DNA from: an uncultured Synergistales bacterium
GTDB lineage: Bacteria > Synergistota > Synergistia > Synergistales > Aminobacteriaceae
Length of the DNA stretch: 46,951 nucleotides
Assembly (NCBI GenBank): GCA_905233725.1
Contig: CAJOEM010000008.1
Coordinates: forward strand, 1-46,951
Direction of reading: 5' to 3'
Part shown: positions 1 to 46,951 of the stretch, in pieces
Numbering within the stretch: the first letter of the stretch is position 1
Layout: every line of letters starts with the position of its first letter
Program-made: the position numbers and the translations under genes
The notes under the pieces: model-generated
Told to the model about the DNA's origin: nothing
Seen by the model: only the letters and a program-made list of their open reading frames with translations
The model's database searches: none

Positions 1-437
1 CTCCCGTAGAAAAAGCTTCCCTCGTTGATTTCGCACAGCAACATTTCTTCAAGACACATCGCTTGCGCACAAAGCTGGACATCATCGCAAGAATCTGATT
101 TCGGTTCGCCGCTTTTGTATTCGACCGGATAAGGCAGCCATTTCCCATCATGAGTGTGAATTGATATGCCGTTTTTTGCTGCGTGGAATTCAACTACATC
201 ACACTGACCTGAGAGTCCCAATTCAAACGAATGCACTCTCAAGCCTCGTGTGATCAAAATATTGCCCCGCTTCTCGATTGCTTCTTCGTCATGAGCTTTC
301 TCGTGAAAAATCATTCCGTCTGCTGTCCTGCTGTTTTCGAGCCACTGCTGTTCAACATGAATCAAAGCCCATTGCCTGCGACAAAAAGCAAAGTGTTGCA
401 CTCCGGATAGCATGAGAAATTCATCTTCACTGTACAT
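1..437 (-). CDS. cas4: CRISPR-associated exonuclease Cas4 (partial, 3' end off window)
   Basis: This is a RecB-family nuclease that helps trim and orient prespacers during spacer acquisition with Cas1-Cas2. I translated it directly from the sequence: an ATG at 437 lies 7 nt after the cas7c stop, with AGGA a few bases upstream. The 145 visible residues show the N-terminal iron-sulfur Cys (FCRRQW, C19), a GQCDVVEF stretch with the nuclease Asp (D80) and the RecB motif VEYKSG (E106, K108). The C-terminal Cys cluster lies beyond the left edge. It is the fourth gene of the type I-C operon, and cas1 and cas2 would be expected next, outside the window. Identity is clear from motifs and position; completeness cannot be judged. 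Confidence 0.9.
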   Translation of the reverse strand, partial: MYSEDEFLMLSGVQHFAFCRRQWALIHVEQQWLENSRTADGMIFHEKAHDEEAIEKRGNILITRGLRVHSFELGLSGQCDVVEFHAAKNGISIHTHDGKWLPYPVEYKSGEPKSDSCDDVQLCAQAMCLEEMLLCEINEGSFFYG

Positions 438-444
438 TTACGTC

Positions 445-1305
445 CTAAATTCCGTTAATTATTTCGGGTTTCAGTCCGTCCAATTCAGCCAGCGTAATCT
501 CAAAATCATCGACTGATTTCGCAAGCTGAACATCGTTTTTCAATGCGATTTTCACGGAATCATGAACCTGCATCGAAGAATATTGACCGTCTTTCGTGTT
601 ATGTTTCCACCAGTAGACTTTCAGAACCGACATGCTTCCATCTGGTCTGGCTGCCGATGTATCATTAACGAATAGAGTGCGCAAAGCTTCTTTGATTTTC
701 TCCGCGTCTTCATCAGAAAATCCTGTTTTCTCAGCTAGTTGGACATTAATTGAACCTTTGATTTTGTACAATCCGAACTCAACAAAATGCTTCATGCCGA
801 GCGTATCCGAGCCTTTTTTATCGCCGGGTTCTAAATTAACGCTCTTCGTGATTTGAATGCTCTGAATATCGATTGGCGCACAACTCATAGCCTGATGAAT
901 CGAAACCGGTCCTCTGATGCCTATTGACACACCCTCACCTTTTTTTGCAGCGGTGAAAGTAAATATCTGTCCGAAACTTCTGACATCAATCCATTTTTCG
1001 CACGCAATTTTTCCCTTTTCCTCATCAGTTTTGCCTTTCGAATCGCTGGCTGAGAATGCTTTGTCATAACGTTCACGCAGTGACTTGCACTCATCAGCGC
1101 GTTTATCATCCGATTGCACGAAAATTTCCTCGCCCATGTCCAGCAAACGATTGCGAATTTTGCGTTTAATGCATACGTCCGAAATTTGTCCGTAACCCTC
1201 GTATGTTGTGCGTGGTCTGTTGCCATTCAACGGGTCGCCGTTGGGATTTGCAAGTTCTACTTTCACCAGTGCTACAAAATCAATTTTGTTCTTAAGTATA
1301 CTCAT
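445..1305 (-). CDS. cas7c: Type I-C Cascade backbone protein Cas7c (Csd2)
   Basis: Cas7c is the RNA-binding protein that polymerises along the crRNA to form the backbone of the type I-C effector complex. The 286-residue protein has the usual Cas7/Csd2 length and opening: a hydrophobic strand followed by ELANPNGDPLNGNRPRTTYEG, with the typical GxGxxSDVCIKRKIRN-like segment near residues 37-51. It is followed at once by cas4 and preceded by cas8c with a 2-nt gap, so translation is probably coupled. Nothing suggests truncation. The family assignment is confident from the N-terminal signature and the operon. Confidence 0.95.
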   Translation of the reverse strand: MSILKNKIDFVALVKVELANPNGDPLNGNRPRTTYEGYGQISDVCIKRKIRNRLLDMGEEIFVQSDDKRADECKSLRERYDKAFSASDSKGKTDEEKGKIACEKWIDVRSFGQIFTFTAAKKGEGVSIGIRGPVSIHQAMSCAPIDIQSIQITKSVNLEPGDKKGSDTLGMKHFVEFGLYKIKGSINVQLAEKTGFSDEDAEKIKEALRTLFVNDTSAARPDGSMSVLKVYWWKHNTKDGQYSSMQVHDSVKIALKNDVQLAKSVDDFEITLAELDGLKPEIINGI

Positions 1306-1307
1306 GA

Positions 1308-1676
1308 TTATTCTCCCTTCACATCTTTATTTCTTAGTTCCATTCGCTGCAGATAATAGCCCAGCAGATAATTATCGTCCAAACTCTTATTCATTGAAGA
1401 CGCGTCTTCTTCACGAAACATTGCTGCGATCTCGGAAATTTTCTTCCTGTAATTCTCCCTTGCGCCAGGGAAAAGTTTTTGGTAATACGGGATTAACAGG
1501 CTATCAAGTGTTTTCCAAGTTTGCATCGGGCGATTGACGAACACCGATTGAAGACGTATTGCATTGGGTTCACGATTCTCGCCGTCATCGTAAGTTACTC
1601 TCTCAATCTTTTCCAAAACCGCGAGTAAACGCCCAAAAAGATAGCTTCTATTCGAGTTATTCGGATCGAGCTTCAT
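1308..1676 (-). CDS. cas11c: Cas11c small subunit, internal in-frame start within cas8c
   Basis: Type I-C systems are known to make a Cas11 small subunit from an internal start in cas8c. Here codon 510 of cas8c is an ATG (1676-1674), and 11 nt upstream there is a full AGGAGGA ribosome-binding sequence (1687-1693). A match that strong inside a coding region is unlikely by chance. Translation from this ATG gives 122 residues ending at the cas8c stop, close to the size I recall for the known Cas11c. The product would form the inner filament of Cascade and help hold the DNA. The SD-to-ATG spacing is slightly long, so initiation strength is an inference. Confidence 0.75.
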   Translation of the reverse strand: MKLDPNNSNRSYLFGRLLAVLEKIERVTYDDGENREPNAIRLQSVFVNRPMQTWKTLDSLLIPYYQKLFPGARENYRKKISEIAAMFREEDASSMNKSLDDNYLLGYYLQRMELRNKDVKGE

Positions 1677-3203
1677 TGTAAAAGAATCCTCCTGTATTAA
1701 CTTTCTGTCAAATTTGTACTTGTTTATTGCAGCACACGCCGTCGATAAAACGTCCTCTCTGTTAGCGAACTCGCTGTAATTCTGCAAGTTTGACGCTTTT
1801 CGCACGAGCAACTGCAACATGTCTTTCGGAAACGGCAACTTGTCCAACATACATTTCACAAGCCTTTGATACTGTTCCGGCATGATCTTATCATCAACTT
1901 CGAGCTTTGCATAATCTTTCGAATTTTGCGATTTGTGTTCTACACCGTATGCGCATTGCACAATTTTCCCTATCGACGGTGAAAAATCCTGGTAATCATA
2001 TTTGTCGCTATCCTTACTTTTTCGGCGATAGAACCAATGGAATGTCTCAGCCCAATTCTGAACTCGTCCGAAAAATGTGCGAGCAGGTTGTTCGTTATAA
2101 TACGTGATTGACAATCTGCCTGGACTTGCGGCTTCAAGTGACATTACAACAACATTATCGCTTTCTGTGTACATGCCAGCAATTCCGTTTAGTGTTTTCT
2201 TAAGGCGTTGGATTTGAGAATCATTCTCCGAAAAATAGCGTCTATACTTCTCAATCTTATCATCGAAATCAAAACCTGCAAGAATATCCTTGAAAATATC
2301 AGACGTTTCTTGTTTGAACGATGGGCTCCAGCATATGAACGTGCGTTGATGTTTATTAGCACCTACAGTAAATCTATTATTTCTTAACAGCCATCTCAAA
2401 GCAGAATGCAGTTCCAGCGATGTTTCCGTCCCGATTGAACAGGCTTGTTCTGTTGTGACAAATCTTCCAAGAAATGTGAAGTCATTACTCTTGGGATCAT
2501 TATCATCTGAGGATATTAGCTTTGCAGTACCTATTATATTAGACGGATGCTTATTCATTAACACCTCATCAACACCGGAAATGTAGCAAAGTATTCTATC
2601 TTTGGCTTTCGATTGGCGATATTTTATGTACTGTTCGCTTAAGCTTAAATCTTCCCACGTAGCTGATTTTTCATCGTCTTCTCCTCCAATAACTCTGAAG
2701 CGCACGAATAATTTTCGGATTTCGACGGTACCTAACTTGCCTTTCTTAATATCTTCATCTGTGAGAATCCCGCTTTTAATCAGGTCACTTATAAGCGTTT
2801 CTTTTTGCAGATAATTATAAATCACTCTAACTTTTGGGTGCGAACAATCACTCTCTGCCCAGTCTTTCAAAGCTGAAATATACGAGTTGAAATGATTCCG
2901 CAATTTTTCCTGCCCCGAAACTTTGCTCAAATCTCCGGCAATATATTGCAGTTCGTCAGCCAGAGCGTGCGGATCGGATCCCGAAGTGCGCGCTAAGGAT
3001 TTTTCGGTGACGGGAATCAACGTTAAGACACCTTTTTTATCCAACAGCGATGCTGCTTTGAAATTGCCATTGATATCGACTGTTACCTCAATTTGAGCAT
3101 TATGATAATCATGATAAACCGGCGGAATTTTTGGAAGTCCGTTGTCATCTTTCGCATCGCAAAGCAAATCATAAGTTTGGCATAAAACCTGAGTCCATGA
3201 CAA
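1308..3203 (-). CDS. cas8c: Type I-C Cascade large subunit Cas8c (Csd1)
   Basis: Cas8c is the large subunit that recognises the PAM and recruits Cas3 to type I-C Cascade. The protein is 631 residues, within the family range, and sits between cas5c (stop 2 nt upstream) and cas7c (start 2 nt downstream), which is the canonical I-C order. The C-terminal 120 residues contain the MKLDPNNSNRSYLFGRLLAV segment typical of Csd1 tails, and this part also appears to be translated separately as Cas11c (see the 1308-1676 entry). I see no frameshift or stop. Confidence 0.93.
   Translation of the reverse strand: MSWTQVLCQTYDLLCDAKDDNGLPKIPPVYHDYHNAQIEVTVDINGNFKAASLLDKKGVLTLIPVTEKSLARTSGSDPHALADELQYIAGDLSKVSGQEKLRNHFNSYISALKDWAESDCSHPKVRVIYNYLQKETLISDLIKSGILTDEDIKKGKLGTVEIRKLFVRFRVIGGEDDEKSATWEDLSLSEQYIKYRQSKAKDRILCYISGVDEVLMNKHPSNIIGTAKLISSDDNDPKSNDFTFLGRFVTTEQACSIGTETSLELHSALRWLLRNNRFTVGANKHQRTFICWSPSFKQETSDIFKDILAGFDFDDKIEKYRRYFSENDSQIQRLKKTLNGIAGMYTESDNVVVMSLEAASPGRLSITYYNEQPARTFFGRVQNWAETFHWFYRRKSKDSDKYDYQDFSPSIGKIVQCAYGVEHKSQNSKDYAKLEVDDKIMPEQYQRLVKCMLDKLPFPKDMLQLLVRKASNLQNYSEFANREDVLSTACAAINKYKFDRKLIQEDSFTMKLDPNNSNRSYLFGRLLAVLEKIERVTYDDGENREPNAIRLQSVFVNRPMQTWKTLDSLLIPYYQKLFPGARENYRKKISEIAAMFREEDASSMNKSLDDNYLLGYYLQRMELRNKDVKGE
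1687..1693 (-). promoter_or_regulatory. Internal ribosome-binding site for Cas11c
   Basis: The minus strand reads AGGAGGA within cas8c, 11 nt before the in-frame ATG at 1676. It is a near-perfect match to the anti-Shine-Dalgarno sequence and is what supports an independently translated small subunit. Confidence 0.7.
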
Positions 3204-3204
3204 A

Positions 3205-3933
3205 TCACCCCACCTCGCTTTCTACAGAACTTATGTTTTGAATCTCGAAGCCGAATTTCTTTATATCCATTTTGCGCAAGGGCTTGTGTTGACACTCACA
3301 CGGTGTACAAAACTCTATCACGCCATTCTTCATAATCGGGCTCCAAAATCTGACGCACATATTGTCCTTTGTTTCCGGGACTTTGTCTGGATATGCCTCG
3401 TCAGCGTAAGTGATCCCGTGAACCATGTGGCCGAAATTCAGCTCAGCTATGTTATCGTAAAAGCCATCTCCCTCACCGAAAACACACGGCGAAACGTAAC
3501 CCTGACACTCACGTGCTCCCAAGAAAACATCACGTCTCCCACCACGCTCGATCATTCGTTTTGCCATGTTGTGATGTTTATTCTCGTTACGATCACATTC
3601 AAGTTCAGGACGATTCATATTCCAGACGAAATGCGCAACAACTTGATACCTGCAATCCTTCAGATACGTGTAATACGAAAGATCATTTCCACCATTGGCG
3701 TATTTCAGCGTGCGGATTCCCCTTGTTTCGGTTTGTATCGGATTCATGACGCGAACTTTGTCTATGATCCAGATAATTGTCGGTTTCCAGTAAACGCTGT
3801 GTAAAATTCCCTTCAAAGCTTCGTATGTCGGAATTTGATACGAAAACTTCTCGCCGCCGATTTTCGTAACCGGATCTGTAAACAGAGCATAATCTCCCCG
3901 AACTTCGAACTCAACGCTATTTCTGAATGCCAC
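3205..3933 (-). CDS. cas5c: Type I-C Cas5c (Cas5d) crRNA-processing endoribonuclease
   Basis: In type I-C systems Cas5 replaces Cas6: it cuts the pre-crRNA and stays bound to the 5' handle. The 242-residue protein has the RAMP opening [15 protein letters not shown]. By comparison with characterised Cas5d it carries a catalytic set of Tyr48 (LHSVYW) and Lys119-His120 (NENKHHN). A glycine-rich segment near residues 136-160 fits the family. It is the first gene of the operon, with GAGGTG upstream as ribosome-binding site. cas3, which usually precedes cas5 in this subtype, is missing here. Confidence 0.93.
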
Positions 3934-3971
3934 TCAACACACCTCAACTTTCATAAAAATTTCTCGCCTTT

Positions 3972-3999
3972 ACTGTAGCATGACTTCAACAAAATTCAA
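3972..3999 (-). promoter_or_regulatory. Candidate promoter for the cas operon
   Basis: The minus strand has TTGAAT (3999-3994), a 16-nt spacer and TACAGT (3977-3972), about 40 nt upstream of the cas5c start. Both boxes are imperfect. It lies immediately beside the IS605-like end, so the operon could also be read from a promoter inside that element. Confidence 0.35.
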
Positions 4000-4005
4000 T
4001 CCTTT

Positions 4006-4390
4006 GACATACTCCCCACGCCTAGGGGGATTCTAGTATCAACAACAACTGCCCACCGAAGCAGGTCTTAAGTCGTCTCCTCTAAGGGTCGATGCCCCAA
4101 CCCTTTATATTTCATAATAGCTAAAGCTAGGGGCTTTGCGTAGTTTTTTGGTAATGAACTTTCAACAAGTTACCAAAAACACACTCCGGGATTCTAACCC
4201 TTCAATGTGACACTACCAATCACCGATGATTATCCACATCAGTGAAATCTATGACGTTCCCCTATCTCAAAAAGTTTCACGACTCTTAACGACACCGTGT
4301 AACTCCGGAACGTTTCTGTCATTCCACTAGTTTCGGTCTAAACAGCAAAACCCCAAATACAACGCGACACATCGCGACTGTTATAAATTT
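4006..4390 (-). mobile_element. IS200/IS605-like right-end / omega-RNA-like remnant without a transposase gene
   Basis: Read on the minus strand, this block ends with a GAATCCCCC / GTGGGGAGTATGTCAA hairpin (stem TCCCC 4013-4017 with GGGGA 4026-4030), the form typical of the right ends of IS200/IS605-type elements downstream of tnpB. It is preceded by GCTTCGGTGGGC, also familiar from such ends. Further upstream are more hairpins: TTTTTGGTAA (4145-4154) with TTACCAAAAA (4170-4179), and AAGGGT/ACCCTT around the 4085-4106 region. The reading frames are broken by stops, so no intact TnpA or TnpB is present. The rightmost boundary is a guess. It may be a deleted element, a non-autonomous derivative, or a retained guide-type RNA. 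Confidence 0.55.
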
Positions 4391-4535
4391 TTAGTATTAT
4401 ATCACATCATAAATGCAAACGAAAATTCAAAATCCTAGCAAAAATTCTGTGTGTCAGGTCGAATTAATATAACTTAATATAACAGATTCTTCAGGTGAAT
4501 CCAGACGGATTTGGAATACAGTCGTTCTGTGAGTA
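4391..4535. other. AT-rich spacer with no gene seen
   Basis: This completes the 653-nt gap between cas5c and the RND gene. It has no plausible reading frame. It contains an exact 10-bp tandem duplication, TTAATATAAC twice at 4464-4483, and a small ACAG/CTGT hairpin near 4518-4530. No CRISPR-like array of spaced repeats is present. Confidence 0.6.
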
Positions 4536-4575
4536 AAAATTTCCCCCTCGCAGCAACATCACGGGGGGAAGATTT
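4536..4575 (-). terminator. Rho-independent terminator of the RND operon
   Basis: TTCCCCC (4541-4547) pairs with GGGGGAA (4564-4570) around a 16-nt loop, flanked by A and T runs on both sides. On the minus strand the stem is followed by ATTTTTAC. It begins 12 nt after the RND stop codon. Confidence 0.8.
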
Positions 4576-4586
4576 TTCTCGCAAGA

Positions 4587-7500
4587 TTATTTTTTCGGTG
4601 AAGGCACGTTATAAGCTATTGCTGTCATGACTGGAATGATTATTAATGTGAGAATCGTGCTGACTGTCAAACCTGACATAATCGTAACAGCCATCGGTCC
4701 GAATAACAAATCCCAGACTAACGGCAGCATTCCCAAAACCGTAGTCAAAGCCGACATAGCAACAGGTCTCAAGCGGCTGATTCCGTCCTCAACGATTGAC
4801 GTATACTTGTCTTTACCAGCTGCAAAATCCGCGCTGACTTGATCGAGCAAGACAATCGAATTTTTCGCGAGCATTCCGACCAAACTCAAAACTCCGACTA
4901 TTCCCAAAAAACTCACGTCCATATTAGCCAGCCATAATCCCCACGCAACTCCGATCAAAATCAATGGCAGCGATATGAAAATTATGATTGGTTGTCTGAA
5001 GCCGTTGAACAGGAATACCATAATCGTGAACATGATCAGAATCGCTGGAATATATGCTTTCGACATACCGTCCATTGATTCGCCGGATAATTCACCCTCA
5101 CCGCCCCATTCAAGCGTGTAACCCAGCGGCAAATTTATCGCTTCGATTTTAGGTTTTATGCGTTTCAACATTGCGTCCGCGTTTTTGCCGAGTTTAACTT
5201 CGCTCATGGCTGTGATATATCTGCTGCGGTCTCTGCGGTTGATAATATTATCTTCGAAGACGGTCTCAAAGCCGGAAATTACTGTCCCAAGTGGCACGGA
5301 TTTATTCGCCGACATTGACCAGATTGGCAACGAGCTGAGTAAATCTAATCTGTTGCGTTCTGAAGGCATGAATGCAGCTTTGATTGATAACGATTTGTCG
5401 CCGTCTCGAAACGTTCCGATTGTTGCGCCGGTAGTTGATGCAAGGATCGCGTAATTTATCAACGGGCGTCCAAGTCCTAAACTCTGCATTTGATCTTTCA
5501 GGATTACGGGCTTGATTACTTCGACGGGTTCGCGCCAGTTATCTCGAACAAATTCGTGTGAAGGGTCTTGTTCCATTATTTCGAGAGCCTGTTTCGCAAG
5601 TCCTCGCAGAATATTCGCGTCCTCACCGTAGAATCTCACGCCGATTTTCTCAGACATTCCGCTGCCGCGCGCAAATAATCTGCAATAGCCTGAAATTTCC
5701 GGCATATGTTCGTTCATGTACGCCTGAGTTTTCGCGACCATTGAGCGAGTATCTTTAGCATCGTGCAGTTCGACTATTAATTGCGAGAAAGCTAAATCTG
5801 AATCCGGCGGCGAATATGTCAGCATGAATCTTAATCCACCACCGCCGATAAATTGCGAAACATTTTTCACTTCGGGTTGTGAGCTGATATAATCGACGAG
5901 TTTCTGAGTAATTTTCTCCTGACCTGAGATCGAGATTCCTTCTTGGCTGTACAAATCTACGTTGTAATAGACTGTCTCAGCGTCCGGGAAAAACGACGTG
6001 TCAAGGCTCAAGAAAAGCATAATTGACGCTGCGAATATTGCAATCGTGATTAAAACCGTAAAGAATCTATGTCTCAAACATGTTTCCAGAATCGCGCGAT
6101 AAAATCTGAACATGAACTTGTCATACGGATCTGAATCGCCGTCATGATGTGAGACTTTCAGCATTAACTTGCCTAGTACAGGCGTGATTATCAGTGCAGC
6201 AAACCAGCTCAAGAACATCGAAATCGCCACAACCTGAAACAAACTCCGCAAATATTCTCCGGCTGAAGCATCTGACAAACCCGTCGGAGCAAACGCCATT
6301 ACAGCTATTAAAGTTCCGCCAAGCATCGCCCATTTCGAGCCTTCGACACATTCTGACGCGGCATCTTCGAGTTTTTTGCCACGTTCAACGCCGACCAGCA
6401 TTCCCTCGGAAACTACAATCGCGTTATCAACAAGTGACCCCAGCGCAATTATCAACGCAGCTAACGATACAGCCTGCAAATCTATTCCTGTGTAATTCAT
6501 GATTGCGAAAGTTCCGGAGACAGTTAATAATAACACCAGACCGATTATCAAACCCGAACTGAGTCCCATGAAGATTAACAAAACTCCGATTACGATTGCG
6601 AGAGATTCGCCTAGATTAATCAGGAAATCGTCAGTTGATTTTACGACTTGATCTGATTGCATGTAAATCTCGTTTAATTCGATCCCGACAGGTCTGAAAG
6701 CTTCGAGTTCTTTGAGGCGTTTCGATACAGCTCGCCCCATGTTCACGACGTTTCCGCCCTCCACTGTAGAAATTCCGATTGCGAGCGCAGGTCTGTTATT
6801 GAACTTCATTTTGAAACTTTGCGGCTCTGAATATGCGCGGCGAATATTTGCTATGTCTTTCAAGCGTATCAAATTTCCGCCAGCTCCGCCGATTACGAGA
6901 TCGCCAATGTCCTCGATTTTGAGAATTGCTCCGGTCGGCGAGATACGTATATAGCGATCTTCAAGTGTAATATTTCCCATCGGTGAAAGAGTGTTTTGCT
7001 GAGTTAGCGTGCTCAAAATTGCCAGCGGAGATAATCCCAGAGCCGAAAATCTTGAAGCCGAAAATTCCACGTAAATGCATTCTTCCTGTTCACCAAGAAT
7101 TTTCACACTTGCAACGCCATCGACAAGCACGAGATTTTTCTTCAGGAAGTCCGCGTAATCGTATAATTCTTTCATCGTGTAGCCGTCGCCGATTAACGCG
7201 TAATATTGTCCGTAAACATCGCCGAAATCGTTGTTAATCAAAATCGTTGTGCCAGTTGGCATGTAAACCTGAGCGTCATTAATTTTTTGTCGCAAAATAT
7301 CCCAGATTTCCGGAAGCTCTGAGCTTGTGTATTTGTCTTTTATATCAACGTATACGACTGCCAGACCAGGAGTTGAGCGTGACCTGATATGTTTGATTTC
7401 ACCCATTGCTTGAAGCGCATCCTCGATTCGTGACGTAACTTCCTGTTCGACTTCATAAGCACTCGCGCCCGGGTAAACTGCACTGACAACGGCGGTCTTA

Positions 7501-7625
7501 ATCGTGAATGACGGGTCTTCGAGCTTGCCGATCTGGAAATACGCCAAAATTCCTCCGACAGCGATTATAGCGCACAGGAATAACACTACGCTAAAACGTT
7601 TAATACTTGCTTTTGCGATGTCCAT
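4587..7625 (-). CDS. RND efflux transporter permease (AcrB/HAE1 family)
   Basis: This is an inner-membrane proton-driven pump that exports drugs or other amphipathic compounds through a tripartite complex. The 1012-residue length is normal. It has the N-terminal membrane helix, a large periplasmic porter domain, a first helix bundle near 340-490, a second porter domain and a C-terminal bundle. The helix-4 proton-relay motif reads SLVDNAIVV (D400, N401) where AcrB has two Asp; the partner Lys in MLAKNSIVLLD is kept. The Asp-Asn form is common in RND subgroups. It follows its adaptor gene by 7 nt. No TolC-like outer-membrane gene is present nearby. Substrate cannot be predicted. Confidence 0.93.
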   Translation of the reverse strand: MDIAKASIKRFSVVLFLCAIIAVGGILAYFQIGKLEDPSFTIKTAVVSAVYPGASAYEVEQEVTSRIEDALQAMGEIKHIRSRSTPGLAVVYVDIKDKYTSSELPEIWDILRQKINDAQVYMPTGTTILINNDFGDVYGQYYALIGDGYTMKELYDYADFLKKNLVLVDGVASVKILGEQEECIYVEFSASRFSALGLSPLAILSTLTQQNTLSPMGNITLEDRYIRISPTGAILKIEDIGDLVIGGAGGNLIRLKDIANIRRAYSEPQSFKMKFNNRPALAIGISTVEGGNVVNMGRAVSKRLKELEAFRPVGIELNEIYMQSDQVVKSTDDFLINLGESLAIVIGVLLIFMGLSSGLIIGLVLLLTVSGTFAIMNYTGIDLQAVSLAALIIALGSLVDNAIVVSEGMLVGVERGKKLEDAASECVEGSKWAMLGGTLIAVMAFAPTGLSDASAGEYLRSLFQVVAISMFLSWFAALIITPVLGKLMLKVSHHDGDSDPYDKFMFRFYRAILETCLRHRFFTVLITIAIFAASIMLFLSLDTSFFPDAETVYYNVDLYSQEGISISGQEKITQKLVDYISSQPEVKNVSQFIGGGGLRFMLTYSPPDSDLAFSQLIVELHDAKDTRSMVAKTQAYMNEHMPEISGYCRLFARGSGMSEKIGVRFYGEDANILRGLAKQALEIMEQDPSHEFVRDNWREPVEVIKPVILKDQMQSLGLGRPLINYAILASTTGATIGTFRDGDKSLSIKAAFMPSERNRLDLLSSLPIWSMSANKSVPLGTVISGFETVFEDNIINRRDRSRYITAMSEVKLGKNADAMLKRIKPKIEAINLPLGYTLEWGGEGELSGESMDGMSKAYIPAILIMFTIMVFLFNGFRQPIIIFISLPLILIGVAWGLWLANMDVSFLGIVGVLSLVGMLAKNSIVLLDQVSADFAAGKDKYTSIVEDGISRLRPVAMSALTTVLGMLPLVWDLLFGPMAVTIMSGLTVSTILTLIIIPVMTAIAYNVPSPKK

Positions 7626-7632
7626 TCTGAGA

Positions 7633-8796
7633 TCATTCTCCTGATTCTAAAATTCTGACTTTCTGGGCATCGTGCAGGAAATATACGCCAGCCGTGATTA
7701 TAATATCTCCGTTCTTGAGATTTTCGCCGGAAATTTCGATTGACGCATCGTTATTCATGTTGGCGAGTTTGACTGGAATTTTTCGTGCGAGTCCGTTGTC
7801 ATAAAGCCACACGTAATTATTTTCGCCCTGATTCAGAATTGCCGTTGACGGTACGCTGAATTTATTCGTGTCATGATTCGCGTTCTCGTTCAGGAATTTT
7901 GCCTCGACTTTGACGGCCATACCCGGAAGAATTATAACGTCTGATTGTGTAGTCATTACGGCTGTAGCTGGATAAGTGTTCGTAGCTGCGTTAGCTTTCG
8001 TTGCGACTTCTTTGATTTCGAGCGGGAAAATTTTGTCAGGGATTGCGTCGAATCGTGCGTTAATCGTAATAGCGTCGCTGTGTTTTTTGAGTTCGTTTAT
8101 GCTGTGAATTTTTGGCAGAGGTGCGAGCAGAACGTCATTATCCGGCACGTTGAACACGATTTCCAGCGTTGAAATATCTTGCAAGCTGAATACAGTTTGT
8201 TTAGCTGTAACATCCTGGAAATTTTCGACCGCACGATCTGCGATAACTCCGTTGAATGGTGCGCGTAATTCCGTATCTTTGAGAGCATCGCGCGCGGATT
8301 TTACCTGAGCTGCTGCTGTATTCAGGGCGGATTTTGCGACATCGAGCTGAGTTTTGTAAGTATCATACGTAGCTCTTGGGACGACTTTTTGCTTATAAAG
8401 ATTCTCGTAGCGTTTGAAATTTGCCTGAGCGTCGTTTAACTGTGCCTGAGCTTGAGCTTGTGTGCTTTGAGCCTGACTTACACGCGTGTTGAAATCTCTG
8501 GGATCTAGTGTTGCTAATAATTGCCCTTTCACAACTGACGCGCCTTTCTCGACGAGGATTTTTCTGAGAGTGCCGGAAACTCTGAATGAAAGATCTGCGC
8601 GTTTACCGCCCTGGACTGTGCCGAAGTAATTGCGTATCATGTCATCAGAGCCATTATGCAGAATCATCGTGCGAACTGGTCTGATAATTTCTGGTTCAGG
8701 TTCGGATTCTTTTTTCTCGCGAATGGCATTCAATCCGAAACACACGCCTGCGATAACGAGGACTCCGAATGTTATCTTGAAAATTCTAGCTAACAA
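7633..8796 (-). CDS. RND periplasmic adaptor (membrane fusion protein)
   Basis: The adaptor bridges the RND pump to an outer-membrane channel. It has an N-terminal membrane anchor, a lipoyl/barrel-sandwich half-motif (SGTLRKILVEKGASVVKGQ), a coiled-coil hairpin rich in Gln/Ala (about residues 105-170), the second half-motif RAPFNGVIADRAVE and the C-terminal beta-barrel and membrane-proximal domains. An upstream GTG (8805) overlaps the AAGGAG ribosome-binding site and so is an unlikely start. TTG at 8796 has the proper 8-nt spacing and is chosen here, giving 387 residues. It is the first gene of the operon, behind a good promoter. Confidence 0.92.
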   Translation of the reverse strand: MLARIFKITFGVLVIAGVCFGLNAIREKKESEPEPEIIRPVRTMILHNGSDDMIRNYFGTVQGGKRADLSFRVSGTLRKILVEKGASVVKGQLLATLDPRDFNTRVSQAQSTQAQAQAQLNDAQANFKRYENLYKQKVVPRATYDTYKTQLDVAKSALNTAAAQVKSARDALKDTELRAPFNGVIADRAVENFQDVTAKQTVFSLQDISTLEIVFNVPDNDVLLAPLPKIHSINELKKHSDAITINARFDAIPDKIFPLEIKEVATKANAATNTYPATAVMTTQSDVIILPGMAVKVEAKFLNENANHDTNKFSVPSTAILNQGENNYVWLYDNGLARKIPVKLANMNNDASIEISGENLKNGDIIITAGVYFLHDAQKVRILESGE

Positions 8797-8834
8797 AAAA
8801 CTCACTCCTTCAAGAATAATTAATTCAGCAAAAA

Positions 8835-8863
8835 ATTATAATTGAGCGAATGAGTTTTTACAA
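8835..8863 (-). promoter_or_regulatory. Sigma-70-type promoter of the adaptor-RND operon
   Basis: The minus strand has TTGTAA (8863-8858), a 17-nt spacer and a perfect TATAAT (8840-8835), about 40 nt ahead of the adaptor start. No operator palindrome or adjacent regulator gene is evident. Confidence 0.6.
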
Positions 8864-8887
8864 ATTACAAATCAGCGATTATTTTCA

Positions 8888-8983
8888 TCAAATATTCTCA
8901 TCAAGTTTGAAGCAATAATCCGTTACAGATGCGATATATACAGCCAAGAGCCATAACGGAATCTTGCAAATTTTTTTCAGCAT
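8888..8983 (-). CDS. 31-residue ORF duplicating the C-terminal tail of the upstream pseudopilin
   Basis: An ATG at 8983 with GAGGAAA upstream opens a 31-codon frame ending at TGA (8890-8888). Its C-terminal half, VYIASVTDYCFKLDEN, matches the end of the gspH product 34 nt upstream, VYILTVTGYCFKIENN. The DNA is also similar between about 8909-8945 and 9040-9078. It is therefore a diverged partial duplication. The N-terminal half (MLKKICKIPLWLLA) is hydrophobic and basic. It may be a decayed fragment or a small membrane peptide; the intact frame and RBS leave the second option open. Confidence 0.5.
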   Translation of the reverse strand: MLKKICKIPLWLLAVYIASVTDYCFKLDENI

Positions 8984-9017
8984 ATAAAAATTTTCCTCAA
9001 GTGTTATCAAGTATTAT

Positions 9018-9524
9018 TTATAAAAAATTATTATTTTCGATTTTGAAGCAATAACCTGTTACGGTTAAGATATACACGTCAGCATGTGTTTCTGCGAGGC
9101 CTTTACTGAGCCACGAAATTTTCGCCGGAGAACATGAGCCGTCTGTGTAAAAATAAATCGTGTCTGGTTCAAGCAGCCAGCCGTCGCCATCTGGTGAGTT
9201 TCTGAGTTTGATTTCCTGCCATTCGAGAACTTCTTTATTCTGAGCAGTCCCTAGAAACGCGCTCAAACTATCCGCAGGAATTTCTTTTTTTGTGAGAGCT
9301 TCTGCAATAATTTCGCCACGTTTAGACGCTTCAGCACGCTTAATTTTCAGACGAACTGGCATTCCGGATAAAGCTTTGTCAGCCGCGTCCTCAAAAACTC
9401 TCTGCAAAACAGAAGCCGGAGGTTCCATGTAGAGCGAAACTCTGGGCATCAAAACTCCGGCAAGTGTGCCTATGATGGCGATTACGATCATAATCTCGAT
9501 TAACGTAAAACCTGATCGTCGCAT
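9018..9524 (-). CDS. gspH: Type II secretion minor pseudopilin, GspH-like
   Basis: This is a minor pseudopilin expected in the T2SS pseudopilus that pushes folded substrates through the secretin. The 168-residue protein has a very short prepilin leader (MRRSG/FTLIE, cleavage after G5, Glu at +5) and one hydrophobic helix, followed by a globular domain. It comes 8 nt after gspG, the usual place for gspH. The C-terminus, VTGYCFKIENNNFL, is copied in the small ORF downstream. The domain itself is poorly conserved, so the GspH label rests on position. Confidence 0.75.
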   Translation of the reverse strand: MRRSGFTLIEIMIVIAIIGTLAGVLMPRVSLYMEPPASVLQRVFEDAADKALSGMPVRLKIKRAEASKRGEIIAEALTKKEIPADSLSAFLGTAQNKEVLEWQEIKLRNSPDGDGWLLEPDTIYFYTDGSCSPAKISWLSKGLAETHADVYILTVTGYCFKIENNNFL

Positions 9525-9532
9525 GTTAAATA

Positions 9533-9973
9533 TTAATCTTCACTCGTAATATCAGCGTTCACACCTTCGCCGCCTTCTTCACCGTCCGGGCCGTAGCTGA
9601 TGACTTGAATCCTTCCGTCGCGATTGTAATACACATACGGATTGCCCCAGGGATCTTCGGGAACTTTTTTCAGATAGCCGCCCTCCAGATAGCGTTTCGG
9701 AACTGGAGAAGTTGTCGGAGCAGTTACGAGAGCTTCGAGCCCCTGCTGAGTTGACGGATAGAATCCGTTATTCATTCTGTACATTTCGAGAGCGTCTTCG
9801 ATGCTGCGAATCTGAGTTTGAGCTGCTGTTCTTTGAGCTTCTGCGACCTGAGGACCGATTCTTGGCACGACAAGCGCTGCGAGTAAACCCAGAATTACGA
9901 CTACGACCATGATCTCGATCAGCGTGAAGCCTCTGCGAGAGCGTGTTAAAAATTTTTTCCTGCTAATTTTCAT
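9533..9973 (-). CDS. gspG: Type II secretion major pseudopilin GspG
   Basis: GspG is the main subunit of the T2SS pseudopilus. The 146-residue protein has the basic leader and class-III signal RRGFTLIEIMVVVVI (cleavage G15/F16, Glu20). The diagnostic GspG core follows: a YRMNNGFYPSTQQGLEAL segment, KVPEDPWGNPYVY and YGPDGEEGGEG, which forms the calcium-binding C-terminal loop. It is set between gspF and gspH. Identity is certain from these motifs. Confidence 0.96.
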   Translation of the reverse strand: MKISRKKFLTRSRRGFTLIEIMVVVVILGLLAALVVPRIGPQVAEAQRTAAQTQIRSIEDALEMYRMNNGFYPSTQQGLEALVTAPTTSPVPKRYLEGGYLKKVPEDPWGNPYVYYNRDGRIQVISYGPDGEEGGEGVNADITSED

Positions 9974-10018
9974 AATAATAACCTCCTGAAATTTTTATTC
10001 TCTATTATTATCGCACAA

Positions 10019-11173
10019 TTATCTCACAATACCTGCCAAATCGAAAACAGGTGTTAATATTGCCAGAACTATAAATCCAACCGAAACACCCAAGCTCAAG
10101 ACCATAATCGGTTCCATCAACGTCGAAACTTTTTCCATGCGAGATTGCGCAAATTCTCTGCATTGATTCGACACGTTATCGAGTGCACCGGACAAATCTC
10201 CGCCCATTTCGCCGACACGAATCACCGCGACAGTTTCCTCAGGCATGCCGATTTTTTCGAGAGCTTTGTCGAATCTGTGGCCAGCTTTCACCATTTCTGC
10301 AGCGTCGAGCCAGCGTTGTTTGAGAACGTCCATTGACGATGCCATTTTCAACGCCTGAACTAACGGGATTCCAGATTTGATCAACGTACTGATATGAGAC
10401 ATGACCAACGCTAGATTAAGCTGATCAGTTATTCCGCGCATGAATGGCATGTTAATTTTTCTGCCGGTTTTCTTGAGCCAGAGCACGAATAATAATATGC
10501 CGAGCAAGAGCCATAAGCCGTAATTCGACAAGAAACTCGACATTGCGATCAAAATTCTTGTTGGCAACGGCAGCGTCTGGTGCATATCCTCGAACAGATC
10601 CGAAATTTTTGGCACAACATACGTCAGCATGAACGACACGACACCGACACCAACAACTGCCATAACAATCGGGTACGTCATTGCGCCGCGGATTTTGCGT
10701 TTAAGTCCATCTTCGAGCTTGAATTGATCCGCAGCTTCATCGAGAACCGAAACTAACGAACCGCTTTGTTCACCCGACTCAGCAACTCGCCACAGACTTT
10801 CCCGGAACGCGCCTGTCTCAGATAACGCCGTGTGAAATTTCCGGCCGCCTTCGACTTCAGCGAGCAATTTTTCTAGAACTGGCTTGAGATTTTTATCGCG
10901 AACCTGCTTTGACATTATGCGCAGACTTTCGGCTAGAGGCAAGCCGGATTTCAGATAGCTAGCCAGACTCCGGCAGAAAAATATGTGACCTTCGAGCGGC
11001 AATAATTTAATCTTGGCTGAACTGCCTTTTTTTTCTTCAGCGACTTTCACATCGACAACGACAACACCGCGTTCAGTTAATCTTTCGACCGCCTGCATTG
11101 ACGAGCTAGCTTCAATCGTCCCCTTAGTATTCTTACCTTTTGCGTCGTAACCTGAATATGAGAAATATGGCAT
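10019..11173 (-). CDS. gspF: Type II secretion inner-membrane platform protein GspF
   Basis: GspF is the polytopic core of the inner-membrane platform and works with the GspE ATPase to assemble the pseudopilus. The 384-residue protein has two repeated cytoplasmic T2SSF domains (about 60-185 and 265-385) separated by membrane helices, with the family signatures LRIMSKQV..KNLKPVLEKL and SGIPLVQALK. It opens with MPYFSYSGYDAKGKNTKGTI, the usual GspF start. It follows the coiled-coil gene by 2 nt. Confidence 0.95.
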   Translation of the reverse strand: MPYFSYSGYDAKGKNTKGTIEASSSMQAVERLTERGVVVVDVKVAEEKKGSSAKIKLLPLEGHIFFCRSLASYLKSGLPLAESLRIMSKQVRDKNLKPVLEKLLAEVEGGRKFHTALSETGAFRESLWRVAESGEQSGSLVSVLDEAADQFKLEDGLKRKIRGAMTYPIVMAVVGVGVVSFMLTYVVPKISDLFEDMHQTLPLPTRILIAMSSFLSNYGLWLLLGILLFVLWLKKTGRKINMPFMRGITDQLNLALVMSHISTLIKSGIPLVQALKMASSMDVLKQRWLDAAEMVKAGHRFDKALEKIGMPEETVAVIRVGEMGGDLSGALDNVSNQCREFAQSRMEKVSTLMEPIMVLSLGVSVGFIVLAILTPVFDLAGIVR

Positions 11174-11175
11174 GA

Positions 11176-11970
11176 TTATTTACCTGATAAAAAATATTGC
11201 AACGTAGCGATTATGATCGGGATCACAGCTGTCATTAAGCCCAATAACGCGAACCATTTGCTCTGATTCTTTTCCATGTTATCCAATCTTTTGTCAACAG
11301 CGTCAAAGCGTTTGTCAATAGCATCGAATTTCTCGTCTTGAACTTTGAAACGAGCGTTGACTTCTGTTCTGAACTCGCGGAACTCTGATGACAAATCCGA
11401 AATTGCTTTTGTGTTTGCGTCGACTTTGCGATTCAGGGCAACTAAATCTTTCTTGAGCCCGGAAACATCGGTCTTCAATTCCGAGACATCTTGCTTCAGG
11501 ATCGAAACATCTTTCTTGATCCCAGCAGCTTCGACCTTCAGCTCAGTAACATCTTGCTTCAGGATCGAAACGTCCTTCTTGATACCAGCGACTTCGATTT
11601 TCAGCCCGGTAATATCTTGTTGCAGCGTCGAAACGTCCTTCTTGATACCAGCAGCTTTGACCTTCATATCATTAGCATATTGTTTCAGCGTCGAAACGTC
11701 CTTCTTGATACCGGCAGCTTCACCCTTCATATCATTAGCATCTTGTTTCAGCGTAGAAGCGTCTTTCTTCAGGACTGCAGAATCTTGCGTGAGATTCGAA
11801 ACATCTTTTCCAACATTGGCAACTTCGAGCTTAATATCCGAAACATCATCTTGCAAATCATCGACCTTTTTTTCCACGACGTTTATGTCTTTCCTGAGAC
11901 TGTAAGGGCTTAAATACGCAAGATCAATATCATCGTTAAAGTTAAACGTTTTCCTAATCATGTCAGGCAT
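11176..11970 (-). CDS. Coiled-coil protein with 21-residue repeats and a C-terminal membrane anchor, embedded in the T2SS operon
   Basis: I do not recognise this as a standard Gsp protein. The 264-residue product has a short N-terminal region, then six 21-residue units (residues 66-191, each three heptads, core GIKKDVSTLKQDxxxLKxEA). A second coiled segment follows (FDAIDKRFDAVDKRLDNMEK), then a hydrophobic helix at about 239-262 (WFALLGLMTAVIPIIIATLQ). This predicts a long rod tethered to the membrane at its C-terminus. The organisation resembles XhlA-like or other tail-anchored coiled-coil proteins. It lies between gspE (3-nt gap, strong GGAGG) and gspF (2-nt gap), so it is co-translated with the secretion motor. 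Role unknown; a scaffold or spacer at the inner membrane is an inference. Confidence 0.85.
   Translation of the reverse strand: MPDMIRKTFNFNDDIDLAYLSPYSLRKDINVVEKKVDDLQDDVSDIKLEVANVGKDVSNLTQDSAVLKKDASTLKQDANDMKGEAAGIKKDVSTLKQYANDMKVKAAGIKKDVSTLQQDITGLKIEVAGIKKDVSILKQDVTELKVEAAGIKKDVSILKQDVSELKTDVSGLKKDLVALNRKVDANTKAISDLSSEFREFRTEVNARFKVQDEKFDAIDKRFDAVDKRLDNMEKNQSKWFALLGLMTAVIPIIIATLQYFLSGK
11398..11775 (-). repeat. Six 63-bp in-frame repeats (21 codons each)
   Basis: The coiled-coil gene carries six consecutive 63-bp units, recognisable in the DNA by recurring CTTCTTGATACCAGCAG-like and CGAAACGTC-like words on the plus strand. The middle units are nearly identical and the outer ones diverged, as expected if the rod grew by unequal recombination. 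Confidence 0.85.
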
Positions 11971-11973
11971 TTC

Positions 11974-13488
11974 TTAATCCTCCCCTGCGACACGCGCCAG
12001 CTCGTCCGGAGATGTCAAGCCAGATTGAACTGCTGAGAGCCCAATTTCCCAGAGAGTTTTGAAGCCGCTTTCACGCGCAATGTCTCGCAATTTCGAAGCC
12101 GGTGCGCCTGCAACGAACGCCTCCTGAATAGCCTCGTTCACGACGAACTGCTCATAAAGTCCGACACGCCCACGATAGCCGTTATTGTGACAATGCGAAC
12201 AGCCAACCGGTTCAAACGCTCGCGTCAATCCCTGTTTAGCCATAACAGCCGGAGGATTTATTTCGCGCCTGCAATACGGACATAATCTTCGCGCCAATCT
12301 CTGAGCAACTGTGCCAATCATGCAGCTAGCAGCCAAGTACGGTTCAATTCCCATGTCAACAAGTCGCACAATCGCACTGATCGAATCATTCGTGTGAAGC
12401 GTCGATAAAACCAGATGTCCCGTCAATGACGCCTGAACTCCGATATGAGCCGTCTCAAAATCGCGCATCTCTCCGATCATTACTATATCCGGGTCTTGTC
12501 GCAAAATCGAGCGCAACGCTGCTGCAAACGTAACGCCTGCTTTCTCGTTCACCTGAATCTGAGCAACTCCGGGCAAAGCGTACTCAACGGGGTCTTCAAC
12601 CGTTATGATATTTACTTCGGGACGTGCCAATGCCTGCAAAATCGCGTACAAACTCGTAGACTTTCCTGAACCAGTCGGACCCGTGAACAAAATCATTCCG
12701 TGCGGTCTGTGAATCAATTCGTCCATTATAGATCTTTCGCGTTCTTCCATTCCGAGATCTTCGAGCGTCATCAATCCGTGGCCTTTATCTAACAAACGCA
12801 TAGCAATTCTTTCGCCGTATTGAGTCGGCACAAGTCCAACACGAACGTCAACAGCTCTATCTCCCAAAGTGATGCCGATTCTGCCGTCCTGAGGAGCCAT
12901 GTGTTCGGCAATATCCATTCGAGACATGACTTTGATTCGGCTGGTGAGTGGCGCTTGATTCGATCTTGGCAATCTCAATCTATCATGCAAAACTCCGTCA
13001 ATCCTGAAGCGAATCAAGACTTCATCTTCGTAAGGCTCGACGTGAATATCCGTAGCTCTTTGTTTCAGCGCGTCGACAAACAATCCGTTCACGAGTCTTA
13101 TAACCGGCACATCGACTGAATCGCTCAGAATATCCTCTCGTGAAAGATCGTCTATATCATCAATGCCCTCGATATTTTTTGCGGCCTCATCAGCAGCGAC
13201 ACTGCGCAAGTCATAAAGCGTGTGAATCAAATCGCCGAGTTCTTTCTCATCGCGAATTTCCAAGTCAACCGGAAATCCCAACGCAGCTCCCAGCATCTGA
13301 GCTTTCGACAGTGCGTCAAACGACACAGCACCAACGATTAACACGCCTTCTTCGATTCGCAGCGGCACGATTCGTGATTGGCGCAGAATATCCAAGCCCA
13401 TTCCACTCGGCAACAAGCTGGAAATTTCTCTCGCGTCCGGCAACGGTGGCAAACTCGAATTTTGTGTTTGATTTTCCTGTTCGGTCAT
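11974..13488 (-). CDS. gspE: Type II secretion assembly ATPase GspE
   Basis: GspE is the cytoplasmic hexameric ATPase that powers pseudopilus assembly. The 504-residue protein has the N-terminal GspE/PilB domain, Walker A GPTGSGKS (270-277), the Asp-box and Walker B region (RQDPDIVMIGEMRD), the His-box (LSTLHTNDS) and a zinc-binding pair of CxxC motifs (LCPYC and GCSHC) as in GspE/PilB. It starts 2 nt after gspD. No residue needed for catalysis is missing. Confidence 0.96.
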   Translation of the reverse strand: MTEQENQTQNSSLPPLPDAREISSLLPSGMGLDILRQSRIVPLRIEEGVLIVGAVSFDALSKAQMLGAALGFPVDLEIRDEKELGDLIHTLYDLRSVAADEAAKNIEGIDDIDDLSREDILSDSVDVPVIRLVNGLFVDALKQRATDIHVEPYEDEVLIRFRIDGVLHDRLRLPRSNQAPLTSRIKVMSRMDIAEHMAPQDGRIGITLGDRAVDVRVGLVPTQYGERIAMRLLDKGHGLMTLEDLGMEERERSIMDELIHRPHGMILFTGPTGSGKSTSLYAILQALARPEVNIITVEDPVEYALPGVAQIQVNEKAGVTFAAALRSILRQDPDIVMIGEMRDFETAHIGVQASLTGHLVLSTLHTNDSISAIVRLVDMGIEPYLAASCMIGTVAQRLARRLCPYCRREINPPAVMAKQGLTRAFEPVGCSHCHNNGYRGRVGLYEQFVVNEAIQEAFVAGAPASKLRDIARESGFKTLWEIGLSAVQSGLTSPDELARVAGED

Positions 13489-13490
13489 GG

Positions 13491-15596
13491 CTATTTGCGC
13501 TTCAAACTCTTCCTGTAAATTTCCCTGAACCTGCGATCAACTTCGGATTCAACTGGTCCAACATCAACACTGTTTATCGCACCGCGTGCACCAGGCAAAA
13601 GATACTGGTCAAACGTAACGTCACTTGAACGCGATAATATATCCGTAAAACCTGTTGCTGCGAGTGTAGCAGTTCGTAACTCGTCCGGAGTCTCGATAAT
13701 TTGCGGTGTCAGAAATATCACGAAATCAACTTTCTCTTTTTCTTTCGACAATTTCTGGAACAGTCCGCCAATCAACGGAATGTACGAGAAGCCCGGAACT
13801 CTGCGCTTAAACGAGCGTTCTGTCTCTTTGATCATTCCGCCCAGAATCACCGTCTCGCCATCCGCAACCGTGACAGTCGTGTGAACTTCGCGCTTTGACG
13901 TAATCGGCGTAACTGAGCCTGCTGCTGTCAAAACATCTTCAGTCGTCTGCTTAATATCAAGTGCTACAACATTGCCGTTTCGAATATGCGGCGTAACTGT
14001 CAGTGTCAAGCCTGTGTCTTTGTAATCATAATTTTGCTGCAACGCGCCCGGGTTGCTAATATCCGACGCTGAACCCTTCAAAACCGGAATAACCTGTCCA
14101 ACCTGGAACGAGCTTTCTTTATTATCCGTGCATAACAATCTCGGAACTGACAGGACATTCACGCTGTCATAGCGCCGCAGCATCTCAATCGTCGCGTACA
14201 TCAGTGCCATCGGGTGATAATTCGTCACTGTGTAAGTCGAGCCGTTACGCTCCAGCAATTCCTCGCGCTTTGACAAGTCATTGAACCAAGTAGAGAACGT
14301 TGACGGAATGCTGCCCTCGCCCAACTGACCGCCAGCGCCGATCATAAAACTATCCCAAACCTGACCTCCCAAAACTGACCAGTCGATTCCATTGCGCTCA
14401 AGATTCGTAACGTTAATCTCGGCTATGAAGCCTCTCAGCAAAACCTGCTTAGCCTGAATGTCAATCGCTTCGAGAATATTCAAGATCGAATCATATTGCT
14501 TTTGTGTGACCGCGAAAATCAAGCTGTTCGTCGCAACGTCTGCTACAACTGTTGACGGAGCTTTCGAAGCGTCTTGTCCTGTTATCGTAGCTGAGGCTGC
14601 AAGAATTTTCGTCATTTGTTCGGCAGCTGCTGTTGCGTCAATATGCTTTAGCTTGTAAACGTGAAAATCGCTCGTCGTAGGCGCAACGTCCAATTCCCGC
14701 AAAATTTTCTCTGCTCTGTCCAACGCTGAACGGCTGCCAACGAGAATCACTTTCTTACTCGGGACATCTGCAATCGCGTTCAAGTTCTGCAACGGGCCTC
14801 CAGTCTGAGCAATCGCGTTTATCTGTGCTGCAATCGTAGCCGGATCGCCATTCTTGATTTCAAACGTCCTGCTCATTCTTGCACTCTGAGGCGTGTCCAT
14901 TTTGCGCAATAACTCAACGCCTTTGTTCACGTCCGTAGCTCGACCCTGAAGCAGAATATCCCGGCCATTTCCGACTGCAAGGACAATCAACGCCGGACCA
15001 AACGACTGCTGCAACGCCGGAATTACGCTCTCAACCGTGATATAATCAATCGGCACGATATACGTAACAGTTTCCTCACCGAAGCCGGGACCACTTTTTC
15101 CGCGAGAGACGCTTGGTGACGGACTGTTTCCGCCCTGACGCACGATCGAATAGCTTCCCATGTTTTGCAGCGAGAAATTATACATTTGCAAAGTCGAAAG
15201 CATTATCTCACGCGCTTCACGCAAATTCACAGGGTGCGGCGATATAATCGTGATTTTCGAGTTAATATTAGGCGGCACGATTATATTTTCCTGCAAGACT
15301 TCCGACATGAAACGCACAAATCTTACGAGATCCATGTCCTTGAAATTAAACTGCACGAGACCGGATCTTCTCATTGCTGCTGCTGCGTCCATCAAATTCT
15401 GCTCGTCCTCAGCTGTCATCTCCGTACCTGAGCCGGATTGCGCCTGAGTTGCCGGAGTATTAGCATTGCTCGTATTTGCATTCGTATTGGTATTTCTTCT
15501 GGTCGAACGCCGTGTTGCTGCTTGTGAATCGCCTGAGAACACGCTCACAAACAATAGCACTAATATCATGATATATATTAATCGCTTAATTCTCAA
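13491..15596 (-). CDS. gspD: Type II secretion secretin GspD
   Basis: GspD forms the outer-membrane gate of the T2SS. The 701-residue protein has a signal peptide (residues 1-26, cut after SQA), an Asn/Thr-rich linker, the N0 domain (VQFNFKDMDLVRFVRFMSEV), N1-N3 ring domains with GRATDVNKGVELLRK-type repeats, and the C-terminal secretin domain with VPVLKG and the VILGGMIKE signature followed by VPGFSYIPLIGGLF. The start is TTG at 15596 behind GGGGGC; a later ATG at codon 10 would shorten the signal peptide. A pilotin gene is not seen. Its presence is strong evidence for a diderm cell. Confidence 0.95.
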   Translation of the reverse strand: MRIKRLIYIMILVLLFVSVFSGDSQAATRRSTRRNTNTNANTSNANTPATQAQSGSGTEMTAEDEQNLMDAAAAMRRSGLVQFNFKDMDLVRFVRFMSEVLQENIIVPPNINSKITIISPHPVNLREAREIMLSTLQMYNFSLQNMGSYSIVRQGGNSPSPSVSRGKSGPGFGEETVTYIVPIDYITVESVIPALQQSFGPALIVLAVGNGRDILLQGRATDVNKGVELLRKMDTPQSARMSRTFEIKNGDPATIAAQINAIAQTGGPLQNLNAIADVPSKKVILVGSRSALDRAEKILRELDVAPTTSDFHVYKLKHIDATAAAEQMTKILAASATITGQDASKAPSTVVADVATNSLIFAVTQKQYDSILNILEAIDIQAKQVLLRGFIAEINVTNLERNGIDWSVLGGQVWDSFMIGAGGQLGEGSIPSTFSTWFNDLSKREELLERNGSTYTVTNYHPMALMYATIEMLRRYDSVNVLSVPRLLCTDNKESSFQVGQVIPVLKGSASDISNPGALQQNYDYKDTGLTLTVTPHIRNGNVVALDIKQTTEDVLTAAGSVTPITSKREVHTTVTVADGETVILGGMIKETERSFKRRVPGFSYIPLIGGLFQKLSKEKEKVDFVIFLTPQIIETPDELRTATLAATGFTDILSRSSDVTFDQYLLPGARGAINSVDVGPVESEVDRRFREIYRKSLKRK

Positions 15597-15671
15597 AATT
15601 TTAAAGCCCCCGTTTCTGCAAATATTAATTAATCTACGTACTAAATAATACTACAAAATCATTAAAATTGC

Positions 15672-16034
15672 CTAGTCTGCAACGTATATAAACGTCGATC
15701 TGGTATTATCATCGCCGAGTGTGATCCGGACTTTCTTGTATTTCAATTCCCATTCCTCAATCGGGATCGAATCATGCTCAGATTCCCAGCGAATATTATT
15801 CTCGTCATCAAAACCCGTGTCCGTCATGTCACGTTCACTTCTGAACCTTAGCCAGATAATTTGTGCCGCTGACATCAATCTGCGTTCGGATTCAAGTTCT
15901 GCCATCATTTTCAGCGACATTGCAATCAGCCTGAATCCCGCCGACACGACAAGACCCGTAATCGCGACTGCAACGAGAACTTCCATCAGCGTGAAGCCGT
16001 GTTTTTTGCCCGAGATTTTTATATTACCTGACAT
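15672..16034 (-). CDS. gspI: Type II secretion minor pseudopilin, GspI-like
   Basis: This is a short minor pseudopilin of the pseudopilus tip. It has leader KKHG/FTLMEV (cleavage after G13, Glu18) and a hydrophobic helix followed by a compact domain of about 85 residues, close to GspI in size. The ATG at 16034 lies just after the gspC stop and is preferred; an ATG at 16049 overlapping gspC would add five residues. It is placed between gspC and gspD. The GspI label comes from length and FTLMEVLVA, which is typical of GspI. Confidence 0.8.
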   Translation of the reverse strand: MSGNIKISGKKHGFTLMEVLVAVAITGLVVSAGFRLIAMSLKMMAELESERRLMSAAQIIWLRFRSERDMTDTGFDDENNIRWESEHDSIPIEEWELKYKKVRITLGDDNTRSTFIYVAD

Positions 16035-16035
16035 G

Positions 16036-16938
16036 TTATCTGACAACATATCTCAACGCCGTAGCATTTCCGCCGCGTGTGACTTCGACATCGAATCTCT
16101 CACTGTTCATGAGCGAATTTATCGAGTTTGCAATATCGCCCATGTTCGTGAACGGAATGCCATTTACTGATTTTATAACATCGCCCTTCTGAACTCCCAG
16201 ACGTTTCAAGATGCTTTCGTTCTGGATCCATTGCACTTCGAGGCCGCCGGATTTCTCATTCGGACGCATTCTGATTCGCTTTAATTCATCAAACGGATTC
16301 TGCACAAGCTGATTAAGCAATTCGCTTGGAACTTCTCCTTCTTGACCGCCCGGAGCTGCTGCAACAATATTTCCCGTAGTCGTTGGCTCTTTGGCTGGAG
16401 CTGCGGCAGGTTTAGGTTTAGGCTCTTCTTTCTTTTCTGCAGCTTTCGGGATTGGACCATAGACGATTTTCTTCACAACTTTTTCGCGACCTTTCCTGAA
16501 AACTGCTTCACGGTAATTCACGCTCGTCATCTTGTATTTCTCATACGTCTTGCCAACCAGCAGCAATTTCAGCGCGCCTTTGTCCTCAATCCATGCGCCA
16601 ACATTCGGCAACGTGCCGCGCAAAACAACATTATCAAGCGTCGTCGGTGGCTCAACTTTCTTCTCTTCGACAACCTGCTTCGGAGTTGTGTCAACCGAGA
16701 CAGGATTCTTCGGCGAAATCTTGAACGGATTCGCTGCGAGAAATTCATCATAACCCTGTTTTTTCTCATCAGCCTTGCTGGTTTTCTTCTCATTCATTGA
16801 CAATAATTGCGTCACGCTCGAACTGTCCGAGAATTTATCAAGCCCGTAACCCAAGCCAATTCCGCTCAATCTTCCCAGAGTCAAGCCCAATATCAACGGC
16901 ACAATCAACAGCCACAAATACATTTTCACACGTTCCAA
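16036..16938 (-). CDS. gspC: Type II secretion protein GspC (HR and PDZ domains)
   Basis: GspC links the inner-membrane platform to the secretin and may select substrates. The 300-residue protein has one N-terminal membrane helix (about 5-27), a homology-region segment (DNVVLRGTLPNVGAWIEDKG, around 100-150) that contacts GspD, a long Pro/Lys/Glu-rich linker (about 160-195) and a C-terminal PDZ domain (about 225-300, LGVQKGDVIKSVNGIPF). It is preceded by gspN and followed by gspI. Confidence 0.88.
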   Translation of the reverse strand: MERVKMYLWLLIVPLILGLTLGRLSGIGLGYGLDKFSDSSSVTQLLSMNEKKTSKADEKKQGYDEFLAANPFKISPKNPVSVDTTPKQVVEEKKVEPPTTLDNVVLRGTLPNVGAWIEDKGALKLLLVGKTYEKYKMTSVNYREAVFRKGREKVVKKIVYGPIPKAAEKKEEPKPKPAAAPAKEPTTTGNIVAAAPGGQEGEVPSELLNQLVQNPFDELKRIRMRPNEKSGGLEVQWIQNESILKRLGVQKGDVIKSVNGIPFTNMGDIANSINSLMNSERFDVEVTRGGNATALRYVVR

Positions 16939-16944
16939 TTCACA

Positions 16945-17523
16945 TTACCTCCTCAAATACCAACGTCCGCCCTCATTAACCAGCGGCAGGAAATTTTGCA
17001 GCACTCCGAGACTGCCTTCCAGTGCGCTCGAAACATTCACCGACGCTTCAGCCCGGGAAATTTTCATCTCAGACGGATTTATCGCGACATCGCCGTTCAG
17101 CATAATATCTCCGCCGCGAGTTCTCAGCTGCTCAAACAAAATCTCACTCGGCGACGCACTCAGCAAGACCGTGCCATCTCCGAGACTAAAGCTCTGTCCC
17201 AACATGACCTTCAAGCCACGAAATCTCAATTCACAAACGCCTGCCAAACTCAGAACACTTGACGCGAAATTCGGCTTAATCGTCACAGATTCGCACGAAA
17301 CATTCACAACGCCTCTCAACGCGAGATTATTAACCGTGAAGCCGCCATCTTCCCCGACGACATCTGACCAGGCCGTACGCAAACCGTTTCTCTCAAGACG
17401 TGAACTTGCGAGTGACATCGCGAAATTTCCGACCTCACGCCACGGCATGAAATAATAAAACGCGACTGCAAAGCCAATTACGAACACGAGAGTTTTTATT
17501 ATCGCAAAAATATATTTCTTCAT
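16945..17523 (-). CDS. gspN: Type II secretion protein GspN-like
   Basis: GspN is an optional inner-membrane T2SS component. The protein has one N-terminal membrane helix and a periplasmic domain built from repeated beta segments (FTVNNLALRGVVNV, LRFRGLKVMLG, ILFEQLRTRGGDIMLNG) that resemble the GspN/AsmA-like fold. The ATG at 17523 is chosen over a TTG three codons upstream. It sits between gspM and gspC. The function is not well defined in the family; the assignment rests on fold pattern and operon position. Confidence 0.7.
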   Translation of the reverse strand: MKKYIFAIIKTLVFVIGFAVAFYYFMPWREVGNFAMSLASSRLERNGLRTAWSDVVGEDGGFTVNNLALRGVVNVSCESVTIKPNFASSVLSLAGVCELRFRGLKVMLGQSFSLGDGTVLLSASPSEILFEQLRTRGGDIMLNGDVAINPSEMKISRAEASVNVSSALEGSLGVLQNFLPLVNEGGRWYLRR

Positions 17524-17547
17524 GATTATCAACTCATCAACTCATTA

Positions 17548-18075
17548 TCAACTCACCGGGCCGATTATCGCCGAAATCGTGAACAATCTCTGATTACCCG
17601 ACGGCAACGCGCGCAATTCCGCCGACAAAAATCTAACGCCTCGAGACGCAAGCAATACTTCAAGTTCCGTCAATTCCTCAGCATACAATCTATTTATCTC
17701 GACCGATTGATTCCTGCCATCAGGTGCGATTCGATTTACACGGCTGCCAAGCTGCATTTGCTCCGAAATTTGCGCAAAAATCGCGGGTACGTCAACATTC
17801 CCGGAACTCGACACGCTCACGTCCTTCACATCAAGCGATCTATACTCATCAGCAAGAATTAGCAACGTTCGCCAACGTCCCTGATTCGACAAAAGATTCG
17901 TATTACTCTGAGCATTCCAGCCCGACACGATAAAAACTCCCGTCCAAATCGTCAACGCAGCCAGTGTCGCAACGAGAAATTTCACTGAGCCAGAGACTTC
18001 ACCTTGGAAAACGCTTCTGGCATTATTCACGAAATTATTCACGAGAGTTTCAAGATTAAACGAATTTATAGCCAT
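17548..18075 (-). CDS. gspM: Type II secretion protein GspM-like
   Basis: This is a bitopic inner-membrane protein of 175 residues with a membrane helix at about 30-52, a short coiled region and a ferredoxin-like periplasmic domain that would pair with GspL. Sequence similarity within this family is low, so the call rests on topology and the gspL-gspM-gspN order. It has a clear AAGGGGAA ribosome-binding site before its ATG. Confidence 0.7.
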   Translation of the reverse strand: MAINSFNLETLVNNFVNNARSVFQGEVSGSVKFLVATLAALTIWTGVFIVSGWNAQSNTNLLSNQGRWRTLLILADEYRSLDVKDVSVSSSGNVDVPAIFAQISEQMQLGSRVNRIAPDGRNQSVEINRLYAEELTELEVLLASRGVRFLSAELRALPSGNQRLFTISAIIGPVS

Positions 18076-18103
18076 ATATTTTCCCCTTTAACATTTACCA
18101 GTT

Positions 18104-19450
18104 TTACCATCTGACGCGCAAATCAAATCTATATCCGATTCCTGAGACACTCTGCGTATTATCGAGCTGCACATGGGCCGCGATATTTTCCCACGCCTTC
18201 CTGAAATTCAAAATCGTCGTCATATCCGGTGCTGAACCAGTGCAATCAAGTCCCTCGGAATTATACCTGATTATGTCAATCGTAATATTTCGCAAACTTT
18301 CATCGTCCGTGAAAATCGAGCCCAAATTCTCAAGAACTTCATCGAGTCCGTGGCCAGTACTGCCAGTTCCTGTGACCGACGCGATTCTATCACGCGCAAG
18401 TGCAACAGGATTCGCGATTCTGCCCTTGTGTTCTTTATCAAAAACTTCGCGATACAAATTCTCCGAGCGAGTCCGAACTTTCGAAATCTCGTCGCCAAGA
18501 TGCAAATAATTCAGCAGACTTCCACCGAGCGATATAACTCCTGCTATAGCCAGTATTATCGCAACACGCGTCAAGAATTTCACCGTACGTTCCAAATCAC
18601 GCGCACCTTCGAGAGCCAGTCGCGACAAATTCATGTTAGAAATCCACGGGCAAATGTCAAAACTTTCCGTGACGATTCTCAAAAACTCGTAATTATTCTC
18701 ACGTTCTTCCTCAGGATTGCTGGAAATATCATCTTCATTGCTCGAAGCATTAACTATAAAATTTCCGCCGCGATCGAAACCTTTCTGTTCACAATACGCG
18801 TCATACCAGGCGAGTTCATTATCGACGATCTTGTCAGAATTTCGCTCACGATTCTGCTTCCAACGCGACAAGACCGGTCTGTTATTCTGCCACAGAAGCG
18901 ACGAGATATTCTTCTCATCGATCCACATAGTCACGCCCGAGCCATTATAAATCTTCAGCTGCGAGACAAACGGCAACGGTGCCGGCAAAACTTTCCCGAC
19001 ATTAAGACCGTTTGGGAACGCTAATTCTTCCGGGTAAACATACCAGACAACTCCGTCAGATTCTTTGCCCTTCTTTGACATCACAACAGGAAATAACTCG
19101 ACATTTCCAGCAGACGCATATGGCATGACTTGCAGCTTCAACGCATCACGAATCTTAATCAAGCTCGAGAACGGGAATTTAAAATCCTCAAGTGAAAGCG
19201 TCTTCATCGGAACAAGCGTCACAACTCCGCGCCCCTTACCCGACGCCGGAAGCAATATCTTCAACCTTTTCTCGCGAACTTCCTCACCGTCTACTTCCGT
19301 CCAAATCTCAACTGAACGCTTGAACTCTGTGTTCGTGAAATCATTCAGCGCATTCCCCGAACGTTTACCGGTAAGAGCCGCTATTATTGACTTGATTATA
19401 TTTATTCTAACTTTCCTCCCATCTGAGAATTTTTCTGGAATTTCTGTCAA
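18104..19450 (-). CDS. gspL: Type II secretion protein GspL-like
   Basis: GspL anchors the GspE ATPase to the inner membrane. The 448-residue frame has a large cytoplasmic part (about 1-290, actin-like in the family), one membrane helix near 295-315 (VAIILAIAGVISLGGSLLNYL) and a periplasmic ferredoxin-like domain. The start is uncertain. TTG at 19450 overlaps gspK by 44 nt and has no ribosome-binding site. A strong GGGAGG at 19420-19415 instead points to an ATA at 19405 just after the gspK stop. No ATG or GTG lies near. The gspK-gspL-gspM order supports the identity. Confidence 0.75.
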   Translation of the reverse strand: MTEIPEKFSDGRKVRINIIKSIIAALTGKRSGNALNDFTNTEFKRSVEIWTEVDGEEVREKRLKILLPASGKGRGVVTLVPMKTLSLEDFKFPFSSLIKIRDALKLQVMPYASAGNVELFPVVMSKKGKESDGVVWYVYPEELAFPNGLNVGKVLPAPLPFVSQLKIYNGSGVTMWIDEKNISSLLWQNNRPVLSRWKQNRERNSDKIVDNELAWYDAYCEQKGFDRGGNFIVNASSNEDDISSNPEEERENNYEFLRIVTESFDICPWISNMNLSRLALEGARDLERTVKFLTRVAIILAIAGVISLGGSLLNYLHLGDEISKVRTRSENLYREVFDKEHKGRIANPVALARDRIASVTGTGSTGHGLDEVLENLGSIFTDDESLRNITIDIIRYNSEGLDCTGSAPDMTTILNFRKAWENIAAHVQLDNTQSVSGIGYRFDLRVRW

Positions 19451-20342
19451 ATATTATATTAAACGCAGCACCGCCGGGCATATCCCCGGTCTGCAAACTC
19501 TCGATGCGTAATTCAAAATATCTGCTCTTGAACGTCACAAGATTCGTTAACTGAATCGCAGTCCTCGGTGAAGCTCCGGGCAAAGTCTGAACGTCCGCTA
19601 AACTTTCGAGTGGCTTATCCTTGCGATCGCTGACAATTCGTGCAGCAAGTCCGCTGTCGAGTCCGGGCAACAATTCCAGAACTTCAACCGGTGCGTAATT
19701 CAAGTTAATTCTGCCGTCACTAAAAACCGTACAATAATCCACCAGACCTTTGCGCCCACCACCTCCGTATAGAATTTCGGGGGTAATATCCTCGCTCATG
19801 ATTAGCATTTCCGAAATATCCAGCGGCGGACGGTTAATATAACTCTCGCGTTCAACTCCGCCGACTCTGGGTCTCTCATTCTTATCAAGAAAATCCAACA
19901 CAGGCATTGCTAATTCCCTGTGACCGAGTTTGTCCCACATTTCCTCCCACGGTTTCGAAAATTCGCGCCTCAGCGTATTCTTGTCCGGCAAAAAAAGATT
20001 CCCAATCGGAAATTTATCATCAAGCGGTCTGACCTGAACAACCCAAATTCCCAAATCATTCATGTTAATCACGAACGGCTGAAACCATCGCTGCGTCGGG
20101 TTATCGGACTTGAACTGATTCGACATCTCTCCCAAAAGATTTATCACGTTATTCGCGAATAATTGCGCCATAGTTCTTGCTTCGAGATTTGCGCGTTGAC
20201 GACCCAGGCTGCGAACCTGAATCCTCACAAACCATGTAAAAGCCGTCGCACAAGAAATCAAAACAGTCCCCAAAATCAGCACGCTCAACAAGACAAATCC
20301 CTTGCGATTTTTACGGCAACACGATAAATTCTTCGATCTCAT
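19407..20342 (-). CDS. gspK: Type II secretion minor pseudopilin GspK
   Basis: GspK caps the pseudopilus tip with GspI and GspJ. The protein of about 311 residues has leader RKNRKG/FVLLSVLILG without the usual Glu at +5, as is normal for GspK, and a large globular domain. A helix-hairpin-helix-like segment (INLNYAPVEVLELLPGLDSG) is typical of GspK. ATG at 20342 has GAGGAAG 6 nt upstream and is preferred over an ATG eight codons earlier. It overlaps the end of gspJ by 32 nt. Confidence 0.92.
   Translation of the reverse strand: MRSKNLSCCRKNRKGFVLLSVLILGTVLISCATAFTWFVRIQVRSLGRQRANLEARTMAQLFANNVINLLGEMSNQFKSDNPTQRWFQPFVINMNDLGIWVVQVRPLDDKFPIGNLFLPDKNTLRREFSKPWEEMWDKLGHRELAMPVLDFLDKNERPRVGGVERESYINRPPLDISEMLIMSEDITPEILYGGGGRKGLVDYCTVFSDGRINLNYAPVEVLELLPGLDSGLAARIVSDRKDKPLESLADVQTLPGASPRTAIQLTNLVTFKSRYFELRIESLQTGDMPGGAAFNIIFDRNSRKILRWEES
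19415..19420 (-). promoter_or_regulatory. Strong ribosome-binding site at the gspK/gspL junction
   Basis: GGGAGG lies 9 nt before an in-frame ATA codon of gspL (19405) and overlaps the last codons of gspK. No ATG, GTG or TTG follows at usable distance in the gspL frame, which makes the true start unusual. Confidence 0.55.
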
Positions 20343-20949
20343 CTTGTACTTCCTCACCAGTTCCATAATTCACGCTCAAACTATTCTTGTCCGTTCTGGA
20401 AATCTTCATATAAATTCCACTCGGCAAAGCTCCCCTGTATTCTTTGCGCCTGTCCTGTTTCAACGAGCCTCCGACAACTTCGACGCAGAAATTCTTCACA
20501 CCCGGCAGAACTAACTGCGCGTCCTCGACATTAAGCGTCTCAAGATCTAGCTCCTCTGGCAATTTCCCAGGGAAAATCCATCTGTACAAACCCGGGATTA
20601 TATCATGCCTGTCATCTTCAATCTTGTAAACTATGCTCCCAGCCGGCAAATTCTGCGCAACCGGTGCTGTCGTCAAAATCACGAGTATATCATCATCGTT
20701 TCCACCGAGCGATTCGTGTTCCCTGATCAAGATCACATTAGCAGCCATTCGCATCGCACTTGAAATATCGCGTTTGATAAAACTCACAGTTCGTGACAGT
20801 GCCGAAATATCCGTGTACTGGCTCTGAACGTCAACAACGCGCCTCACCGTGAACATGACCGGAGCAAGAGCCAGCGTCGTAATCAAACCGGTCAACATTA
20901 CGGCGATCAATATTTCGATTAGCGTGAAAGCGGATCTTTTGCGAGACAT
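20311..20949 (-). CDS. gspJ: Type II secretion minor pseudopilin GspJ-like
   Basis: This is a 212-residue pseudopilin of the tip complex. The leader is MSRKRSA/FTLIEILIAV, with Ala instead of Gly at -1, which prepilin peptidases tolerate less well. After the helix comes a domain with an arginine-rich segment (RTVSFIKRDISSAMR) and a Gly-rich turn before YMKISRTD, consistent with GspJ. It is the first Gsp gene of the cluster in transcription order and follows the O-antigen-ligase-like gene by 18 nt. Confidence 0.82.
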   Translation of the reverse strand: MSRKRSAFTLIEILIAVMLTGLITTLALAPVMFTVRRVVDVQSQYTDISALSRTVSFIKRDISSAMRMAANVILIREHESLGGNDDDILVILTTAPVAQNLPAGSIVYKIEDDRHDIIPGLYRWIFPGKLPEELDLETLNVEDAQLVLPGVKNFCVEVVGGSLKQDRRKEYRGALPSGIYMKISRTDKNSLSVNYGTGEEVQDEIEEFIVLP

Positions 20950-20967
20950 TATTTTAATTACTCAGTG

Positions 20968-23112
20968 TCAGTTCTGAGTTTTAGTTCCCTGATCTCCGGC
21001 GACTTCCTGAGCTTCGGGTTTGGGTGCGTTTATCAGGACCAGCGCATTATAAATCTGCCCGTCAGAAGCGCGAACAGGACGACGAACTAACTCATACATT
21101 CCAGGCTTGAACAAACTTGCAACTTCCGTCAAAATTTCCTCATCCTGGAATCTCTGCGAAAGCGTCAATAACCTGCTAATATCTTCACTATGCGGCTCTC
21201 GTTGGAAATGCGCCCACAGAAGCCCAAGACCTTTCCTGATCATCTCGTTATCTTCAGTCTGTTCACCAAGCTGGATATAATGCAAAGCCAAATTTCTCTG
21301 AGCTTCTTCGTGCGTAATCGGGAAAGAGTCCGCCTGATTCAAATAATACAGCTGCAAATCCGGACGCTGAGTCGATAGAGCTTGTCTGAGAATATAATTG
21401 CCCCTGATGCCGTCCGAGATATACACAACTCCCGCTACTGATGCAGCAATGCACGCAACACCCAGAAATTTCTCGAACATATCCGACTTGATTATATTAA
21501 AGCGCAATTTTCCCGTCAAAAACTCACGGTTCGACATCGCAAACGCCAACGCAATCCAGACCATATTTTCGATTCTGTGAAACGGTCTTGTGAATAACGC
21601 CGCGAACGAGATCACCGAAACAATCGCAAATCCCCACACAGCGTAAATACTAAGCTTGTCGCGTTCAGTCCTGAATATGCCAATCAACGCCGGAACAAAC
21701 CAAGCCAAATACATAATAATCAGCATTATTCCGCCAATCCAGCCGCCCTCACAGAACCATTGCAAAAATTCGTTATGAGCCCAGTGAGTATATTGCCAGA
21801 TGTACCAGTCACGATTCACGAAATCAGTCTTGAATCCCTCACGCTGAGCTTCAAGATAATGCCACTTGAACTGTCCTGTGCCAACTCCCATCGGATGCTC
21901 TTTGAACATTGAGTACGAAGTCGTCCATATGCCGATTCTGCCTGCAACCGTTGACGTATTCTCGACAAGATCCTGCGCTCTCTCGACAAATCCATCGGCA
22001 CGCTGCGAATAAGTCGAACCCCAGCCAAGCACGCACATTATCATGATTAACGGCACAAATCGCATCACGTTTGACATTCTGAACTTCCAGAGCACAAGTA
22101 TTATCAACAGCGCAAATCCCGTAACGAAACTCAATAAGCCTGATCTGCTCGTTGTCTTGAGCAATCCCCAGAAAATTATCGCAAATAGCAACAATGCAAA
22201 CGCCGTCAGATAATCACGCTTGGAATTTCCCATGCGCCACGCAATCACGGGCAACATCACAAGCAAAATCCCAGCGATCACGTAAAAAACCGAAAATCCC
22301 AAGCCAACCGCAAGAATCAAACTCGCAGCTGTCAACGCAACGCACAACGCCGGCAAAAACACTCGCTTGAACGTAACTCCGGAATCTTTCTCGTGCCAAA
22401 TGTCAAGTATAAGCAAGTAAACCAGATTCACAACATTAACCGAACACCACAAACCCATCATGTTATTCTGAGCTGTGTTTCCGATATAATTATCCGGTGT
22501 CGGCAGAATTATCGAGCTATATTGCTTCAGAAACTCGAACGGCGTTCCCACTAAAAACGCGAGATCATTCGTTCCTGACAACTGCAACTCAGCAAATCCA
22601 ACGTTAATCGCGGCATTCATCGCGGCAAAAAACAGCATCACTCTAAGACCATTCTCCGGGAATGAACCGACGCTCAAAACGTAAAATGCCCAAATCGTGA
22701 AAACGCAAACGAGTTCCAGAACCAACGCTGTCGGCGAAAATACATCCACCCAAAACGGCTGAACCGCAGCGTACGCAATCATCAACGCCCAGATTGCCGA
22801 GAATAAATCAAGCTTGAACGCGATTCGCTCTTTGCCGTACATGCACAATCTTATGCCGGCAACTAACGCAGCAATCGCAACCGGAACGCCAGTTACAGTC
22901 CACTTCAGAATATGCAGCGTGTCAGCAAATCTCACGCCCGAATAAACCAGATTCGGCACCGCAAGCGACACAAACCACAGTGGCAATATCAGCCAAGCCG
23001 GAACCAATGGTACTGGCAAATATTTCTCCGGAATTTTCTTGGAACGCACTTGCTCAGATTTTAGCTCAGATTTATCTTTATCTAATTTTTTACTCGCATT
23101 ATTTCCCTTCAT
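20968..23112 (-). CDS. O-antigen-ligase-like (Wzy_C) polytopic membrane protein with a helical-repeat tail
   Basis: Proteins of this family transfer lipid-linked glycans to lipid A (WaaL) or to pilins and other proteins (PglL/PilO type). The 714-residue protein has an acidic/basic N-terminal tail, about 12 membrane helices, the Wzy_C signature TTSRSGLLSF and a periplasmic loop with RIGIWTTSYSMFKEHPMGVG and THWAHNEFLQ, the His/Arg region used by such ligases. The last 170 residues look like TPR-type repeats (RNLALHYIQLGE). It lies directly upstream of gspJ with an 18-nt gap, which suggests a link to pseudopilin or secreted-protein glycosylation. Substrate is an inference. Confidence 0.82.
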   Translation of the reverse strand: MKGNNASKKLDKDKSELKSEQVRSKKIPEKYLPVPLVPAWLILPLWFVSLAVPNLVYSGVRFADTLHILKWTVTGVPVAIAALVAGIRLCMYGKERIAFKLDLFSAIWALMIAYAAVQPFWVDVFSPTALVLELVCVFTIWAFYVLSVGSFPENGLRVMLFFAAMNAAINVGFAELQLSGTNDLAFLVGTPFEFLKQYSSIILPTPDNYIGNTAQNNMMGLWCSVNVVNLVYLLILDIWHEKDSGVTFKRVFLPALCVALTAASLILAVGLGFSVFYVIAGILLVMLPVIAWRMGNSKRDYLTAFALLLFAIIFWGLLKTTSRSGLLSFVTGFALLIILVLWKFRMSNVMRFVPLIMIMCVLGWGSTYSQRADGFVERAQDLVENTSTVAGRIGIWTTSYSMFKEHPMGVGTGQFKWHYLEAQREGFKTDFVNRDWYIWQYTHWAHNEFLQWFCEGGWIGGIMLIIMYLAWFVPALIGIFRTERDKLSIYAVWGFAIVSVISFAALFTRPFHRIENMVWIALAFAMSNREFLTGKLRFNIIKSDMFEKFLGVACIAASVAGVVYISDGIRGNYILRQALSTQRPDLQLYYLNQADSFPITHEEAQRNLALHYIQLGEQTEDNEMIRKGLGLLWAHFQREPHSEDISRLLTLSQRFQDEEILTEVASLFKPGMYELVRRPVRASDGQIYNALVLINAPKPEAQEVAGDQGTKTQN

Positions 23113-23139
23113 GACACTTCTCCCTAAGTTTATTTATTA

Positions 23140-24690
23140 TCACTGCATCAACGCATATTTCTCAACCGGAGCAAACGCATCTGTGAATGCCGGCACATGC
23201 GAATCTGGAACGAACGGCTCAAGCCACTGGTGCGATAACAAGTCCGCAAACTCGCTGTCAGACGTAACCGGTGCGAGATTATTCAACGACGCATCAGCCA
23301 TCGCAACTAGCATTATATTCTGCTGAGAGAACGCGTATCTTGGATCAGGTGCTGTTGCCGGAAAAATCATCATTGTAGGGAACGCCGTCTGGAACGCTTT
23401 GTAAATCCCGTTGAATACCCCAGCTTTTGGCCCACGAACTGACGAAATCGTATTCACAATCAGAACTCCGCCGGGTTTCAGCAATTCTTTCAAGTGCATC
23501 GCAGTCTCAACCGTCGTCATGTGAAACGGGATCACAATCCATGAGCCAAACGTGTCCATGAAAATCGCGTCGTATTGCCCAGGATTATATTTCCCCTCAC
23601 GATTCAAAAAAGTTCTGGCATCTTCGTGAAAAATTCGCAGGTTGTCGCTGTCTTTCAAGTAAAAATATTCGCGCGCAACTTCGGTAACTCCGGGGTCGAG
23701 TTCGACAACATCAATCGAAACGTCCGGCCTCGTGTGCAAAATATGCCTTGGAACGCAATAGCCTCCGCCGCCGAGCATCAAAACTTTCTTCGTGTCAGGC
23801 TTATAATGAAACGCCAGATCATAAAACTTCGTGTAGTCGCTCACAAGTTCGTCATGAGCGTCCGTGTACATCAACGATTGCAAACAATCCGGATTCGTTA
23901 TTAACACACGAACTCTACGATTATTTCTCCGGTCAATGCTCTCTGCAACCGACAAATGATTATATTGCGTGTCAATTTGCTCACCGATTGGCGTGAATGG
24001 CAAGCCGAATTTCTCCGCGAAAAAAGTCCCCGTTCCCAAAATCGCCAGAACTATAACCGAGATTATACGCAGCCAATAACCCGTGTAAATCAAGACCGAT
24101 AACAACGCCAGTCCACATGCCAGCAACATCAAAATTATTCCGGACGGAAAGAGCGATATTAGCACGAAGCCTCCCAAGAACGTTCCCAAAATACTGCCCG
24201 CAGAATTTAACGCCGAAAGTTTCCCGACAATTCCTCCCGAAGATTTCACGTCCAACATTGCAAGACGCGCTATAAACGGTGAAGTCATTCCCAACAGGAC
24301 ACTCGATGGCGTAAAAATTATCAACGCACTCATAACCGATGAAACGTACAAATTCATCTGAACTTCCGAAAGCTGCGTCAAAATCAAATTGCTAAAGAAC
24401 GCCGTCAAAGCAATTATTATCGCAGAAATCAGCAAAATTCGCCCCAATAATCTGCCCTCGGGTCTCTTATCCGCAACTTGACCGCCCAACCAGTTGCCGA
24501 TCGCAAGGCTCGTCATGATAACCCCAATCAATGCTGTCCAAACTATCAGCGATGTCCCGAAAAATGGCGCGACTATTCTTGAACCGGCTAACTCAAGAAT
24601 CATAACCGCTGCACCACAGAAAAACGACGTGATTTGCAGTCTCGGCGGTATCTTTATTATGTGTTTCTGTTTCGAATAATCAAATTCCAA
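23140..24690 (-). CDS. Membrane-fused spermidine-synthase-like protein
   Basis: The 516-residue protein joins an N-terminal set of about seven or eight membrane helices (residues 20-215) to a C-terminal Rossmann domain related to spermidine synthase. The nucleotide-binding loop reads GGGGY instead of GGGDG, and VELDP is present. The catalytic stretch after strand 4 is MDTFGSW rather than the Asp-rich DSSDP, so true aminopropyl transfer is doubtful; methyltransferase-like use of the fold is possible. The start is TTG at 24690 behind AAGGAG. It is the first gene after an extended -10 promoter and is followed by the ligase-like gene after 27 nt. Function unknown. Confidence 0.8.
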   Translation of the reverse strand: MEFDYSKQKHIIKIPPRLQITSFFCGAAVMILELAGSRIVAPFFGTSLIVWTALIGVIMTSLAIGNWLGGQVADKRPEGRLLGRILLISAIIIALTAFFSNLILTQLSEVQMNLYVSSVMSALIIFTPSSVLLGMTSPFIARLAMLDVKSSGGIVGKLSALNSAGSILGTFLGGFVLISLFPSGIILMLLACGLALLSVLIYTGYWLRIISVIVLAILGTGTFFAEKFGLPFTPIGEQIDTQYNHLSVAESIDRRNNRRVRVLITNPDCLQSLMYTDAHDELVSDYTKFYDLAFHYKPDTKKVLMLGGGGYCVPRHILHTRPDVSIDVVELDPGVTEVAREYFYLKDSDNLRIFHEDARTFLNREGKYNPGQYDAIFMDTFGSWIVIPFHMTTVETAMHLKELLKPGGVLIVNTISSVRGPKAGVFNGIYKAFQTAFPTMMIFPATAPDPRYAFSQQNIMLVAMADASLNNLAPVTSDSEFADLLSHQWLEPFVPDSHVPAFTDAFAPVEKYALMQ

Positions 24691-24737
24691 ACTAAATCAA
24701 CTCCTTATAAATTGCATTTTCCAAAATATTTTCCTAA

Positions 24738-24746
24738 ATTATAGCA
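24738..24746 (-). promoter_or_regulatory. Extended -10 promoter ahead of the spermidine-synthase-like gene and the T2SS genes
   Basis: The minus strand reads TGCTATAAT about 48 nt upstream of the TTG start at 24690. The extended TGn and perfect TATAAT compensate for a weak -35 region inside the end of trkH. It may drive the whole run from 24690 down to 8888, since the gaps between those genes are small. Confidence 0.55.
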
Positions 24747-24754
24747 AGTTCACA

Positions 24755-26212
24755 TTACTTTCTGTACGTTCCGGGCAAGAATAATAATATTACGGCGAAA
24801 AGTTCGAGGCGACCGGCTAACATGCAAAACGAGAAAACCCATTTCACACTATTCGGCAGCCAGGAAAAATTCTCAACTGGTCCCAACCTGTTCAAACCTG
24901 GTCCAACGTTGCTCAAACACGTCACAACTCCCGTGAATGCCGTCAACAAGTCTATATTAAACGCCGTAGTGAACAAAGTCGCTCCAACCAGCAGCAACAT
25001 GTACAGCACGAAAAACGCTCCCGCAGAATTTGTCGTACTCGCTGAGATTGGCTTCGAGTTTAATCGCGCAGTTATTACGGCTCTAGGATGCAGCAATTTC
25101 TTGCACTCAGTCGATAACAACCTGCCCAGTAACAAGAATCTCGAAACTTTGCAGCCACCGCCAGTCGAACCGCCGCACGCTCCGATGAACATCAGCAGCA
25201 CAAAAAGAAATTTCGTGAACTCGTGCCAGAGATTATAATCTTCAGTTATGAAGCCCGTCGTCGTAATTACGCTCACAACATGAAACGTCGTCTTTCGAAT
25301 CGTGCTCTCAAGTCCCGTGAAATTTCCTGAGAAATAAAGCGCAACACTCATTGACACAATCGCGAACATTACAATCTCGACATACGCGCGCAATTCCTGA
25401 TCTTCGAAAAATTCCCGGAACTTCTTAGACCAAACCAGAAAATACAACGAGAAATTTATTCCAGACATGAACATGAATAATATTATTATCCATTGAGTAA
25501 ACGGGCTTGAATAATACGCAATCGAGTTATTCTTCGTCGAGAAACCTCCTGTTGCAATCGTCGAGCAGGAATGGCAGAACGCGTCGAAAACACTCATTCC
25601 AGAAATTTTCAGCAAAATCGTTTCCGCAAGCGTGAACGCAACGTACAAGATCCATAATCTCGAAGCTGTTTGATGCAATCTCGGAGTGATCTTCTCAGCG
25701 TTAACTCCCGGGACTTCTGCTTTGTAAAGCTCCATGCCCCTGACTCCCAGGAACGGCAAAACTGCAAGGCTCAAAACTATAATTCCCATTCCGCCTATCC
25801 AATGCGTAAGTGAGCGCCACAGTAATATTGCTCTGGGTAAGGCTTCAATCTCAGAAAATATCGTCGCACCAGTCGTCGTGAAGCCTGACATCGTTTCGAA
25901 AAACGCGTCTGAATATCCAACGTCAGTACCAAAGTAAAACGGCATCGCACCAATTCCGGACGCAACAATCCACGCAAAGCCTACAATTCCGACACCTTCA
26001 CGAATGCCAATCTTCTGGTTGAATTTCTCTTTCGTTGACAAAACCGGCAATGACAGGAACACCGCCAGACTTATCGCACTCATGAACGAGAACGCAAACG
26101 CTCCGACGACATGTGAGCCATCGTAGAGCGCAATACAAATCGACGGCAACATCGCTGCTGCAACAATCACGCACACAAGCGACAAAACTCCGAATACTAT
26201 CTTAAATTTCAT
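24755..26212 (-). CDS. trkH: Trk potassium uptake channel subunit TrkH
   Basis: TrkH is the membrane channel of a Trk/Ktr-type potassium uptake system. The 485-residue protein has the eight-plus-helix SKT architecture with four pore loops, visible as SGFTTTGATIF, IATGGFST, VITTTGFITED and SNVGPGLNRLGP. The GSTGGGCK loop in the third repeat fits TrkH. Its ATG overlaps the trkA stop by 11 nt, so the regulator and channel are translationally coupled. Confidence 0.95.
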   Translation of the reverse strand: MKFKIVFGVLSLVCVIVAAAMLPSICIALYDGSHVVGAFAFSFMSAISLAVFLSLPVLSTKEKFNQKIGIREGVGIVGFAWIVASGIGAMPFYFGTDVGYSDAFFETMSGFTTTGATIFSEIEALPRAILLWRSLTHWIGGMGIIVLSLAVLPFLGVRGMELYKAEVPGVNAEKITPRLHQTASRLWILYVAFTLAETILLKISGMSVFDAFCHSCSTIATGGFSTKNNSIAYYSSPFTQWIIILFMFMSGINFSLYFLVWSKKFREFFEDQELRAYVEIVMFAIVSMSVALYFSGNFTGLESTIRKTTFHVVSVITTTGFITEDYNLWHEFTKFLFVLLMFIGACGGSTGGGCKVSRFLLLGRLLSTECKKLLHPRAVITARLNSKPISASTTNSAGAFFVLYMLLLVGATLFTTAFNIDLLTAFTGVVTCLSNVGPGLNRLGPVENFSWLPNSVKWVFSFCMLAGRLELFAVILLFLPGTYRK

Positions 26213-27635
26213 CGCTGCTACCCTGTGTGTTCGAATCCGGGTTAGAAGCCGGAACTTTCGAGTTGAAAAATTCCACGGCTTGAGGCATCAACTCAGACGA
26301 CGCAAATAAAATCAAATAATCGCCAGCCATCAAAACCGTGAAACCTGTCGGAAGCATAACTTTATCATTTCGCTGCATCAACGCTATCAGAACTCCCTTG
26401 GGAATCTTCAAGTCAGCAATCGTATGGCCGAGTAACGCGCTGTCTTTGGGAATCTCAAGCTCCAACATTTCAGCATTAATCGTCTTGATTATCGACAACG
26501 CACGCGAATGTCCGGAGTAATGCACAACTCGCAAAATCGAACTAGCCAGCGCCTCATTCGGATCGACAATCGTAATTGGCAAATATTGCGTCAAATCCTG
26601 GTATAATTTCTGACGCACAACTGCAATGCTCTTTTTCACACCCATAGTTTTCGCAAGTCCCGAGTAAATCAGGTTCAACTCGTCCGAATCCGTCGCGCAA
26701 ACATAGCCGTCAGCCTGGTCAATTCCCTCTTCAAAAAGCAAATTCTTATCCGCACCGTCAGCATTCAGAACCAAAGCTTCGCCCAATTCCTGCGACAATT
26801 TCAGGCACTTCAGCGGATCTTTCTCGATTAAACGCAGCTGCACACGACCTGAATCACGCTTAATCGCAGCCGCAATCTGTGAGCCAAGTTTTCCGCCGCC
26901 TACGATAAATATTTTCTTTAGCGAGCGAATATTCTTTATCTCCGGATTGAATTTCTCCTCGAGCAAGAACGTCGTCTCTTTGAACGTAACTACATAACAA
27001 ATATCATTCTCGCTGATTTTCGAGAGTCCGTTTGGGACAAGTGCTTCACCGTTCTCGTGCTGAATATACACGAACACAGCCAACAAATTCGGATTTTCCT
27101 GTCGAATCGTCATCAGGTTTTTGCCAACGAATGGCGAATTTGCTTCGACTTTGAATGCGTACAGAGCTGCAAGTCCATTCAGCAATTCAGCCGTATGAAT
27201 CGCAGAACTAACCGTCAACAAACTCAGAATTTCACGCGCAAGTGATCTCTCCGGCGAAATCATAAGCTCTATGCCGAATTTTTTTGCCCAATCCGGCGAA
27301 TCCGTAAATTCAAGATTTCTCGCTCTGGATATAATATGCTTTATTCCCGCAGAATTTGCGATCCAACATGCCAGCATATTAACTTCGTCTTTGTTCGTGC
27401 AGGCGATCATAATATCAATTACGCCGTCGTCATTATCTGCTACTTCTGAGAAAACCTGATTCAAAACTTGCGGTCTGGCTCCGTTGCCGGTGATTACCCG
27501 TGCGTCAAGTTCTTCATCGGCTCTCTTGGCTGCGTCTTCGTCCTGTTCGACCAGATACACGTTGTAATTCTCAGACGATAGTGTTGCTGCGATATTTCTG
27601 CCAACTTCTCCGGCTCCGATTATCAACACGTTCAC
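26202..27635 (-). CDS. trkA: Trk system regulatory NAD-binding protein TrkA
   Basis: TrkA is a cytoplasmic ring protein that gates TrkH in response to nucleotides. It has two RCK modules: RCK_N with VLIIGAGEVG near the start and IFIVGGGKLGSQIA at mid-length, each followed by an RCK_C domain. I place the start at GTG 27635, four nt after the thioesterase stop and 11 nt after GGAAGGAG, giving 477 residues. The longer frame back to 27716 would run into the thioesterase gene and adds no conserved sequence. Confidence 0.93.
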   Translation of the reverse strand: MNVLIIGAGEVGRNIAATLSSENYNVYLVEQDEDAAKRADEELDARVITGNGARPQVLNQVFSEVADNDDGVIDIMIACTNKDEVNMLACWIANSAGIKHIISRARNLEFTDSPDWAKKFGIELMISPERSLAREILSLLTVSSAIHTAELLNGLAALYAFKVEANSPFVGKNLMTIRQENPNLLAVFVYIQHENGEALVPNGLSKISENDICYVVTFKETTFLLEEKFNPEIKNIRSLKKIFIVGGGKLGSQIAAAIKRDSGRVQLRLIEKDPLKCLKLSQELGEALVLNADGADKNLLFEEGIDQADGYVCATDSDELNLIYSGLAKTMGVKKSIAVVRQKLYQDLTQYLPITIVDPNEALASSILRVVHYSGHSRALSIIKTINAEMLELEIPKDSALLGHTIADLKIPKGVLIALMQRNDKVMLPTGFTVLMAGDYLILFASSELMPQAVEFFNSKVPASNPDSNTQGSSDEI

Positions 27636-27639
27636 GCTA

Positions 27640-28404
27640 TTAATCACTCCTTCCAGGTAAATGCCATTCACAGAAAAATTCCGCTGATGGCTTCTTGTGA
27701 ACTTTATCATCAACATGTGAAAGATTCATGATATTATACGCAAAATTCTTGTCATCGAGTCTGGCGATATTAATCCGGACTTTATCTCCCCAGCGAATCC
27801 CCGACCTGAACGATGCGTTAATGTGCTTCGGGCTGCAAGTCATCAAGTCTAGCGGTGTTGACTCGAAAATCCATTCGAAATACGCTGCGTTATTCACGTG
27901 AGAGTTTACGTCTAAATCATGAAACGCAACTTTACGCTCAATTTCGAAATCATGATCATGATTCATAATCTGGTCAATCGCCTGAAAATCCGGCTCTACG
28001 TCAATATTATCGCGCGTGAGAATCTCCGGCAAATGAACCGAGGGCTTCACTGGTCTCTGTGCTGTCAAGTCAAACAGCAGCCAGGAACTCTTCGCGTCAA
28101 CTATCAGATTTTCGTGCGCATCGAACACGCGAAATATTCTCAGGCAGTTAAAGCCGTGTTTGGGATCATGAGCCGTGTGAATAAAAAATTCTTCGTCAAG
28201 CGATGGCAGTTTCCCGACAAATTCAATCTCGTAATTTCGCAAAATCCACGCATAGCCTCTCGATGCAAGTTCAGTTGACGTTCCCTCGATGTCATTTACT
28301 GCGAGAGCTGCCGTGTCTTGAAAATAATCCAGCAAACTTCGCAGCTTCAACTCGCCGTTACACGATGCGTCCGATGGCATTACTACTAATTCTCTCTTGT
28401 ACAT
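27640..28404 (-). CDS. Acyl-ACP thioesterase (FatA-like, double hotdog)
   Basis: This enzyme releases free fatty acids from acyl-ACP in the cytoplasm. The 254-residue protein has two hotdog domains. The N-terminal one holds the substrate helix region and the C-terminal one the catalytic set seen as FHDLDVNSHVNN (D163, N167, H169), matching the plant and bacterial Fat family. YAWILRNYEIEF and SSWLLFDL are typical. It is unusual in sitting between ftsK and trkA with 4-10-nt gaps, which implies co-transcription with envelope and ion-transport genes. Confidence 0.88.
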   Translation of the reverse strand: MYKRELVVMPSDASCNGELKLRSLLDYFQDTAALAVNDIEGTSTELASRGYAWILRNYEIEFVGKLPSLDEEFFIHTAHDPKHGFNCLRIFRVFDAHENLIVDAKSSWLLFDLTAQRPVKPSVHLPEILTRDNIDVEPDFQAIDQIMNHDHDFEIERKVAFHDLDVNSHVNNAAYFEWIFESTPLDLMTCSPKHINASFRSGIRWGDKVRINIARLDDKNFAYNIMNLSHVDDKVHKKPSAEFFCEWHLPGRSD

Positions 28405-28414
28405 AAACTCTCCT

Positions 28415-30574
28415 TCAAATAAAATCTACAGCTCTGTAATTCATGAATATATTATGCATGTACTCGACAAAATCCGGAATATTATCTTCACTCACAAACG
28501 GCGTCTGCATTCTAAACAATCGCGGCGTATCCGTAGTTTTCAAGAGCATGTCGCCTTTGCCTGTCAATTTCTCCGCACCCGGGTAATCCAGAACTGTCCG
28601 TGAGTCATTCAGCGATGGCAATGCAAACGTTATTTTCGTTGGGATATTCGCTTTTATCAATCCGGTTATAACATCCGGCGAAAATTTGTCAGTCGAGATT
28701 ATCAGGAACACTCCGAGAGCACGGCTCTTTTGCGCAATTCTCACCAGCAAATTCTCAGTTTCGCGTGATTTCGTCAACATCAAGTCCGACAACTCGTCGA
28801 TTATTACGACCAAATTCGGCAAATGTTCCGTTACATTGCGATTCGAGTTATATGCTTCAATATTGCGTGCTTTGACGGCTGCGAATTTTTCTGTTCTGAG
28901 TTCTGTCTCTTTCAAAACCCACGACAGCATTTTCAGAGCGTGTTCGGCTTCAGAAATCGGCTTGAACAACAAATTCGGGAGATTATCATAAATCGAAAAT
29001 TCCACGTGTTTTGTGTTTGTCAGGATTATGCGCAAGTCATCGGGTTTGCAGCGCGAACATAACGACATTATGCAGCAATTTACGAACATGCTTTTGCCTG
29101 TGCGATTTCCGCCGGTGATTAGCAAATGCGTCAAGTCTTCCAAGCCTCGAACGCAAATTTCGGAATTAATATTCACTCCCAGGGGGATCGGCAATCTTGT
29201 CTGCGCTCTCCGGAAAACTTTCGAACTCAAAACCGAACGCAAACTCAGAATTCTGCGCTCAATAACCGGAATCTCAACGCCAACAAACTTCGTGCCCAAA
29301 ATCGGAGCCTCAAGCCTGACCGACGTAACTCCCAATGACATCGCTAATTCGTCGCTCAAATTCGTAATCTTGCTGAGCTTAGTCCCGGCCGACAACGCTA
29401 ACTCAAAACTCACAATCTGAAATCCAGGGACGATTTTCTTGACTGTTGCGACAACATCGTAATTTCTCAGAGCTTGCACTAACATTCTGGACTGACGCTC
29501 GTAAATTTTCGAGTCATCGCGAATTTCCTGCTTCAAATCTGCTCCGAAAATATCAATCGGCGGTGGAAAAACGCTGTCTTTGTATTCTTCGTCATAATCC
29601 AGTTCGACAGTATTATCCGTTTCATGTGAGGCATCATTTGCAGAATTTGACTTGTCCAAAACTTCAGGGAATGGCCGACGGTTTCTCTTGTGACGAATCG
29701 CAAAATCCCTTCTTTGGCGATTATCGCGTTTCTCTGGCGGCGCAAAATATCCGGCGTTGAACGAGTCCAGTAACTTGTCGATTTTCTCGATTGCTGCTCT
29801 ACTAGCTTCGGATTCCGGATCCATCTCTTCGTAATCAATATTATTTTCTCCGGATTCGCGGCGTGACTTGCTGACTGACGACAGAATCGATATTAGCGTG
29901 TCCTCTCGCTGTTCAAATTTCGGTTCGGGCAAATTATTCATTCGGAAAATGTTATCATCATAATTCTTGTCACGATCATCGCGTTCAGATTTGCGTTTTG
30001 GCTTTGGCTCAAGATCCTCATCATAATCAGGCTTAGCTTTTCTTTTGCGAGTGAATCTCGAACTAAGATTCTCGAACTGCATATCCGGTAATTTCACGTT
30101 CAGCAATTTCGATCCGAACAGATACGCCGAGAATAAAAACGACATGATAATCAAGATCAGCGTTATGAAATTTCCTGCGTTCAGCACGAAGAATCTCGCG
30201 ATGCCGTAACCGATGCTGCCCGGTGTCACTAACACAGCGTCATATTCCCAGCCGGAATGCCTCAAGTATCCGAGCAAAAACGCTACTGAGATATACAGCT
30301 GCAACGTTCCCAATAATTGTCTAGGGAATTTCGGGATTCTGACCTTCACAAAACCTGCGACACAAACATACAGCCAGAACAGCAGCAATATTATCACGCC
30401 GCCGCCCCAGGTTCCGCGCAAATAATCTCCCCATACCTTACCGCCCTCACCCGTCAAAGAACTCCCAAACAACGACAGCACGAAATAAATTATCGCGATC
30501 ACCATCACGAATAATATCAACTCGCCCCAATTTGCTTTTCCGCCATTCTTGCGCTTGTTACGTTTTCTGGCCAT
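28415..30574 (-). CDS. ftsK: Divergent FtsK/SpoIIIE-type DNA translocase lacking the gamma domain
   Basis: The FtsK family pumps chromosomal DNA across the division septum. The protein (719 residues from ATG 30574, chosen for GGGAG 7 nt upstream) has a basic N-terminus, four membrane helices (to about 160), a charged linker and a RecA-like motor. Walker A is GGNRTGKS (488-495) and Walker B LVVIIDELSDLM. The usual FtsK motifs DPK and ATQRPS are replaced by TNTKHVE and STDKFSP. The chain stops about 25 residues after the motor, so the DNA-reading gamma winged helix is absent. It follows mltG and precedes the thioesterase. Confidence 0.88.
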   Translation of the reverse strand: MARKRNKRKNGGKANWGELILFVMVIAIIYFVLSLFGSSLTGEGGKVWGDYLRGTWGGGVIILLLFWLYVCVAGFVKVRIPKFPRQLLGTLQLYISVAFLLGYLRHSGWEYDAVLVTPGSIGYGIARFFVLNAGNFITLILIIMSFLFSAYLFGSKLLNVKLPDMQFENLSSRFTRKRKAKPDYDEDLEPKPKRKSERDDRDKNYDDNIFRMNNLPEPKFEQREDTLISILSSVSKSRRESGENNIDYEEMDPESEASRAAIEKIDKLLDSFNAGYFAPPEKRDNRQRRDFAIRHKRNRRPFPEVLDKSNSANDASHETDNTVELDYDEEYKDSVFPPPIDIFGADLKQEIRDDSKIYERQSRMLVQALRNYDVVATVKKIVPGFQIVSFELALSAGTKLSKITNLSDELAMSLGVTSVRLEAPILGTKFVGVEIPVIERRILSLRSVLSSKVFRRAQTRLPIPLGVNINSEICVRGLEDLTHLLITGGNRTGKSMFVNCCIMSLCSRCKPDDLRIILTNTKHVEFSIYDNLPNLLFKPISEAEHALKMLSWVLKETELRTEKFAAVKARNIEAYNSNRNVTEHLPNLVVIIDELSDLMLTKSRETENLLVRIAQKSRALGVFLIISTDKFSPDVITGLIKANIPTKITFALPSLNDSRTVLDYPGAEKLTGKGDMLLKTTDTPRLFRMQTPFVSEDNIPDFVEYMHNIFMNYRAVDFI

Positions 30575-30603
30575 TGCATCACTCCCTAAAATTTTCTCAC
30601 GTG

Positions 30604-31746
30604 TCACTTGCTGGCTCTGACTTGCCTGATATTCTGCAAATGCTCCGAGTAAGTCTTCGCAAAATAGTGAAAGCCATCTTTGCCCGCAACGTAATAATAA
30701 TACTCGTTATATTCCGGACTCAACGCTGCACCCCAAGCCGCCGCTCCTGGCAGACATATCGGTTCGGGTGGCAATCCAGGAATCTTGTAAGTGTTGTACG
30801 GCGAGTTAATTTCCAGATCTTTGTTCAGAACACGCGTCAACTTTCGTCCCTTCAAGCGCCAGGCATACACAACTGTCGCGTCAATTTGCAGCAGCATGTT
30901 ACTTCGCAATCTATTATGAATCACTCCGGAAACTTTTCGCGCTTCGGATTCGTGCATGACTTCGCGTTCAACCATTGAGGCAACTACAGCAGCTTCCGTG
31001 ACATCTTTTGACGTGAGATTTCCAGCTTTGATAAATTTATTCCATCTGCTCCACCAGGCATTCGACGCTGTACTGACGAGTTCATCAGACGATCTCTCGA
31101 CTAACATGTAAGTCTCCGGCTGCAAAAACACGATTCGCATGTACTTACTCGACGGCAGTGTCCCGAAAAATTTCCGCAAAGCCTCGGGGTAATTATTATC
31201 ATTCATGATTGCTGCGTCAAATTTCTCCGGATTGAAATCTTGACCTGCGAGTGCATCTTTCAGGCTGAAAATATCCAGTCCCGGAACTATCATCGCTTTG
31301 ATTAACGCTGGTCTCTGAGTCTTTAACTGTCGCGCAAGATTCCACGGTGACGACGGCACAACGCTGTATTGACCGGCGAGAATACGCTTATCAATTCCGA
31401 ATTTGATCAGCCAACGTGCAAGATCTGCTGGCGAACCATTCTCCAACGCTCCTCCAAATTCGAACGCGCGAGCTGCCTGTCGTGCATTCATTCCGCTCTC
31501 AATCACGATATTAACTTTGTCTCCAGTCGGAATCGGGAGCAAATCTTCCCAAATTTCGCTCGGCATCTTGAAATAATACGAGAATGCTACAGCGATCGCC
31601 ACGCACCACAACAGCGACACTCCTATTATTCCCGAGAACAAGTATTTGCGATTGCGTTTACGTTTGCGCAAATGTGCCATCATTTTGGGATTGGGTTTTG
31701 GTTTGCTTCTGACTGGTTTTCTTCTAGGATTTATGTTTTCTTGCAA
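30604..31746 (-). CDS. mltG: Endolytic murein transglycosylase MltG (YceG-like)
   Basis: MltG cuts nascent glycan strands at the inner membrane and sets their length. The 380-residue protein has a strongly basic cytoplasmic tail, a membrane helix at about 36-58, a LysM-like segment and the catalytic YceG domain. The expected catalytic Glu is E260 in ASMVEREV, with supporting motifs FLQPETY, IDATVVYAW and NTYKIPGLPPEPI. TTG at 31746 serves as start. It heads the mltG-ftsK-thioesterase-trkA-trkH operon. Confidence 0.93.
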   Translation of the reverse strand: MQENINPRRKPVRSKPKPNPKMMAHLRKRKRNRKYLFSGIIGVSLLWCVAIAVAFSYYFKMPSEIWEDLLPIPTGDKVNIVIESGMNARQAARAFEFGGALENGSPADLARWLIKFGIDKRILAGQYSVVPSSPWNLARQLKTQRPALIKAMIVPGLDIFSLKDALAGQDFNPEKFDAAIMNDNNYPEALRKFFGTLPSSKYMRIVFLQPETYMLVERSSDELVSTASNAWWSRWNKFIKAGNLTSKDVTEAAVVASMVEREVMHESEARKVSGVIHNRLRSNMLLQIDATVVYAWRLKGRKLTRVLNKDLEINSPYNTYKIPGLPPEPICLPGAAAWGAALSPEYNEYYYYVAGKDGFHYFAKTYSEHLQNIRQVRASK

Positions 31747-31783
31747 GATTCTGCACCCCGTGTTAAGTTTTTGTTCGTGAATA

Positions 31784-32836
31784 TTATAATATCAATGCGT
31801 CCGGAAAATTCTCAAGATTCTCGGATTCATCACTTGGCTGCAATCTCAGAACAGATTCGACTTCGAAATTCAGCGCGTCAAATCTCAGTTCGAAATTCCC
31901 GTCATAATTCCTGATTCTATGCATTCCCGACGATTCACCTTTTGCTGCGTTGAGTAACCTGAAAATTTGCATTAGCCTGTAATTGCGATTCGCTCTCAAA
32001 TTGCAGCACGAATTTCTGATCGAGATTTTTGCCGGAGAACTTGTTATGCGAATCATGATATTTCGTGAAATCCTGTAGTCCGTGTGAAGCAGCGCGTTCG
32101 TGAAAATTTCACGCAAAGCCTCCGCACATTCTTTACGCAAATTCGGCACGATTATCCGTGGCAACATGTGAAAATATGCGTTCCATAGATTGCCAGCCCT
32201 GAGATGAATAGTTTTTTCACGAGTGAGCGACAAGTCAAGAAAAACGCACACACTCTCGCAGCCAAGCAGCAAAACTCCAGCCTCGGTCAAGAATTTTCCG
32301 GAGTATACATGCGTACGCCTGAGAAATTCCAGCCCGTTAAATTTCGCAAGTTCTGGATTGTTCGAGATGACTTTTCCCCTGAAATTTTCAAGAGATTTCG
32401 AGTCCAGTTCCAGATTCGTATCCAGATTCACCGGCACATCGTCAAACGCAAAATCCATCGCATCATTGGCAATTTTCGCACACGCACTTCTCCCTGAGAT
32501 AAAATTCTCTCCCTCGCAACGTCTGTACGCAAATCTTCTCACGCGAACGGGTCTGTCATAATAATTCGCAGGAAATATTCTCAGGATAATTTTCTTCTCA
32601 GGGAAATCGACGCGATATTTTCTCCAGATTATTCTCGCGCTGAAAATATTCTGCGGAACTTTCACATCGAAATCGTCAGGCGGGTTCTCAAAAATCACCA
32701 CACCTCCGACACCGTTTGACATTGCGCAAATTATCGCCGGAAGTTTTCGCAAGTCATCATCGTCGTGCGGCGACAAATATTCCCGTTCGTCCTCAGGTAC
32801 GTTATCGAGAATTTTCTGCTCGTCCTGAAAGCTCAT
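31784..32836 (-). CDS. AlbA_2 (Schlafen-type) / HATPase_c_4 protein, COG2865-like
   Basis: Members of this group are putative ATP-binding transcription regulators or defence-related proteins of uncertain role. The 350-residue protein has an AlbA_2-like start (LRKLPAIICAMSNGVGGVVIF) and a GHKL-type segment (EALREIFTNALLHTDYRISRNI), as in COG2865. The end of the ATP-lid region is worn: the usual NPG is replaced by RNSCCN, though a GSG-like ESSGMHRIR remains. Its ATG lies inside the end of the sirtuin gene (35-nt overlap), so it is the third gene of the ADP-ribosylation operon. A C-terminal DNA-binding domain is lacking. It could be the target or regulator of the module; this is inference. Confidence 0.75.
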   Translation of the reverse strand: MSFQDEQKILDNVPEDEREYLSPHDDDDLRKLPAIICAMSNGVGGVVIFENPPDDFDVKVPQNIFSARIIWRKYRVDFPEKKIILRIFPANYYDRPVRVRRFAYRRCEGENFISGRSACAKIANDAMDFAFDDVPVNLDTNLELDSKSLENFRGKVISNNPELAKFNGLEFLRRTHVYSGKFLTEAGVLLLGCESVCVFLDLSLTREKTIHLRAGNLWNAYFHMLPRIIVPNLRKECAEALREIFTNALLHTDYRISRNIMIRITSSPAKISIRNSCCNLRANRNYRLMQIFRLLNAAKGESSGMHRIRNYDGNFELRFDALNFEVESVLRLQPSDESENLENFPDALIL

Positions 32837-33653
32837 TGATCACGTCAAAAAGATCGCTCTGAATGCAAAGTGAACGCTCCTGAATATCTTTAGGGATTCT
32901 GCCTATTTCCGCATTCACGCAAACGTAGAACGCATTCTCACATTCACTCGTCATTCTCTGGAACGGATATTTTATTATCACCGGAGTATTCAAGCCAACG
33001 CCGAGTTCAAGAAATAATATTTTCGCATAGGGCTTCTGCAAATTCGCCACGAGAAAATCATGATAATTCTTCGCTGCTCTGTGCCAGCCTTCATCCTCGA
33101 CGAACGAGTCATCACTGCGCAAATTCATTTCCATTGGGCTGCCGCATCTCGGACAAATCGGAATCAAATCCGAGGGAATCTTGCAATCTTTCTGTTTAGC
33201 AATCATTTCGCGAATGATTCTCTCGTTGTCATAAGTCTTATCGTGACACGGCACACTGCACTGAAACAATCCGTAATCGCCCTGCGTGTAGAATAATCTG
33301 GATTTGTCGAAGCCGGCTTTTTGAAAACAATGGTCTACGTTGGTTGTGATCACGAAATAATTCTTGCCATCGACGATTTTTCGCAGCATGTCATACAACG
33401 GTTTTGGTGGATTCGTGTAGCGATTCAGGAAAATGCTTTTGCTCCAGAACGCCCATTTCTCCTCGAGAGTTTTGTACGGGTAAAATCCGCCTGAATACAT
33501 GTCGTGAAATTTATACTTCAACTCGAACTCCCAGAAATTCTCCCGGAAACGCTCGCCGTCATACTCGAACCCAGCCGCCGCCGATAAGCCAGCCCCAGCT
33601 CCGATGATTAGCGCGTCACAGTTCGAGATTAGTTCGTGTAGCTTTTTTATCAA
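32802..33653 (-). CDS. SirTM-class sirtuin (protein ADP-ribosyltransferase)
   Basis: SirTM sirtuins transfer ADP-ribose from NAD to a partner protein rather than mainly deacetylating. The 283-residue protein has IIGAGAGLSAAAGF, a DMYSGGFYPYKT segment, TTNVDHCFQ (N105) and YTQGDYGLFQC, where Gln124 takes the place of the catalytic His of ordinary sirtuins. All are hallmarks of class M. Four zinc Cys are present (C132, C136 and the CPRC pair). Its TTG start overlaps the macrodomain stop by 4 nt (TTGA), giving the classic macro-SirTM pair. The GcvH-L and LplA2 genes that usually accompany it are not in this window. Confidence 0.88.
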   Translation of the reverse strand: MIKKLHELISNCDALIIGAGAGLSAAAGFEYDGERFRENFWEFELKYKFHDMYSGGFYPYKTLEEKWAFWSKSIFLNRYTNPPKPLYDMLRKIVDGKNYFVITTNVDHCFQKAGFDKSRLFYTQGDYGLFQCSVPCHDKTYDNERIIREMIAKQKDCKIPSDLIPICPRCGSPMEMNLRSDDSFVEDEGWHRAAKNYHDFLVANLQKPYAKILFLELGVGLNTPVIIKYPFQRMTSECENAFYVCVNAEIGRIPKDIQERSLCIQSDLFDVINELSGRAENSR

Positions 33654-34447
33654 ACCTCAAAAGTCCTCCGTAAAATATTCTCGTAAATTTCGCGATCAAA
33701 ATCTTTGAACACGTTGAAAATTACGCGATTAATATTCACGCTATTATATAAAAAATTCCGGACAGTTTTCACAGCAATCTCAGCAGCTTCACGATTCGGA
33801 AAGCCAAACACGCCCGTTGAAATGCAGCAGAACGCGATACTGTGCAGATTATTTTCCTCGGCGAGTTCGAGACAGGATTCGTAGCATGATTTTAGATCGT
33901 CGCAATTTTTTCGCGTCAAGTTTCCCCTGACAGTTGGACCGACAGTGTGCAGAACGAATTTACTCGGCAAGTTATAAGCTTTCGTGATTTTCGCTCGACC
34001 GACTGGTTCGGGGTAAGCCTGCTCAAGCATCAGCCTGTTGCACTCATCACGTAATTGCAGCCCCGCAGCCGAATGAATCGCGTTGTCAATGCAATTATGC
34101 CCGGGAACAAAGCAGCCAAGTAATTTCGAATTTGCAGCGTTCACGATTGCGTCGGCATTCAGGCGCGTAATATCTCCCTGCCAAAGCGAAATCTTCGGCG
34201 CAATCTCCGGAATCTGATTCACGTCAACGATGCCTTTCGCAAGAATTTCAGATTGCAAATACTCGTCCTGCAACTCCAGAAATTTTTCGTCGAGCGGCTT
34301 GGGCAATCTCACGTTCATCAAACCTCGCAGCAAAATTTTTCTGTCACTGACACTCTCGCAGCTTTCCAAAGATTCACGGTATTCGGGCATTTCATTCAGT
34401 AAGTAATTTATCAAGTAATTTATCAACTCATCGAGTATATCTGGCAA
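33650..34447 (-). CDS. Zinc-containing macrodomain ADP-ribosyl hydrolase
   Basis: This enzyme is expected to remove the ADP-ribose added by the neighbouring SirTM. The 265-residue protein has a helical N-terminal extension (about 1-80) and a macrodomain with GDITRL (91-96), VNAAN (102-106) and STGVFGFPNREAA. C112, H117 and C119 in GCFVPGHNC form the zinc site that marks the Zn-macro subclass found next to SirTM. The start is TTG at 34447 behind AGAAGGAG. It is the first gene of the three-gene operon, divergent from polA. Confidence 0.9.
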   Translation of the reverse strand: MPDILDELINYLINYLLNEMPEYRESLESCESVSDRKILLRGLMNVRLPKPLDEKFLELQDEYLQSEILAKGIVDVNQIPEIAPKISLWQGDITRLNADAIVNAANSKLLGCFVPGHNCIDNAIHSAAGLQLRDECNRLMLEQAYPEPVGRAKITKAYNLPSKFVLHTVGPTVRGNLTRKNCDDLKSCYESCLELAEENNLHSIAFCCISTGVFGFPNREAAEIAVKTVRNFLYNSVNINRVIFNVFKDFDREIYENILRRTFEV

Positions 34448-34528
34448 ATTTCACACACTCCTTCTAAAAGATTTTCACGTTTGCTATATTATATCTGCAA
34501 AAATTCAGAGAGAAGGTAATGTCTAAAC
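34448..34528. promoter_or_regulatory. Divergent promoter region between the macrodomain operon and polA
   Basis: The 81-nt gap must hold both promoters. The AT-rich core 34485-34494 gives a perfect TATAAT on the minus strand (34493-34488) and TATATT on the plus strand (34485-34490), overlapping each other. No good -35 box is visible for either, so expression may depend on an activator or on an alternative sigma factor. Confidence 0.35.
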
Positions 34529-34560
34529 GTGAATTACTCAGAATTAGAGCTAGAACTTAA
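34519..34560 (+). CDS. 13-residue leader ORF overlapping the polA start
   Basis: An ATG at 34519 sits just after AGAGAAGG, the best ribosome-binding site ahead of polA, but opens a different frame (MSKRELLRIRART, stop at 34558-34560). The polA GTG at 34529 lies inside it. The peptide could couple or dampen polA translation, or the layout may be accidental. No known leader peptide is recognised. Confidence 0.35.
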   Translation: MSKRELLRIRART

Positions 34561-36925
34561 CCGGAATTTCCTGATTTTCGACGGGAATTTTCTCGCACAC
34601 AGAGCTTGGAACGCGCTAAAAATTCAGCTGACTGCTCCCGATGGAACTCCAACCAGCATGATCGTTGGCTTCATGAACACGTTACTCAACATAATTAGAA
34701 AATATCCGGCAACGTGCAAAATTGTCGCGTTCGATGCTGGCGGGAAAAATTTTCGACACGAGCTTATGCCAACGTACAAAGCAACTCGCAAAGCACTTGA
34801 TGATTCATTCAGGATTCAGCTGGCGATTCTACATGAACTTCTGAAATTTCTGGGCTACAACGTTCTCGCAAAAACCGGAGTCGAGGCCGATGATTTTATA
34901 GCAAGTTGCACGAAATTGGCACGAGAAGCCGGTTATGAAGTTTTTCTGGTCGCGTCGGATAAAGATTTGCAGCAGCTTTTGGCACAGGGTGTCAGGATTT
35001 TGCGTCCGGAAAAATCTGATGTTGAAGTTTATGATGAAGAAACTTTCATGGCGAAATACAATTTTGCACCGTCAGCATTCGCGGATTATCTGGCGATGGT
35101 GGGCGACAAAGTTGATAATATCCCGGGCATTAAAAACGTCGGGGAAATTACGGCGAGTAAATTGCTCTCACAATTCGGCTCAATCGAAGAAATTTTCGCA
35201 CACCTGGACGAGCTGCCAAATGCTATTCAAAAGAAATTGCGCACGACTAGTCTCGATGAAGTACTGGCTACACGCGAAATTACAAGATTGCGCTTCGATT
35301 TGCTCGACAAGGATTTCATAGCTCAGGCTCTTGCATTCAAAGCGAATATTCCAGAAGCCGTGAAACTTGCGGAAAGACTCGGCTTATCAAGATTGCTGCG
35401 ACAAATTGCTCCGGATTCCCAAACTCAGACTCCCAGAATTTACAGCTCAGCTCCCCAAAATTTTTCGAAAGCTGCGATTCACGAGAGAAATATTTATGCA
35501 GATTTCAAGTCCGAAATTTCCCAAAGCGATTCTGAAGCCGAACGTGTCGATACCAGTGACGTGTGGGATTTGCGAACGGCGTTTTACATGCTGCATCCGG
35601 ATACCAGCGAGAAAAAATTCAATGAGCTGCTCTCAGAAATCCGAAATTCACCAGAGCCTGCGAAAAAATTACTCGAACACGCGGAGAATCTTGAAGCCGA
35701 AATTCTCGCACACGAAAAATTACACGATGTAATGCGAAATATAGATTTGCCGTTGCTGCCGGTTCTGGTGGAAATGGAGCGTCACGGGATCAGACTTGAT
35801 GACGAGAAATTCCTGGCTGTTCAGAATGAGCTTGAGATTCGCGTTTCTGAAATTGATCGTGAAATCTTGAATGCGAGCGGTCAAAATATAAATATTAATT
35901 CTCCCAAGCAAGTCTCGTGGCTATTATTCGAGAAATTGGGCTTCGAGCCTGAGAGCAAAACCAAGACCGGAAATTCTTACTCGACTGATGCTTCAGTCCT
36001 GGAACGTCTGGCAAAGAGCGAAAATCCTAACCGGGAAATTCCTGCAATGTTGCTCGAACACCGTGAAATTGCAAAAATGCTCACTGGTTTCGTGATCCCG
36101 TTGCGAAAAGCAGCTTTATCGGACGGGATAATTCACACAAGATTTGAGGCTGCATTAACAGGAACAGGCAGACTCAGCAGCAGAAATCCGAATTTGCAAA
36201 ATATCCCAGCATTCGGAACTTGGGCGGAGAAAATCAAAGCTGGATTGAAGCCTGTTGAGCGTGAAAATATTTTCGTTGCGGCAGATTATTCCCAGATTGA
36301 GTTGCGAATCTTGGCGTACATGTCTCAAGAGGAAAGATTGCTCGAAGCGTTTGCGAAAAATCGCGACATTCACACTGAAACTGCGTCATGGGTATTCGGA
36401 GTTGAGCCGGAATTTGTCACGCCTGAATTGCGACGTGCTGCGAAAATGATAAACTTCGGATTAATTTACGGTATGAGTTCGTTTGGACTTGCTGAGCGCT
36501 TAAACATTTCCAGATCTGAAGCTTCAGGCATAATCGATAGATATTTCCGAACAGTCCCGGGTGTGAAAAATTTTTTGAATAACATGATTTACGATGCAAA
36601 AAAGCGCGGATATTCACGGACAATTTTCGGACGCATTCGCCCAGTGAACGAAATTCCTGCTCGGGGCAACGGGCTTGATCGTGCGTTGATAAATTCGCCG
36701 ATTCAGGGAACAGCCGCGGATATTTCCCGACGTGCGATGATTGATTTCGCAAAAGTTGCCCGCGGGAAATTATTGCTGCAAGTTCATGATTCGCTCGTGT
36801 GTGAATGCAAACTCGATGAAGCCGCTGAAATTGCTGAGATTATGTCCGAAATCATGAGAAAATCCGGTGATAATTTGCCGCTAGATGTGAAAGTGAAGAC
36901 GGGAACTTCTCTTGCAAATGTGTAA
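34529..36925 (+). CDS. polA: DNA polymerase I
   Basis: PolA fills repair gaps and removes Okazaki primers. The 798-residue protein has a 5' nuclease domain (about 1-300, with EADDFIA, ASDKDLQQLL and VGDKVDNIPG), a reduced middle region, and a full polymerase domain with motif A ADYSQIELRILA (D586), motif B RRAAKMINFGLIYGMS and motif C LQVHDSL. The middle 3'-5' exonuclease domain is vestigial: only the DLRTAFYMLHPDTS strip is recognisable and the acidic DxE site is absent, as in Taq polymerase. The start is GTG at 34529; the N-terminus before NRNFLIFDGN is variable, so a few residues are uncertain. Confidence 0.96.
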   Translation: MNYSELELELNRNFLIFDGNFLAHRAWNALKIQLTAPDGTPTSMIVGFMNTLLNIIRKYPATCKIVAFDAGGKNFRHELMPTYKATRKALDDSFRIQLAILHELLKFLGYNVLAKTGVEADDFIASCTKLAREAGYEVFLVASDKDLQQLLAQGVRILRPEKSDVEVYDEETFMAKYNFAPSAFADYLAMVGDKVDNIPGIKNVGEITASKLLSQFGSIEEIFAHLDELPNAIQKKLRTTSLDEVLATREITRLRFDLLDKDFIAQALAFKANIPEAVKLAERLGLSRLLRQIAPDSQTQTPRIYSSAPQNFSKAAIHERNIYADFKSEISQSDSEAERVDTSDVWDLRTAFYMLHPDTSEKKFNELLSEIRNSPEPAKKLLEHAENLEAEILAHEKLHDVMRNIDLPLLPVLVEMERHGIRLDDEKFLAVQNELEIRVSEIDREILNASGQNININSPKQVSWLLFEKLGFEPESKTKTGNSYSTDASVLERLAKSENPNREIPAMLLEHREIAKMLTGFVIPLRKAALSDGIIHTRFEAALTGTGRLSSRNPNLQNIPAFGTWAEKIKAGLKPVERENIFVAADYSQIELRILAYMSQEERLLEAFAKNRDIHTETASWVFGVEPEFVTPELRRAAKMINFGLIYGMSSFGLAERLNISRSEASGIIDRYFRTVPGVKNFLNNMIYDAKKRGYSRTIFGRIRPVNEIPARGNGLDRALINSPIQGTAADISRRAMIDFAKVARGKLLLQVHDSLVCECKLDEAAEIAEIMSEIMRKSGDNLPLDVKVKTGTSLANV

Positions 36926-36939
36926 TTTTACGGGTTATA

Positions 36940-36948
36940 TGCTAAAAT
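36940..36948 (+). promoter_or_regulatory. Candidate extended -10 promoter for the PpiD-like gene
   Basis: TGCTAAAAT lies about 67 nt before the ATG at 37015, just past the polA stop. The -35 region is poor. Transcription may also read through from polA. Confidence 0.3.
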
Positions 36949-37014
36949 TACTTAGTTAAAATTCACGTTTGTGTGAAAAAATCTGAATATTGAGAGGGAA
37001 GGTTTTATAGAATC

Positions 37015-38736
37015 ATGATGAATCATTTACGGAATCACATGAAGGGAATAATGCTTGTAATTGTAATTGCGTTTCTTGCGTCTACGTTTCTGATGTACGA
37101 GCGTGGCAGCAGCAGAAGATCGGGAGACGCTTCAGACGGAAGAACGATTGCTGATTACGAGGTCGCTAAAATCAACGGCAGGTCTTTGATGCGTTCGGAA
37201 CTTGATCGACGTTTGAGACTTTATCTTGAGAATTACGCCAGCCGTAACGCGTCATCACTCGACAGCGCATCACTTTACAAAGCAGCGTTAGACCAGGCAG
37301 TACTCGAATCGCAAATTGCTAAGGAAATCGAACAGCACGGGATCAAAATTTCTGACGCAGAAGCAGACTTGGAAATGAAATCTCAGGCAGACACGTATTA
37401 CGTCACACGTGAAGCTTTCTACCAGCAACTTGCTCAGCGCGGAATGAAAGTCGAAGATTACAAACGCAATCTCGCGAATCAAATGGCAACTCAGAGATTA
37501 TTGCAGATGGAAATTGGCGAAGTCGTAATCAGTCAGGACAGGGCGTTGGAATTTTACGACACGATGAAGGGCTTAATCTACACGAAACCTGAAGGCTTCA
37601 TGGTACAGCTTGCTGAGTTCAAGAACGAATCTGCAGCGGAAAATCTTAGAGCAAGAATCTTAAGCGGCGATGCTTGGGCAGCGATTGTATCGAACGATGA
37701 GCTGAATTCTTCTGATGTTTTGAATTTCACGCGTGAGCCAGTATTTTTGCCGACATCAGCATTTACGACCGGAGTTTTCCAGTCACTTGCGTCACTTGAT
37801 GTTGGTCAGGTTAGCGATGTTTTCGAAGTTTCAAGCGAGGATTTCGCTGTTGGCATGAAAGCTGAACACGTTGATGAGACTATAACGCCGTTCGACGATG
37901 TTAGTGCGGACATAATTTCAGTTTTGACGCAGCAGGAGCAGTCCAAGAGAATCAGCGATTACGAAGCGTCATTGCTAGCGAAAGCAGAATTGCTTGTGAA
38001 TGATCCGTCATTGTTCGAGAAAGCCCCGACTTCAGACGACGTAGCCGGTGAATCAGAATCTGAGCCTGAGATTGAAGAAGTCGCGGAAGTTGAAGCCGAA
38101 CCAGAATCAGGAGATGTAGCCGCTGCATCTGAAACTGCAACACCAGAAGTTTCGACAGAGCCAGAAGCTGCTAAATCAGAAGTAGAATCTGTGCCGGAAG
38201 CTGTGAAACCTGAGACTGCATCTGAAACTGCAACCCCAGAAGTCGCGACAGAGCCGGAAGCTGCTAAATCAGAAGTTGAATCTGTGCCAGAAGCTGTGAA
38301 ATCTGAGGCTGAATCTGAAACTGCAACCCCAGAAGTTTCGACAGAGCCAGAAGCTGCTAAATCAGAAGTAGAATCTGTGCCGGAAGCTGTGAAATCTGAG
38401 GCTGCATCTGAAACTGCAACGCCAGAAGTTTCGACAGAGCCGGAAGCTGTGAAACCTGAAGCTGCATCTGAAACTGCAACACCAGAAGTCGCGACAGAGC
38501 CGGAAGCTGCTAAATCAGAAGTAGAATCTGCGCCAGAAGCTGTGAAATCTGAGGCTGCATCTGAAACTGCAACACCAGAAGTTTCGACAGAGCCGGAAGC
38601 TGCTAAATCAGAAGTTGAATCTGCGCCGGAAGCTGTGAAAACTGAGGCTGAATCAGAGATTGCAAGTTCGGAAGTTACACCTGCAACACAAGAAACACAA
38701 ACTCAGGAACCCGGAGAAGCTGCAAAAACTGAGTAG
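37015..38736 (+). CDS. PpiD/SurA-like membrane-anchored periplasmic chaperone with a long tandem-repeat tail
   Basis: Proteins of this type assist folding of exported proteins at the membrane. The 573-residue product has an N-terminal anchor (about 10-28), a SurA_N-like helical domain (about 45-190, AKINGRSLMRSELDRRLRLY) and a degenerate parvulin-like region (about 195-310). From residue 371 on there is a repetitive Glu/Ala/Pro/Val tail of 175 residues, then a short acidic end. The tail would extend into the periplasm and has no known function. It has GAGAGGGAAGG before its ATG and is followed by carB after 42 nt. Isomerase activity is uncertain. Confidence 0.82.
   Translation: MMNHLRNHMKGIMLVIVIAFLASTFLMYERGSSRRSGDASDGRTIADYEVAKINGRSLMRSELDRRLRLYLENYASRNASSLDSASLYKAALDQAVLESQIAKEIEQHGIKISDAEADLEMKSQADTYYVTREAFYQQLAQRGMKVEDYKRNLANQMATQRLLQMEIGEVVISQDRALEFYDTMKGLIYTKPEGFMVQLAEFKNESAAENLRARILSGDAWAAIVSNDELNSSDVLNFTREPVFLPTSAFTTGVFQSLASLDVGQVSDVFEVSSEDFAVGMKAEHVDETITPFDDVSADIISVLTQQEQSKRISDYEASLLAKAELLVNDPSLFEKAPTSDDVAGESESEPEIEEVAEVEAEPESGDVAAASETATPEVSTEPEAAKSEVESVPEAVKPETASETATPEVATEPEAAKSEVESVPEAVKSEAESETATPEVSTEPEAAKSEVESVPEAVKSEAASETATPEVSTEPEAVKPEAASETATPEVATEPEAAKSEVESAPEAVKSEAASETATPEVSTEPEAAKSEVESAPEAVKTEAESEIASSEVTPATQETQTQEPGEAAKTE
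38125..38649 (+). repeat. Six 31-codon tandem repeats (one shortened) in the chaperone gene
   Basis: The region holds five full 93-bp units and one 60-bp unit (the fourth, lacking 11 codons). The consensus starts ASETATPEVSTEPEAAKSEV and runs on with ESVPEAVKSEA. Units are close to identical in DNA, which indicates recent expansion, and the missing 33 bp keep the frame. Confidence 0.92.
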
Positions 38737-38778
38737 AATTTTTAGTGAGTTAGAATTAGTTAGTTAGAAGGGATTTTT

Positions 38779-41700
38779 ATGGCATTTCAAGCACAGCGCA
38801 CTGACATACACAAGATATTAATCATCGGTTCGGGGCCAATCGTAATCGGTCAAGCTTGCGAATTTGATTACTCAGGTACACAGGCTTGTAAGGCGTTGCG
38901 AGCTTTGGGATATGAGATCGTTTTGGTGAACTCGAATCCTGCGACGATCATGACAGACCCGGAGATGGCAGACATAACTTACATCGAGCCGCTGAATCCA
39001 GAACGTCTTGAACAAATCATCGCGAAAGAACGTCCTGATGCATTATTGCCGAATTTGGGCGGTCAATCCGGATTGAATTTGTGCGCTGAATTAAACAAAG
39101 CCGGTATCTTGGAAAAATATCATGTTCAAGTTATCGGGGTTCAGGCAGATGCGATCGAACGTGGCGAAGATAGAGTCGAGTTCAAGAAAACTATGCAGCA
39201 TTTGGGCATTGATATGGCACGCTCAGAAGTTGCGTATAGTGTTGACGAAGCGTTGCGTATCGCAGAAAATTTAGGCTATCCTGTTGTGTTGCGTCCTGCT
39301 TACACGATGGGAGGTGCTGGTGGTGGACTGGTTTACAATCGTGACGAATTGCGCGTAGTTTGTGAGCGTGGATTGCAGGCCAGTATCGTGCATCAAGTTT
39401 TGGTCGAAGAGTCCGTCCTTGGCTGGGAAGAATTGGAACTCGAAGTCGTGCGTGATAAAGATAATAACATGATCACAGTTTGCTTTATCGAGAATGTCGA
39501 TCCGATGGGAGTACACACGGGAGATTCGTTTTGTGTTGCGCCGATGTTGACGATCTCGCAGGATTTGCAGCAGAAATTACAGGAGCAGGCTTACAAGATC
39601 GTCGAGCATATCGGAGTTATTGGCGGCACGAACGTACAATTTGCACATGATCCAAAGACCGGACGGGTTATCGTGATCGAGATAAATCCCAGAACTTCAA
39701 GATCATCGGCTCTTGCGTCGAAAGCTACGGGATTTCCGATCGCGTTGGTGTCGGCAAAACTTGCGGCAGGTCTCACACTGAAGGATCTCGAGTGCAGCAA
39801 ATACGGAACACTTGACAAATACAAACCCGGCGGCGATTACGTTGCGCTGAAATTTGCGAGATGGGCGTTTGAGAAATTCAAGGGTGTTGAGGACAAACTC
39901 GGAACACAGATGCGTGCTGTCGGTGAAGTCATGAGTTTGGGCAGGAATTTCAAGGAAGCTCTACAGAAAGCAATTCGTTCGCTTGAGAAAGATCGCTACG
40001 GTTTGGGTTTTGTTAAGAATTTTCACGAGCTGTCAAAGCATGAGCTGCTCGAAAAGTTGCGTGTGCCATCGAGTGAGCGTTATTTCATGATTTACGAGGC
40101 GTTCAGGAAAGGCGCTACGATTGATGAAGTGTACGAGTTGACGCACGTGAAGCGATATTTTCTCGAACAGATTCATGAATTACTCGACGAAGAAGAAGAG
40201 ATCATGAAATTCGCAGGTTCGCAAATTCCCGACGATTTGTTAATTCGCGCAAAACATGACGGATTCGCTGATAAATATCTGAGCAAGCTTTTGGCAATTC
40301 CAGAATCAGAAATTCGCAGCAGGCGTGAAGCTTTGGGAGTTTCGGAAGTTTGGGGAGCTGTTCACGTTGCGGGAACTCAGAACGGCGCGTATTATTATTC
40401 GACGTATAACTCGGATTCAGGGCGCAAATCTGAGAGCGATCACACTCGCAGAAAAATCATGATTCTCGGAGGCGGTCCGAATCGCATCGGTCAGGGAATC
40501 GAGTTTGATTACTGTTGCGTACATGCAGCCAAGTCGCTGAAAAATTTGGGTTTCGAGACGATTATGGTAAACTGCAATCCCGAAACTGTTTCTACGGATT
40601 ATGATACGTCGGATAAATTATATTTCGAGCCGCTGACTCTTGAGGACGTGTTGAGCATTTATAATCATGAGAAGCCTCTGGGAGTCATTGCGCAATTCGG
40701 TGGACAAACGCCCCTGAATTTAGCCTCGGAACTTGAGCGCAACGGTGTGAAAATTCTCGGAACGTCTCCGGAGATAATAGACCTGGCTGAAGATCGCGGA
40801 AGATTCAAAGAAGTCATGGACAAGCTTGGAATCCCGATGCCAGAATCAGGAATGGCTGCGAATTTTTCTGAGGCGGCGGAAATCGCGCGTAAAATTGGCT
40901 ATCCTGTTATGGTCAGACCGTCTTATGTTTTGGGCGGTCGCGGCATGGAAATCGTTTATGACGAAGCAAGTCTCGAAAATTATGTTCGTGCAGCAGTCGG
41001 AGTTACACCTGACAGACCGATTTTGATCGACAGGTTCTTGAATCACGCGCTTGAATGTGAAGCGGACGCAATTTGTGACGGCACACACGCATACGTTCCA
41101 GCAGTCATGGAGCATATCGAGTTAGCCGGCATTCACTCAGGAGATTCAGCCTGCATAATCCCGTCGAGGCATATTTCAGAAAGTAATTTGCGCACTATTC
41201 GCGAATACACACGCAAAATCGCCGAAGCAATGCACGTAGTCGGGCTCATGAATATTCAGTACGCGATTGAGAACGGGAAAATCTTTGTGCTCGAAGCTAA
41301 TCCCAGAGCCTCACGCACAGTGCCGTTAGTGTCGAAAGTTTGCGGCATACGAATGGTTCCGTTAGCAGTTCAGGCAATAACGCGAGATTTGACGGGTAAT
41401 CCCTCACCGTTGGAATCTTTGAATGAGCGCGTGATCCCGTATTACGGCGTGAAAGAATCAGTCTTTCCGTTTAATATGTTTCAGGAAGTCGATCCGGTTT
41501 TGGGACCAGAGATGCGTTCAACCGGAGAAGTTTTGGGAATTGCGTCTGAACCTGGCACGGCGTTTTTCAAAGCAGAAGAAGCTGCCGGAGCAAAATTGCC
41601 GCTGAATGGCACAGTGTTGTTCGCTCTGAGTGATTCTGATAAGCCAGAAGCTGCGGAACTTGCGAGAAAATATCTTGACGCAGGCTTCAGGATTTTGGCT

Positions 41701-42021
41701 ACGAAAGGCACGTTTGAGATTCTGCACAAATCCGGCATTGATTGCGAATGTGTCAGTGACTCGCGACCAGATGTCATGGATTTCGTGATTAACGGACAAG
41801 TTCAGATGATAATCAACACGCCTAGAGAGAAAGCTTTCACACATACGGGCAGCAATTTACGCCGAGGAGCAGTTCGCGCGAAAATTCCGTATGTTACGAC
41901 GATTGCAGCAGCACGGGCAGCGATTGAAGGCATAATGTCGATTAAGTCGCAGATTAAATCCCAACAGGACGCATCTGGTTCACTCAAGAGCATACGAGAA
42001 TGGCATTCGTTGATTAAATAG
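38779..42021 (+). CDS. carB: Carbamoyl-phosphate synthase large subunit
   Basis: CarB makes carbamoyl phosphate from glutamine-derived ammonia, bicarbonate and two ATP, for arginine and pyrimidine synthesis. The 1080-residue length is normal. Two ATP-grasp halves are visible: the first with KILIIGSGPIVIGQACEFDY and LRPAYTMGGAGGG, the second with IMILGGGPNRIGQGIEFDY and VRPSYVLGGRGMEIVY. A C-terminal methylglyoxal-synthase-like regulatory domain ends the chain (LATKGTFEIL, THTGSNLRRGAVRAK). carA is not adjacent. AAGGGA precedes the ATG. Confidence 0.98.
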   Translation: MAFQAQRTDIHKILIIGSGPIVIGQACEFDYSGTQACKALRALGYEIVLVNSNPATIMTDPEMADITYIEPLNPERLEQIIAKERPDALLPNLGGQSGLNLCAELNKAGILEKYHVQVIGVQADAIERGEDRVEFKKTMQHLGIDMARSEVAYSVDEALRIAENLGYPVVLRPAYTMGGAGGGLVYNRDELRVVCERGLQASIVHQVLVEESVLGWEELELEVVRDKDNNMITVCFIENVDPMGVHTGDSFCVAPMLTISQDLQQKLQEQAYKIVEHIGVIGGTNVQFAHDPKTGRVIVIEINPRTSRSSALASKATGFPIALVSAKLAAGLTLKDLECSKYGTLDKYKPGGDYVALKFARWAFEKFKGVEDKLGTQMRAVGEVMSLGRNFKEALQKAIRSLEKDRYGLGFVKNFHELSKHELLEKLRVPSSERYFMIYEAFRKGATIDEVYELTHVKRYFLEQIHELLDEEEEIMKFAGSQIPDDLLIRAKHDGFADKYLSKLLAIPESEIRSRREALGVSEVWGAVHVAGTQNGAYYYSTYNSDSGRKSESDHTRRKIMILGGGPNRIGQGIEFDYCCVHAAKSLKNLGFETIMVNCNPETVSTDYDTSDKLYFEPLTLEDVLSIYNHEKPLGVIAQFGGQTPLNLASELERNGVKILGTSPEIIDLAEDRGRFKEVMDKLGIPMPESGMAANFSEAAEIARKIGYPVMVRPSYVLGGRGMEIVYDEASLENYVRAAVGVTPDRPILIDRFLNHALECEADAICDGTHAYVPAVMEHIELAGIHSGDSACIIPSRHISESNLRTIREYTRKIAEAMHVVGLMNIQYAIENGKIFVLEANPRASRTVPLVSKVCGIRMVPLAVQAITRDLTGNPSPLESLNERVIPYYGVKESVFPFNMFQEVDPVLGPEMRSTGEVLGIASEPGTAFFKAEEAAGAKLPLNGTVLFALSDSDKPEAAELARKYLDAGFRILATKGTFEILHKSGIDCECVSDSRPDVMDFVINGQVQMIINTPREKAFTHTGSNLRRGAVRAKIPYVTTIAAARAAIEGIMSIKSQIKSQQDASGSLKSIREWHSLIK

Positions 42022-42057
42022 CGATTGTATTATTATAGAAAGCAATTATGAAAACGA

Positions 42058-42088
42058 AATCCCCTTGTGAAGTGCAGGGGGATTTTTT
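42058..42088 (+). terminator. Rho-independent terminator after carB
   Basis: AATCCCC (42058-42064) pairs with GGGGATT (42078-42084) and a run of six T follows. It may also serve the convergent DUF815 gene, whose stop is 11 nt away, since the other strand gives a weaker T-rich tail. Confidence 0.8.
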
Positions 42089-42098
42089 GCGCATTATT

Positions 42099-43283
42099 TT
42101 ATTCGTGACCGAGTAAGTAGTCGATGTATTGACGTGCAGCGCGCCCGGATTTACCACCGTGTCGAATTTCCCAAGCGTCGGCATTTTTGAGCAGAATTTC
42201 AGTCGGGATTTGCAGACCGGAATTTTTCGCGAGAGTTTTTATGATTTCGTGATAAGTTTTGCGATCTGGGCTTGAGTAATTTATCGCGATGCCGAATCTT
42301 GAAGCAAGAGACAATTTTTCCTCGATTGTGTCGGATCTGTGAACGTCGCCGTTGTGTTCCATGTCGTCACGGTCACGCCAAATTTCCCGAACGATGTGCC
42401 TGCGGTTTGACGTTGCGTATATGAGAATGTTTTCGGGTTTAGTTTCGATTCCGCCCTCGATTATAGCTTTGAGATACTTGTATTCGCTCTCGTTTTCTTC
42501 GAATGATAAGTCGTCGATGAAAATTATGAACCTGTAATTTCTGTTGCGGATTTTCCTGACGATTGAGTTGATGTGTTGGAATTGGTGTTTGTATATCTCG
42601 ATAACGCGCAAGCCTTGAGAATAATACTTGTTTAACAGAGCTTTTACGCTTGAGGATTTTCCTGTGCCACCGTCGCCGTATAATAAAACGTTGTTCGCAG
42701 GTTTGGCGGATAAGAATGCTTCGGTGTTTGAGATGAGTTCGCGCTTTTGGATTTCATAGCCGATTATGTCATCGAGAGTAATTTCGCCGACGTGTTGAAC
42801 CGGTTGTAATTCGCCGTTTTCGAGCCTGAACGCGCCATGAAGTCCGAAAGTTCCGAGTCCAAAATTCGCGTAATAATTCGTGACTGTGGCGTAAAATTCA
42901 TCGAGAGTTTTTGCGCTTGATAATTCCTGGCTGAGTTTGTATATTGGCATTGTGATTTGTTCGGGATTTTGGAAGTTTCGGATTTGTTCGGGGATTTCGT
43001 GCCTGAAGAAGTTCATGAAGATTTTCAGGTCATGTTTTGCGAGGTCAGATATGCTGCCTTGAGGAGCTTTTCTGCGTTCACATTTGAGCGTGAAAATATT
43101 TTCGTCTGATGCGATTATGTCAGCTAAGAAATTCTGCCACAAATTTCCGCATAATAAATCGCGTTTCGCTGTCAAGTTTATGATGTCGGCTAAGAGAATC
43201 TCGTTTTTGCCGGAGAATACGCGCTTGATTGGTTCGTTGTTGTAGACGTAGAAACCTGCGTCGAAGTCGTTTTTGTAGTTCAT
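42099..43283 (-). CDS. DUF815 AAA-type ATPase
   Basis: DUF815 (COG2607) proteins are predicted AAA-fold ATPases of unknown role. The 394-residue protein has a variable N-terminal half and a C-terminal ATPase: Walker A LYGDGGTGKSS (203-210 core), Walker B FIIFIDDLSF, a sensor segment IYATSNRRHIV and the ERWRDRDDMEH-type charged strip typical of the family (here EIWRDRDDMEHNGDVHRSD). The C-terminal GKSGRAARQYIDYLL is also conserved. It follows the J-domain gene by 53 nt on the same strand. Confidence 0.88.
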   Translation of the reverse strand: MNYKNDFDAGFYVYNNEPIKRVFSGKNEILLADIINLTAKRDLLCGNLWQNFLADIIASDENIFTLKCERRKAPQGSISDLAKHDLKIFMNFFRHEIPEQIRNFQNPEQITMPIYKLSQELSSAKTLDEFYATVTNYYANFGLGTFGLHGAFRLENGELQPVQHVGEITLDDIIGYEIQKRELISNTEAFLSAKPANNVLLYGDGGTGKSSSVKALLNKYYSQGLRVIEIYKHQFQHINSIVRKIRNRNYRFIIFIDDLSFEENESEYKYLKAIIEGGIETKPENILIYATSNRRHIVREIWRDRDDMEHNGDVHRSDTIEEKLSLASRFGIAINYSSPDRKTYHEIIKTLAKNSGLQIPTEILLKNADAWEIRHGGKSGRAARQYIDYLLGHE

Positions 43284-43336
43284 GATTTGTGCTCCTGTGT
43301 GAAATTTTGAGAGATTTGAGAGAATTTTAGCATGTT

Positions 43337-44209
43337 TTATAGCGAACGTGCCCAGGCTCGGACGGTCGGGGCTTCGTGTTCGGATAATTCGGCTAATCGC
43401 GACTTGTGCTGAGTTGCCAAGTTTGGGAAATGCTGCTTTAGCATTGAGAGTGTCGGAACGAGAATTTCGGGTAAATCTGAGCTGAGCAGGTTCTTCAGGA
43501 GAGATTGCGACGGAGTTTTCACACGCCTGATTAATTGCGCGACATATTCTGGCTTGACTTGCAGAAGATATTTTTCGAGCAGATCCTGGTCGTCGGAAAT
43601 TAACGAGAATATTAAGCTTAACGGGAAATTTTGTGCGTTCGTGATTATTTCGAGAGCCAGCTTACGCCGTGATTCGTTCGTGAATTTGAGTTGACTTGCT
43701 AGAATTGCGGTTTGTAAGTCGAGATTTTTTTGCGACAGGATTTTTGTCAGAGAGCGTTTGAATGCGAGATTATTCGTGATTTGCGGAGAATTTTTTACGG
43801 CGAGATTTATCGCGATATTAATGATTTTCGGGTTCGCGGATTTTAGCCTGAAGATTACCGCGTTGAGAAATTTCTCTGGGATTTGCGCTTGAGATTGCGA
43901 TTTTCTCGAGAGATTCCTGAGTTGGGCTTCGTATTTTTCGAGTATGCCATCGATTTTGGAAATTTGCCGCAGATTGCTTTTGAAGTCGTTGAGTTTTGGC
44001 GAGAGTGCAGCCAGTTCGTTGTCAGAAAGATTTCTCAGAGCAGCATACGCGTTATTAACACTCTGGAATTTCTCGGAGCCTTCAGAGCCAGCAACGTCCG
44101 GGTGTAATTCGAGAGCCAATTTTCGGAACGCGGAACGAATGTCGTCATGATTTGCGCCGATTGTTAAGCCGAGAATCTCAAGATTTGCAATGATTTCGTT
44201 GTGTGTAAT
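43337..44209 (-). CDS. J-domain (DnaJ-like) protein with a helical repeat-like body
   Basis: The N-terminus encodes a J domain: ILGLTIGANHDDIRSAFRK leading into LALELHPDVAGSEGSEKFQ, with the HPD motif that stimulates Hsp70. The remaining 240 residues are helical and look like HEAT/ARM-type repeats (AINLAVKNSPQITNNLA, LSSDLPEILVPTLSMLKQH). The J domain extends well upstream of the first TTG (44119), and no ATG, GTG, TTG or CTG occurs in frame before the upstream TAG. Initiation at one of three ATT codons (44215-44207) after GGGGG is the likeliest, with 44209 best spaced. A frameshift or sequencing error is the alternative. A role as a Hsp70 co-chaperone is inferred. Confidence 0.7.
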   Translation of the reverse strand: MTHNEIIANLEILGLTIGANHDDIRSAFRKLALELHPDVAGSEGSEKFQSVNNAYAALRNLSDNELAALSPKLNDFKSNLRQISKIDGILEKYEAQLRNLSRKSQSQAQIPEKFLNAVIFRLKSANPKIINIAINLAVKNSPQITNNLAFKRSLTKILSQKNLDLQTAILASQLKFTNESRRKLALEIITNAQNFPLSLIFSLISDDQDLLEKYLLQVKPEYVAQLIRRVKTPSQSLLKNLLSSDLPEILVPTLSMLKQHFPNLATQHKSRLAELSEHEAPTVRAWARSL

Positions 44210-44260
44210 AATAATCGCCCCCGTTAGATAATTAATAAATAAATTTCGCGAATACTATTG

Positions 44261-44266
44261 TATAAT
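44261..44266 (+). promoter_or_regulatory. Candidate -10 element for the DUF4230 gene
   Basis: A perfect TATAAT lies 32 nt upstream of the ATG at 44298. The -35 region is AT-rich without a clear match. The same AT-rich stretch must also contain the promoter of the divergent J-domain gene. Confidence 0.45.
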
Positions 44267-44297
44267 ATAATCAAGAAAAATACGGAGGGAAAAATAC

Positions 44298-44987
44298 ATG
44301 ATAGCAACATTGTTAATTTTATCGGCGTTAATAATATCTGTAATTTTTAACGTTCATTTGATGAAACGCAAGACTGATTCGCAGCAAAATCGTTCGGTCA
44401 GGACGGCGATATTGTCCGGGATTCAAAATGTGAGCGAGCTTTCGACGGTTCGTGAGAGATTCCAGTCAGTTGTGTCGTTTTCTGAGGGAATGAAGATGCC
44501 GTTTTTCGATATGAATATTCCCGGCACAACGAGAAAATTTATCCTGAAATATTGCGGAACGATTGTGTGTTCGTGTGATTTATCGAAGGCGCAGGTTTCT
44601 GAGAGATTCGATGTGAATCGCGTTAGAATAGTTGTGCCACACAGCCAAGTTCAAGACGTTTATGCGGACATGAACAGTTTTGAAGTGTATGATCAAAGCG
44701 CAGGAATTTTTACGTCGGTGAAACTTGAGGATCAGAATCGTGAAGTGAATCTGGATTTGCAGAATGTTCGAGAACACGCGCTACAGAATGGTATTTTGGC
44801 TCAATCGGACGAGAATGCGCGGAAAATTCTCGCATCAGTTGCGGCATCATTCGGAATGGAATCGGAAATTGTTTTCCTGGACGCTGGCGAGAAGTTTGAA
44901 GAATTAGCGAACTCTGGAGGATTTCAGAGAATTGCGGAATCGTTTGTGAAATCGGACGAAAATTTGCAAGTCGTAGAGAGTAAGTAA
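44298..44987 (+). CDS. DUF4230 membrane-anchored protein
   Basis: The 229-residue protein has one N-terminal membrane helix (about 2-20) and a soluble domain that fits the DUF4230 family: an early SELSTVRERFQSVVSFSEG segment, a central IVCSCDLSKAQVSERFD strand pair and a C-terminal helical AQSDENARKILASVAASFGM segment. Family function is unknown. It has GGAGGG 7 nt before the ATG, its own promoter-like element and its own terminator, so it seems to be a single-gene unit. Confidence 0.75.
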   Translation: MIATLLILSALIISVIFNVHLMKRKTDSQQNRSVRTAILSGIQNVSELSTVRERFQSVVSFSEGMKMPFFDMNIPGTTRKFILKYCGTIVCSCDLSKAQVSERFDVNRVRIVVPHSQVQDVYADMNSFEVYDQSAGIFTSVKLEDQNREVNLDLQNVREHALQNGILAQSDENARKILASVAASFGMESEIVFLDAGEKFEELANSGGFQRIAESFVKSDENLQVVESK

Positions 44988-45016
44988 CGGGTAAGTAATA
45001 TTAATATGCGATTGAG

Positions 45017-45055
45017 AAGCTCCCAGAGAATTGAATTTCCCACGGGAGCTTTTTT
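45017..45055 (+). terminator. Rho-independent terminator of the DUF4230 gene
   Basis: AAGCTCCC (45017-45024) pairs with GGGAGCTT (45044-45051) and the T-run continues to 45055. It separates this unit from the convergent fliD. Confidence 0.85.
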
Positions 45056-45064
45056 GTGATTGAA

Positions 45065-46951
45065 TTAGCTGCTGCTGCTGGAACTTGAGGAGTAGCCGTT
45101 CAACTGGTTCAAGATTGCCGCGATTGAGTTCGCCTGTTGAGATAAACTTGAAATTTGCTGTTCTGCAGAGTTGTATCTCGAACGCAAAGTTTCTTCCTGA
45201 CGATCGAGCCTGTCTTGATAATCGCTCAAATATTCGTCAATGTCCGAGATTTGATTCTCGATATTTTCGATCTCACGCGTCAAAACTCCGGAAGTGTCGC
45301 CTGAACTCGTCAGCATAGATTTCACCCACGTGTCCATTTGACCAGCGAATTTCAGCATTAACGCCTGAACTTCATCGGGATTATCTTCGAGAGCTTCCAT
45401 AAATTCACTCGAATCGAAAACGATTTCACCGGATTTGCCGTAATCGTCGGAAGTTGTCTGCAGTCCAATCTGGTACAAGCCTTTGTACGTGTAATTGAGC
45501 TTCAACGCGTTCATTGCGCCGGTTCCGGATAAAGTGATCTCGTTGCTTGTCGTGGATTTGATCGAGAGTTTATCGTCATCGATTGCGAATTTCACGAGCG
45601 GTTCCTGGCGTAACTTGCCGTCCTCATCGTAGTAAATATCGTAGAACGGGTCAGTTATCTTGGAATTTTTCTCAACGTCGAGTTTTTTCAGCAGAGTTTC
45701 GAGAGTGTCGTCGGTATTGACGGTTAAGTCCGCGTATTTTCCATCGGCGTAGCGTATTCGCAAAGTAGACGAAGATTTCAGACCGTTGAAGCCCATTGTT
45801 CCGTAGACTGAATCAGAACTTGCTCTCTCTGTGAATGTGAAAACGAAATTCTGAGAGATTAAGTCACGCATTTGTGATTTCGTCTGTCTAAGCAGAGAGT
45901 TTCCGTGCAGAAGTCCCCAACGCATTCTGAAGTCGTCTGAGTCAACAGTTGCGGCGGTAGTTTCGTCGAGCTGTTTTTCGGACATACGCGTGTTAATCCA
46001 GCTCATGATGCTATTATAACTATCGACCATTGTTTGGATCGATTCGACAGCTTTTTCCGCATCGTGAGAAACTTCGAGGGAAACTTCGCCCACACCGGTC
46101 AAGTGAATAGTCATGCCTTTGATTAGTTCGTTGTTGTAATCCTCGCCGATGTAATTTGACGAGCGTGTTTCGCGTTCGCCGTCAAGATAGAAAACTGCGT
46201 CCTGAGCTGCGGTGAAATGTTCTTCGTATTTAGCCAGAGCTTTCTTGTAATCGTCATCATCTTCGCCGTTTGTGTAATCGTCCGGGTCTGGCAGATCTCT
46301 TTCGTCGTAATCCAAGCCAAGAACACTGAGCAAATTATCGTTGTCCGAATCGAGCGTGAAAGTGTTGATGTTGTAGGCGTATTCAGCATTGATTGTGTCG
46401 CCGTAAGAGGGCAGATTTGAGTTAGGAGTTCGTGACGGAGCAGCCCAGTTGAGATACATCATGGTATCGTGCGTATCCAAGTCTGATGCCTTAGTAAAGT
46501 TCACACCGAGATCGCTGATTGCCTCATCGTCATCAAATTCGTAAGTATTGCCATCGAAAGTGATCGAAGAGATACTGCCGTTTGCGGACGTGAAGCCCAT
46601 TTCGGTCATGTCGATGCTGTCCTGATAACTTCTGAACGCTGAATAATTATGCGTCAAATTGCCGTCTGTGTCATAAAGATTGATCGTGTAAACTGAGCTT
46701 TGTCCCGGGTCAGGTTGATACCAGGTTATGTCGTTACCGTCGGAGTCAGTCGTGTTCCATTTGATAGTTGCGTTTGCGTCATCGTCCTGATCGATCTCGA
46801 AGTCGTAGCCCTCGTAGTAAATTCTGTCGCCGTAAGTTATAGTGATTGTGTCAGCTTTCTGGAATTTTGCGTAAGTTGGCACATCCGGCACGTATGAATT
46901 TACGTCGGCAGTTCTGATTGAGTCAGTGTCGTTTCGAGCGAGATTGAACGT
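45065..46951 (-). CDS. fliD: Flagellar hook-associated protein 2 (FliD cap), 5' end off window
   Basis: FliD caps the growing flagellar filament and helps flagellin fold into place. The frame stays open through the right edge, so the listed GTG at 46891 is internal; at least 628 residues belong to the protein. FliD_C is clear: DAVFYLDGERETRSSNYIGE, an IKGMTIHLTGVGEVSLEV segment and VDSYNSIMSWINTRMSE, then a C-terminal coiled coil (IENIENQISDIDEYLSDYQD) and a run of eight Ser. Before FliD_C lies a long acidic, Asp/Tyr-rich region of about 200 residues that is not usual for compact FliD proteins. Confidence 0.9.
   Translation of the reverse strand, partial: TFNLARNDTDSIRTADVNSYVPDVPTYAKFQKADTITITYGDRIYYEGYDFEIDQDDDANATIKWNTTDSDGNDITWYQPDPGQSSVYTINLYDTDGNLTHNYSAFRSYQDSIDMTEMGFTSANGSISSITFDGNTYEFDDDEAISDLGVNFTKASDLDTHDTMMYLNWAAPSRTPNSNLPSYGDTINAEYAYNINTFTLDSDNDNLLSVLGLDYDERDLPDPDDYTNGEDDDDYKKALAKYEEHFTAAQDAVFYLDGERETRSSNYIGEDYNNELIKGMTIHLTGVGEVSLEVSHDAEKAVESIQTMVDSYNSIMSWINTRMSEKQLDETTAATVDSDDFRMRWGLLHGNSLLRQTKSQMRDLISQNFVFTFTERASSDSVYGTMGFNGLKSSSTLRIRYADGKYADLTVNTDDTLETLLKKLDVEKNSKITDPFYDIYYDEDGKLRQEPLVKFAIDDDKLSIKSTTSNEITLSGTGAMNALKLNYTYKGLYQIGLQTTSDDYGKSGEIVFDSSEFMEALEDNPDEVQALMLKFAGQMDTWVKSMLTSSGDTSGVLTREIENIENQISDIDEYLSDYQDRLDRQEETLRSRYNSAEQQISSLSQQANSIAAILNQLNGYSSSSSSSS

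Follow-up and report, generated by a model that had tools for sequence, protein, structure and literature searches.

A probable relic of an IS608-type element upstream of a type I-C cas operon in an uncultured Synergistales bacterium

Described systems and the locus upstream of cas5c

IS608 (ISHp608) has the cleavage sites TTAC (CL) and TCAA (CR), the guide tetranucleotides AAAG (GL) and GAAT (GR), and a preference for C after the TTAC (PMC5934647, in part). Terminal-only IS605 elements that arose by core deletion are described from Haloquadratum, where an element of 1500 bp was shortened to 52 bp (PMC3119063, in part), and one ends-only IS605 sequence is described from Halanaerobium (PMC7290912, in part). 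The omega-RNA (reRNA) of ISDra2 TnpB has a scaffold formed by the 3′ end of tnpB together with the right end of the element, and the guide comes from the flank (PMC8612924, in part).

The locus treated here is in a 46,951-base stretch of DNA from an uncultured Synergistales bacterium; this whole stretch is referred to as the window. All five IS608 features are also found at the locus (PMC5934647, in part), but tnpA is absent, tnpB is down to 20 codons and both hairpins are damaged. Like the PATE and terminal-only elements it is an ends-only derivative through core loss (PMC3119063 and PMC7290912, each in part); unlike them it is present as a single copy and shows no sign of amplification. Scaffold make-up and the position of the guide in the flank are those of the ISDra2 omega-RNA (PMC8612924, in part), but the scaffold is damaged and there is no TnpB in cis.

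Judged by its sequence, minus strand 4150–4004 is an internally deleted IS200/IS605 element of the IS608 type, a relic of 147 bp between its TTAC and TCAA borders (Table 1). It is very probable that the relic is of IS608-type origin with a core deletion and damage to the right hairpin, and that the remainder of the region up to 4390 is an unrelated repeat. The original prediction of an IS605-type block on the cas5c strand and directly upstream of that gene holds as to strand and place, as the relic is on that strand and ends 70 bases before the start codon (3933). It does not hold as to extent: 4006–4390 had been taken as one block, whereas the IS605 part stops at 4150.

Table 1. Features of the region upstream of cas5c, and related elements in congeners
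Feature	Position	Strand	Remarks
cas4, cut off	3-437		64.4 bits vs cut-off 65
cas7	445-1305		type I-C operon
cas8c	1308-3203		type I-C operon
cas5c, at the head of the type I-C operon in this genome	3205-3933	-	
Flank in guide position of the relic	3984-4003	-	no convincing second target in genome
Right end/omega-RNA scaffold remnant	4004-4105	-	GAAT 4033-4030; hairpin 4029-4014 without GCCTT; TCAA 4007-4004
tnpB tail: final 20 codons (VGASTLRGDDLRPASVGSCC) and stop	4039-4101	-	in frame; TAA just before
Left-end remnant (inner border approximate)	4113-4150	-	AAAG guide 4137-4134; hairpin CCCCTAGCTTTAGCTA 4133-4118; 3′ GGGG foot missing
TTAC target tetranucleotide, left cleavage site	4151-4154	-	stays in flank; followed by C, as IS608 prefers
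Non-coding repeat, not IS605	4174-4389	-	hairpin 4209-4180 common to the array on contig C37
Mini-elements of congeners			L022, L044, L152, L153, L157, L158, L159, L161, L162, L166; L154 and L156 cut by contig ends

The two ends of the relic

The right-end string with its TCAA terminus, as originally predicted, is present. Minus strand 4033–4004 reads GAATCCCCCTAGGCGTGGGGAGTATGTCAA, i.e. GAATCCCCC...GTGGGGAGT...TCAA, and the window contains a single occurrence of each core, GGGGAGTATGTCAA and AGAATCCCC. A search on the logic of GAAT, a hairpin of at least 4 bp and TCAA finds 8 sites in the window and 3–10 sites in 20 Markov windows. This is chance level, and therefore the IS605 assignment rests on homology and not on the motif.

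The homology is well beyond chance level. The relic right end shows 90% identity over 105–107 nt (E ~1e-34) to the 3′ terminus of an intact tnpB elsewhere in this genome. When the genome (1.87 Mb, 57 contigs) was searched with the block, the matches were the block itself, C13:28041-28145 (90%, the block's first 100 bases) and C37:245-289 (45 bp). The match on contig C13 is the end of an open frame of 378 amino acids with matches to Pfam PF07282 and PF01385 and to two TnpB families, NF040570 and, under its own cut-off, NF038281. A search for full IS605 copies, which had been recommended, thus yields one intact tnpB, on C13, and apart from the 20-codon tail in the relic this is the only TnpB of the genome. 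That tail is also the one exception to the earlier statement that no transposase or TnpB frame survives at the locus.

Related sequences are found in other genomes as well. A 501-base stretch was matched in 14 of 41 genomes, all of one genus. Plasmid matches to a 491-base query have 72–78% identity to stretches of Campylobacter and Helicobacter (E down to 6e-12 among the matches listed); those listed are confined to the right-end portion of the query (about 4112–4001), and most are on features annotated as RNA-guided endonuclease TnpB. The phage search with the same query gave a single match, starting at query base 344.

The left end is recognized by AAAGCCCCTAGCTTTAGCTA at 4137–4118, the left-end hairpin of the same IS605 family, which is present in 6 of 25 genomes according to a pattern search that tolerated at most 2 mismatches. 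By eye, most left ends among the matches listed start after TTAT or TTAC and continue with C and an A-rich stretch. The cleavage sites TTAC and TCAA and the guide tetranucleotides AAAG and GAAT at the feet of the hairpins are all in place in the relic. The left hairpin, on the other hand, is without the GGGG that pairs with CCCC. Nineteen left ends were compared: a simple rule for the 3′ foot is satisfied by 12, four more have a foot that is G-rich by eye, and the relic, L010 and L013 have no such foot.

We infer the following order and mechanism of events. An ancestral IS608-type element that carried tnpB, and perhaps tnpA, would have inserted 3′ of a TTAC. A core deletion would have spared the left-end hairpin and the last 20 codons of tnpB and removed all that was between them; an additional deletion of 5 nt would have damaged the right-end/omega-RNA hairpin. 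The relic is most likely inert today, because a TnpA that could mobilize it was not found in the genome and the guide scaffold is broken.

Guide scaffold and mobility

Fourteen right ends, including those of the relic and of C13, were aligned and give a scaffold of 34 pairs in which 95.9% of cells are paired and 15 pairs show two-sided changes. On all five measures, each of 500 shuffles falls short of the observed value, and slid versions remain far from it. Covariation in these right ends supports the terminal helix, which the 5-nt loss breaks in the relic; the upstream helices are kept and can still pair. Relative to shuffles, the whole scaffold folds with z −0.61 in the relic and z −2.66 in C13.

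These data bear on the suggestion that the relic is an orphan omega-RNA, transcribed and loaded into the C13 TnpB, which would then bind or cut at a site that matches 4003–3984. A TnpB of intact length is available in trans, the upstream helices remain pairable, and a TGATATAAT box is found at 4404–4396, just upstream of the neighbouring repeat. However, the box was not flagged by the promoter scan, which found no promoter belonging to the element, the terminal hairpin is minus 5 nt, and the folding is no better than that of shuffles. Nor is there a clear second target in the genome: a search with the flank finds 9 sites including the relic itself, compared with 2 for a reversed control pattern, and the best non-self site has 2 mismatches and the others 3. 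With one copy, a damaged hairpin and a fold far weaker than that of C13, a functional orphan guide RNA is unsupported, and this reading of the locus is improbable.

The original prediction also proposed comparison with RNA libraries. Rfam at gathering score gave no match in the whole window, omega-RNA and HEARO included; by E-value it gave 3 sub-threshold matches within 3950–4600 (E up to 5), none of them HEARO, and nothing usable on C37 and the congener loci. It was the homologous copies in the genome and the genus that decided the matter instead.

A non-autonomous element had been suggested too, and with respect to class this was right, as the relic is an ends-only derivative. Could it still be moved by TnpA in trans, as a PATE-like mobile element? 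Both ends, the guide tetranucleotides and the target are all present, and in congener G009 a TnpA gene is found next to a TnpB of this kind (L019). Yet the deleted form has one copy in the genome, whereas the mark of PATEs is several copies with the same deletion. No Y1 transposase (TnpA, PF01797) was detected in the genome or the relic, while the control matched in 5 of 14 named genomes; the assembly, which consists of 57 contigs and is an estimated 97.9% complete, may lack a TnpA copy. Both subterminal hairpins are weakened as well: the left has lost its 3′ foot, and the right, without the GCCTT (5 nt) of C13, has a DNA folding energy of −3.8 kcal/mol, against −9.0 kcal/mol in C13. Retained mobility is very improbable, and a decayed relic remains the preferred reading.

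The neighbouring repeat

The hairpins between about 4160 and 4390 had been counted as part of the IS605 block, but over half of the interval originally given (4006–4390) is an unrelated repeat. Two collinear pieces (4342–4303 and 4218–4174) are common to the window and contig C37 (L040:1-820, G000:C37), where at least three degenerate copies of the non-coding unit are found in the first 820 bp, behind a transporter-like gene. The contig ends inside the array, and therefore the array may be longer. The part common to the window and C37 forms a hairpin whose loop, about 7 bases long, is T-loop-like; ARAGORN finds no tRNA in about 4160–4390 or on C37.

A covariance model made from three copies was run, under the stricter filters meant for large searches, against 180 genomes from the order. 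It finds just those three copies, with no match in the other 179 genomes. The exact hairpin pattern has 0 matches in viral_contigs and 0 in genome_contigs. Folding of the repeat is unremarkable (z −1.97 and −0.94). In 15 comparisons with the 5′ hairpin of the congeners' mini-elements described below, between 4 and 270 of 500 shuffles were as good.

The region was also considered as the 5′ part of an omega-RNA. This was rejected, as the region is outside the TTAC and the left end and is absent from other genomes that have the right end. The repeat is unrelated to IS605 and genome-specific, and nothing links it to IS605 or to cas.

Long tandem repeats occur elsewhere in the window, at 38122–38665 and 11486–11769, with periods that are multiples of 3 (93, 153, 246 and 63, 126, respectively). 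The latter is inside the open frame 11176–11970.

The cas operon

Family matches assign cas5c, cas8c and cas7 to type I-C. The genome's only Cas3 HD match is not upstream of cas5c and is found on another contig (L063:4157-6625, G000:C34), directly behind smpB and the tmRNA gene (ssrA); it is an 822-amino-acid frame in which both Cas3 domain models score over the cut-off. Relatives of cas5c in named genomes number 310. Among the best 80 of these, cas3 aligns 17–486 nt upstream of cas5 in 78, and in the remaining two the loci end too early, 525 and 75 nt upstream of cas5. The best cas5c identity is 73%, the top matches are mostly from Lachnospiraceae and other Clostridia, and cas5 was found in 0 of 15 congeners searched. 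The operon was therefore probably acquired and later split. A search of 3900–4600 with Cas3 ends from 8 of 12 chosen relatives (4 were dropped) finds no cas3 remnant (best E 0.17), and nothing was found that ties the relic to the split.

That the region is a leader or regulatory RNA now controlling cas expression has a very slight probability and no support in anything found: in its favour are only position and strand, 70 bases upstream of cas5c, and an operon no longer headed by cas3, but as a sequence the right end is that of an ordinary transposon, the neighbouring repeat is also on C37 away from any cas gene, and cas3 and not such a leader occupies the place in 78 of the 80 best relatives. 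The minus-strand promoter scan finds one promoter-like site (4219–4191), fewer than the shuffle mean of 1.8.

TnpB-less mini-elements of congeners

Of interest also are 12 right ends without a TnpB frame in six congeners (G002, 3; G005, 1; G010, 2; G011, 1; G012, 2; G014, 3). A conserved 5′ hairpin of the type AGGTTAAGCAGGGGTGAAATCCGCTAGCCT precedes the right end, and two of the 12 are cut inside this hairpin by a contig end. In the eight copies that have the region, the hairpin starts just after a TATAAT-like (−10-like) box. The distance from the hairpin to the tip of the right end is 150–162 nt in the nine mini-elements measured, and six of the eight with enough DNA have a left end recognizable by eye. 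The twelve right flanks, which would be the guides, are all different.

Nine copies were aligned, leaving aside L161, which is near-identical to L159, and the cut-off L154 and L156. The alignment has 38 pairs; 95.9% of cells are paired, and two-sided changes are seen in 15 pairs. On four of the five measures no shuffle out of 500 equals the alignment, and on the fifth two do. Rfam gives no match in the six mini-element loci submitted. No description of such elements was found in the open-access literature, judged by title or the start of the abstract. It should be pointed out that stand-alone omega-RNAs have been reported for IscB.

On sequence grounds, the mini-elements look like possible stand-alone guide-RNA genes with a complete omega-RNA scaffold. 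A broader reading is possible, though rather doubtful: the IS605 of the genus may have given rise to TnpB-less guide-RNA transposons of about 265 bp, each with a left end, a sigma-70-like −10 box, the 5′ hairpin, a full omega-RNA scaffold and a flank that serves as guide. TnpA and TnpB would act in trans, and each copy would be a stand-alone guide-RNA gene. The relic in the window would then be a cousin that underwent a deletion of its own and decayed, and it might still feed the C13 TnpB or compete for it.

TnpB-less elements of another, longer kind are L021 (G002:C230), about 416 bp in length, and L169 = L010 (G010:C5). The inner non-coding sequence is common to the two species. At the right end of L021 there is a sub-threshold match to HgcC, an archaeal RNA (24.2 bits, gathering score 50; E 0.011).

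Significance

The relic is ordinary for its kind, and the suggested cas-controlling guide RNA is thereby off the list. The neighbouring repeat and the mini-elements of congeners are leads worth keeping. Omega-RNAs that are found immediately by comparing genomes of the genus escape a curated RNA library. Should the mini-elements prove to be genuine guide-RNA genes, they would be selfish elements that consist of an RNA guide only, and they would offer a direct way of asking whether a single TnpB acts in trans for many loci.
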